From the NCBI GenBank assembly GCA_024644105.1, contig JAHELP010000007.1, positions 1 to 39,962 on the forward strand: 39,962 bases of DNA, written 5' to 3'. Within the stretch, counting starts at the first letter, position 1, and each line of letters begins with the position of its first letter. The notes beneath the pieces are model-generated. The model ran no database searches and was not told where the DNA came from. It worked only from the letters and a program-made list of their open reading frames with translations. Shown here piece after piece: positions 1 to 39,962 of this stretch. The position numbers and the translations under genes are program-made. The stretch is from Candidatus Nitrosopumilus sp. Lineage in GTDB: Archaea; Thermoproteota; Nitrososphaeria; Nitrososphaerales; Nitrosopumilaceae.

Positions 1-54
1 TTTAACAAATTCTTTTTTCAGATTAACTAAATTTTTTGCAAGATTGTCAATCAT
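1..54 (-). CDS. Partial CDS, N-terminus of an unidentified protein
   Basis: On the minus strand an ATG at 54-52 opens a frame that stays open for 18 codons to the window edge (it begins MIDNLAKNL). The ATG overlaps the stop of the upstream coiled-coil gene in an ATGATTGA arrangement, the kind of 8-bp overlap seen between co-translated genes elsewhere in this window. Too little is visible to name a family. It could be chance, because 18 open codons are weak evidence on their own. Confidence 0.4.
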   Translation of the reverse strand, partial: MIDNLAKNLVNLKKEFVK

Positions 55-481
55 GAGACAATCCATTCTGATATTGTTCAACAAACTCTTTGGTACTCAT
101 GTTTTGACGTAATTGTTCAAACAACTTTGCATCTGATTCTGTTTGTTCTTTTGATTTTTCACCAGTGTTTCCAGATTGAAGAGTCTCAGTTAATTCTCTA
201 ACAGATGTAGATAATTTTTCCATAATTTTTGGGTGAATCACAGAGTCAAATCTTTTAGAAATTAATTCTTCAGTAGAACGTATTTTCTCTAATATACTAG
301 GCTCAGATTCAGCCTGCTGCTTTAGCATTGTACACATAGATGATACATTCATGACTTGGTAGTATGTTTCTACAATCTCATGAACACTCACATCAGTTTT
401 TGAATCTAGACCATCAAGCAAATTTTCTAGTTTTTGGGATTCATCATTAAGCATTTTAGAAATATCTTCAGCAGAAGTCAT
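47..481 (-). CDS. Hypothetical coiled-coil protein
   Basis: The 144-residue product is highly charged, has no membrane segment, and is predicted by eye to be almost entirely helical, with heptad-like runs around residues 5-30 and 85-130. I do not recognise a family. The ATG at 481-479 lies about 20 nt after a TTTTTAAAA box on the minus strand, so the mRNA is probably leaderless. Its 3' end overlaps a possible next gene that runs off the window, suggesting a small operon. Function unknown. Confidence 0.65.
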   Translation of the reverse strand: MTSAEDISKMLNDESQKLENLLDGLDSKTDVSVHEIVETYYQVMNVSSMCTMLKQQAESEPSILEKIRSTEELISKRFDSVIHPKIMEKLSTSVRELTETLQSGNTGEKSKEQTESDAKLFEQLRQNMSTKEFVEQYQNGLSHD

Positions 482-519
482 TACAAAAACTAAAGTTCAA
501 ATTTTTAAAAAGGTTAGGA

Positions 520-1224
520 TTATGCTTCTTTTTCAGAAGGTTTGATGTATACATAATTCATGATTACTCCAGCAATTATTCCGCCAATAATTGGGGCTGC
601 CCAATATAGCCACTGGAACTCCCATGCACCTGAAACAATTGCAGGGCCGAAAGTTCTTGCAGGATTCATAGATGCTCCAGTAAATGGAACACCAACAAGA
701 TGCAATAAGAAGATCATTCCACCAATAGTTGCACCTTGAATACCACGTGCTGCTTTTTTATGAACTGCAACCATAAAGATTACAGTAACCAAAAAGAATG
801 TCAAAATACCTTCTAGTGCAAATGCAGACCAAACATTATGGTCAATTAGGTCACTTGGACCACCTTGAGTTCCAAAATTAACTGCAGGACCCATTACAGG
901 GAAGATAGCATACAAAATCAAACCTGCAATCACAGCACCAACTAGTTGTGAAATAATGTAACCAATTCCATTTGGAATGCTAATTTTTTTTGTAATCATC
1001 ATAGGAATTGTAACTGCAGGATTAATGTGAGCGCCAGAGATATGACCAAATGCATAAACCATCAATCCAATTGCTGCTCCGTGAGCTAATGAAATCATAA
1101 TGTTTGCATCAACAGTTAGTCCTGAACCGATTGCTTCTTTAGAAATTATAATAGATAAAACACCGAAAAACACCAAGGCAAAAGTTGCGATTCCTTCTGC
1201 AAGAAATGCTCTTGTATCAACCAT
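520..1224 (-). CDS. Aquaporin / MIP-family channel
   Basis: Membrane channel of the major intrinsic protein family, 234 residues, the usual family length, with six hydrophobic segments. Both pore motifs are intact: NPA at residues 68-70 and 187-189, the second followed by the selectivity-filter Arg190. By alignment from memory with E. coli AqpZ, the other filter positions read His48 (Phe in AqpZ), His175 (His) and Ala184 (Thr). His175 argues for a water-type rather than glycerol-type pore. A His at the helix-2 position is otherwise known from plant TIP channels, some of which conduct ammonia. The substrate is therefore open. The start ATG is 23 nt from a TATA-like box at 1248-1255. Confidence 0.92.
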   Translation of the reverse strand: MVDTRAFLAEGIATFALVFFGVLSIIISKEAIGSGLTVDANIMISLAHGAAIGLMVYAFGHISGAHINPAVTIPMMITKKISIPNGIGYIISQLVGAVIAGLILYAIFPVMGPAVNFGTQGGPSDLIDHNVWSAFALEGILTFFLVTVIFMVAVHKKAARGIQGATIGGMIFLLHLVGVPFTGASMNPARTFGPAIVSGAWEFQWLYWAAPIIGGIIAGVIMNYVYIKPSEKEA

Positions 1225-1247
1225 AAGCTAAAGCCTCGATTTTATCC

Positions 1248-1255
1248 ATATAAAA
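1248..1255 (-). promoter_or_regulatory. TATA box of the aquaporin gene
   Basis: TTTTATAT on the minus strand, 23 nt upstream of the aquaporin ATG. This is the archaeal spacing that puts transcription start at or next to the start codon (leaderless mRNA). Confidence 0.5.
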
Positions 1256-1326
1256 CATTCGACCAGATTTTGTGATCAAAGGATCTCAAAAAGTAATTAA
1301 TTACAGAGAAAACCTTTTGAGAATAC

Positions 1327-1791
1327 ATGGTTTCTGAAGGTGATTCTGTTCCAAAATTTGCAGTAAATGATGCAAACGGAAACAAAGTAAAATCTAGTGA
1401 TTTTAAGGGCAAAAAACATGCCATCTACTTTTACCCAAAAGATTTCACTCCAGGATGTACAACAGAGGCCGATGAGTTTTCTAAAGATTACAAGAAATTT
1501 CAAAAAGAAGGAATTGAAATTATCGGAGTCAGTCCTGACGATGTAGAGTCTCACAAAAAATTCTGTGATAAAATGAATATCAAATATCCACTCCTAGCAG
1601 ATGTAGATAAAGAAATTTCAAATGCCTTTGGTGTTTGGGGTAAGAAAAAATTCATGGGCAGAGAATACATGGGAGTAATGAGAAGTACATTTCTTGTAAA
1701 TGAAAAGGGAAAAATTTTCAAAATATATCCCAAGGTAAAACCTGCAGGACATTCTAAAGAAGTGCTAGAAGATTTTCTTAATTTAAAATAA
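1327..1791 (+). CDS. bcp: Peroxiredoxin, BCP/PrxQ type
   Basis: Thiol peroxidase that reduces hydrogen peroxide and organic hydroperoxides using a thioredoxin-like donor. The 154 residues match the family. The peroxidatic motif PxxxTxxC is present, with Pro37, Thr41 and Cys44. A second cysteine, Cys80, lies 36 residues further on. That spacing is known for the resolving cysteine of atypical two-Cys PrxQ enzymes, so an intramolecular disulfide is likely. No signal peptide is visible, so it should be cytoplasmic. It stands alone, divergent from the aquaporin gene. In an aerobic ammonia oxidiser, peroxide defence is a natural role. Confidence 0.93.
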   Translation: MVSEGDSVPKFAVNDANGNKVKSSDFKGKKHAIYFYPKDFTPGCTTEADEFSKDYKKFQKEGIEIIGVSPDDVESHKKFCDKMNIKYPLLADVDKEISNAFGVWGKKKFMGREYMGVMRSTFLVNEKGKIFKIYPKVKPAGHSKEVLEDFLNLK

Positions 1792-1820
1792 AAAGAAGTA
1801 AAGAAAAGGTTGTTGAAAGA

Positions 1821-2783
1821 TTAGAAACCTTTTGGTAGTGTGCCTTTAGATGCTTTAGGTGCTTCGGGTTCTGCTTCTTTTGGTTCAAAACCTTTTGGTA
1901 GTGTACCTCTACTAGCTGAACTTCGAGCTTTTGATTCTGCTTCAAGTAATTCTTGAAATGCCTTTTCGTCATCTACTCTTTGCTGTTCTATTCTTTGCAA
2001 GTAATCTGCTTCATAGTCTGCAAGTTTTTCTTGTCTAGATTTTCCATCATCACTGGATGTTGATTGTGGTGGTGGGGCTTGTTGCTGTTGTTTTGCTTCT
2101 CCCATACCTTTTGGTAGTGTGCCTTTTGCAGGCTTTGGTGGTTCTGGTGTTGGTGGTTGTTGTTCTGCTTGTGCAGCAACGCCTTCAACTGTCATATTGA
2201 CACCACTGAAACTTCCAAATTTCTTATCAGCAGGATGATATGCAAGTCTAGTTCTTGTTGCATAGTATTGGTTTGAACATGCTGTGTAACCTGTTACCAC
2301 TGCTTTTTGATCATTCCAGTTTTTGGTTGGAACTTTTCCTACAGGAGCAGTTAGTCTAACAAAGTATCTGTTAGGAGCTGGAGAATAGCCTGTGACTTTG
2401 GCTCTATAATCATGAAATGATGTCATAGGAGCAGTCATGTATGCATTCTCTAATGCGTCTTGTACAGTTGCTGGAGGTTGTGTTGTAGTTTCAGCTGGTT
2501 TTGGAACCTCTGCAGGTTTTTCTTCCATTCCTTTAGGTAGTGTACCTTTTGGTTTGGTGGTTGCTGCAGGTCTCTCAGCAGGTTTTGCTGGAGCTGGTTT
2601 TGTTTCAGCTGGCTTTACTTCAGCTGGTTTTGTTTCAGCTGGTTTTACCTCAGCAGGTTTTGCTTCTGCTGGCTTTGGAGCAGGTTTGGCTTCAAGTTGT
2701 GTTGATAATTTTGTTAATTTTGCCTCTAGTTCTGCAATTTTAGACTCTAGATCTTTTTTTGTACTTGCCTTTTTTGCTGCCAT
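1821..2783 (-). CDS. KGTLPKG-repeat protein, long paralogue
   Basis: Unrecognised 320-residue protein. In order: a short basic start (MAAKK), a coiled coil (about 10-35), a low-complexity tract of PAExK units (about 40-75), a compact-looking segment rich in Tyr, Thr and Arg (about 120-205), then a charged helical tail. The motif (K/R)GTLPKG(M/F) occurs four times, and the protein ends exactly in GTLPKGF. Its downstream paralogue shares 572 bp of identical DNA with it but differs at both ends. The ATG at 2783 is preferred over one seven codons earlier, because a GTTTATTTA box at 2806-2814 lies 22 nt before 2783. No signal peptide or membrane segment is seen. Function unknown. Confidence 0.8.
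   Translation of the reverse strand: MAAKKASTKKDLESKIAELEAKLTKLSTQLEAKPAPKPAEAKPAEVKPAETKPAEVKPAETKPAPAKPAERPAATTKPKGTLPKGMEEKPAEVPKPAETTTQPPATVQDALENAYMTAPMTSFHDYRAKVTGYSPAPNRYFVRLTAPVGKVPTKNWNDQKAVVTGYTACSNQYYATRTRLAYHPADKKFGSFSGVNMTVEGVAAQAEQQPPTPEPPKPAKGTLPKGMGEAKQQQQAPPPQSTSSDDGKSRQEKLADYEADYLQRIEQQRVDDEKAFQELLEAESKARSSASRGTLPKGFEPKEAEPEAPKASKGTLPKGF
2106..2677. repeat. Perfect direct repeat, copy 1 (572 bp)
   Basis: Every base of 2106-2677 matches 3162-3733 at a constant offset of 1056. The identity includes third codon positions and stops abruptly at both ends. The repeat covers the central domain, the PAExK tract and two GTLPKG motifs of the two paralogues. Confidence 0.97.
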
Positions 2784-2805
2784 TCCTTTCAGTAAATAAG
2801 CCATT

Positions 2806-2814
2806 GTTTATTTA
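2806..2814 (-). promoter_or_regulatory. TATA box of the long KGTLPKG protein
   Basis: TAAATAAAC on the minus strand, ending 22 nt before the ATG at 2783 and almost touching the upstream in-frame ATG at 2804. It therefore selects 2783 as the start. Confidence 0.5.
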
Positions 2815-2894
2815 CATTTTGATCATCGAAAATTTTTATTCAAAATAATTAGTAAAAATAAACAATATTTTGTAAAAATTTCATTAGTTGTGAA

Positions 2895-3086
2895 TTAATC
2901 AGGTTCCCAGAACTGCATCACATGCATACAATTGTTACATCTCCACAATCTTACATGAATTCCATTGTTTGGATCGGCAGCATAAGTTCCATCTTCAAGT
3001 TTCATGACTGTTGGAAGATAGCTTAATTCATTGTTTTCAAGCCATTCGTTTTGCTGGCAATTAGGACATTTGATTTTTGGGCCCAT
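2895..3086 (-). CDS. Small zinc-ribbon protein
   Basis: A 63-residue protein with two CxxC knuckles, CPNC near residue 7 and CNNC near residue 50, typical of a single zinc ribbon. The stretch between them is acidic and polar. I do not recognise the family. It lies between the two KGTLPKG paralogues on the same strand, so it may be co-expressed with them. The ATG at 3086 is preferred over a TTG two codons upstream. It could be a nucleic-acid or protein-binding module. No partner is apparent from sequence alone. Confidence 0.7.
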   Translation of the reverse strand: MGPKIKCPNCQQNEWLENNELSYLPTVMKLEDGTYAADPNNGIHVRLWRCNNCMHVMQFWEPD

Positions 3087-3155
3087 ATACAATATAGTGT
3101 ATGAACAAAGAAGAATATTACTATTAAAAATAGAAAATAAAAGATATTTTTTGAA

Positions 3156-3827
3156 TTAGAAACCTTTTGGTAGTGTGCCTTTTGCAGGCTTTGGTGGTTC
3201 TGGTGTTGGTGGTTGTTGTTCTGCTTGTGCAGCAACGCCTTCAACTGTCATATTGACACCACTGAAACTTCCAAATTTCTTATCAGCAGGATGATATGCA
3301 AGTCTAGTTCTTGTTGCATAGTATTGGTTTGAACATGCTGTGTAACCTGTTACCACTGCTTTTTGATCATTCCAGTTTTTGGTTGGAACTTTTCCTACAG
3401 GAGCAGTTAGTCTAACAAAGTATCTGTTAGGAGCTGGAGAATAGCCTGTGACTTTGGCTCTATAATCATGAAATGATGTCATAGGAGCAGTCATGTATGC
3501 ATTCTCTAATGCGTCTTGTACAGTTGCTGGAGGTTGTGTTGTAGTTTCAGCTGGTTTTGGAACCTCTGCAGGTTTTTCTTCCATTCCTTTAGGTAGTGTA
3601 CCTTTTGGTTTGGTGGTTGCTGCAGGTCTCTCAGCAGGTTTTGCTGGAGCTGGTTTTGTTTCAGCTGGCTTTACTTCAGCTGGTTTTGTTTCAGCTGGTT
3701 TTACCTCAGCAGGTTTTGCTTCTGCTGGCTTTGACTCAAGCTGAGTAGAAAGTTTATTCAACTTTGCTTCTAATTCGGCAATCTTTTTTTCAAGATCTGC
3801 TTTTGTTTGCTTTTTAGCAGCTGCCAT
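3156..3827 (-). CDS. KGTLPKG-repeat protein, short paralogue
   Basis: Unrecognised 223-residue paralogue of the neighbouring protein. It has the same architecture: basic start, coiled coil, PAExK tract, Tyr/Thr-rich domain. It ends directly after the domain with KGTLPKGF and lacks the charged helical tail. It carries two GTLPKG motifs, one of them terminal. The first 35 or so residues differ from the long copy at many positions while the rest is identical at DNA level. The ATG at 3827 (MAAAKK) is chosen because GTTTATGT at 3849-3856 lies 21 nt upstream and the start aligns with that of the long copy. Confidence 0.8.
   Translation of the reverse strand: MAAAKKQTKADLEKKIAELEAKLNKLSTQLESKPAEAKPAEVKPAETKPAEVKPAETKPAPAKPAERPAATTKPKGTLPKGMEEKPAEVPKPAETTTQPPATVQDALENAYMTAPMTSFHDYRAKVTGYSPAPNRYFVRLTAPVGKVPTKNWNDQKAVVTGYTACSNQYYATRTRLAYHPADKKFGSFSGVNMTVEGVAAQAEQQPPTPEPPKPAKGTLPKGF
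3162..3733. repeat. Perfect direct repeat, copy 2 (572 bp)
   Basis: Second copy of the identical 572-bp block described at 2106-2677. The flanking bases differ immediately outside it (3161 against 2105, 3734 against 2678). Confidence 0.97.
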
Positions 3828-3893
3828 ATTTTGGATGGTCAATCCGGGGTTTATGTACATTTGGGTTGATTACAACAACTAATTTTGATCAAG

Positions 3894-3901
3894 TTTTATA
3901 T
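3894..3901 (+). promoter_or_regulatory. TATA box of the Cys/His-rich protein gene
   Basis: TTTTATAT ending 22 nt before the ATG at 3924. It rules out the longer reading frame, which would begin upstream of this box. Confidence 0.55.
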
Positions 3902-3923
3902 GCTAAATTGCATTATTGATGTT

Positions 3924-4298
3924 ATGGATGACTTTGAGAAAGAATTTCCTGATTTTGATTGGAAGAATACTCCAGCCTACAAACATCCAGGTGGAAAAGA
4001 TTGTCCATGTCCAAAACATGAATACATTAGAGAACAGATCAATTTTACAAAACAGGTAAATGAAAAAGGAAAAGAACCATCAAAAGTCACGCTAAAATTT
4101 TGTCCCGATCATTATAGAGTCTACATGGATGAAGTAATTCCAGCAATGCCACTAAAGTACAAAATACTTACAAAAATTGCATTAAAACTTGGAGCAATTC
4201 AAGTTGAGCAGCTAAAGTACATGGAATCAGAATTGTGTTTTTACTGTAAGTTCGGCTCCGGTGGACATGACAAAAAAACAGAACTGCCACCAATGTAA
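3924..4298 (+). CDS. Hypothetical Cys/His-rich protein
   Basis: A 124-residue soluble protein not matched to a family I know. It has CPCP followed by His near residue 29, a CPDH pair near residue 57, and CFYC plus a His near the C-terminus. These could bind metal, zinc being the plain guess. A frame extension to 3885 exists, but the TATA box at 3894-3901 sits inside it, so the ATG at 3924 is the likely leaderless start. It stands alone, divergent from the KGTLPKG gene and upstream of the ubiD-family gene. Confidence 0.7.
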   Translation: MDDFEKEFPDFDWKNTPAYKHPGGKDCPCPKHEYIREQINFTKQVNEKGKEPSKVTLKFCPDHYRVYMDEVIPAMPLKYKILTKIALKLGAIQVEQLKYMESELCFYCKFGSGGHDKKTELPPM

Positions 4299-4310
4299 AA
4301 ACGAGTTAAG

Positions 4311-4318
4311 CTTATACT
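4311..4318 (+). promoter_or_regulatory. TATA box of the ubiD-family gene
   Basis: CTTATACT ends 21 nt before the GTG start at 4340. This supports a leaderless mRNA starting at GTG. Confidence 0.45.
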
Positions 4319-4339
4319 TGATCTGACTAGAGAACCAAT

Positions 4340-5782
4340 GTGGGAATAGAGGATATTCGGGATTTCATTTCAGAGCTTGAAAAACAAGGAGAATTAAAAA
4401 GAGTCAAGACGGAAGTTGATTCAGATTTAGAGATTGCAGAGATTCTCAGAAGAGAAATGTATGCTAATGGTCCTGCGATTCTGTTTGAAAATGTAAAGGG
4501 CTATGACATGCCAGTTTTAGGAAATGCATTTGGTTCTATGAAAAGATTAGAGATAGGATTAGAGATGACTGATTTTACAGAAATTGGTCAACGCATTGCA
4601 GATATGACAAAGATGGACATCCCATCAGGATTACTAAACAAAATAAAAAAACTTCCAGAACTCTCAAAGATGACTGCTTCATTTCCAAAAGAAGAATCAA
4701 GTGGACCAGTTACAGAATTTACATCGACTGATGCATCTTTTGATGATATCCCAATTCTAAAATCATGGCCTGATGATGCAGGTCGATTCATTACTTTGGG
4801 TTTAGTAGCTACAAAACATCCAGAAACAGGAGTTAGAAACTTGGGAGTATACAGAATGCAAATTGTAGATAAAACTCATGCATTGATGCACTGGCAGAAA
4901 CACAAGAGGGGAGCTCACCATAGTGATATTTCAAAAGACAAGGGTGAAAAAATTCCAACTGCAATAATAATTGGTGGAGAACCTGCTACAATATTTTCAT
5001 CAATTGCACCAGTCCCTGAAGGATTGGACAAATACTTGTTTGCAGGAATTACTAGAAAAGAAGGAATCAAAACTGTGAAATGCAAAACAATTGATTTGGA
5101 TGTTCCAGCTAATGCAGAGATTGTTTTAGAAGGATATGTAGATCCGGCAGACATTAGAGATGAGGGACCATTTGGAGATCATACAGGATACTATACACCA
5201 GTTGAACCATATCCAACATTTACACTAACAGGAATTATGAAAAGAAAAGATCCAATTTACGTTACCACCGTTGTTGGAAAACCAATTCTAGAAGATGCAT
5301 TTATTGGAAAAGTGATAGAACGTTCATTTTTACCACTGGTTCAAATGTTCCATCCCGAGGTAGTCGACTTTAGCATGCCAGCAGCAGGGTGGTTCCAAGG
5401 ATTTGCAATCATTTCAATCAAAAAAAGATACCCTGGTCAAGCAAAAAAAGTAATGATGGGATTATGGGGAATGGGACAGTTGTCACTGACTAAAATGTTC
5501 GTAGTAGTAGATGAAGACATCAACGTGCATGATATCAATGATGTAATTTGGGCAATTACAACAAGGGCAGATGCTGCACGAGATACAGTAATAATTAACA
5601 ATACGCCAACTGATACACTCGATCCTGCATCACCACTTGTAAACTTGGGTTCTAAAATGGGAATTGATGCTACTCAAAAAACTAGAGAAGAAGGATATGA
5701 AAGAGAAATTCAACAGCAAGTCAAAGTTGATGATAAAACAAAAGATCTAGTAGATGCTAAATGGTCTAGTTACGGATTATAA
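4340..5782 (+). CDS. UbiD-family prenylated-FMN decarboxylase
   Basis: Decarboxylase of the UbiD family, 480 residues, full family length. The hallmark segment with EGYVDP and then EGPFGDHTGYY is present near residue 270, supplying the acidic active-site residues. The prFMN-binding GVRNLGVYR region lies near residue 160. Family members need prenylated FMN made by UbiX. Two roles fit: the late naphthoate decarboxylation of futalosine-pathway menaquinone synthesis (suggested by the facing mqnC), or anhydromevalonate-phosphate decarboxylase of the archaeal mevalonate pathway. Sequence alone does not decide. It starts with GTG, and its last 6 bp overlap the end of mqnC on the other strand. Confidence 0.9.
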   Translation: MGIEDIRDFISELEKQGELKRVKTEVDSDLEIAEILRREMYANGPAILFENVKGYDMPVLGNAFGSMKRLEIGLEMTDFTEIGQRIADMTKMDIPSGLLNKIKKLPELSKMTASFPKEESSGPVTEFTSTDASFDDIPILKSWPDDAGRFITLGLVATKHPETGVRNLGVYRMQIVDKTHALMHWQKHKRGAHHSDISKDKGEKIPTAIIIGGEPATIFSSIAPVPEGLDKYLFAGITRKEGIKTVKCKTIDLDVPANAEIVLEGYVDPADIRDEGPFGDHTGYYTPVEPYPTFTLTGIMKRKDPIYVTTVVGKPILEDAFIGKVIERSFLPLVQMFHPEVVDFSMPAAGWFQGFAIISIKKRYPGQAKKVMMGLWGMGQLSLTKMFVVVDEDINVHDINDVIWAITTRADAARDTVIINNTPTDTLDPASPLVNLGSKMGIDATQKTREEGYEREIQQQVKVDDKTKDLVDAKWSSYGL

Positions 5783-6895
5783 TATAGAAATAGGATTGTA
5801 AAAATTATCTCTCTCTTCTACCTGATAACCAATTTGATGAATTGCATCAATGATTATTTTATCAGTAAGTTCTGTTGAACGTGCACCAGTACATGATACA
5901 ACCTCCTCACCGATGAGGGTACCGCCAAAATCATCAGCCCCATATTGTAATGCAAGTTGAGCCATTCCAACACCATTAGTCAACCAAGAGGACTGAATGT
6001 GAGGAATTAATCCATCAAGTACAAGCCTAGAAATTGCAATCATTTTCAAAAGTTGAATTCCACCAGTTCCATATTCAACAATGCCTTCTTCATGCATCAA
6101 GGTATTGTTTGGCTCAAAATTCCATGGGATAAAGGCCATGAAACCTTTTGTTTGCTCTTGTAGTTTTACAATTTTAGAAAAGTGTTCAACAATATCATTA
6201 TTATTTTCTACATGTCCGTACATCATGGTTGCAGAACCTGGAATTCCTAAAGCATGTGCTTCACCCATTATTCTAATCCAATCATCACTTGAAATTTTCT
6301 TGGGGCTAATGATTTCTTTGACTGAATCAGTTAAAATTTCAGCACCAGCTCCAGGAATTGATTGTAATCCTGCATCTTTTAATCTAGATAGAATTTCTTT
6401 GGTTGATGATTTTTCAACTCTGGCAATCATATCAATTTCAGATGTAGATAATCCATGAACTCCAACTGATGGGAATTTATCTCGAATCATTCTGAATGCA
6501 TCTTCATAATATTCAATCTTCAAATTTGGATTATGTCCACCTTGAATCAAAACTTGACGAATCTTGAACATATCCCAAGAAGTTTTGACTCTAGCTTCAA
6601 TCTCATCAAGAGTTAAAGTGTAAGAATCTTCAGCTCCTGGAGATCTATAAAATGCACAAAATTTACAATCAGTAATACAAACGTTGGTGTAATTCAAAAT
6701 AATATTATTTACAAAAGAAGCTTTTTTCCCAAATTGTTTTCTTGTAAGATGACCTGCAGTAAGGCCCATTAAATGAACATCATCAGATTCCAATAATCTC
6801 CCAATATCTTCTGGACCAGGTCTTTTACCGTTAAGAGAATTTTCCAAAATATCTTTGATTTCACTTTTTTGTATCTGCTCAGTAGTCTGACTCAA
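5777..6895 (-). CDS. mqnC: Cyclic dehypoxanthinyl futalosine synthase (MqnC), radical SAM
   Basis: Radical SAM enzyme of the futalosine route to menaquinone. It cyclises dehypoxanthinyl futalosine. The cluster motif CxxxCxxC is at Cys73, Cys77 and Cys80, preceded by the family-typical GLTAGHLTRKQFG segment. The 372 residues are the usual length. The related paralogues MqnE and CofH share the fold, but the N-terminal signature fits MqnC best. The start is TTG, with an ATTAAAT box about 25 nt upstream on the minus strand. No earlier ATG fits. Chorismate for this pathway would come from the aromatic block just downstream on the chromosome. Confidence 0.88.
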   Translation of the reverse strand: MSQTTEQIQKSEIKDILENSLNGKRPGPEDIGRLLESDDVHLMGLTAGHLTRKQFGKKASFVNNIILNYTNVCITDCKFCAFYRSPGAEDSYTLTLDEIEARVKTSWDMFKIRQVLIQGGHNPNLKIEYYEDAFRMIRDKFPSVGVHGLSTSEIDMIARVEKSSTKEILSRLKDAGLQSIPGAGAEILTDSVKEIISPKKISSDDWIRIMGEAHALGIPGSATMMYGHVENNNDIVEHFSKIVKLQEQTKGFMAFIPWNFEPNNTLMHEEGIVEYGTGGIQLLKMIAISRLVLDGLIPHIQSSWLTNGVGMAQLALQYGADDFGGTLIGEEVVSCTGARSTELTDKIIIDAIHQIGYQVEERDNFYNPISIL

Positions 6896-7052
6896 GTATT
6901 CTACATCCCTTAGAATTTCTATTTAATCCTTGATAGAAATAATGAACAAAAAAAGAATTAAACCAAATGAGTGATTTGTGCGCAATTATTCTCAAAGAGG
7001 AGTTGAATGATTCACGTTATTTTTAAGTAGGGCACAAAAATCAGATCAAATC

Positions 7053-7835
7053 ATGGTATCAGGAAATCAGATTAGACTTAATCGAATTCTTAGAAAAGGA
7101 AGAATGTTATGCATTCCAATGGATCACGGTATTTCAAATGGGCCTATTGAAGGTCTTGAAAATCCAGCATCTACAATTTACAAATGTGAGGGTCATGGTC
7201 TTACAAGTGTAATTATTAACAAAGGAATTCTCAAAACATTACCAAAACCAACCAAAATAGGAATTTTAGTTCATTTTTCAAGCAGTACATCATTATCATT
7301 AGCTCCAAATCGAAAAATGCTAACAGGAACTGTAAAAGAAGCAGTTGCAATGGGAGCAGACGGAGTATCATTACACATCAACATTGGAGGCAAAGAAGAA
7401 CCTGAAATGTTAGAACAACTTGGAATGACTGCGGATCAATGTCACAAATGGGGAATGCCATTGTTAGCAATGATGTATCCAAGAGGTGAAAACATCAAAA
7501 ATCCACATGATCCAGAAATTGTAGCACATGTTGCAAGAATTGGAGCAGAGTGTGGAGCAGACATTGTAAAAACATTGTACACCGGAGATATAGATTCATT
7601 TGCTAAAATTGTAAAGAGTACACCAGTTCCAATTGTAATTGCTGGTGGACCTAAAGCAGATACAGATTTAGATATTCTTCAAATGACTGAAGATGCAATG
7701 ACTGCAGGAGCTAAAGGAGTTACATATGGTAGAAACATCTTTGCACATAAAACACCTGAAAAAATGGTTGCAGCATTAGCTGAAATTATTTTCAAAAAAG
7801 GAACAGCAAAGGAAGCACTGAAAAAAATTGAGTAA
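7053..7835 (+). CDS. aroA': 2-amino-3,7-dideoxy-D-threo-hept-6-ulosonate synthase
   Basis: First enzyme of the archaeal alternative shikimate entry. It condenses an aspartate-semialdehyde-derived unit with a 6-deoxy-5-ketofructose-phosphate donor, replacing DAHP synthase. The 260-residue protein is of the DhnA/class I aldolase fold, with MDHG at residues 23-26 and the Schiff-base lysine Lys173 in IVKTLYTG. Being directly joined to a dehydroquinate synthase II gene sets it apart from fructose-bisphosphate aldolase. A TTTTTAAG box about 25 nt before the ATG suggests a leaderless operon start. The gene overlaps the next one by 8 bp. Confidence 0.9.
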   Translation: MVSGNQIRLNRILRKGRMLCIPMDHGISNGPIEGLENPASTIYKCEGHGLTSVIINKGILKTLPKPTKIGILVHFSSSTSLSLAPNRKMLTGTVKEAVAMGADGVSLHINIGGKEEPEMLEQLGMTADQCHKWGMPLLAMMYPRGENIKNPHDPEIVAHVARIGAECGADIVKTLYTGDIDSFAKIVKSTPVPIVIAGGPKADTDLDILQMTEDAMTAGAKGVTYGRNIFAHKTPEKMVAALAEIIFKKGTAKEALKKIE

Positions 7836-8886
7836 AACTAGAGAATTAATTATTTCACCCAAGGTATCCCAGGCACAATTAGCCAAATTTCTTCCCCAGC
7901 TAGAGGACGAAGGGATTAAGATGGTTTACCTTGATCCAAAAAAACTTGGAAAGAAAAAAACAAAACTTCAAACTGTTTTCCCATCAAGTTCAGCAAACTA
8001 TGTAGTGCTTGAAAAAGATGGAACAAAACCAAAAGGGAAGAAAGTTGGGAAAAAATTTCAGATTTTGTCAAACTCTGATATTGACAATGTGCTAAATATT
8101 GCCAAGAAAGGATTAGACTTTGTAATTGTCGAGGTAAAAGATTGGAAGATAATCCCTTTAGAAAACATTATTGCAAAATTACATAAAATTCACACAAAAA
8201 TATTTGCTATTGCAAGGACTCCAGAAGAAGTTAGAAAAATGTTTTCAATTTTAGAGGTAGGAGTAGACGGAGTAATCTTTAGCACATCAACAATTAACGA
8301 AGTTCGAGAGGTCATGATATACTTGGGAACAAAGAGCTTTGATATGAAACCTGCAAAGATAACAGAGATTAAAGAAGTAGGAGACGGCGAACGTGTTTGT
8401 GTAGACACTGCTTCAATGTTGCACAAGGGAGAAGGAATGTTAATTGGTAGTAGATCAAACTTTTTGTTTTTAGTACATAACGAGTCAGTGGGTTCTTCAT
8501 TTACTTCGCCCAGACCATTTAGAGTAAATGCAGGTGCTGTTCACTGTTACACATTATCACCAGATGGAACAACAAACTATCTCTCAGAAGTAGAAACAGG
8601 CTCAGAAGTACTCATTCTTAATTCAAAAGGTAAAGCTAGACGTGCAACTGTAGGAAGATCAAAGATAGAGCGTAGACCAATGTTAATGATAAAAGCTACA
8701 GCAGGAGGAGAAACAGGTGGAATTATTGCACAAGATGCAGAAACAATTCGTTTTGTAAAATCAAATGGACAGCTGGTTTCAGTTACACATCTAAAAAAAG
8801 GGGACACTGTAATGGTTCATTCAAAACCTGCAACGGGTAGACATTTTGGAATGGAAGTTTCAGATGAATACATTTTAGAAAAATGA
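7828..8886 (+). CDS. aroB': 3-dehydroquinate synthase II (archaeal type)
   Basis: Converts the amino-dideoxy-heptulosonate made by the preceding gene to 3-dehydroquinate, by NAD-dependent oxidative deamination and cyclisation. The 352-residue length and the C-terminal segment with EVETGSEVL and HFGMEVSDEY match the archaeal AroB-prime family, unrelated to bacterial AroB. It begins with TTG, overlapping the aroA' stop, and ends in an ATGA overlap with aroD, so the three genes are translationally coupled. Confidence 0.9.
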   Translation: MSKTRELIISPKVSQAQLAKFLPQLEDEGIKMVYLDPKKLGKKKTKLQTVFPSSSANYVVLEKDGTKPKGKKVGKKFQILSNSDIDNVLNIAKKGLDFVIVEVKDWKIIPLENIIAKLHKIHTKIFAIARTPEEVRKMFSILEVGVDGVIFSTSTINEVREVMIYLGTKSFDMKPAKITEIKEVGDGERVCVDTASMLHKGEGMLIGSRSNFLFLVHNESVGSSFTSPRPFRVNAGAVHCYTLSPDGTTNYLSEVETGSEVLILNSKGKARRATVGRSKIERRPMLMIKATAGGETGGIIAQDAETIRFVKSNGQLVSVTHLKKGDTVMVHSKPATGRHFGMEVSDEYILEK

Positions 8887-9554
8887 AATTCAAAACTTGT
8901 GTTTCAGTTGGAGAGACAACCCCATTAAAAACTAAAAAAACATTAAAAATTGCACTTTCAAAATCAGATTATGCAGAAGTGAGATTTGATTTTCTCAAAT
9001 TAGAACAAATTCCAGAAACACTAGAGATTATTAAAAAAGATCTTGGGAGAATTGTTTGTACACTAAGGCCTAAAACAGAGGGAGGTAAATTTCAAGGAAC
9101 TGAGAAGGAAAGAATCTCAATTCTCAAATTAATAGCAGAATACAATCCATTCTTGTTAGATGTGGAATTTAACACATTGAAGAAAAATTTAGCATTGACA
9201 AAATATTTGAAATCAACAAAGACAAAACTACTTGTATCATGGCACGATTTTAAAAAAACCCCAAGTTCTTCAGAATTAAAAAAGAAGTTCGATCAAATTA
9301 GTAAATTTTCATCAAATATCAAAATTGTAAGTACTGCTAAAACAACAAATGATTCCACTAGAATGCTAGAGTTGTATAGTAAAAAAGGAAAAAATAATCT
9401 AATTTCATTTGCAATGGGAGATTATGGTCGAATTTCAAGAATTTTGTGCCTATATTTGGGAAGCCCATACACCTACGTCTCACTTGGAAAAGCCATTGCA
9501 CCAGGACAGTTCAGTGTGGATGAAGTAAAAAAAATTACAAAATTAAAAAAATAA
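8883..9554 (+). CDS. aroD: 3-dehydroquinate dehydratase, type I
   Basis: Dehydrates 3-dehydroquinate to 3-dehydroshikimate through a Schiff base. The type I catalytic pair is visible: His121 in LLVSWHD and Lys153 in KIVSTAK. RFD near residue 34 is the usual substrate-binding strand. At 223 residues it is a compact archaeal form. Its ATG overlaps the aroB' stop as ATGA. It is the last gene before a 50-bp gap that holds a separate TATA-like box for aroE. Confidence 0.92.
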   Translation: MKFKTCVSVGETTPLKTKKTLKIALSKSDYAEVRFDFLKLEQIPETLEIIKKDLGRIVCTLRPKTEGGKFQGTEKERISILKLIAEYNPFLLDVEFNTLKKNLALTKYLKSTKTKLLVSWHDFKKTPSSSELKKKFDQISKFSSNIKIVSTAKTTNDSTRMLELYSKKGKNNLISFAMGDYGRISRILCLYLGSPYTYVSLGKAIAPGQFSVDEVKKITKLKK

Positions 9555-9604
9555 CATCCCAATAGTTGAGAGTTTAAATCAATCATTATACTGAAGAAAA
9601 TAAG

Positions 9605-10426
9605 ATGAGCAAATCATTTGCAGTAATTGGAGATCCTATTGATCATTCATTATCTCCCAATATTCATAGTGCAGCATTTAGAGAAATGAATTTGGATTCA
9701 TCATATATTGCATATAGAATTCCAAAAGGAGAATTAGAAGAAGGAGTTGAAGGGTTAAAAAAAATAAAAATTACAGGATTTAACATTACTATTCCACATA
9801 AAATCGAGATGATGAAGTATCTTGATAAAACTGATGAGTCTTGTAGTTTGATTGGGGCAGTAAATACAGTATCAAACACTGATGGGGTTCTAAAAGGATA
9901 CAATACAGATATGGATGGATTCTTAGATCCATTTAAGAAAAAGAAATTAAACATTTCTGGAACCAAAGTACTTTTACTTGGTGCAGGAGGTGCAGCAAGG
10001 GCAATTGTAGCAGGATTTGCAAAAGAGAAAGCAAAAATCATAACTATTGCAAACAGAACAATAGAAAAAGCAAATACACTTTCAGAATTTGCAAAATCAA
10101 TTGGTCTAGATGCAGTACCTGTAAAAATTCAGGACGTTGGAGATACGGCAAAAAATTACGACATTATTGTAAATGCCACATCAATAGGGCTACAAAATGA
10201 ACCAAGTGTTATTTCATTAAAAGGAATTAATGAAAAAACAATTGTTTACGATATTGTTTACATGCCAATGAACACTGATTTTATTAAAAAAGCAAAAGAG
10301 GAAAATGCAACTATTATCTACGGTTATGAAATGCTCTTAGGTCAAGCAGTAAGAGCCTTTGAGATTTGGCACGGCATAGAAGCACCTTATAATGCCATGA
10401 AAAAAGCATTGTTAGGAGGATTTTGA
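9605..10426 (+). CDS. aroE: Shikimate dehydrogenase
   Basis: NADPH-dependent reduction of 3-dehydroshikimate to shikimate. The 273 residues carry the N-terminal SLSPNIHSAAF substrate motif, GFNITIPHK with the catalytic lysine near residue 65, NTDMDGF near 100, and the nucleotide-binding loop GAGGAARA near 127. The upstream gap holds TTTAAAT about 25 nt before the ATG, so it may start a second transcript. Its stop codon overlaps the start of the shikimate kinase gene by one base. Confidence 0.94.
   Translation: MSKSFAVIGDPIDHSLSPNIHSAAFREMNLDSSYIAYRIPKGELEEGVEGLKKIKITGFNITIPHKIEMMKYLDKTDESCSLIGAVNTVSNTDGVLKGYNTDMDGFLDPFKKKKLNISGTKVLLLGAGGAARAIVAGFAKEKAKIITIANRTIEKANTLSEFAKSIGLDAVPVKIQDVGDTAKNYDIIVNATSIGLQNEPSVISLKGINEKTIVYDIVYMPMNTDFIKKAKEENATIIYGYEMLLGQAVRAFEIWHGIEAPYNAMKKALLGGF
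10414..10420 (+). promoter_or_regulatory. Shine-Dalgarno site of the shikimate kinase gene
   Basis: AGGAGGA, 5 nt before the ATG at 10426 and inside the end of aroE. It favours ATG 10426 over the TTG one codon upstream. It also shows that genes inside operons here use Shine-Dalgarno initiation, unlike the leaderless first genes. Confidence 0.6.
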
Positions 10427-11280
10427 TGGCAAAAGCAAAGGCTACAGTCCATGGCGCAGTCTCATTGGTTAATGCAATTGCAAACCAGAAAGGGGCAACC
10501 CTAGGAATCGAGCTTAAAGTAGAGGCCACCATAGAGACAAGCCCAGGTAAGGGAATTTCAATACAGTCAGAAAACAAGAGTCTTAGCTCCCGCCTAATTA
10601 ACAAAACCATTGAAAAAATTGTTTCAAAAAAAGATTTAGAACAAAACAAAATTCTAGTTACACTTGATTCTGAAATTCCTACAGGTTATGGATTGAAAAG
10701 TTCAAGTGCCATATCATCAGCAATTGCACTAGCATGTGCAAAAATATTCAAACCAAAATTAACTGATCAACAAATTCTTCTTGCAGGAGTAGATGCATCA
10801 ATTGAAACCAAAGTAAGTATTACTGGAGCATATGATGATGCGTGTTCATGTTACTATGGGGGATTTAATGTGACAGACAATGCCAAGAAAAAAAGAATAC
10901 AATTTGAAAAAGGACCATCGAATTTAATTGCAGTAATATTTATTCCAAAAAACAGAAAAAGAGGGAATTTAAAGAAACTAAAAATTCTTTCATCAGTATT
11001 TGAAAATGCATGGGAGTTAGCTAGAAAAGCAAACTATTGGGAGGCGATGACAATTAATGGATTAGCAACTGCATCAATTTTAAATTCAGATCCTAAAATC
11101 ATTACAGATTTGATGGAAAAAGGTGCACTAGGTGCATCAGTTTCTGGCAATGGACCATCAATTGCAGCAATAACAAAGAAAGAAAATGAATCAGCAATCA
11201 AAAAAGTATTTTCCGCATTAGAAGGAAACATCATTGTTTCAAAAATTAGTAACAAAAAGGCAGAAGTTCATGAAATCTAA
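10426..11280 (+). CDS. aroK: Shikimate kinase, archaeal GHMP type
   Basis: Phosphorylates shikimate at the 3-hydroxyl with ATP. It belongs to the GHMP kinase family, not the bacterial AroK P-loop family. The GHMP ATP-binding loop, PTGYGLKSSSAISSA near residues 83-97, and the C-terminal GASVSGNGPSIAAI motif near 230 are clear. The 284 residues match archaeal homologues. The gene symbol follows common archaeal use. Homoserine kinase is a relative, but position between aroE and aroA settles the call. It overlaps aroA by 11 bp. Confidence 0.92.
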   Translation: MAKAKATVHGAVSLVNAIANQKGATLGIELKVEATIETSPGKGISIQSENKSLSSRLINKTIEKIVSKKDLEQNKILVTLDSEIPTGYGLKSSSAISSAIALACAKIFKPKLTDQQILLAGVDASIETKVSITGAYDDACSCYYGGFNVTDNAKKKRIQFEKGPSNLIAVIFIPKNRKRGNLKKLKILSSVFENAWELARKANYWEAMTINGLATASILNSDPKIITDLMEKGALGASVSGNGPSIAAITKKENESAIKKVFSALEGNIIVSKISNKKAEVHEI

Positions 11281-12538
11281 AATTGATAAATCAAAAATTT
11301 CAGGGCAAATAGTTTGTCCTCCAAACAAGAGCTATACACATAGAGCAATTTTTCTTGCATCACTTGCCGGAAAAAATAGTGTTGTTGAGAATGTCTTATT
11401 TTCAGCAGATACAAAAGCTACAATTGAGGCATGCAAGAAGTTTGGGGCAGAGATTGAAGTTGGGGATTCGTCAATAATTGTCAAAAATCCCATAAAAATA
11501 GGCACAAATGTGCCTGAAATCAACACTGAAAATTCAGGTACCACAATTAGAATTGCATCAGGAATTGCTAGTTTATTTTCTGAGGAGATTACACTCACAG
11601 GAGATTCAAGTTTACAAAAAAGACCCATGCAACCTCTTTTAGATGCATTATCAAGTATCGGTGCTCAGTGTATCTCAACTGATGGGAAACCACCAATCAA
11701 AATCAAAGGGAAGATAACTGGTGGAGAAGTTAAAATTCCAGGGAATTTTTCCAGTCAATTTATTTCATCACTATTAATCTGTGCACCATTAACAGAGAAC
11801 GGAATAAATCTCACCATAGAAGGAAACTTGGTGTCAAAACCTTATCTTGATGCAACTATTGCTACAATGAGAAAATTTGGAGTAGTAGTTCAAACATTAA
11901 TTCCATACAAACGATATAATATATCACCACAAATTTACAAGGAAACAACATTTACAGTTCCAATTGATTTTTCCAGTCTTGCACTTCTTCTTTCAGCTAC
12001 AGTACTAAATGGAGAAGGTGTCACTATCAAAGGAAATATTGGAAATTTACCTCATGGAGATGAAGTATTCATAGATATTTTAGAACAGTTAGGAGTCAGT
12101 GTTACAATTGATGATGAACAGATAGAAATTAAATCCCCTGAAAAACTAAAGGGTGGGAAATTTGATCTAAGTAATTCACCAGATCTTCTTCCACCATTAT
12201 CAATTTTAGCATTGAATTCATCGGCTCCAATTGAAATATTTAATGTAAAGCATGCAAGGTTAAAAGAAACAGATAGAATTGGAATTATTTCCAGAGAACT
12301 TGTAAAACTTGGAATTAAAGTTCAGGAAAAAGAAGATGGTTTAATTCTAGAAGCATCAGATAAAATTTCTGGTGCAGATTTAATTTCTGAGGAGGATCAC
12401 AGGTTATTCATGGCATTTTGTATTGCTGGAATGTATGTAGGAAATTGTACTGTTACAGATCCTGAATCAGTCAAAGTGTCATACCCAAACTTTGTAGAAG
12501 AAATGAATAGAATGGGTGCCAAAATCCAAACTGAATAA
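11270..12538 (+). CDS. aroA: 3-phosphoshikimate 1-carboxyvinyltransferase (EPSP synthase)
   Basis: Transfers the enolpyruvyl group of PEP to shikimate-3-phosphate. Family motifs: NKSYTHRAIFLASLAG near residue 20, NSGTTIRI near 85, RPMQPLL near 112, and LKETDRI near 335. The ATG at 11270 is chosen, giving 422 residues, because the N-terminus then begins just before the first beta strand. The longer frame back to 11234 runs entirely inside the kinase gene. It is the last gene of this transcript. A structured intergenic element follows. Confidence 0.94.
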   Translation: MKSKIDKSKISGQIVCPPNKSYTHRAIFLASLAGKNSVVENVLFSADTKATIEACKKFGAEIEVGDSSIIVKNPIKIGTNVPEINTENSGTTIRIASGIASLFSEEITLTGDSSLQKRPMQPLLDALSSIGAQCISTDGKPPIKIKGKITGGEVKIPGNFSSQFISSLLICAPLTENGINLTIEGNLVSKPYLDATIATMRKFGVVVQTLIPYKRYNISPQIYKETTFTVPIDFSSLALLLSATVLNGEGVTIKGNIGNLPHGDEVFIDILEQLGVSVTIDDEQIEIKSPEKLKGGKFDLSNSPDLLPPLSILALNSSAPIEIFNVKHARLKETDRIGIISRELVKLGIKVQEKEDGLILEASDKISGADLISEEDHRLFMAFCIAGMYVGNCTVTDPESVKVSYPNFVEEMNRMGAKIQTE

Positions 12539-12574
12539 TTTTATTTTTCAAAAAAATTGCTTTATGAGATAAAA

Positions 12575-12660
12575 GGCGCGACCCTGTATAGGGTGAAAAG
12601 CATTCTCCTCACCCACAACGCTTTTGCGTAGATAACATGTCTTTTTCGCAGGGCCGCGCA
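12575..12660. ncRNA. Candidate structured RNA between aroA and aroC
   Basis: This GC-rich island stands out in the AT-rich 330-bp gap 12539-12868. An 11-position closing stem pairs 12576-12586 with 12649-12659, with one A-C mismatch. Inside are a hairpin 12591-12596/12609-12614 (GGGTGA with TCACCC) and a hairpin 12618-12621/12626-12629 (ACGC, loop TTTT, GCGT). An alternative hairpin, ACCCT 12581-12585 with AGGGT 12590-12594, would break the closing stem, so two states are possible. Strand is undecided, because plausible TATA-like boxes lie on both sides. I recognise no known RNA family. aroC has its own leaderless promoter downstream, so this is probably not an aroC leader. The rest of the gap is AT-rich without a visible gene. 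Confidence 0.45.
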
Positions 12661-12840
12661 AATTATTTGTTATAATTTACACGATTTTGCATATATAATG
12701 TATGTTATAATGATATTTAAGAATATAATATAATTATTTCATAAAATGTTTAGTTTTTCTATAATTTTTAAACAGGTATAAAGACTGTCCAAAAACATCC
12801 AATTACAGAAGAAAATTTTCAAATTATTTCAGAATGAGGA

Positions 12841-12848
12841 ATTATAAA
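12841..12848 (+). promoter_or_regulatory. TATA box of aroC
   Basis: ATTATAAA ends 20 nt before the aroC ATG, indicating a leaderless transcript that starts a new unit after the structured element. Confidence 0.55.
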
Positions 12849-12868
12849 CATCATTTAACTTTGATAGT

Positions 12869-13966
12869 ATGTTGCCGGGAAGTTCTATTGGTCAGCGTCT
12901 TGTTTTAACAAGTTTTGGTGAAAGTCATGGTAAATCCATTGGTGCCGTTTTAGATGGTTGTCCTGCCGGATTAGAGTTAGATGAAAAAGATATTCAAAAA
13001 ATGTTAGATCTTAGAAAACCAGGACAGAATATTATCTCAACACAAAGAAAAGAAGGTGACATTGTTGAAATTATTTCAGGAGTATTTAGAGGACATACTA
13101 CTGGAGCACCAATTACAATGATCATCTGGAACAGTGATCAAAAATCTAAAGACTATGAAAATTTGAAAACAAAACTAAGACCAGGTCATTCAGATTATAC
13201 TGCAATGGAAAAATATAATCATTTTAATGATCATAGAGGAGGAGGGAGATTTTCAGGAAGATTAACTGCAACTCATGTTATGGGTGGAGCAATTGCAAGA
13301 AAATTACTCAAAGTATCTTTAGGAATTGAAACTAATTCATTTGTATCACAGATTGGAAAAACAAAGATGGAAAGGGAATTTAATGATAAAATGATTAATT
13401 CTATTTACAAAAACGAAGTTCGATGTCCAGAAAATAAAACAGCAAAAATAATGAGAGAAAATATTTTAGCTGCTAAAAAGAAAGGAGATTCACTTGGAGG
13501 AATTATTGAATCAGTTACAACTAAAGTTCCCGTAGGTTTGGGTGAGCCAATTTTTAGTTCATTAGAATCTGATTTGAGTAAAGCTATTTTTTCAATTCCA
13601 TCTGTAAAAGGAATTGAATTCGGTTCTGGGTTTAGAGGTTCAGAACTTTATGGTTCAGAAAATAATGACTTGTACACTGTAAAGAAAGGCAAAATAGTCA
13701 CAGAAACAAACAGATCTGGAGGAATTCTAGGAGGTATTTCTAATGGAATGCCAATCACCATGAGAATTGCATTCAAGCCAGCATCATCTATTGCTCAAAA
13801 GCAAAAAACAGTAGACATTAAAACAAAAAAAGAAACGATTCTCCAAGTCAAAGGTAGACATGACCCATGTGTAGTACCAAGAGCCCCACCAGTAGTAGAT
13901 TCACTTGTAGCACTAACTATAGCAGATCATGCACTACTTTCTGGAAAAATAAAACCTGTATTATAA
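12869..13966 (+). CDS. aroC: Chorismate synthase
   Basis: Converts EPSP to chorismate with reduced FMN as cofactor. The 365-residue protein shows the N-terminal signature with FGESHG near residue 16, RPGHSDYTA near 108, DHRGGGRFSGRLTA near 123, and the C-terminal RHDPCVVPRAPPVV near 330, with a conserved RHDP. It is the first gene of the chorismate-to-tyrosine group. Only 4 bp separate it from the chorismate mutase fusion, so the two are surely co-transcribed. Confidence 0.96.
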   Translation: MLPGSSIGQRLVLTSFGESHGKSIGAVLDGCPAGLELDEKDIQKMLDLRKPGQNIISTQRKEGDIVEIISGVFRGHTTGAPITMIIWNSDQKSKDYENLKTKLRPGHSDYTAMEKYNHFNDHRGGGRFSGRLTATHVMGGAIARKLLKVSLGIETNSFVSQIGKTKMEREFNDKMINSIYKNEVRCPENKTAKIMRENILAAKKKGDSLGGIIESVTTKVPVGLGEPIFSSLESDLSKAIFSIPSVKGIEFGSGFRGSELYGSENNDLYTVKKGKIVTETNRSGGILGGISNGMPITMRIAFKPASSIAQKQKTVDIKTKKETILQVKGRHDPCVVPRAPPVVDSLVALTIADHALLSGKIKPVL

Positions 13967-13970
13967 GAAA

Positions 13971-15341
13971 ATGTCAGACATCAATGATCTTCGTAACAAG
14001 ATGGATGAAGTTACTCTAAAAATGATAGAGTTACTAAAAACTAGAACAGACATTGCAAAAGAAATTGGAGAAGTGAAAAAAAATATTGGAAAAGGAGTAA
14101 CTGATGAAGCTAGAGAAGATAGTTTACGTGGCAAAGTAATTTCATTATGTGAAGATATTGGGTTGAATGAAACAATTGCTACAAAATTTTTAAACTTTTT
14201 ACTAAATGAATCAATAAAAGTTCAATCAACAAATAAGCAAACTCATCTTTCAGTTTTCTTAAAAGCTAAATCACTTGAGGAACAAGGTAAAAAAATTATT
14301 CATATGGAAGTTGGAGAACCAGATTTTTTACCACCAAAAATTGTAAAAAATGCATTAGAAGAAGTATTTGACAAGGGATTTCTAAAATATGGTCAAGCAA
14401 AAGGAATGCCGGCATTCAGAGAAGCACTTGCAAAATACGTTTCTAAAACATTCAATGTAAACATCAATCATGAAAACATCATTGTCAGTCCTGGAGCTAG
14501 ATTTTCAATTTTTACTGCAATCACAACATTGTTGAATCCAGGGGATGAGATGATTGTAATTGAGCCTGCATGGCCAGCCTACAAAGATTGTGCATTAAAT
14601 TCTGGAATTAAAGTTAGAACTATCAATACTACTTTTGAGGATAAATGGGAACCATCATTAGACCAAATTAAAAAAACAATCAATTCAAATACAAAAATGA
14701 TTGTACTGAATTATCCTAATAATCCAACAGGGAAAATTCTAGATGAAAAATTACAAGATAGTATTATAGAACTTGCAAGAAAAAATGATCTCTATGTGTT
14801 AAGTGACGAAATTTATTCACAGTATGCAAAAACTAATTGGAAAAGTATCCTAAGCTATAACTATGAAAAAAGCATAGTTACCCAATCATTTTCAAAATCA
14901 CATGCAATGACTGGATTTAGAATAGGATACGGTATTGCAGATTCAAAAATTATCGAAAAAATGGCAAAATTACAAGCTTTATGTCTGACAAATGTATCAG
15001 AGCCAATTCAATACATAGCCATGAAAGCCCTTGAAGAAGACATATCCGATAATACTAATACAGTACAAAACAGACTAGATGTGTTGGCACAAAAAGCAAG
15101 CGAAATGGGATTAGAATTTGTAATTCCAGATGGAGCCATGTATCTTTTTGCAAGAATTAATCAACAAGGATTTGACGGGGTACAATTTGCCAACAGTACA
15201 TTAGAAAAAGGACTGGCAGTAGCTCCAGGGGAAGGATTTGGGGATTACAAAAATTTTATCAGACTTTCAGCATGTCAAGATGAAAAGGTATTGATTGAAG
15301 GAATGAATATACTAAGTAACGTCATGAGTGAGAATCAATGA
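13971..15341 (+). CDS. Chorismate mutase-aminotransferase fusion
   Basis: A 456-residue bifunctional protein. Residues 1-85 are an AroQ-type chorismate mutase helix bundle (LRNKMDEVTLKMIELLKTR, then a KGVTDEARED segment). Residues 95-456 form a fold-type I class I/II aminotransferase, with NNPTG at 250-254, Asp279 in SDEIY, the PLP lysine Lys309 in SFSKS, and a C-terminal Arg in FIRLS. The mutase would make prephenate. The transferase may aminate prephenate to arogenate, or act on phenylpyruvate and hydroxyphenylpyruvate. Which of these is inference. It overlaps tyrA as ATGA, keeping mutase, transferase and dehydrogenase together. Confidence 0.9.
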   Translation: MSDINDLRNKMDEVTLKMIELLKTRTDIAKEIGEVKKNIGKGVTDEAREDSLRGKVISLCEDIGLNETIATKFLNFLLNESIKVQSTNKQTHLSVFLKAKSLEEQGKKIIHMEVGEPDFLPPKIVKNALEEVFDKGFLKYGQAKGMPAFREALAKYVSKTFNVNINHENIIVSPGARFSIFTAITTLLNPGDEMIVIEPAWPAYKDCALNSGIKVRTINTTFEDKWEPSLDQIKKTINSNTKMIVLNYPNNPTGKILDEKLQDSIIELARKNDLYVLSDEIYSQYAKTNWKSILSYNYEKSIVTQSFSKSHAMTGFRIGYGIADSKIIEKMAKLQALCLTNVSEPIQYIAMKALEEDISDNTNTVQNRLDVLAQKASEMGLEFVIPDGAMYLFARINQQGFDGVQFANSTLEKGLAVAPGEGFGDYKNFIRLSACQDEKVLIEGMNILSNVMSENQ

Positions 15342-16189
15342 AGAAGATCACTGTAATCGGAGCAGGAGGTCAAATGGGGCAGTGGTTTGTAAAATATTTT
15401 GCAGCAGCAGGCTATGAGGTTACAGGCTATGATACAGAAAATAAAATTGTAGGAAAAGATACCATCACATCAGAGTCATTAGTAGGGGGAATTTTAAAGG
15501 CAGATTACGTTGTATTATGCACACCAACTAGAAGAACACCAGAAATTATCAGATTAATTGCAAAAGAGATGAAGAGAGGAACATATCTAATTGAGATATC
15601 ATCTGAAAAATCCAAAGTAGTATCATCTTTATCAAAAATGCCAGCAAAGATTAATCCAATTTGCATACACCCCATGTTTGGTCCCGGAACTAAAACAATC
15701 AAAGGTCAAAACATTATTTCAGTTCCAATAAAAGATGCAAAAAAAGAATTAACTGTTGCAAAAACATTATTTGCTGGAGCAAACTTTGTGACGATCGATG
15801 CTGCCGAACATGACAAAAAGATTGCAGTTATTTTAGGATTAACACATTTAATGAATTTAGTTTTTGCAAATATAATTTCAAAAGATGAAAAAATGAATCT
15901 AACTGAAAAAATGTCTGGAACCACTTTCAGAGTTCAAAAAACTTTGGCAGAAAGTATAATGACAGAATCTCCAGAACTAATTGAAACCATCATTGCAAAT
16001 CCAGAAATTCGTAGAGTTGCAGAAGAACTGTGGAAAGATATTGGTAGACTGTTGACAGCTGTTCAAGAATCCAAGACTGAAGAAGTGGTAAATTATATCA
16101 AAGAATGTCAAGAAAGACTGGCCAAACATACAGATGTCAACGAATCCTACAAAAGAATGACAAAAATGGTAAAAGCAGTTGAAAAATAG
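15338..16189 (+). CDS. tyrA: Prephenate / arogenate dehydrogenase (TyrA)
   Basis: Oxidative decarboxylation on the tyrosine branch. The 283 residues start with the Rossmann loop GAGGQMGQW (residues 7-15) and carry HPMFGPGTK near residue 108, the substrate-side motif of the family. After the second strand an Asp in GYD suggests NAD preference. No chorismate mutase or ACT domain is attached, since the mutase is on the preceding gene. Whether prephenate or arogenate is the substrate cannot be read from the sequence. Confidence 0.92.
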   Translation: MKKITVIGAGGQMGQWFVKYFAAAGYEVTGYDTENKIVGKDTITSESLVGGILKADYVVLCTPTRRTPEIIRLIAKEMKRGTYLIEISSEKSKVVSSLSKMPAKINPICIHPMFGPGTKTIKGQNIISVPIKDAKKELTVAKTLFAGANFVTIDAAEHDKKIAVILGLTHLMNLVFANIISKDEKMNLTEKMSGTTFRVQKTLAESIMTESPELIETIIANPEIRRVAEELWKDIGRLLTAVQESKTEEVVNYIKECQERLAKHTDVNESYKRMTKMVKAVEK

Positions 16190-16194
16190 CAGGC

Positions 16195-16599
16195 ATGCGT
16201 TCAACAAAGATTGTAACATCATTCATTAGAGATAATGACAAATTATTGATTCTCAAACGAAGTGAGAATGTTAAATCAATGAAGGGATTATGGGCAGGGA
16301 TTAGTGGAATTATTGAAAATAATGAGGAACCACTTTCAAGAGCTAAAATTGAAATTTTTGAAGAAGTAGGAATTCCAGAAGATAAAATTACTTTGATTAA
16401 AGCCACCGATGAAATGAGAATAAACTCACCACAGTACAAAAATCACGAATGGGAAATTTTTCCATTTTTATTTGAATGTAAAAATCCCACAATCAAACTA
16501 AATTGGGAAAATTCAGATTTTAAATGGATTAACATTGAAGAGTTAGAAAACTTTGAAACAGTTCCTAGTCTTCAAAAAGTACTACTCAATTTGTTGTAG
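16195..16599 (+). CDS. Nudix hydrolase
   Basis: A 134-residue Nudix-fold pyrophosphohydrolase, five bases after tyrA and so probably in the same operon. The Nudix box runs from Gly38 to Ile60. All acidic metal ligands (Glu44, Glu53, Glu56, Glu57) and Gly59 are present, but the usual Arg before the first Glu of REUXEE is Ile52. The substrate cannot be inferred. A role in aromatic metabolism is not suggested by anything but position. Its last 18 bp overlap thiC on the opposite strand. Confidence 0.85.
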   Translation: MRSTKIVTSFIRDNDKLLILKRSENVKSMKGLWAGISGIIENNEEPLSRAKIEIFEEVGIPEDKITLIKATDEMRINSPQYKNHEWEIFPFLFECKNPTIKLNWENSDFKWINIEELENFETVPSLQKVLLNLL

Positions 16600-17910
16600 A
16601 TTTTCGTTTTCTTTATCGTATTTTTTCTGTTGAGGTAACATCATGTAAACACAAGCACCGCCACACATGGTACAGGGCACATTGTTTCCAGGATGCTGAC
16701 CAGTTCTACTATGAATTTTGGCAGCCTCCTCAGGATCAATAGATAATGCAAGTTGTTTTTCCCAATCCAGAGTTCGTCTAGCTTCGGTCATTTCCATATC
16801 CCATTTGATTACTTTGTCACGAATTTTAACAAGATCTCCAGCATGAGCTGCAATTCTATATGCAATTAATCCAGCCTTTACTTCATCTGCGTTTGGCAAT
16901 GCCAAATGTTCAGAAGGTGTAAGATAACACAAAAGATCTACACCCTCACTTGCAGAAACTGCTGCACCAATTGCGCTTGCAATATGATCATGGCCAGATG
17001 CAACATCTGTTACTAATGGACCTAGAACATAATATGGAACATCACCAATTAATGACTTGGCCAATCGAACATTTGCTGCAACTTCATTTAGTGGAACATG
17101 GCCAGGGCCCTCTACCATTACTTGAATATCATGCTCATGTGCTCGTTTAGTTAATCTAGATATGTTAATCATTTCTTGAACTTGTAATTCGTCATGAGAA
17201 TCTAATATTGAGCCTGGTCGTAATGCATCTCCTAGACTAAATGTAACATCATATTTTTTTGCAATTTCCATCATGTAATCATAATGAGTAACGTAAGGAT
17301 TTTCTTTATCATGTTTTAACATCCATGCAGCAGTAATTGTTCCACCTTTACTTACAACCCCACCATATCGTTGAACTTTGAGAATTCTTTTTGCAATATC
17401 CTTAGTGATTCCACAATGAACAGTGGTGTAATCTACTCCATCTTTTGCATTATTTTCAAATGCATTAAGATAATCATCTTCTGTTAAATTTAAGGGATTT
17501 TTATGTACCTCAACTCCATAGTTGTATGCTTCATAGATTGGGACAGTCCCAAAAGTTATTGGTGCAGCATCTAGCAATGTTCGTCTTATTTCTTTAACAT
17601 CTCCACCGTCACTAAGATCCATTATAGTATCTGCATGGTATTTTATTGCAACTTTAGCTTTTTCGACTTCTTCATCTATGTTTACGTTTAATGTTGAAGT
17701 TCCAATGTTTACGTTAACCTTTGTTTTCAGACCTTTACCAATACCAACATTGTGTATTTTTTGTGGTCTGACATTATTACTTGGAATAATAATTGAACCC
17801 TTGGCAATTTTTGGAATTAACCAATCAAGTGAGACATCCTCATCTTTTGCCACTTGTTTCATTTCATCAGTAGCTACTCCTCGTCTAGCGGAAGTCATTT
17901 GGGTTGCCAT
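16582..17910 (-). CDS. thiC: Phosphomethylpyrimidine synthase (ThiC)
   Basis: Radical SAM enzyme that rearranges aminoimidazole ribotide to the hydroxymethylpyrimidine phosphate of thiamine. The 442 residues make a short ThiC lacking the bacterial N-terminal domain. The C-terminal iron-sulfur cysteines are present as CTMCGGAC. Core motifs include KGGTITAAWM near residue 190, VEGPGHVPL near 265, and VLGPLVTDVASGHDH near 295. The ATG at 17910 is chosen over one 11 codons earlier, because an ATTTAAA box at 17934-17940 lies 23 nt upstream. That leaves no room for a TPP riboswitch leader. Confidence 0.95.
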   Translation of the reverse strand: MATQMTSARRGVATDEMKQVAKDEDVSLDWLIPKIAKGSIIIPSNNVRPQKIHNVGIGKGLKTKVNVNIGTSTLNVNIDEEVEKAKVAIKYHADTIMDLSDGGDVKEIRRTLLDAAPITFGTVPIYEAYNYGVEVHKNPLNLTEDDYLNAFENNAKDGVDYTTVHCGITKDIAKRILKVQRYGGVVSKGGTITAAWMLKHDKENPYVTHYDYMMEIAKKYDVTFSLGDALRPGSILDSHDELQVQEMINISRLTKRAHEHDIQVMVEGPGHVPLNEVAANVRLAKSLIGDVPYYVLGPLVTDVASGHDHIASAIGAAVSASEGVDLLCYLTPSEHLALPNADEVKAGLIAYRIAAHAGDLVKIRDKVIKWDMEMTEARRTLDWEKQLALSIDPEEAAKIHSRTGQHPGNNVPCTMCGGACVYMMLPQQKKYDKENENLQQIE

Positions 17911-17933
17911 AACGTATTCTGTGTTTTTACCTG

Positions 17934-17940
17934 ATTTAAA
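17934..17940 (-). promoter_or_regulatory. TATA box of thiC
   Basis: TTTAAAT on the minus strand, 23 nt before the ATG at 17910. It implies a leaderless thiC mRNA and fixes the start. Confidence 0.55.
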
Positions 17941-18011
17941 CAATCGTGAAAATCAGAATAATGTGTGATCGCAAAAAAGGCTTAGCACTATAATAAGAAA
18001 AATGATCGATC

Positions 18012-18018
18012 TTTTATG
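18012..18018 (+). promoter_or_regulatory. TATA box of a 31-residue zinc-finger gene
   Basis: TTTTATG ends 21 nt before the ATG at 18040, the same geometry as for larger genes here. It supports the small ORF as a real transcription unit. Confidence 0.4.
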
Positions 18019-18039
18019 TCATAATGCAGTATTGAATGC

Positions 18040-18135
18040 ATGAGAACAATTCGTGAATGTAGACATTGTGGAAGAGAATTTTACAGCATGAAAGATGAGT
18101 TTTGTTCTAATGATTGTGTATCACAAACATCATAA
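18040..18135 (+). CDS. Very small zinc-finger protein (31 aa)
   Basis: A 31-residue ORF with four cysteines in a CxxC...CxxxC arrangement: CRHC near residue 7, then CSNDC near residue 22. This pattern suits a single treble-clef or ribbon zinc site. It is basic and has no membrane segment. A TATA-like box at the leaderless distance and a clean stop two bases before the converging gene support it. I cannot name the family or its target. It resembles the small zinc proteins common in archaea that bind nucleic acids or partner proteins. Confidence 0.55.
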   Translation: MRTIRECRHCGREFYSMKDEFCSNDCVSQTS

Positions 18136-18136
18136 T

Positions 18137-18355
18137 TTAATTGAGATTTAATTCATTTTCTAAAATTGCCTTTTCTGATTTTATTTTATTAATTCTCTCC
18201 AATATAGGCACAGTTAGCCGGCCAGAATCAGGAGAATTTGCAAAATTTTGTTTGATTTCATATAGTCTTTGGGATAATTCAATTTCAGCTGAAATTAGAG
18301 AGATATAATTTCGGAGCTTTTGGTTTTCGGATTTTATAGAATCTAATTCAGACAT
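18137..18355 (-). CDS. Small coiled-coil protein
   Basis: A 72-residue, almost wholly helical protein with a coiled-coil pattern over residues 5-65 and no cysteine or membrane segment. Family unknown. The ATG at 18355 is preferred (MSELDS), as it lies 5 bp after the stop of the zinc-ribbon gene upstream and so makes a two-gene operon. A longer frame to 18379 would overlap that gene. The two proteins may work together. Confidence 0.6.
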   Translation of the reverse strand: MSELDSIKSENQKLRNYISLISAEIELSQRLYEIKQNFANSPDSGRLTVPILERINKIKSEKAILENELNLN

Positions 18356-18360
18356 ATTCA

Positions 18361-18552
18361 CTAACGTGGAGGACTCCAACTTTCTTCCATAGTATCATCC
18401 ATGTTTTTTGAAATAAGATATTGTTTACCACATTTGAAACATTGCCACAGAAATTTATCATCCTTAATAGTTTGATATTGCATAGGTAGCAAACAAGTTG
18501 TACATTGTAAAATATCAGGAGCAGTATCATCAACCATAGGAATTTTTGTCAT
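18361..18552 (-). CDS. Small zinc-ribbon protein
   Basis: A 63-residue protein with two zinc knuckles, CTTC near residue 17 and CFKC near residue 38, followed by an acidic tail. The spacing is that of a zinc ribbon. The ATG at 18552 is chosen over the TTG one codon earlier, since TTTTATAC on the minus strand (18575-18582) lies 22 nt upstream. It is followed after 5 bp by the coiled-coil gene. Function unknown. Confidence 0.65.
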   Translation of the reverse strand: MTKIPMVDDTAPDILQCTTCLLPMQYQTIKDDKFLWQCFKCGKQYLISKNMDDTMEESWSPPR

Positions 18553-18574
18553 CAAATAACAGATAGTTATTCAA

Positions 18575-18582
18575 GTATAAAA
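18575..18582 (-). promoter_or_regulatory. TATA box of the zinc-ribbon/coiled-coil operon
   Basis: TTTTATAC on the minus strand, 22 nt before the ATG at 18552. Confidence 0.5.
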
Positions 18583-18643
18583 TGGATTTTGTAATTTACA
18601 TTAAAAGGAAATACAGATTAGTGCTATAAAATAAGAAAATCTA

Positions 18644-19945
18644 ATGAACCTACTTTCTATAGGAGGATCTGATCCATCATCGGGTGCAGGGATTCAAAGT
18701 GATGTAAAGTCATTTTCAGAATTTGGCGCATATGGATTAACAGTAATCACTGCAATTACAGGTCAAAATACATCAAGTTTTGGAATGATTGAACCAGTAT
18801 CAAAAACAATATTGAAAAATCAGCTTGATTCAGTATTATCTGATTTTAAAATTGATGGAATCAAAATTGGAATGGTTTACAATTCTGAAATTATTAAAAC
18901 AATACATCAACAATTAAAAAAAATCAAAATTCCAATTGTAGTAGACCCGGTAATCAAATCAACAACTGGGGGATCACTTATAGAAAATAAAGCGATTAAA
19001 GATTTTCAAAAATATATTATTCCACTTGCAACAGTTATCACTCCAAACAAATTCGAAGCCGAAATATTATCAAAATCAAAGGTAAATTCAAAAAATACAA
19101 TAGAAAAAATTGCAAATAAAATCCAGAAAATGGGAGCAAAAAATGTGGTAATAACAGGAATTGAAGGAAAAAATAAAAAGATATCAGATTTAGTTTTAGA
19201 AAAAAGTACAAAATATCTAGTTTCAGGGGATAAAATTAGCAGTACTAATCATGGAAGTGGGTGTAATTATTCAGCTGCCATATTATTTGCAATAGCAAAC
19301 AAGAAAACAATTCGTCAATCAGTAAAATATGCAAAAGAATTTGCATATAATTCGATTAAAAGTGCTAAAAAGATCGGAAAAGGCATTAGGATTACAGGTG
19401 TTGAGAACAAAGACAGGATAAATACAGAATTATCTCAATCAATTAATGAATTTGTAAAAATAAAAAATATTTACAAAAACATCCCTGAATGCCAAACTAA
19501 TTTTGTATACTCTAAAGAAAAACCAAAATCTACGCAAGACATACTAGGACTATCAGGAAGAATTGTCAAAGCAGGAAATGAAGTAATAGTTGCAGGTAAT
19601 CTAACATATGGCGGCTCAAAACATGTTGCCACAGCATTATTGGCAGTAAATAAAAAATTCCCAAGTATTCATTCTGCAATAAATTTAAAATATCAAAATT
19701 CAACAATTTCCAAAATTAAGAAATTGAAATTTTTAATTTCAAGTTATGACAGAACTTTAGAACCAAATAATGTTAAAAAGAAAGGATCTACTGTAGAATG
19801 GGGAATTAAAACTGCAATAAAAGAATCAAAAGTTCCACCTGATGTTATTTTTCACAAGGGGGATTTTGGAAAAGAACCAATGATAATTATTTTTGGAGAG
19901 ACTCCAAAAAATATTTTAAAAAAATTATCAAAAATTACAGGGTAA
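18644..19945 (+). CDS. thiDN: ThiD-ThiN fusion: HMP(-P) kinase / thiamine-phosphate synthase
   Basis: Bifunctional thiamine enzyme of 433 residues. The N-terminal 255 or so residues are a ThiD ribokinase-fold kinase that phosphorylates hydroxymethylpyrimidine (phosphate): GGSDPSSGAGIQ at 7-18, VDPV near 104, and the anion-hole segment HGSGCNYSAA near 205. From about residue 265 a ThiN domain follows, the archaeal replacement for ThiE, joining pyrimidine and thiazole phosphates to thiamine phosphate. ThiN motifs include GGSKHVATALLAV and FHKGDFGKEP. It works downstream of ThiC. I see no clear leaderless TATA spacing here. Confidence 0.92.
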   Translation: MNLLSIGGSDPSSGAGIQSDVKSFSEFGAYGLTVITAITGQNTSSFGMIEPVSKTILKNQLDSVLSDFKIDGIKIGMVYNSEIIKTIHQQLKKIKIPIVVDPVIKSTTGGSLIENKAIKDFQKYIIPLATVITPNKFEAEILSKSKVNSKNTIEKIANKIQKMGAKNVVITGIEGKNKKISDLVLEKSTKYLVSGDKISSTNHGSGCNYSAAILFAIANKKTIRQSVKYAKEFAYNSIKSAKKIGKGIRITGVENKDRINTELSQSINEFVKIKNIYKNIPECQTNFVYSKEKPKSTQDILGLSGRIVKAGNEVIVAGNLTYGGSKHVATALLAVNKKFPSIHSAINLKYQNSTISKIKKLKFLISSYDRTLEPNNVKKKGSTVEWGIKTAIKESKVPPDVIFHKGDFGKEPMIIIFGETPKNILKKLSKITG

Positions 19946-20000
19946 AATTCCAGTCTAAAATCATCCTTGAACATAAATAGTCATATCCCAAAGAGGATTT

Positions 20001-20702
20001 GTGAAGACAGTGATTTTAGCAGGAGGGCTAGGTACTAGACTACTTCCATTAACAAAAAAAACTCCTAAACCCATGTTACTATTAGGTAAAAAACCAATTT
20101 TAGAACATCTAATTGAATGGAATAAAAAAAATGGTGTAAAATCATTTGTATTGTGTGTAAGCCATCTTCGAAAAACAATTGAGGATTATTTCGGAGATGG
20201 TAAGCGATTTGGGGTTACCATAGAATATGCTGTGTCAAAACAACCATTAGCCACTGCAGGTCAATTAAAAACTGCAGAGCAATTCATTGATGACACTTTT
20301 GTTTGCATGTATGGAGATTCAATCTTTGATTTTAGTTTACGAAATATGATTAAACAGCATAAAGCAAAAAAAGCATTTGTTACTATGAGTCTAAATGAAT
20401 ACAAAACCAATTTAGCTTATGGGGTAATTGAAACCTCAAAAACAGGTAAAGTGGTAGGGTGGAGTGAAAAACCAGAAATCAAAGCAAATGTAAACATGGG
20501 ATGTTATGTTATGGAGCCAAAGGTTCTTAGCTTAATTCCAAAGAACAAACCATATGGAATGGATGATGTAATTAAAAAAGCTATGAAAAATAAGAAATTA
20601 GTCACTAGCTTCATTACAAAAAAAGGTTTTACAGATATAGGTAACAAAGAATCATACATGAAAGCAAATCAAGAGCATATTGAAAAGCAAGATAAGAAAT
20701 GA
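20001..20702 (+). CDS. Sugar-1-phosphate nucleotidyltransferase
   Basis: A 233-residue NTP transferase that would make an NDP-sugar from sugar-1-phosphate. The signature AGGLGTRLLPLT at 6-17, the PKPML substrate loop and the metal-site YGDSIFD near 104 are intact. The C-terminal left-handed-helix acetyltransferase domain of GlmU is missing. The next gene, overlapping by 4 bp (ATGA), is a GNA1-like glucosamine-phosphate acetyltransferase, so UDP-GlcNAc formation is a reasonable guess. Glucose or mannose nucleotides are alternatives. The start is GTG with CATAAATA about 24 nt upstream. Confidence 0.88.
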   Translation: MKTVILAGGLGTRLLPLTKKTPKPMLLLGKKPILEHLIEWNKKNGVKSFVLCVSHLRKTIEDYFGDGKRFGVTIEYAVSKQPLATAGQLKTAEQFIDDTFVCMYGDSIFDFSLRNMIKQHKAKKAFVTMSLNEYKTNLAYGVIETSKTGKVVGWSEKPEIKANVNMGCYVMEPKVLSLIPKNKPYGMDDVIKKAMKNKKLVTSFITKKGFTDIGNKESYMKANQEHIEKQDKK

Positions 20703-21136
20703 GTGAACCAATAATACGAGAATTAAAAGAAGAAGACATTTGGAATGGATTTCTAGAATCACTGGATACACTACGACAAGCAAGCAATATTGAAAAATCA
20801 AAAGCAAAAGACATTTTTGATAAAATTAATGCCAACCCAGATCATATCATAGCAGTAGCAGAATTAGATGGGAAAATCGTAGGTTCTACAACACTGCTCA
20901 TAGAAACAAAATTTATCCATGATGGAGGTTTGGTGGGGCATATTGAAGATGTTGTAGTAAATAAAGAATATCAAGGTCAAAAAATTGGCGAAAAAATAAT
21001 GAATTATCTAATTGAGATTTCAAAAAAACGAGGCTGTTACAAGACAATTTTGGACTGTACAGATGATGTAAAGCCATTTTACGAAAAACTTGGATTCAAA
21101 CAAGTAGGCAATGAATTAAGATTAGATAATATTTAG
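20699..21136 (+). CDS. GNA1-like GNAT acetyltransferase
   Basis: A 145-residue GNAT-fold N-acetyltransferase. The C-terminal half closely resembles eukaryotic glucosamine-6-phosphate acetyltransferase GNA1: GHIEDVVV near 80, the acetyl-CoA loop with YQGQKIGE near 94, then GCYKTILDC near 116 and FYEKLGF near 131. The predicted reaction is GlcN-6-P plus acetyl-CoA to GlcNAc-6-P. Coupling to the upstream nucleotidyltransferase by a 4-bp overlap supports an amino-sugar nucleotide route for glycoproteins or S-layer glycans. Its stop overlaps the converging membrane-protein gene by 4 bp. The activity is inference from similarity. Confidence 0.82.
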   Translation: MSEPIIRELKEEDIWNGFLESLDTLRQASNIEKSKAKDIFDKINANPDHIIAVAELDGKIVGSTTLLIETKFIHDGGLVGHIEDVVVNKEYQGQKIGEKIMNYLIEISKKRGCYKTILDCTDDVKPFYEKLGFKQVGNELRLDNI

Positions 21137-21573
21137 AAAAATTCTTTCTTTGGACGTTTCTTTTTTTCTCTTGTCAAGAAAGCACCAACAACAATTACTG
21201 GGATAGATAACACCATAAACAATATGGGAACATAGTTTACAACATCTGTAATGTATCTATCATCAATATTATCAATCATTGAATAACAGACAAACATTCC
21301 TATCAACATTATCACACCGCCTGCAACTATCAAACCACCAATAGGTTTTGAACCATAACGTCTCGTCATGATAAATGGAACAGCAGCTAAAATTCCAGCT
21401 GGTGCAACACCAATTGAAATGAATTGGAATATTTTTGGATCAGCATCAAATGTAATTGTAAATTCAATAGCTTCTGGTACATCGGTCATAAAATTGTAAA
21501 TTGAAATCATTTCACCTGCAAACATTGCAAATAACCCAAGACTAGTTACTGCAAGCCATTTTTCTATTGCCAT
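21133..21573 (-). CDS. Four-helix membrane protein, unknown
   Basis: A 146-residue protein with four predicted membrane segments (about 7-27, 50-68, 77-97 and 112-132), an outside-type acidic loop after the first, and a very basic cytoplasmic tail (REKKKRPKKEFF). Family not recognised. No cysteine or histidine clusters are seen. An ATTTATC box lies about 20 nt before the ATG, so it should be a leaderless single gene. Its 3' end overlaps the acetyltransferase gene by 4 bp. Confidence 0.7.
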   Translation of the reverse strand: MAIEKWLAVTSLGLFAMFAGEMISIYNFMTDVPEAIEFTITFDADPKIFQFISIGVAPAGILAAVPFIMTRRYGSKPIGGLIVAGGVIMLIGMFVCYSMIDNIDDRYITDVVNYVPILFMVLSIPVIVVGAFLTREKKKRPKKEFF

Positions 21574-21615
21574 AATTTTAACAGATTCTAGTTGATAAAT
21601 AAACCATTCAAAAAA

Positions 21616-22632
21616 TCAAACAATGCCAACTAAATTGGCTAACTCTTTCCTACAAGCTGCTCCTAGTTTTTCTGCTGCTTGTTCAGGAGAGATATCATTT
21701 AAGAATATTCCATAACCACGTTCTAAACCAGACCATGATTTTGTAATTGGATAAATTTCAATATGCCAATGAATTTGACGGCTGTTCTTCTTTTCAGGAG
21801 ATAGATGAAAAACAAGATTATACGAAACATTCTTGACAGTTTTTGATAGACCCCCAAGTGTAGCTCTTAAAATCAAAGACAAGTCATTGATTTCTTTTTG
21901 AGTTATTTTAGAAAAACTTGTGGTGTGTTTTTTTGGAGAAATCCAAAATTCGTACGGATATGAGGGTGACCAAGGGCAAAATGCAATAAATCCTTCAGTT
22001 TGAAGAACCTGCCTAGGGCCACTGATTTCTTCATTAACAGTCTGACACATTGGACAAACGCCTTTTTCATTGAGAATTTTATGTGATGCTTCAGCTTCAG
22101 TCTCAATTACTGGTGGTATTGTAGAGAAAGTTAAAAGATTGAGGTGTGGATGAGGATTTGCATTTCCTGCTAAATCACCATGATCCCCATAAATGGAGAC
22201 GTATGTAACACCTTTTTGGGTGTAAAGCCATCTTAATCTATCCTGAACAACAACTAGAACATTTGACCATTGTTCAGTATCGATTGTTGCAAAAGTATCT
22301 TTTTCATTTGGAGATGCAACAACAATGTAATGATAACCATATGCAGGTTCACTATAGAATGGTTTGTCACTGTAAGAATTTTCTGTTTCAATTGAAACAA
22401 TTGGATTTTTACTTTCAAAAACACGTATGGCCCAATTTTTAACATAATCATCATCATTGTCTTGAAGACGTTGTAACATTCCATCTTTTGCTACAAGAGA
22501 TAATACAGAAGGGTTTGTCATGGATTCATTGCCGGGAGCAAAGGGAGATTTTTTTGGATCAATTACTTTGTCATCTTTTTTAGTGACTATCATAAAACGC
22601 TCAGAAACATAGTCTTTGCGCATATCCCCCAT
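21616..22632 (-). CDS. GalT-family nucleotidyltransferase (HIT superfamily)
   Basis: A 338-residue member of the galactose-1-phosphate uridylyltransferase family, which moves nucleoside monophosphate between sugar phosphates. Both HIT halves are present: NPHPH at 159-163 with the nucleophile-position His163, and HWHIEIYP from His288. A zinc-type CPMC is at 193-196. The usual HPHxQ is HPHLN here, with Asn165 in place of Gln. The donor and acceptor sugars are unknown, and ADP-sugar phosphorylase is an alternative in this family. The ATG at 22632 lies about 25 nt from a GTTTTAAC box, although the ATG three codons later is possible. Confidence 0.83.
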   Translation of the reverse strand: MGDMRKDYVSERFMIVTKKDDKVIDPKKSPFAPGNESMTNPSVLSLVAKDGMLQRLQDNDDDYVKNWAIRVFESKNPIVSIETENSYSDKPFYSEPAYGYHYIVVASPNEKDTFATIDTEQWSNVLVVVQDRLRWLYTQKGVTYVSIYGDHGDLAGNANPHPHLNLLTFSTIPPVIETEAEASHKILNEKGVCPMCQTVNEEISGPRQVLQTEGFIAFCPWSPSYPYEFWISPKKHTTSFSKITQKEINDLSLILRATLGGLSKTVKNVSYNLVFHLSPEKKNSRQIHWHIEIYPITKSWSGLERGYGIFLNDISPEQAAEKLGAACRKELANLVGIV

Positions 22633-22871
22633 AATGGTTATTGGAAGTAAAATGTCTGTTAAAACGTTTACTAAGACCTAATAGAAATTGATTTTAAAAA
22701 TAATTTATCCAAAAAAATACTCAAAGATTAGAGAATCGCATTTTGATTAAATCATTGGAAAAACAAATTAAAAATAATAATCAATTATTGTTTAATTGGA
22801 AATTTTTTGATCGCATAGTTTGTTGCAAGATTTAAAGGAGAGCATTAGATTTCGATTAATCAGGGAATATT

Positions 22872-24158
22872 TTGGATAATTCTGATATTCACATGATCTA
22901 CGTTCTTTTGGATGGAGTAGGAGATTTACCACATCCAGATTTAGATGGAAAGACCCCATTGGAGGCTGCAAATACTCCAATATTAGACAAAATTGCAAGC
23001 AATGGAGTCATAGGCGAAGTAATTTCTGTTGGAAAAGGAATTGCCCCAGAATCAGATATTGCAGTGTTCAATATGTTAGGTTACAAATTCAAACATGCAG
23101 ATTATGTAGGTCGAGGAGTTATTGAAGCAATAGGAATTGGAATTGATTTTAAAGATGGGGATTTAGCCCTTAGAGGAAATTATTCTACATTAAATGACGA
23201 ACAAGTAATTATCGACAGAAGAGCAGGAAGACATATTGAAAAAGAAGATGCAGACGGAGTTGCAAAAGAAATTGAGGAGAAGATCAGTCTATCATCTCCA
23301 GATATATCAGTAGTAGTCTCCCCAACAATAGGACATAGAGTTACAGTTAGAATTAGAAAGGATTCACAAAAATTATCATCAAGGATTACCAACACAGACC
23401 CAGCATACAGTAACATCGGAGGAATGGGAGTTGCAAAAGCAGTTGGAGATTTTCTAAAGATTGAAAAATGTTTACCTCTGGAAGATTCTGAAGATTCAAA
23501 ATTTACTGCAAATTTAGTAAATGAATTTTCAGATAAAGCTATTAAAATTATGAAAGAGAGTCAAATTAACAAAAAAAGACAGAGTGAAAATAAAAAGCAG
23601 CTAAGTTGTATTTTGCTCAGAGATGCAGGTAACAAATATCCAGATGTCATCCCTATCAATGAAAAGTATGGGATGAATTTTTCATGTATCGTTGATATGC
23701 CAGTTGAAATTGGAATTTCAGAAGTACTAAAGATGAAAGCATTTGAGGCAGGTGGATTAACAGACTATGAAGAAAAAGCAAAAGTTGCCGCAAAGGCAAT
23801 GGAAACTCAAAATTCCATCTATGTTCATCTAAAAGGACCAGATGAATTTGGACACGATGGAGATGCTATAGGTAAAATGAAAAATATTGAAGAAATTGAT
23901 CAGAGATTCTTTAAAACTCTTGTAGAAAACATTGATTCAGATAAAGTAGCAATTGTAATTTCTGCAGATCATTCGACACCATGTATCAATAAGGGGCATA
24001 GTGATGATCCAGTTCCAGTTCTAGTATCGGGTAATTTTATCAAAAATGATGGAACTACAAGAATGACTGAAGCCCAGGCAAAGAAAGGAAGTATAGGGTT
24101 GCTACAAGGAGCAGAAGTAGTAGAGAAATCCCTAGACTTGATTAAATCTCAAATCTAG
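22872..24158 (+). CDS. apgM: 2,3-bisphosphoglycerate-independent phosphoglycerate mutase, archaeal
   Basis: Interconverts 3- and 2-phosphoglycerate for gluconeogenesis and glycolysis. The 428-residue protein is of the alkaline-phosphatase superfamily aPGM type. The metal site opens with LLDGVGD near residue 12 and closes with ISADHSTPC near 363. LKGPDEFGHDGD near 322 is another metal-ligand segment. The start is taken as TTG at 22872. An ATG seven codons later (22893) is also acceptable because the first strand begins there. An ATTTAAAG box near 22829 would give a short leader. Its end overlaps the converging DUF309 gene by 17 bp. Confidence 0.9.
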   Translation: MDNSDIHMIYVLLDGVGDLPHPDLDGKTPLEAANTPILDKIASNGVIGEVISVGKGIAPESDIAVFNMLGYKFKHADYVGRGVIEAIGIGIDFKDGDLALRGNYSTLNDEQVIIDRRAGRHIEKEDADGVAKEIEEKISLSSPDISVVVSPTIGHRVTVRIRKDSQKLSSRITNTDPAYSNIGGMGVAKAVGDFLKIEKCLPLEDSEDSKFTANLVNEFSDKAIKIMKESQINKKRQSENKKQLSCILLRDAGNKYPDVIPINEKYGMNFSCIVDMPVEIGISEVLKMKAFEAGGLTDYEEKAKVAAKAMETQNSIYVHLKGPDEFGHDGDAIGKMKNIEEIDQRFFKTLVENIDSDKVAIVISADHSTPCINKGHSDDPVPVLVSGNFIKNDGTTRMTEAQAKKGSIGLLQGAEVVEKSLDLIKSQI

Positions 24159-24705
24159 TTAGTTTTTTAGCTTTTTGCATCTCTTTTGCTTTTTGCCTAA
24201 TTCTATCTACATCGATTGAATGATACATAGAAGGTGATGTACCTAATTTTTCTAAAGCTCTACTTAGCATTCCTATTCCAATACTCTCTTCATTTTCTTG
24301 CTCATGTGCAAAAGCAACGGCAACAAGAATAATACCTTGGACTAGTTCTTTTTCTCTTCCATAGCATTGATTCCAGACTCCTTCAAATGCTTCATGGCAC
24401 TCCCAAAATCTTTCATTGTTATAGTAAAATATTCCCTCTGCTATTCCCTTTTCTTTGTCAATGTGTTCCTCAACAACATGTCTCACATTATCAAGTTCTC
24501 CAATGGGAGATAATTTTTCGATAAGTGGATCTAAATCTTCTTTTTCTGCAGCTACATCAAATTCAATAAATTTGGTAGCGACTCTAGCTAATCTTACTGA
24601 GACATTTTTCATTTCGGATGCAAGATCTCTTGCCCGGTAAGCAAGTTCCCTACAATTCTGAGGCAGATATTTCTCATTTTTAAAATGTAACAAATAGCGT
24701 TCCAT
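24142..24705 (-). CDS. DUF309-family protein
   Basis: A 187-residue soluble helical protein. The C-terminal half holds the DUF309 core: YYNNERFWECHEAFEGVWNQ around residues 90-110, then QGIILVAVAFAHEQ. The conserved His and Glu residues suggest a metal or nucleotide site, but no function is established. The N-terminal 80 residues are an additional helical region. The ATG at 24705 is chosen over one 13 codons earlier, because CTTAAAT (24727-24733) lies 21 nt upstream. Confidence 0.8.
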   Translation of the reverse strand: MERYLLHFKNEKYLPQNCRELAYRARDLASEMKNVSVRLARVATKFIEFDVAAEKEDLDPLIEKLSPIGELDNVRHVVEEHIDKEKGIAEGIFYYNNERFWECHEAFEGVWNQCYGREKELVQGIILVAVAFAHEQENEESIGIGMLSRALEKLGTSPSMYHSIDVDRIRQKAKEMQKAKKLTRFEI

Positions 24706-24726
24706 GAGATAGTTCTGAAGGAATTT

Positions 24727-24733
24727 CTTAAAT
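24727..24733 (-). promoter_or_regulatory. TATA box of the DUF309 gene
   Basis: ATTTAAG on the minus strand, ending 21 nt before the ATG at 24705. It excludes the longer frame. Confidence 0.45.
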
Positions 24734-24756
24734 TTCTTCTGCAATTACAATCAAGG

Positions 24757-24764
24757 TTTATATG
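24757..24764 (+). promoter_or_regulatory. TATA box of the rps24e-rps27ae operon
   Basis: TTTATATG ends 23 nt before the rps24e ATG, a near-consensus archaeal box for a leaderless ribosomal-protein transcript. Confidence 0.6.
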
Positions 24765-24787
24765 AAATATCTAGAGATTTTTGATAC

Positions 24788-25222
24788 ATGTCCATAATTG
24801 AGACTATTACAGACGTAAACAATACCTTCCTATCCAGAAGGGAGTTAACCTGTAATTTTGCAGGCTTAGCAGGCAAACTCAAAAGTATAGAGGCTGTAGA
24901 TATGGTTTCAAAAGAATTCAAGCTTGATGGCAAGGTAGTAATTCCAATGAGACTAAGAACTCAAGTTGGTAAATCTCTCATAACAGGAACATTCTATGTT
25001 TACGATGATGAGGGATTAGCTAAAAAGCATATCAATCCAACAATATTTTCAAGATTAGACAAGTCCAAAGCTAAAATTGCAGAAGCAGAATCAGCAGCAA
25101 AAGAAGCTGAGGCAGCAGAAGCTCCTGCAGAAGAAGCATCTCCAGCTGAAGAAACACCTGCAGAAGTTAAAGCAGACGACACTCCTGCTGAAGAATCTAA
25201 AAAAGAGGAGAAAACTGAATAA
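24788..25222 (+). CDS. rps24e: Ribosomal protein S24e with acidic C-terminal extension
   Basis: Small-subunit ribosomal protein shared by archaea and eukaryotes. Residues 1-97 are the S24e fold (LTCNFAGLAGKLKSIEA... and the YVYDDEGLAKKH segment). Beyond that is a low-complexity tail of about 47 residues made of Ala, Glu, Pro and Lys, with no counterpart in a standard archaeal S24e of about 100 residues. The tail is strongly acidic, unusual for an rRNA-binding protein. The gene overlaps rps27ae by one base (TAATG). Confidence 0.9.
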   Translation: MSIIETITDVNNTFLSRRELTCNFAGLAGKLKSIEAVDMVSKEFKLDGKVVIPMRLRTQVGKSLITGTFYVYDDEGLAKKHINPTIFSRLDKSKAKIAEAESAAKEAEAAEAPAEEASPAEETPAEVKADDTPAEESKKEEKTE

Positions 25223-25407
25223 TGCCTGTAGAGAAAAAAGGTAAGAAAGGATCTAGTCCAAGTATTGCATCATACTACAAAATAGAAGGCGATAAAACAT
25301 CAAGAACAAGAAAAGTTTGTTCAAGATGTGGTAAAGGTACTTTCATGGCACAACACAAAGACAGAAACACTTGTGGCAAATGTGGCTTTACAGAATTTAA
25401 CCAATAA
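25222..25407 (+). CDS. rps27ae: Ribosomal protein S27ae
   Basis: A 61-residue zinc-binding small-subunit protein. The C4 zinc site is complete: Cys33, Cys36, Cys51 and Cys54. Length and the N-terminal basic tract are normal for archaea; the ubiquitin fusion of eukaryotes is absent. The start overlaps the rps24e stop, the classic archaeal pairing of these two genes. Confidence 0.93.
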   Translation: MPVEKKGKKGSSPSIASYYKIEGDKTSRTRKVCSRCGKGTFMAQHKDRNTCGKCGFTEFNQ

Positions 25408-25443
25408 AAAAATCTAAAAATTATTTTGAAACAAATCTAAAAA

Positions 25444-26151
25444 TCAATAGAGTCTTTTTTTATGAATTTTAGAACTTTTTTCTTCTAGCATCTCCATTTT
25501 TGAAATAAAAGCAGGATCAAGTTTAATTTTAGAAAGCGAGTCAGCAGATAGTTTGACGTTGTTTGTATCCAATGAAATATTGGATTTTGGAAGATTTCTT
25601 TCGGCCCAAAATTTCATTACTTTATCTTCAAGCTTAAAATCACGAAAACCTGCAGGGAATTTTTTAGTGATGTGATTAAGTAATGTACGGTCTTTGAAGA
25701 CAACTCTAGGTTCAAACAAACGAGTCTCATCGCTGTATACATTTTCAAATAAATTTCCAGAAATTTCATCTGAAAGTAATTCCATTTTTGAAATTTTTCT
25801 CATCAAATCTAAGAAATGCAAAAATTCATGTGCCAATATAGCATGAATTGTGCCCTTTAAGCCATATGCAATTAAGGGGGCAGAAATTTGTATTACAACC
25901 TGAAATTTATCTTCAAAGACTATAGGTATGGTCCTTGCAAATAAGATTCCAAATTCATATGAATTTGAGTTGGGAGATGACAGTACTAGTGAAGGTTCAA
26001 CATATGCAATCGGATAACGAATTCCGGATGCTTTTTCAATTCGATTAATTCCTTCAATAACAAGTGGGAATCGTTTCAGTGTTAAATCAAAAACATCATC
26101 AGGTATGATTCCTTTAGAATGTGCATCTTTGAAACGTACTAGTGGATCCAA
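25444..26151 (-). CDS. Putative HExxH zinc-metallopeptidase-like protein
   Basis: A 235-residue soluble protein with a zinc-protease type HEFLH motif at His108-His112, preceded by a helix (TIHAILA) as in zincin folds. A third ligand is not obvious. Glu or His candidates lie within the next 60 residues. I do not recognise the family. It starts with TTG, 42 bp after a 30-residue basic ORF, and is at the end of the pus10 gene string on the minus strand. Peptidase activity is inference from the motif only. Confidence 0.7.
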   Translation of the reverse strand: MDPLVRFKDAHSKGIIPDDVFDLTLKRFPLVIEGINRIEKASGIRYPIAYVEPSLVLSSPNSNSYEFGILFARTIPIVFEDKFQVVIQISAPLIAYGLKGTIHAILAHEFLHFLDLMRKISKMELLSDEISGNLFENVYSDETRLFEPRVVFKDRTLLNHITKKFPAGFRDFKLEDKVMKFWAERNLPKSNISLDTNNVKLSADSLSKIKLDPAFISKMEMLEEKSSKIHKKRLY

Positions 26152-26193
26152 TATTACCCTTCGAGAATTTTGAATGTAAAAAGGTTGATTAGA

Positions 26194-26286
26194 TCAGGAA
26201 CGTGGTTTGCCAGCTTTCTTTTTTTTACGTGTTTCAGCCCTTTGATCCGCATGTCTCATGTGTTTATTTTTTTTTCTTATTGGCAT
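26194..26286 (-). CDS. Very small basic protein (30 aa)
   Basis: A 30-residue ORF, MPIRKKNKHMRHADQ then a KKKKAGKPRS end, with 15 Lys, Arg or His residues. It lies 38 bp after the pus10 stop and 42 bp before the next gene on the same strand, inside an otherwise tight gene string. Its composition is that of ribosomal or RNA-binding peptides. It has no Shine-Dalgarno site or TATA box that I can point to, so conservation would have to confirm it. The overlapping plus-strand frame is poly-T-derived and not credible. Confidence 0.45.
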   Translation of the reverse strand: MPIRKKNKHMRHADQRAETRKKKKAGKPRS

Positions 26287-26324
26287 GAGAATTTACAATT
26301 TTTACTGCTAGTTAATTGTTATCA

Positions 26325-27464
26325 TTATACTTCAATATCAAGAAAATCAAATTCTTCACAGACACATGGAATATCAAGCAAAGTGGATATTCCAGGTGTG
26401 ATATCATCACCGATTACAAATCTCTTAATTGGTAGTCCACCTTCTGCCTTGATAATTAAAGTAAACAAGTTTTTGGAATTTTTACTATACTTTACATTGA
26501 AAATTTTCTTTTCAGAGCGTTTTCCTGATTTATCATAAACTACTACAGGATTTGATGTTAGAATTTTTAATTTTTTTAGATTCTTTGAATCAATTTCAGA
26601 AGTCGTAGAGATTTTTACTCTAATGGTTGAATTGAATTTCAGAGATCTTTTCGGAGATTCGTGTACTAGTTTTAGATGATGTATTTTAATTGAATTAGAA
26701 ATAATGCCAGATAGTTTGGATTTTCGTCTTAAAGGATTTTGAATTTTTACAAAAAACGGTCTTCCTGCACCTGAAACTAGACTGGATTGATCCTCACCAC
26801 CAATCCAGGTAAATTTGGCCAGAGTGCCACCAAATTTTTTAAAAATTAATTTTGAGATTACTCCTTCAACACTATCAAAATCAGCGATGCCATGAAAATC
26901 ACAAATCCTGCATCCCTTACCTAAACAATTCTCACAAGGTTTTTGTTTTTGAGGCAATCCTCTTTTGGTTTTATTGTATCTGCCTGAAAGTGTAATAGCT
27001 TTTGAGCGTAATTCACAGGATTCATCCTTCAAGTTTACTGTAAAAGTAATTTCAGGATCTAGATGATCAATGATTTTTTTGGTTTTTCTGGAGTAAGATC
27101 TCCCCAATTCTTTGGTAATGTCAGTCTTTATGCTATCAATTCCCTTTAGTTTGAATTGAGAGCGAATAAAATCATCTCTATCAACAATTGAAGGTTTTAT
27201 CATTGCACCGACACTAAATGATGTAAATGAATAGTTTGATGAAGCATCAATCATTAATTTTAAAAAATGATTTAAATTTTCAAATAAATTTTTACAGATA
27301 TAGCATTTCTCAGTAGTGAGATTATTCTTTAGTTTTTTTCCAAGAAGTTTATTTGATGACAAGTGTAATTGTTTTGAAAATAATCTACCTAAACAATGAT
27401 CACATAAATCATATTTTTTTATTATTTTATTTGCTATAGGAATAATTTGTTGGTAATTAGACAT
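26325..27464 (-). CDS. pus10: tRNA pseudouridine synthase Pus10
   Basis: Archaeal enzyme that makes pseudouridine 54 (and often 55) in the tRNA T loop. The 379-residue protein has the N-terminal zinc module (CDHCLGR near 21, CYICKN near 54), a second cysteine set CENC...CRIC near 177-190, and the catalytic-domain segment GGEDQSSLVSGAGRPF near 240, where the Asp is the probable nucleophile. It lies 25 bp after srp54 on the minus strand, so it is probably part of the dph6-srp54-pus10 string. Confidence 0.9.
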   Translation of the reverse strand: MSNYQQIIPIANKIIKKYDLCDHCLGRLFSKQLHLSSNKLLGKKLKNNLTTEKCYICKNLFENLNHFLKLMIDASSNYSFTSFSVGAMIKPSIVDRDDFIRSQFKLKGIDSIKTDITKELGRSYSRKTKKIIDHLDPEITFTVNLKDESCELRSKAITLSGRYNKTKRGLPQKQKPCENCLGKGCRICDFHGIADFDSVEGVISKLIFKKFGGTLAKFTWIGGEDQSSLVSGAGRPFFVKIQNPLRRKSKLSGIISNSIKIHHLKLVHESPKRSLKFNSTIRVKISTTSEIDSKNLKKLKILTSNPVVVYDKSGKRSEKKIFNVKYSKNSKNLFTLIIKAEGGLPIKRFVIGDDITPGISTLLDIPCVCEEFDFLDIEV

Positions 27465-27489
27465 TATTAATTGGAATTTTGGTTTTAAA

Positions 27490-28815
27490 TTATCCTAATC
27501 CCATTTTTCTAAGAGTACCTTGCATCTGACGACCCTTAGATGCCTTCATCATGTTCTTAGAATTTTTATAATTCTTGATTAATTCTTTAACTTCACCTTC
27601 AGGCCAGCCAGAACCACGGGAAATTCTTTTGATTCTTGAAGAGTTTAACAAATCAGGATCTGCCTTTTCTGCTTTTGTCATACTTTGAATAATGTATCTC
27701 CATTTTGAAACTCTACCTTCCATTTGATCCACTTGATCACCTTTTACCATTCCAGATAAACCAGGCATACTGTCAAGTAATCCTTGCAGAGAACCTACTT
27801 TGGTTACTTCCTCTAATTGATAAAAGAAATCATCCATGTTCATTTTTCCACTGGATATTCTTTTCATTCTTACATCATCTCCTTCATCTTCCAATCGTTT
27901 TGCTAAATCTAATACAGCTTGAATATCACCCATCCCAAGTAATCTTCCAACAAATCGTGTTGGTGAGAATTTTTCTAAATCGTCAATTCGCTCTCCAGTT
28001 CCTATGTACATAATTTGAGCACCGGTAGCTGCAGATGCTGCAAGTGCACCACCACCTTTTGCAGAACTATCTAATTTAGTAATTATTACTCCTCCCACAG
28101 GAATTGTTTTATGAAATGCTTCTGCTTGATTGAAACATTGCTGGCCTATTGTACCATCTATTACAAGTAAAGCCAAATCAGGTTCTGCAACTTTGTTAAT
28201 TCTCTCCATTTCTTCAAGAAGATCTTGCTCTTCTTTGTGACGACCGGCAGTATCAATTAGAATGACATCCAAAGGCTGTCCTGCAAAATGCTTTAGTCCA
28301 TTTTTTACAATGTTTGGAGAATCTTTGTTGTTTTCTTCACCATATACTTCAACGTTTGATTTTTCACACATTGTTCTGAGTTGAACCAATGCTCCAGGTC
28401 TATACGTATCAGCACCTACTACACCAACTTTGTAGCCCTGACGAGATAAAAATTTGGCAAGTTTTGATGCTACTGTGGTTTTACCACTACCTTGAATTCC
28501 TAGTAGAATAATTTTATTTTGTTTGCCAGGTTTAAAATCAAATTCAGACTCATTTCCAAGTAATTTTGATAGTTCATCATAGAGAATTTTTACAATATGG
28601 TCTTTTCTTGATAGGCCGGGAGGAGGAGTCTCATTAAGGGCACGTTCTTCAAGCTGCTTTGTAATTTCAAGAACTAGGCGTACATTAACATCTGATTGTA
28701 ATAATGCTCTTTGAACGTCTTTTGAGAGTTCCTTGATTAATTCCTCGTCAATTCCAGAGGATTTTACAATTTTCTTAATTGCATCGCCCAGACTACTCTT
28801 AAGACCATCAAGCAT
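27490..28815 (-). CDS. srp54: Signal recognition particle GTPase SRP54
   Basis: Binds signal sequences and SRP RNA and targets ribosomes to the membrane. The 441 residues contain the N domain, the G domain (P loop GIQGSGKTT near 107, DTAGRH near 188, TKLDSSAKGGG near 247) and a Met-rich M domain after residue 300 with the SRGSGW motif for RNA binding. Its start overlaps the end of dph6 by 8 bp. Its partner SRP19 is encoded at 36461-36760. SRP RNA is not in this window. Confidence 0.96.
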   Translation of the reverse strand: MLDGLKSSLGDAIKKIVKSSGIDEELIKELSKDVQRALLQSDVNVRLVLEITKQLEERALNETPPPGLSRKDHIVKILYDELSKLLGNESEFDFKPGKQNKIILLGIQGSGKTTVASKLAKFLSRQGYKVGVVGADTYRPGALVQLRTMCEKSNVEVYGEENNKDSPNIVKNGLKHFAGQPLDVILIDTAGRHKEEQDLLEEMERINKVAEPDLALLVIDGTIGQQCFNQAEAFHKTIPVGGVIITKLDSSAKGGGALAASAATGAQIMYIGTGERIDDLEKFSPTRFVGRLLGMGDIQAVLDLAKRLEDEGDDVRMKRISSGKMNMDDFFYQLEEVTKVGSLQGLLDSMPGLSGMVKGDQVDQMEGRVSKWRYIIQSMTKAEKADPDLLNSSRIKRISRGSGWPEGEVKELIKNYKNSKNMMKASKGRQMQGTLRKMGLG

Positions 28816-29497
28816 TGTAATTCAATTCCGCATCCACTATTTCAAACCTTCCTCGATAGCCATCCCAAATTTTTTGAGATTGATTAATTTTAATTGAATT
28901 TTCAAATAGAGGACAGTTAATCACAAATGTTTCTGCCTCTCCTCCTTCAAAATTTAAATTAAAACCAAATTTTTCAGATAAAAGTTTCAATGAAGATATA
29001 TCAGATTTTGTAATTATTTTTCCCAACCAAGAGTCATCTAATCCATCAGATGAAACAGTAGTCATTATAAAATCAAATTTTGAATCAATTAACTCATTCA
29101 TGTATTCTTCAGGTTCTAAATCCCATAAAGGTGCCATAACAATCAGATTTAGTTTTGAGCAAACATTTTCAAATTTATCTTTTTGAAATTTACTTTTGAT
29201 TCCACCGTGAACCAGTCCTTCTATTTGAAATTGATCCTTTGCATTTTGCAATAAATTTTCTAAAAGAGTTAGTTCATCATCAGTCTCATTAGAATTTGAA
29301 GTAATAGTAAGTTGAGGAATATTCATTGATTCTGATTGTAACTTTGTCCATTGTATATTTGGATGATGTAACAAATGACTCTCATCAGATTTTGGAAAAA
29401 CACTCAATAGACATTTTACTTCATGCCCTTGTTGTTTGACAACATGGATAGCATAAGTGCTATCTTTACCTCCTGAAAAAAGAAATGCTAATTTCAT
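28808..29497 (-). CDS. dph6: Diphthine-ammonia ligase (Dph6)
   Basis: ATP-dependent amidation that completes diphthamide on elongation factor 2. The 229-residue protein has the PP-loop SGGKDST at residues 8-14 and the family C-terminal motif GGEAETFV near 189. Archaeal members of this ATP_bind_4 family of this length are single-domain, as here. It shares an 8-bp overlap with srp54. The upstream gap carries a candidate C/D box sRNA. Confidence 0.87.
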   Translation of the reverse strand: MKLAFLFSGGKDSTYAIHVVKQQGHEVKCLLSVFPKSDESHLLHHPNIQWTKLQSESMNIPQLTITSNSNETDDELTLLENLLQNAKDQFQIEGLVHGGIKSKFQKDKFENVCSKLNLIVMAPLWDLEPEEYMNELIDSKFDFIMTTVSSDGLDDSWLGKIITKSDISSLKLLSEKFGFNLNFEGGEAETFVINCPLFENSIKINQSQKIWDGYRGRFEIVDAELNYNA

Positions 29498-29550
29498 AAT
29501 CTAAAAAATATTCAATTCAACAAATTTTTTAAGTTTGTTGAAAAAGGACG

Positions 29551-29610
29551 CTTCAATACTCATAATCGTCATCACAAAATCAGACGGCTTTTCCGATAAT
29601 CATCAGCATC
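29551..29610 (-). ncRNA. Candidate C/D box sRNA
   Basis: Between the aIF5A stop and dph6, minus strand. Box C-like CTGATGA ends at 29600. Box D-prime CTGA is at 29583-29580. Box C-prime GTGATGA is at 29575-29569, 4 nt later. A TTGA at 29556-29553 could serve as a variant box D exactly 12 nt after C-prime. Spacing C to D-prime is 16 nt, longer than the usual 10-12. The variant D box and long first guide lower confidence. Placement just after a stop codon is common for archaeal C/D RNAs. Targets would be 2-prime-O-methylation sites in rRNA or tRNA. Confidence 0.35.
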
Positions 29611-29614
29611 CGCA

Positions 29615-30025
29615 CTAGTTCTTAATGCGCATTATTTTAGTTCTATCCATAACAACCCAGTATTCCACATTTTGACCATTTTCTAATTTACCTTTGACTT
29701 CATCATCAATCAAAGAAATATCTACAGTCTCAAATGATTCAGAATCCATAACTTGTATGGTATCACCATTAATTGAGATAATCTGACCAACTTTTTTGTT
29801 AATCATTGGAATGTGAATTTGCATACTGACTGGACCTACATGAGGTCTTTTTTGTCCATCAAAAATTCCTTCACCCACAATTCTAGCTTTTGCTGCACCG
29901 TGTTTACCTGGTTTTGATGTATCGTATTCTACAATCCTACATGGTTCACCGCTTGGTTGATCTGAGTGTGGCAATAGAATGTATGATCCGATTTTCAAAG
30001 AACCAAGATCAGATGGTTTACTCAT
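29615..30025 (-). CDS. eif5a: Translation factor aIF5A
   Basis: Elongation and termination helper that needs a hypusine-type modification. The 136 residues match. The modified lysine is Lys41 in the loop SKPGKHGAAKAR, followed by the C-terminal OB fold. A TTAAATA box about 21 nt before the ATG suggests a leaderless transcript. Deoxyhypusine synthase is not in this window. Confidence 0.94.
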   Translation of the reverse strand: MSKPSDLGSLKIGSYILLPHSDQPSGEPCRIVEYDTSKPGKHGAAKARIVGEGIFDGQKRPHVGPVSMQIHIPMINKKVGQIISINGDTIQVMDSESFETVDISLIDDEVKGKLENGQNVEYWVVMDRTKIMRIKN

Positions 30026-30058
30026 GAAAAACAGTTTTTGGTCGAATATTTAACTTTT

Positions 30059-30670
30059 CTACTTGAGTTGATCAAGAATTGATAGACTCATCAAATTAGT
30101 CATTACCATTCCTTTTCGATTAATCTCTCTTCTAGTTTGATCACAGTATTTTTTTACACTCTGATGACTCTTCTCACTTGCAACTTCAATCACTACAATG
30201 TTTTCAGAGTAAGGGAAAGTAAATTTTGAAGTGTTTAGGCAAAATGTATTCATATTTCCCAATCCAGCTATCTCAATTTTCTCTCTTTTTAGTAACAAAC
30301 TTGCAATTTCTTCTAAATCATCACCTTCATCTCCATACTCTAAATAATAAACAGAAACAAAATTGGTCTCCCCTTCAACTTCTCTTTGGAAAAGATCATC
30401 TTTGATATTAAAGACAAATGAAGTTTTTTCTTGATTGTGTTTTTTAAGATCCTTTGAAATTTGTGAACTGTCTTTGAATTTTGCTAAAATGTAATGATTA
30501 GTAGAATCAGAAAAGTAGGGTTTACTTTCAGTAGAAAATGTACCTGTAACAAAATATAATTTTTCAATATTTTTTGAATTTGTCCAAGTTTCTTTTAGTG
30601 CAACAGATTCATGGTTGTGTAAATATGGTGCACAAACATACCCAGAATAAGATAGTTTTAGTTCGGACAC
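30059..30670 (-). CDS. Hypothetical protein
   Basis: A 203-residue soluble protein of mixed alpha/beta character with no motif I recognise. The N-terminus MSELKLSYSGYVCAPYLHNHES and a YYLEYGDEGDDLEE stretch near 110 are notable. No membrane segment or metal cluster is seen. The start is GTG at 30670, with CATAAATAC on the minus strand about 25 nt upstream. It precedes eif5a by 33 bp, but eif5a has its own TATA-like box. Confidence 0.65.
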   Translation of the reverse strand: MSELKLSYSGYVCAPYLHNHESVALKETWTNSKNIEKLYFVTGTFSTESKPYFSDSTNHYILAKFKDSSQISKDLKKHNQEKTSFVFNIKDDLFQREVEGETNFVSVYYLEYGDEGDDLEEIASLLLKREKIEIAGLGNMNTFCLNTSKFTFPYSENIVVIEVASEKSHQSVKKYCDQTRREINRKGMVMTNLMSLSILDQLK

Positions 30671-30750
30671 GACGATCTCAACTTTATTTTTGGGTATTTA
30701 TGCTTTAGAGATCTTGTCGATCTAAATTAAAACATCATCTACGATAGTTT

Positions 30751-30757
30751 TTTAATA
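30751..30757 (+). promoter_or_regulatory. TATA box of the tRNA-Tyr gene
   Basis: TTTAATA ends 22 nt before the mature 5' end of the tRNA, so little or no 5' leader is expected. Confidence 0.4.
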
Positions 30758-30779
30758 GTAGAGAACTTCGTTTTCTTGT

Positions 30780-30906
30780 CCCGTGGTAGCTCAGCCTGGT
30801 AGAGCTTCCGGCTGTAGTTGTTGGCTTTAGATGGCTGACCGAAAAACAGCATATCAGGCATACAGAAACCGGGTTGTCGGTGGTTCAATTCCGCCCCGCG
30901 GGACCA
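30780..30906 (+). tRNA. tRNA-Tyr(GUA) with a 50-nt intron and encoded CCA
   Basis: Full cloverleaf: acceptor stem 30780-30786 with 30896-30902 (one T-G pair), D arm 30789-30805, anticodon stem 30807-30811 with 30869-30873, anticodon GTA at 30814-30816, T arm GGTGG/CCGCC with loop TTCAATT, discriminator A30903, then genomic CCA. The C1-G72 pair is the archaeal and eukaryotic tyrosine identity. The intron is 30818-30867, between positions 37 and 38. CTGT 30812-30815 pairs with ACAG 30862-30865, leaving 3-nt bulges 30816-30818 and 30866-30868, as in a bulge-helix-bulge cut by the splicing endonuclease. The innermost helix forms only with a one-base shift. Confidence 0.95.
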
Positions 30907-30995
30907 CATATTTTTTAAAACAATATTAAAAATAATAAAAAGATAGACTAGTTTAAGAAAACAAAGATGAAATCTTAAATTAAAAAATTTGTTGC

Positions 30996-31187
30996 CTATG
31001 CTGATTTTTTGACTTTTTGGGCTGCTGGTCCTTTTTGACCTTCGCCTACTTCAAACTCGACTTTATCGCCTTCGTTAATGAATCCGTCAACATCTGATTT
31101 GTGAACAAACAGATCGTCTCCACCTTCTCTTTCGATAAAACCAAAGCCCTTAGTACGGTTAAACCACTTTACGGTGCCTTGTTCCAT
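30996..31187 (-). CDS. Cold-shock domain protein
   Basis: A 63-residue single OB-fold RNA/DNA-binding protein. RNP1-like KGFGFI is near residue 13 and RNP2-like DLFVH near 25, with the usual [10 protein letters not shown] third strand. Likely an RNA chaperone. Such proteins are bacterial in character and are found in only some archaeal groups, including Thaumarchaeota, so an old transfer is likely. A TTAATATAG box lies about 23 nt before the ATG. Confidence 0.93.
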
Positions 31188-31247
31188 TTGATTCTAAAAC
31201 AATTAACTCACTATATTAACTAAGCAAAATAAAATATTGTAACTAAA

Positions 31248-31559
31248 TTAGAAATCTTTTGCAATGTGGTTGTTGTCTTTAAGCCATTCTACTTGAGGAA
31301 GCGTAAATCTCCAAACAATATCGCCACGTTCATTTTCCTTAAAGTCCCAAGGAGCAATGATTACAATATCATTATCTCTGATCCAGACTCTTCTCTTTAA
31401 TTTACCTCTAATTCTTCCACGACGGGTAACATTGTCATCACATTTGATCATGACATTTTCTCCACCGAGCATTTTTAGAACACGTCCAAATAACTCACCC
31501 TCTTCAGGAAGTCTAATTTCTTTTAGAGCACTTTCATTTTTTACTTGGCGCTTACCCAT
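31248..31559 (-). CDS. eif1a: Translation initiation factor aIF1A
   Basis: OB-fold factor that binds the ribosomal A site during initiation. The start is set at ATG 31559 (MGKRQVKNES), giving 103 residues as in other archaea. CATATAA at 31581-31587 (minus TTATATG) is 21 nt upstream and the N-terminus then aligns with the family. A longer frame to 31628 lies across that promoter. The core motif RGRIRGKLKRRVWIRDND is present near residues 45-62. Confidence 0.93.
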   Translation of the reverse strand: MGKRQVKNESALKEIRLPEEGELFGRVLKMLGGENVMIKCDDNVTRRGRIRGKLKRRVWIRDNDIVIIAPWDFKENERGDIVWRFTLPQVEWLKDNNHIAKDF

Positions 31560-31580
31560 ACCCATAATCATCATAATGAG

Positions 31581-31587
31581 CATATAA
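31581..31587 (-). promoter_or_regulatory. TATA box of eif1a
   Basis: TTATATG on the minus strand, 21 nt before the ATG at 31559. It excludes the 23-codon longer frame. Confidence 0.55.
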
Positions 31588-31665
31588 CTGGTAGGGTTTT
31601 TCTGGAAACAAAGTTTAACAAATTTCATTCACAAGAGATTTTTATCTAGTTTAGAGGAGTATTAT

Positions 31666-32229
31666 ATGGAATTTCAATGCATAGATGATTGTTCACAATG
31701 CTGTGTTGAAAGGGAGTATTATCCAAGTAAAAAATTTGGCAAAATTGGAGTATTGATTCTCCCAGAGGAAAAAGAGAGGATTGAAAAACTGGCAATAAAA
31801 AACGGAATAAAGATTACAATTTTACCCAGAATTGGAATATCAGAAAAAAAAGATTCGTATCCAACAAAAATTTTGGCATATCAGTTAATGGGATCTGAAA
31901 AAAATGGCAACACTTGTCCATTTTTAGATACACAAAGTGGAAAGAAATCACCACATGGAGGTTTTCCATGTAAAATTTACAATGAAAGACCACTTGCATG
32001 TACGGCATATCCATTGATAGAATCAGACCCAATAACACTTGATGAAAAATGTAAATTCTGTAAAGAATGTGGAACTGCAGACAAAAATCTAAATTCAGAA
32101 ATCGAGGCACTTTTAAAAATCAAAGAGAAGATGGTTCCAGATGTAGGACATATTTGGAGATATGCAACAAATGTGGGGGAGATAGAAGACCAAGAAATAA
32201 TGGAATCTGGTTGGATTTTAGAAAATTAA
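31666..32229 (+). CDS. YkgJ-type cysteine-cluster protein
   Basis: A 187-residue protein of the YkgJ (UPF0153) type, with the N-terminal cluster CSQCC near residue 9, then CPFL near 84, PCKIYNERPLACTAYP near 101-115, and CKFCKEC near 127. The cysteines probably hold zinc or an iron-sulfur cluster. No reaction is established for the family. The ATG sits about 25 nt after TTTTTAT, and a GAGGAG lies nearby. It is divergent from eif1a and stands alone. Confidence 0.82.
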   Translation: MEFQCIDDCSQCCVEREYYPSKKFGKIGVLILPEEKERIEKLAIKNGIKITILPRIGISEKKDSYPTKILAYQLMGSEKNGNTCPFLDTQSGKKSPHGGFPCKIYNERPLACTAYPLIESDPITLDEKCKFCKECGTADKNLNSEIEALLKIKEKMVPDVGHIWRYATNVGEIEDQEIMESGWILEN

Positions 32230-32292
32230 GTTAACCAAAAATAGGTACAAGTACAAATCCAACCAAAAATTCAAAAGGCATTACAACTTTGA

Positions 32293-32799
32293 ATGCATAT
32301 GAGTGAAGATGCCTGGTCAAATCTAGACAAAGTTGATCAAAAAATTATTGAAATTCTAAATAATAATGCTAGAACACCATCAAAAGAGATTGCATCAGAA
32401 TTAAAAAAATCAGGTCATGATGTATCAGATAGAACAATTAGAAAAAGAATAGAGCGTTTAGAAAAAAGTGGAATCATCAAAGGATACAAAGCAGTCTTAA
32501 CAGATGTCTCAGGAATTAATCAATACCAAGCAGTATTGATGAAACTAAAGCCATCAAAATCATTAGAGGCAGTTAAAGACTCTATCAAAGATTTCATTAC
32601 AAAACTAGACAATTATCTTCTAGTTTCAAATATGGAAGGAGAATGGAATATGCTAGTTTTACTACAGGTAAACTCAGATAAAAAAAGCACATCACAGAAA
32701 ATTGTGGAGAAATTTTCTGATGAATTGATTGATTATAGAATAAACGAAATTGATATCAAAGATGTCAATATTTTGAATATGTCACTACTATTATTGTAA
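32293..32799 (+). CDS. Lrp/AsnC-family transcription regulator
   Basis: A 168-residue DNA-binding regulator. Residues 10-70 form the winged helix-turn-helix, with the typical LDKVDQKIIEILNNNARTPSKEIA start and DRTIRKRIERLEKSGIIKGY. Residues 75-168 are a RAM-like ligand/oligomerisation domain. Ligands in the family are often amino acids. Here none can be inferred. It faces the TPR-receiver gene, with a 9-bp overlap of the ends. Confidence 0.9.
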   Translation: MHMSEDAWSNLDKVDQKIIEILNNNARTPSKEIASELKKSGHDVSDRTIRKRIERLEKSGIIKGYKAVLTDVSGINQYQAVLMKLKPSKSLEAVKDSIKDFITKLDNYLLVSNMEGEWNMLVLLQVNSDKKSTSQKIVEKFSDELIDYRINEIDIKDVNILNMSLLLL

Positions 32800-33546
32800 T
32801 AAAGAATATTCAGATTCTGCAACATCTATAGCTTTTTTAACTTCATCTAGAGTGAAAGGTTTTTGAATAAATGCAGAAACTCCAGTACTGATTGTTTTAT
32901 TTACACGTGAAGTGGTTTTTTCATCTGCTGTAATTACAACAATTTGTAAATCAATTTTTTCTTTAAGTAACTTTGAAGCAACAACATCACCTCCAAGATC
33001 AGGCAGTCCCATATCTAACAATATCACAGGCTCTTTGTTTTCTGAAAATATTTTTTTGCACCCTTTTACACCATCTTTTCCATTTTCAAAGACATGAATT
33101 TCAGAGTAACCTAACTTTTCTGCATACATTTTTAGTTTCATTGCAATAGATTTACTGTCATCAATGATTACAATAGGACGTGTAACTTGAATAGATTTTT
33201 GGATAATGGTTTTTGCTTTTTGATATGTGTCTTTGGCTTTATCAAACTCTCCTAAACTCAAGAGACATTTTGATGCACAAAGTAATGCACCTTTAACATT
33301 TGTAGAATTTTTGAGTTTAGAATATTTTAAAAAGAGTTCACTAGCTTCTTTAATTTCATTTTCAGAAACCTTTCCTTGTCGAGATCTACATTCAGATGCT
33401 AACATAAACAATAAAGCTGATTTTAGTAATTCAGATTTTTTCAAAGATTCAGCCTGGTCGAGAAAAAGATTGTGAGCAGTAATGTATTGTTTATTTTTAA
33501 GATGAGTTAATGCAATCTCACAATTAGTTTTTGTATCCAATAACAT
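32791..33546 (-). CDS. TPR-like/receiver-domain protein
   Basis: A 251-residue protein with an unusual order: about 120 residues of TPR-like helical repeats first, then a complete CheY-type receiver domain. Receiver residues are all present: Asp129-Asp130, phosphoacceptor Asp178 in LLDMGLPD, Thr206, and Lys229 in QKPF. There is no DNA-binding output domain. It could be a phosphorylation-controlled scaffold acting through the helical part. No histidine kinase is nearby. Confidence 0.86.
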   Translation of the reverse strand: MLLDTKTNCEIALTHLKNKQYITAHNLFLDQAESLKKSELLKSALLFMLASECRSRQGKVSENEIKEASELFLKYSKLKNSTNVKGALLCASKCLLSLGEFDKAKDTYQKAKTIIQKSIQVTRPIVIIDDSKSIAMKLKMYAEKLGYSEIHVFENGKDGVKGCKKIFSENKEPVILLDMGLPDLGGDVVASKLLKEKIDLQIVVITADEKTTSRVNKTISTGVSAFIQKPFTLDEVKKAIDVAESEYSLLQ

Positions 33547-33591
33547 TAAGGAATTTTTTTCTGTTATAAAATTTTGTAGTATTTATTTGAA

Positions 33592-34644
33592 CTATGGATT
33601 TATCACTGCACGTCCAATAATTTTTCGTGCTTTAAGATCCTCTAAAGCAGAATTTGCTTCATCTAGAGAGTACCTCTTTGAAATTACGGGGTTGATTGTA
33701 CCCTTTCGTGCAAGGTCAAGCAGTTCTACCATGTCAGTGTAATTTCCAGTATATGCACCCTGAATAACAATGGATTTTAGAGGAATTGTTACAAGAGATA
33801 ATTCAATAGAGCCTCCAAACAATCCTACCAAAACTAAATTACCACGTTTTCGAAGAATTGCAAAGTCAAGTTTTGCAGTTGGAGGGGCATTTACAAAATC
33901 AACAACACTGTCTGCTCCTTTCTCATTACAAATAGACATAATTTTTTTAGCAGTTTCAGGATCTTTTGAGTTTACAGTGAAATCAGCACCCATCCCTTTT
34001 GCTGTTTCCAATTTTTTATCATCTAGATCAACACAAATAATTTTAGCATTCGTAATTGCCTTTGCAATTTGCACTCCCATCAATCCCAAACCTCCAGCAC
34101 CAACAATCACAATAAACTCAGGTGAATTCTCATTTGCTTTTTTTACAGCACTGTATGCAGTAAGTCCAGAGCATGCAAGTGATGTTGCAGCATCTGGATC
34201 TACACCATCAAGTTTAGCTAAATATTTTGAATTTGGAATTAAAGCATAATCAGAATAACCACCATCTTGAAAGACACCCATAGATTTTGGTGTATCACAT
34301 AGATTTTCATTTCCTACCTTACATGCAGGACATTCCCCACAACCAATCCATGGAAAAACTAAAACTTGATCACCTTTTGAAATTCCAGATACATTATTTC
34401 CAATTTCTTCAACTGTACCAACAATTTCATGGCCAGGAGTTACAGGATATTTGACACCCCTATCAGTGACTTTCATAAACTGACCATCACCAAGATCATA
34501 TCCACCTTCCCACAAGTGTAAATCACTATGACAAACACCCACAGAATTTACTTTGACTAGAACCTGAGAGCCCTCAGGTTTAGGAGTCTCAAAGTCTGAG
34601 ACTACAAGGGGCTCATTTGGACCTGTGATTCTAGCAGATTTCAT
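33592..34644 (-). CDS. Zinc-dependent NAD(P) alcohol dehydrogenase
   Basis: A 350-residue medium-chain dehydrogenase. Catalytic zinc ligands: Cys in GVCHSD near 36 and His in GHEIVG near 65. The structural zinc lobe CGECPACKVGNENLC near 95-109 is complete. The Rossmann loop GAGGLGLMG near 175 is followed by CVDLDD, whose Asp suggests NAD. In ammonia-oxidising archaea such enzymes are candidates for semialdehyde reduction in the hydroxypropionate/hydroxybutyrate cycle, but this is inference. The ATG at 34644 is chosen because a TATA-like box (34666-34673) is 21 nt upstream. The longer frame crosses it. Confidence 0.88.
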   Translation of the reverse strand: MKSARITGPNEPLVVSDFETPKPEGSQVLVKVNSVGVCHSDLHLWEGGYDLGDGQFMKVTDRGVKYPVTPGHEIVGTVEEIGNNVSGISKGDQVLVFPWIGCGECPACKVGNENLCDTPKSMGVFQDGGYSDYALIPNSKYLAKLDGVDPDAATSLACSGLTAYSAVKKANENSPEFIVIVGAGGLGLMGVQIAKAITNAKIICVDLDDKKLETAKGMGADFTVNSKDPETAKKIMSICNEKGADSVVDFVNAPPTAKLDFAILRKRGNLVLVGLFGGSIELSLVTIPLKSIVIQGAYTGNYTDMVELLDLARKGTINPVISKRYSLDEANSALEDLKARKIIGRAVINP

Positions 34645-34665
34645 AGTTGACTTTTTCACACTAAC

Positions 34666-34673
34666 AATATAAG
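34666..34673 (-). promoter_or_regulatory. TATA box of the alcohol dehydrogenase gene
   Basis: CTTATATT on the minus strand, 21 nt before the ATG at 34644. It removes a 41-codon N-terminal extension. Confidence 0.55.
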
Positions 34674-34738
34674 AGTTGACTGGATGTGAGAAAAAAATAG
34701 AGCCCTTAGATATTATTGAATAGATAAAAAGTGAACTT

Positions 34739-35416
34739 GTGAGTGAAGCGCAAACTCCTAACAGCATTTCTCAAGAACCAGTAAACATTCTGTTTAGTCC
34801 ATCCTCAGTTGTTAAAAAAGATGTGTGGGAGATTGATCTAATACAAATTTTGAATTTACTGATAAAAATTCTCGATAAAACGGGCAAGAAGGATCTCAAG
34901 GTAGCAGGAATGGCAGCATTATCATCATCGTTAATTTACCGAATGAAAGTTGAAAGTATTTTTGCATTACAGAAAGCAGCAATGGAGAAAAAACCAATGC
35001 ACCAAAGAACAGATGTAGATATTGAACTAATTGATATTCCATATAGACATGAGTCTACATATCCAGTATCATTAGATGATTTGTTAGGATTATTACAGAA
35101 TCTTATTGGAACAATTGCAAATCCACAATCAAGAAGAAATAAGCAATTAGAGATAGAACCAATTGAGGCTCCAGATTTCCAAGAGTTTTTCATATCTCTT
35201 GAAAGCATCATTGGCAAGTACGAAGATTTAATCATGAAAAAAATTGGAGCCGCAGGTTTTGGATTACTGCAAGACATAATTTTAGAGCTTGATCAAGTAG
35301 ATTCTATCAGATGTTTCTTTGCAGCATTATTTTTGGCAAGAGACCAAAGAGTAGATCTTGAACAAGTAGATGATGACATCAAAATTATCGTAATCAAGGA
35401 TGAGCTTACAAATTAA
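34739..35416 (+). CDS. scpA: Segregation and condensation protein ScpA
   Basis: Kleisin subunit that bridges the two heads of SMC in chromosome condensation. The 225 residues begin with the SMC-neck-binding region (WEIDLIQILNLLIKIL near 30-45) and end with a winged-helix-like segment (VDSIRCFFAALFLARDQRVDLEQ). The start is GTG. It is followed after 18 bp by scpB, the normal partner arrangement. SMC itself is not in the window. Confidence 0.9.
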   Translation: MSEAQTPNSISQEPVNILFSPSSVVKKDVWEIDLIQILNLLIKILDKTGKKDLKVAGMAALSSSLIYRMKVESIFALQKAAMEKKPMHQRTDVDIELIDIPYRHESTYPVSLDDLLGLLQNLIGTIANPQSRRNKQLEIEPIEAPDFQEFFISLESIIGKYEDLIMKKIGAAGFGLLQDIILELDQVDSIRCFFAALFLARDQRVDLEQVDDDIKIIVIKDELTN

Positions 35417-35434
35417 TCAGGATGGAGATAAGAA

Positions 35435-36007
35435 ATGGTCAAAATTGAAGATATGAATGAGGCAACAGCAAGAATTGAAGCTGCATTATACTCGGCTGGC
35501 AGGCCACTAAGAATTGAAGATATTGTAAGAGCATCAGGCACAGAATCTAGAACAAAAACACTGGAATTGCTTGAGAGCATCATGAAAAAGACAAAGTCAG
35601 CCTTCAAAGCATTAGAAATTGTAATACTTCCAGATGGATCCTATGTAATGCAATTAAAACCAGAGTACAGTGCCACTGTCAAAAGATATGCATCAAAACC
35701 AGTTCTTCCAAATGCAACACTAAAGACATTATCATACATTGCATACATGCAACCAATATCATCAAAACAACTTGTGGAGACAAGAGGATCTGGAGTTTAT
35801 GCACATCTCAAAGAATTACGCCAACTAGATTACATTAGTCATCAAAATGTAGGTCGATTAAAAATTTACACAACAACTGAAAAATTCCAAAAATATTTTG
35901 GCATTCAAGGAGATGTAGAAGATCTAAAACAAAGATTATTCTCCAAAGTAAGAAAGACAGCAAACAGACAAACAGCAACTCCTCAAATTGCAACAGAAGT
36001 AAACTAA
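35435..36007 (+). CDS. scpB: Segregation and condensation protein ScpB
   Basis: Kleisin-associated partner of ScpA, 190 residues with two winged-helix domains: EARIEAALYSAGRPL... near 8-30 in the first, and LKTLSYIAYMQPISSKQLVETRGSGVYAHLKEL in the second. The basic, Gln/Thr-rich tail after residue 165 is low-complexity. It is co-transcribed with scpA. The gap to rps8e holds its own TATA box. Confidence 0.92.
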   Translation: MVKIEDMNEATARIEAALYSAGRPLRIEDIVRASGTESRTKTLELLESIMKKTKSAFKALEIVILPDGSYVMQLKPEYSATVKRYASKPVLPNATLKTLSYIAYMQPISSKQLVETRGSGVYAHLKELRQLDYISHQNVGRLKIYTTTEKFQKYFGIQGDVEDLKQRLFSKVRKTANRQTATPQIATEVN

Positions 36008-36045
36008 CTAGATATTTTAAATCACGGCTAATTATTTGCGTTTTG

Positions 36046-36053
36046 TATAAATT
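36046..36053 (+). promoter_or_regulatory. TATA box of the rps8e-srp19 unit
   Basis: TATAAATT ends 22 nt before the rps8e GTG start. Confidence 0.55.
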
Positions 36054-36075
36054 AGAGTAATTAAGACAACATTTT

Positions 36076-36459
36076 GTGAGAAAATCCGTAGAGAATTTAG
36101 CAACTAGTAAAATTACTGGTGGAAGAAGAGTTCCACTTAGAATTAGAAGAAAATATGAAACTGATAGATATCCAAATGAGCCAATTAATGGAGCTCAAGT
36201 TACTGTTACAAGAAGAGTTAGAGGAAGTAACAATAAAACAGCTTTGAAATCAATTGACTTTGTCAACTTGGCAACTGGAGAAGCTAAAGTAAAGAAAACA
36301 AAAATTATCAAAGTTTTAGAAAATGATACAAACAACGATTACAAAAGACGTGGCATCATTACTAAAGGTGCAATTCTTGAAACTGCAGAAGGAAAGTGTA
36401 AAGTTGTTTCAAAGCCAGGACAAAACGGAATCGTCAACGCAATATTACTAAAGGAATAA
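36076..36459 (+). CDS. rps8e: Ribosomal protein S8e
   Basis: Small-subunit protein shared with eukaryotes, 127 residues as in other archaea. Typical segments are SKITGGRRVPLRIRRKYE near 12-29, VRGSNNKTALKS near 48-59 and the C-terminal VSKPGQNGIVNAILL. It starts with GTG. One base separates its stop from srp19, so the two are co-translated. Confidence 0.95.
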   Translation: MRKSVENLATSKITGGRRVPLRIRRKYETDRYPNEPINGAQVTVTRRVRGSNNKTALKSIDFVNLATGEAKVKKTKIIKVLENDTNNDYKRRGIITKGAILETAEGKCKVVSKPGQNGIVNAILLKE

Positions 36460-36460
36460 A

Positions 36461-36760
36461 ATGAAAGATTACGAGCACGTCGTAATCTGGTTGGATTATT
36501 TCAACAAGAATTTAAAAAAATCTAAAGGAAGAAGACTTGGATTAGAAAAATGTGTTTTTGATCCTTCTTTGAAAGAATTAACAGATGCAACAAAAGCAAG
36601 TGGATTAGAAATTACAGAATCAGATGACAAAGTTAGATTCCCTAAAAGACCATTTGTAAGATCAGGCTATGTAATAGTACCAAAAGGATCCTCCAAGACA
36701 AAAATACTTAACAAAATTTCTGAAAAGTTAGTGGCAAAAAGATCAAAGCAGTCAAAATAA
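36461..36760 (+). CDS. srp19: Signal recognition particle protein SRP19
   Basis: Binds the tips of SRP RNA helices 6 and 8 and prepares the site for SRP54. The 99 residues show the WLDYFNKNLKKSKGRRL start and the RSGYVIVPKG strand. Its SRP54 partner is encoded at 27490-28815 on the other strand. Confidence 0.93.
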   Translation: MKDYEHVVIWLDYFNKNLKKSKGRRLGLEKCVFDPSLKELTDATKASGLEITESDDKVRFPKRPFVRSGYVIVPKGSSKTKILNKISEKLVAKRSKQSK

Positions 36761-36833
36761 AATGAATTCTAGCTCTTAGCTAAAGTAAAGTTGACAGAAG
36801 TCTATGATAAGAATACAACAATTAGAATTCTAA

Positions 36834-37100
36834 TTGCAGGAGGTAGGCGAAATAATGCACCTAGCCGGAAGTGGCAGGGTAATCATTCAACTATCAAAAG
36901 AATTAGTTGAAGGACAAATACTCTGTGACGAAAAAGGAACTAGAGTTGCAAAAGTAAATGAAATGATAGGTCCAGTAAGTAGACCGTTTGCATCAGCAAC
37001 GCCATTAACAAATAACATCAAAAAATACATTGGCAAAGGTGTTTTTGCATCTCAAGAATCTCCTGCGAATAAACCAAAAAAATTTAGGAGAAAAAAATAA
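36834..37100 (+). CDS. gar1: H/ACA RNP protein Gar1
   Basis: Small subunit of the H/ACA ribonucleoprotein that guides pseudouridylation, acting with Cbf5, Nop10 and L7Ae. The 88 residues match archaeal Gar1: a GEIMHLAGSGRVIIQ start, DEKGTRVAKVNEMIGPVSRPFASA core, and a basic tail without RGG repeats. TTG at 36834 is chosen because the N-terminus then aligns with other Gar1 proteins. An ATG seven codons later follows a GGAGGT and remains possible. It overlaps the tfb start by one base. Confidence 0.9.
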   Translation: MQEVGEIMHLAGSGRVIIQLSKELVEGQILCDEKGTRVAKVNEMIGPVSRPFASATPLTNNIKKYIGKGVFASQESPANKPKKFRRKK

Positions 37101-38053
37101 TGAACGTACTAGAAAAACAAAACTGTCCTGAATGTAAATCTACACTAGTAGATGACATGCAGAATGGTGAAATAATCTGTTCTGGTTGCGGCGTTGTCGT
37201 CGATGATCAGATTGCAGATTTTGGTCCAGAAACAATAAGCTCAAACTTCGAAGACAAGATGAAGCTTGCAAGAGCAACCGGACAAACAACTTATTCCCAA
37301 CATGATTTGGGAATAACAACTGAGATTTCAATCAGTGCAAAAGACTTTAGTGGAAAAACAATCAACCATGATGTCGCAAATCAAATGCACAATCTCAGAA
37401 AGTGGCAACAAAGAGTACGAGTTTCTTCACCAAGAGAGAGAAGATTAGCAAATGTTTTAACAAAAATGGGTGAAACATGCGACGGTCTAAATCTTTCAAA
37501 GAACGTGTTAGAAACTGCATCTATGATATACAGAAACTTGGATGGACATGTTGATGTGAAAGGGAAATCTGTGGTAAGCATTACTACAGCAACAATTTAC
37601 ATGGCATGCAAACAATGTGATGTAGTAAGATCATTAGAAGAAATTTGTCGCGGAATTTGTCCTGCAAAAGATGTTAAATCAAAAACAAAACTTGCAGCTA
37701 GATACTATAGAACCATGGTAATGGAAATGGGACAATTACATGCCCCAGTTGTAACCATGGACAAATACATCTCAAAGATAGCAAATATGACGCAGACTGA
37801 GGTCAGAGTCGAAAGGCTAGCCTTGGAAATTGCTGAAAAAACCAAAGACAGCAGCATCGCTGATGGAAAGGCTCCAAACGGAATTGCAGCAGCATATCTG
37901 TATGTAGCATCTGTCCTACTTGGACAAAACGTCCTACAAAGAGATGTTTCAAGTATTGCAGGAGTCACAGAAGTCACCATCAGAAATAGATGTAAAGAAA
38001 TTCTGACATGCTATAAACTCAAAATTACTTTGAGACCATCTCTGGCCAACTAA
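37100..38053 (+). CDS. tfb: Transcription initiation factor B (TFB)
   Basis: Archaeal TFIIB homologue that binds TBP-TATA complexes and recruits RNA polymerase. The 317 residues contain the zinc ribbon (Cys9, Cys12, Cys27, Cys30), a B-finger/linker region, and two cyclin-like repeats ending in a helix-turn-helix (DVSSIAGVTEVTIRNRCKEIL) that reads the BRE. Thaumarchaeota usually carry several TFBs, so this is one of them. It is cotranscribed with gar1. A T-rich run after the stop could end transcription. Confidence 0.95.
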   Translation: MNVLEKQNCPECKSTLVDDMQNGEIICSGCGVVVDDQIADFGPETISSNFEDKMKLARATGQTTYSQHDLGITTEISISAKDFSGKTINHDVANQMHNLRKWQQRVRVSSPRERRLANVLTKMGETCDGLNLSKNVLETASMIYRNLDGHVDVKGKSVVSITTATIYMACKQCDVVRSLEEICRGICPAKDVKSKTKLAARYYRTMVMEMGQLHAPVVTMDKYISKIANMTQTEVRVERLALEIAEKTKDSSIADGKAPNGIAAAYLYVASVLLGQNVLQRDVSSIAGVTEVTIRNRCKEILTCYKLKITLRPSLAN

Positions 38054-38118
38054 CTACACCCCCCTTTTTCATTTTATTATCTGTGATGACCGTTAGGATT
38101 AGCTAAATTTCGTCGGTA

Positions 38119-38126
38119 TTATATAG
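38119..38126 (+). promoter_or_regulatory. TATA box of sufC
   Basis: TTATATAG ends 21 nt before the sufC ATG. Confidence 0.55.
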
Positions 38127-38147
38127 AGATTCGAAACAAATCGAAAT

Positions 38148-38918
38148 ATGGCAGTTTTAGAAATAAAAGACCTTCATGTATCAAGAGAAGGTAAAGAAAT
38201 TCTCAAAGGCGTAAATTTGAAAACCGGACCTGGAGAAGTGCATGCCATCATGGGACCAAATGGTTCAGGAAAAAGTACATTAGCTTACACATTACTTGCA
38301 CATCCAAAATACGAAGTAACAAAGGGAGATATTTTGTTAGATGGGGAGAGCATTTTAGATTTAACAGCAGATGAAAGAGCAAAAAAAGGATTATTCCTAG
38401 GCTTCCAGTATCCAACTGAAGTTTCAGGAGTAGGTTTTTCACATTTCTTAAGAACAGCTTACAATTCTCTTAGTAAAGCACTAGAAGGGGATGATAGAGA
38501 AGTATTCATCACAGTTAGAGAATTTCAAAAATATCTAAAAGAAAATCTAGAAAAAGTTGGATTGAAAGAAGAATTTCTTTCAAGATATCTTAATGAAGGA
38601 TTTTCAGGAGGAGAGAAAAAGCGTGCAGAAGTTTTACAGATGGCAGTTCTAAAACCAAAGATATCAATTTTGGATGAACCCGATTCAGGATTAGATATTG
38701 ATGCCGTTCAAGCAGTAGCTCAGGCAATCAGTAAAGTTTCAGGTAAAGAAGCAACAGTAATTATCATTACTCACTATGCTAGAATTTTAAAATTCTTGGA
38801 CAAATTAGATTTTGTTCACGTATTTGCCAGAGGCCAGGTATTGAAAACAGGTGATGCATCATTAGCAGATAAACTTGAAGCTGAAGGTTATGAATGGGCT
38901 TTAGAGCAATCAGCCTAA
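38148..38918 (+). CDS. sufC: Fe-S cluster assembly ATPase SufC
   Basis: Soluble ABC ATPase that drives the SufBCD iron-sulfur scaffold. The 256 residues have Walker A GPNGSGKST near 37-45, the Q loop LGFQYPTEVSG, the signature FSGGEKKRAE near 153, Walker B ILDEPDSGLD near 178 and the His switch ITHYAR. The gene is alone: the next gene is a DUF167 protein and no sufB or sufD follows within the window. Confidence 0.95.
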   Translation: MAVLEIKDLHVSREGKEILKGVNLKTGPGEVHAIMGPNGSGKSTLAYTLLAHPKYEVTKGDILLDGESILDLTADERAKKGLFLGFQYPTEVSGVGFSHFLRTAYNSLSKALEGDDREVFITVREFQKYLKENLEKVGLKEEFLSRYLNEGFSGGEKKRAEVLQMAVLKPKISILDEPDSGLDIDAVQAVAQAISKVSGKEATVIIITHYARILKFLDKLDFVHVFARGQVLKTGDASLADKLEAEGYEWALEQSA

Positions 38919-38951
38919 CCAATTTTAAGATAAAATTACTCCAGTAAATTA

Positions 38952-39164
38952 TTGATATACAAAGTACATGTAGAATTTTCTAAAGAGTTTTTAGAAATTA
39001 ATAATGATGAAATCAAAATAGGAATTAAAACAAACCCAATCAAAGGTCAGGCAAATAAGGATATAATTAAAAAAATTGCAAAACATTTGAAGATATCAAC
39101 ATCATTTGTTCAAATTAAATCAGGCCACAGATCATCTGAGAAGATTATTGAGATTTCAGAATAG
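38952..39164 (+). CDS. DUF167 / YggU-family protein
   Basis: A 70-residue protein with the family hallmark GQANKDIIKKIAKHL near residues 32-46 and the SGHRSSEKIIEI strand near 57. The function is unknown. It follows sufC by 33 bp on the same strand and may be co-transcribed. The start is TTG, since no ATG fits the family N-terminus. Confidence 0.85.
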   Translation: MIYKVHVEFSKEFLEINNDEIKIGIKTNPIKGQANKDIIKKIAKHLKISTSFVQIKSGHRSSEKIIEISE

Positions 39165-39210
39165 AGAATTTAGTTTTTTGTTTAAATAGGGTCTCAAAAT
39201 TGGGGGTAAT

Positions 39211-39885
39211 ATGTCAGAAGAAAATGATCAATATTATTTTAATTTCTCATTTTTCAAAGTAGATCCTAAATGGAGATGGATGGCAGACTTGGCAAAAGAA
39301 GAGTCTGCAAAAGAAGTAGAAAATGTGATTAATAATTCAGGAATAATGTTTAGATCATATTCAAACTTGGGATTAAGAGATGATGCTGACTTTTTGTTTT
39401 GGTTTGCAGCAAAAACAGTAGAAGAAATTCAAGTTGTAATTGAAAAAATCTACAAAACAGTATTTGGGAAATATATCATACCATCAATGACATACTTGTC
39501 ATGTACAAGACCATCTCTATACGTACAAGAACAAAAAGCCCATGGATTCATCACAGGTGATAATCCAAAAAAACACGTTATTGTTTATCCATTTACAAAA
39601 ACAAGAGAATGGTATCTATTACCAAAAGAAAAACGCCAGGAAATAATGGATGAGCATATTGAAGTGAGTAAGAAATATCCCCAAGTAGTACTCAATACAA
39701 CATACTCTTTTGGAATACATGATGAGGACTTTATGCTAGCATTTGAGGTGGATAACATTAGAGATTTTCAAGATTTAATCATGGATTTGAGAGAAACTCA
39801 AGTCTCAACATATGTTAAAAACGATATTCCCATGATTGTATGCGTCAAAAAAGATATTGTACCGCTGATATCTAGTTTAGGATAG
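39211..39885 (+). CDS. Chlorite-dismutase-family heme protein
   Basis: A 224-residue member of the chlorite dismutase/HemQ family. Conserved features: YPFTKTREWYLLP near 126-138 with Tyr126, the probable proximal heme ligand His149 in MDEHIEV, and TTYSFGIHDEDF after it. The stretch between His149 and GIH contains no Arg, whereas true chlorite dismutases have a distal Arg there. So chlorite decomposition is unlikely, and a coproheme-decarboxylase-like or other heme role fits better. The family assignment is firm, the activity open. Confidence 0.87.
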   Translation: MSEENDQYYFNFSFFKVDPKWRWMADLAKEESAKEVENVINNSGIMFRSYSNLGLRDDADFLFWFAAKTVEEIQVVIEKIYKTVFGKYIIPSMTYLSCTRPSLYVQEQKAHGFITGDNPKKHVIVYPFTKTREWYLLPKEKRQEIMDEHIEVSKKYPQVVLNTTYSFGIHDEDFMLAFEVDNIRDFQDLIMDLRETQVSTYVKNDIPMIVCVKKDIVPLISSLG

Positions 39886-39891
39886 ATAGAG

Positions 39892-39962
39892 ATGAATTAC
39901 AATAAACTCGGTAAAACTGACATCAAAGTATCAGAGTTAGGATTTGGTGCATGGTCTATTGC
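39892..39962 (+). CDS. Partial aldo/keto reductase, N-terminus
   Basis: Starts 6 bp after the heme-protein stop and runs off the window after 23 full codons. The visible N-terminus, MNYNKLGKTDIKVSELGFG, is the typical first strand and turn of aldo/keto reductases (LGxTxxxVSxLGFG). The substrate is unknown. The rest of the gene is outside. Confidence 0.8.
   Translation, partial: MNYNKLGKTDIKVSELGFGAWSI

Follow-up and report, generated by a model that had tools for sequence, protein, structure and literature searches.

The hairpin-rich stretch at nt 12575–12660 of the window (the whole 39,962-nt stretch of Candidatus Nitrosopumilus DNA analysed here) is very probably a small RNA gene, encoded on the strand opposite to the one first proposed. 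The RNA family to which it belongs, found in ammonia-oxidising archaea, has apparently not been described before; its members begin with a tiny reading frame of nine codons. The predicted transcript, about 120–145 nt long, has its own TATA box, lies on the minus strand of the aroA–aroC gap and converges on aroA. By comparison with related copies, it would carry the reading frame at the expected start of transcription, a stop codon 3–4 nt before a closing helix (P1), a three-way junction and a U-rich end. Comparison of related sequences establishes the strand and fold of this RNA, its independence from the aro genes, its modular build and its multi-copy nature.

Strand and fold of the element

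The earlier note had described an 11-position closing stem with two inner hairpins, and this part of the description was borne out. The sequence at nt 12560–12680 folds better than all of 200 shuffles on either strand (plus, -39.4 kcal/mol, z -5.38; minus, -41.6 kcal/mol, z -5.25). Energy alone is no guide to strand; pair types were examined in relatives. An AroC query confirmed 115 relatives, the best 80 loci of which were used; aroA was found upstream in 73 of those 80, in a list that also contains the window and its duplicate, L001. Thirty-seven gaps of 290–430 nt, that of the window included, were aligned (one, L066, was dropped beforehand for its different composition). The element is conserved in these relatives: 35 of the 37 gaps hold it, L018 has a remnant and L041 has none. 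With the last two left out, the 25 pairs in 34 distinct rows give 696 Watson-Crick cells, 137 cells that are G-U on the minus strand, only 7 that are A-C (G-U on the plus strand) and 10 others. Standard pairs fill 98.1% of the cells on the minus strand versus 82.8% on the plus strand, where P1 and another helix, P3, are interrupted by A.C oppositions that read as G.U on the minus strand. Examples over the 34 rows are P1 pair 11/86 (GU 28, AU 5, GC 1) and P3 pair 54/75 (GU 18, GC 10, AU 6). The RNAalifold consensus is -32.5 kcal/mol for minus versus -14.1 for plus; the unconstrained consensus fold on the minus strand recovers all three helices (24 of 25 pairs), while on the plus strand it is fragmented. 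The plus reading also exceeds its own shuffles on four of five measures, as is expected of the complement of a real helix. From the pair types it follows that the RNA runs from the aroC side towards aroA. The plus-strand RNA of the earlier note is ruled out by the pair types, the share of paired cells and the consensus folds.

Judged by covariation over 69 distinct rows of the aroA–aroC type, the minus-strand element is a three-way junction in which P1 (11 bp; 5' strand GCGCGGCCCTG, nt 12649–12659; 3' strand CAGGGTCGCGC, nt 12576–12586, the latter covarying also in the 34 rows) closes P2 and P3. P2 (6 bp) is formed by CTACGC (nt 12626–12631) and GCGTTG (nt 12616–12621) around a loop at nt 12622–12625, and P3 (10 bp) by GGGTGAGGAG (nt 12605–12614) and CTTTTCACCC (nt 12591–12600) around the loop AATG (nt 12601–12604); the junction TATA (nt 12587–12590) leads back to P1. 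In the 69 rows, P1 is 98.8% paired with two-sided changes at 6/11 pairs, P2 85.0% with 5/6 (its second pair is a mismatch in 46 rows), and P3 98.8% with 2/10. Overall, two-sided changes occur at 13/27 pairs in these rows, at 9/25 in the 34 gap rows, and at 11/25 in 30 rows of a second lineage, in which 98.5% of cells are paired. The covariation score lies above all 500 shuffles in each of the 34-, 69- and 30-row sets, and in the 38 rows of the type B paralogues described below; shuffles of the 69-row alignment reach none of five measures, and all these sets include related sequences, so that the counts are not independent events. Compensatory changes, the absence of which had been named beforehand as grounds for giving up the element, are present beyond every shuffle.

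The tip of P3 reads GAGAATGC in 62 of 73 aroA–aroC-type rows and GAGAAAGC in nine. A coding start inside P3 (GAGGAGAATG on the minus strand) was considered and dropped, as GAGAATGC is missing in 11 of the 73 rows, the nine with GAGAAAGC among them. Mimicry of an anti-Shine-Dalgarno sequence by P3 (GAGG) was likewise dropped, 24 of the 30 second-lineage rows carrying AAGAGA instead. In one second-lineage copy (L194, nt 452–573) the tip GAGAATGCTTT has been swapped for GGATGGCTTCC and the stem kept.

An alternative ACCCT/AGGGT hairpin, which had been suggested as one arm of a switch, does exist in the window, and all five pairs are kept in 59 of the 69 aroA–aroC-type rows, but in none of the 30 rows of the second lineage, and it was dropped as a conserved switch. 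Its bases overlap strands that are conserved on account of P1 and P3, which makes it a probable by-product of these helices.

Downstream of P1 the minus strand is U-rich (nt 12550–12574), with TTTT (nt 12571–12574) one base past P1 and TTTTTTT at nt 12550–12556, and this is likely to be a terminator. Five or more consecutive Ts occur in the 50 nt that follow P1 at 73/73 aroA–aroC-type, 16/30 second-lineage and 12/60 type B loci, the flanks being AT-rich; long T runs are thus common past the copies here called type A (both lineages above) but not past type B. A scan for bacterial-type terminators found none.

Distribution and gene context

A model of the core alone (R1) matched 108 of 250 genomes of the family Nitrosopumilaceae, in 5 of 22 genera, with one copy in 107 genomes and two in the other (G196, both at contig ends). 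Over the order it matched 68 of 300 genomes in the same five genera. When 400 genomes of the class, from 82 genera, were searched with a core model of both lineages (R2), 103 genomes in 6 genera matched.

All 21 loci of four genera checked for aro genes (L140–L159, L161) have the RNA beside aroA. At one of these (L158, nt 906–3028) aroA seems rearranged or split, its first part being only weakly similar, and the RNA adjoins the disrupted gene. In the genus g15, aro genes were found at none of 19 fetched loci. Five g15 loci examined gene by gene have a sirtuin-type gene as one neighbour (in L122 and L136 a match to Pfam SIR2), and the downstream neighbour is convergent in all five of these second-lineage loci.

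As first proposed, the element might be a cis-acting leader or riboswitch of aroC, or a 3' UTR element of aroA, and its position in the aroA–aroC gap in most carriers examined would agree with this. The strand test found it on the wrong strand for both genes, so that it is no sense-strand leader; it reads towards aroA rather than from its 3' end. About 1.4 kb separate it from aroC in L056/L147 (one contig) and L144, where it is still beside aroA. In g15 its neighbour is a sirtuin gene, and L136 has it in the reverse orientation with the flanking genes unchanged. The different locus in g15, together with the varied spacing and orientation, indicates that the RNA behaves as a gene of its own. 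On these comparisons it is not a switch of aroA or aroC, and a cis-acting element of that kind is very improbable indeed. The suggested link to aromatic amino acids or chorismate fares no better, one genus carrying the RNA at a different locus and the paralogues lying at still others. The other option raised at the outset, an independent structured RNA, is the one that agrees with these loci.

Two further features of the region may be recorded. About 35 bases before aroC (nt 12833–12868, plus strand, AATGAGGAATTATAAACATC...) show conservation across the long gaps of the alignment, and the end of this stretch is also kept in many short gaps that have no RNA; it is perhaps the aroC promoter and leader. 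A single ORF at nt 13971–15341 (plus strand) encodes a fusion of chorismate mutase (CM_2) with a class I/II aminotransferase.

A putative promoter and nine-codon reading frame in type A

Upstream of P1, type A copies share a module in which TTAAATA is followed after 26–29 nt by ATG or GTG and a nine-codon ORF that stops 3–4 nt before P1. In the window the putative promoter is the TATA box TTAAATAT (nt 12713–12720, minus strand) and the predicted leaderless-type mini-ORF lies at nt 12663–12692 on the same strand (ATG CAA AAT CGT GTA AAT TAT AAC AAA and the stop TAA; MQNRVNYNK). Between the TATA box and the start codon many copies have a semi-conserved stretch, which in type A reads approximately ACRTATA and in type B is often TTCCTATA.

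The sample comprised 104 distinct full-length loci, reduced to 103 by dropping the degenerate L018; a further six ran off the end of a contig or stretch. TTAAAT (or TTGAAT) stands 26–29 nt 5' of codon 1 in all 103. The first codon reads ATG at 94 loci and GTG at 6; the remaining 3 have ATG exactly one codon later. A stop is at the expected place in 102 (TAA 53, TGA 46, TAG 3). Across the 103 loci codons 2–9 are free of in-frame stops; read in the two alternative frames they contain 56 and 87. As the ORF region lies outside R1, these counts are free of search bias. A base-shuffling test in each of 13 sequence clusters put the product probability that no stop occurs at roughly 7e-5. TGG never occurs at the stop site; some 4.6 would be expected over both types if the two bases were independent and kinship is not discounted, so its absence is a modest signal. 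Taken together, the start, stop and frame counts strongly suggest that the nine codons are translated.

Two loci depart from this pattern and were left out of alignments A5 and A8 and of the 13-cluster stop test. In L022 (nt 3710–3800) AAG replaces the stop and the frame continues into P1 for 27 codons. The degenerate copy (L018, nt 3709–3793, and L140, nt 3068–3152, probably one place, the two contigs being equally long) has lost part of P1, and its nine-codon frame is not intact.

A hairpin that could compete with P1

In type A, codons 4–7 (CGTGTAAATT, nt 12674–12683, minus strand) can pair with AATTTGCGCG (nt 12655–12664, minus strand), the last five bases of which are the first five of P1. 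This hairpin, P0, is paired in 94.1% of cells in the 69 rows and 99.6% in the 30 second-lineage rows. By pair, pairs 3–10 form in 99–103 of 103 rows, pair 2 in 86 (it is A.C in 16) and pair 1 in 67. Two-sided changes occur at 3/10 pairs in the 69 rows, a number reached by 24 of 500 shuffles, and at 1/9 pairs in the second lineage, reached by 66 of 500. In the second lineage pair 2 is A-U instead of G-C, alongside a change in P1, and the covariation score of P0 is exceeded by that of a version shifted by three columns. The minimum free energy fold keeps P1 and shortens P0, and in type B, judged by eye, P0 is not generally conserved. The overlap of the two helices is an attenuator-like geometry, here with no downstream gene to attenuate; on these data P0 is weak as a switch.

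Type B paralogues

R2 also gave a weak match in its sixth genus (G077; 26.6 bits, E 0.003). The copy has TTAAATAT, then ATG CGG AAG GAT GTA AAT CCT ATC GAC TAA, then P1, and a different inner part. Because R2 leaves out the ORF, the promoter and ORF of G077 are an independent check on the module. A sequence-only model of the promoter–ORF–P1 module (R3), run on 400 genomes of the class, gave between one and five matches in each of 192. Of these, 184 are in this family; matches in the other 8 (E 0.0017–0.0085) were taken as chance. Counted by genus, the matches fall in 23 of 82; five of these genera belong to other families and gave nothing but weak matches, and in 14 the best match reaches E 1e-4 or lower. 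Inspection of type B copies covered 10 genera; the genome of the window itself has two such copies, on contigs C63 and C73.

Type B copies run from promoter, ATG and nine codons to P1, an extra helix P1b (GCAGAAC/GTTCTGC or similar), P2 and P3. The promoter box is that of type A or a close variant. Sixty loci were chosen among the R3 matches listed; 38 rows were aligned, 22 of the 60 being left out of the alignment, and 7 type B loci were folded. In the 38 rows 95.3% of cells are paired, with two-sided changes at 15/27 pairs. An ATG, nine codons and a stop are in the expected place in 58 of the 60 and likewise in L292, and L254 has eight codons and is exactly three bases shorter. With L292 and L254 left out, the 58 loci have no in-frame stop versus 42 and 19 in the other frames, counts that are less independent than those of type A because R3 includes the ORF columns. 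By their module and fold, subtypes A and B are one multi-copy family in Nitrosopumilaceae.

The ORF region of type B is predicted to form a hairpin of its own in 7/7 folded loci. Aligned in one common register this 5' hairpin shows little covariation, and a single register was dropped. The hairpin means that the fixed ORF length could be structural. It lends some weight to a purely non-coding structured RNA, in which the 5' segment would be a hairpin and spacer of fixed length, the ATG, close to the start site, an initiator element of transcription, and T(A/G)(A/G) an unpaired spacer; the weak conservation of the nonapeptide would fit as well. That reading sits poorly with the frame itself: stops, many in the other frames, are absent from it in 103 and 58 loci (with the rough probability given above), ATG and GTG interchange, as do TAA, TGA and TAG, the start is shifted by exactly one codon in 3/3 exceptions, and L254 is shorter by exactly three bases. 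An RNA that is never translated is for these reasons possible but rather unlikely.

Single-base codon changes between nearest neighbours among 27 distinct type B ORFs (again leaving out L292 and L254) were 12 synonymous versus 21 non-synonymous, where about 5.2 of 24 sites are synonymous. This points to a weak or mild constraint on the nonapeptide. It bears on whether the locus chiefly yields a signalling or regulatory peptide of very few residues, the 3' structure being there only to stabilise and terminate the transcript. The nine codons in nearly all loci and a recognisable pattern across many of them, often M-x-K-D-(A/V/I)-N-P or related, would suit such a peptide. The peptide differs among paralogues and lineages, however, and is under mild purifying constraint, while the 3' fold is strongly conserved; a role as peptide source alone is accordingly quite improbable.

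The structure could also serve a base-pairing RNA that acts in trans, with the unpaired segment ACATGTTATC and the P3 loop (type A) pairing with mRNAs and the mini-ORF only protecting or loading the RNA. Both parts are nearly invariant within the aroA–aroC lineage, and the RNA is mostly conserved as a single copy with its own putative promoter. Against this, the segment between P1 and P2 differs in sequence between the two type A lineages and from type B. The best other match of the element in the genome of the window covers 17 bases (94%, E 0.9), as expected by chance, and lies in an ORF the codons of which carry the RNA's own sense, and is therefore no target. Pairing with mRNAs as the main function thus seems doubtful, though worth keeping in mind.

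The next called ORF (at least 90 codons) downstream of the 60 type B loci is convergent in 45 and co-directional in 14, with none called in 1. Eleven of the co-directional cases belong to the genus g16 (L246, L249, L251, L265, L269, L270, L272, L274, L275, L286 and L292). There the ORF lies 100–367 nt past the type B RNA. All eleven look like one gene, for the magnesium transporter CorA, and the three tested (L246, L251 and L292) match Pfam CorA; a cis role is possible at these loci.

Comparison with known RNAs

The claim that the element matches no known RNA family held in the Rfam scans. At the gathering threshold, Rfam 15 gave no match at the element and only a tRNA elsewhere in the window. 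A permissive scan of nt 12400–12900 gave six matches, all below gathering scores (best E 1.1); the C/D near-matches (E 1.1–6.1) fall at nt 12801–12860, outside the element. Among 19 type B loci Rfam found only two tRNAs, away from the element, and a permissive scan of five more found nothing at E up to 1. A tRNA identity was rejected, neither ARAGORN nor Rfam reporting a tRNA or tmRNA at the element. The tRNA of the window (nt 30780–30903, plus strand) is an Rfam match that ARAGORN does not report; at 124 nt it probably contains an intron. Archaeal SRP RNA (RF01857) and RNase P RNA (RF00373), likewise conserved structured archaeal RNAs, do not match the element, and the genome's own copies are elsewhere, on contigs C55 and C48. 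In the minus-strand fold, inspected by eye for the motifs of box C/D and H/ACA guide RNAs, no C/D boxes and no pocket in P2 or P3 were seen. Virus-borne copies were also sought: three patterns gave 0, 0 and 1 matches in the viral_contigs set, the one being without TATA box or P1 and hence a chance match.

No description of this RNA was found in the literature at title and abstract level, which, with subscription journals mostly outside the search, is weak evidence of absence. The accessible part of a report that names a euryarchaeal RNA, Tan1, has nothing resembling it (PMC5069720). The nearest described system found is rnTrpL/peTrpL of Sinorhizobium meliloti, in which a trp attenuator RNA and its leader peptide both act in trans; as far as the accessible text of that source goes, the 5' end of the RNA is the ATG of a short leader ORF of 14 amino acids, it has an attenuator structure and a terminator end, and it is formed by attenuation in front of trpE(G), the gene it controls (PMC7298713). 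To judge from the same text, the likeness is at most one of outline and the archaeal RNA is not a member: most archaeal copies face a convergent neighbour, and the window has no downstream operon to attenuate. The bacterial leader ORF has regulatory Trp codons, and no such codon run is evident in the archaeal mini-ORF. The present RNA is, moreover, archaeal and multi-copy.

Leader-peptide attenuators that depend on the ribosome (trp, his, erm type) have a short ORF with codons able to pair with a strand of the downstream helix. Type A is alike in that its codons can pair with a strand of P1 and the position of the ribosome could choose the fold. ORF and competing pairing are both conserved in type A, the pairing with weak covariation and translation being predicted. 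Unlike such attenuators, the archaeal RNA is at most loci not followed by a regulated gene (in the window convergent aroA takes the place of a co-directional controlled gene), its codon identity varies, and the geometry is not general in type B. For an archaeon, a survey of small ORFs and dual-function RNAs in Methanosarcina mazei describes, in the part accessible, short translated ORFs (PMC11456600). The anatomy of the present RNA fits a dual-function small RNA.

Proposed mode of action and significance

The reading we favour, which we hold to be somewhat probable, is that of a multi-copy, translated, standalone structured RNA with a dual purpose, in which translation would set the fold of the 3' part. 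We infer both the control of folding by translation and the action of the product in trans. A ribosome would initiate on the leaderless 5' end of the RNA; whether it then ran through the nine codons or paused on them would set the fold of the 3' domain. In subtype A, an empty message would favour P0, with codons 4–7 holding the first five bases of P1; a ribosome over these codons would leave P1 free to close, and one at the stop codon would cover the base of P1. Since most loci have no co-directional downstream gene, any effect would be exerted in trans, whether by the peptide, by the folded 3' domain or by the two together. The degenerate L018, in which part of P1 and the intact nine-codon frame are both lost, counts in favour of this reading. 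More broadly, and as a tentative possibility only, the family may represent a class of archaeal RNA machines in which a near-fixed leaderless nine-codon frame brings the ribosome to a set point at the foot of a three-way junction, the state of translation being read out by a standalone trans-acting RNA that an ammonia-oxidising archaeon carries in several copies.

In the sea, Nitrosopumilaceae rank with the most abundant archaea, and to our knowledge hardly any regulatory RNAs have been described from them. A structured RNA with a near-constant, leaderless-type ORF of nine codons, carried in several copies per genome and in at least 10 genera, would be a new gene class in this family. The coordinates given here are ready for the re-reading of existing RNA-seq and ribosome data, and they make testable whether very short translated frames control RNA folding in archaea, as attenuators do in bacteria.
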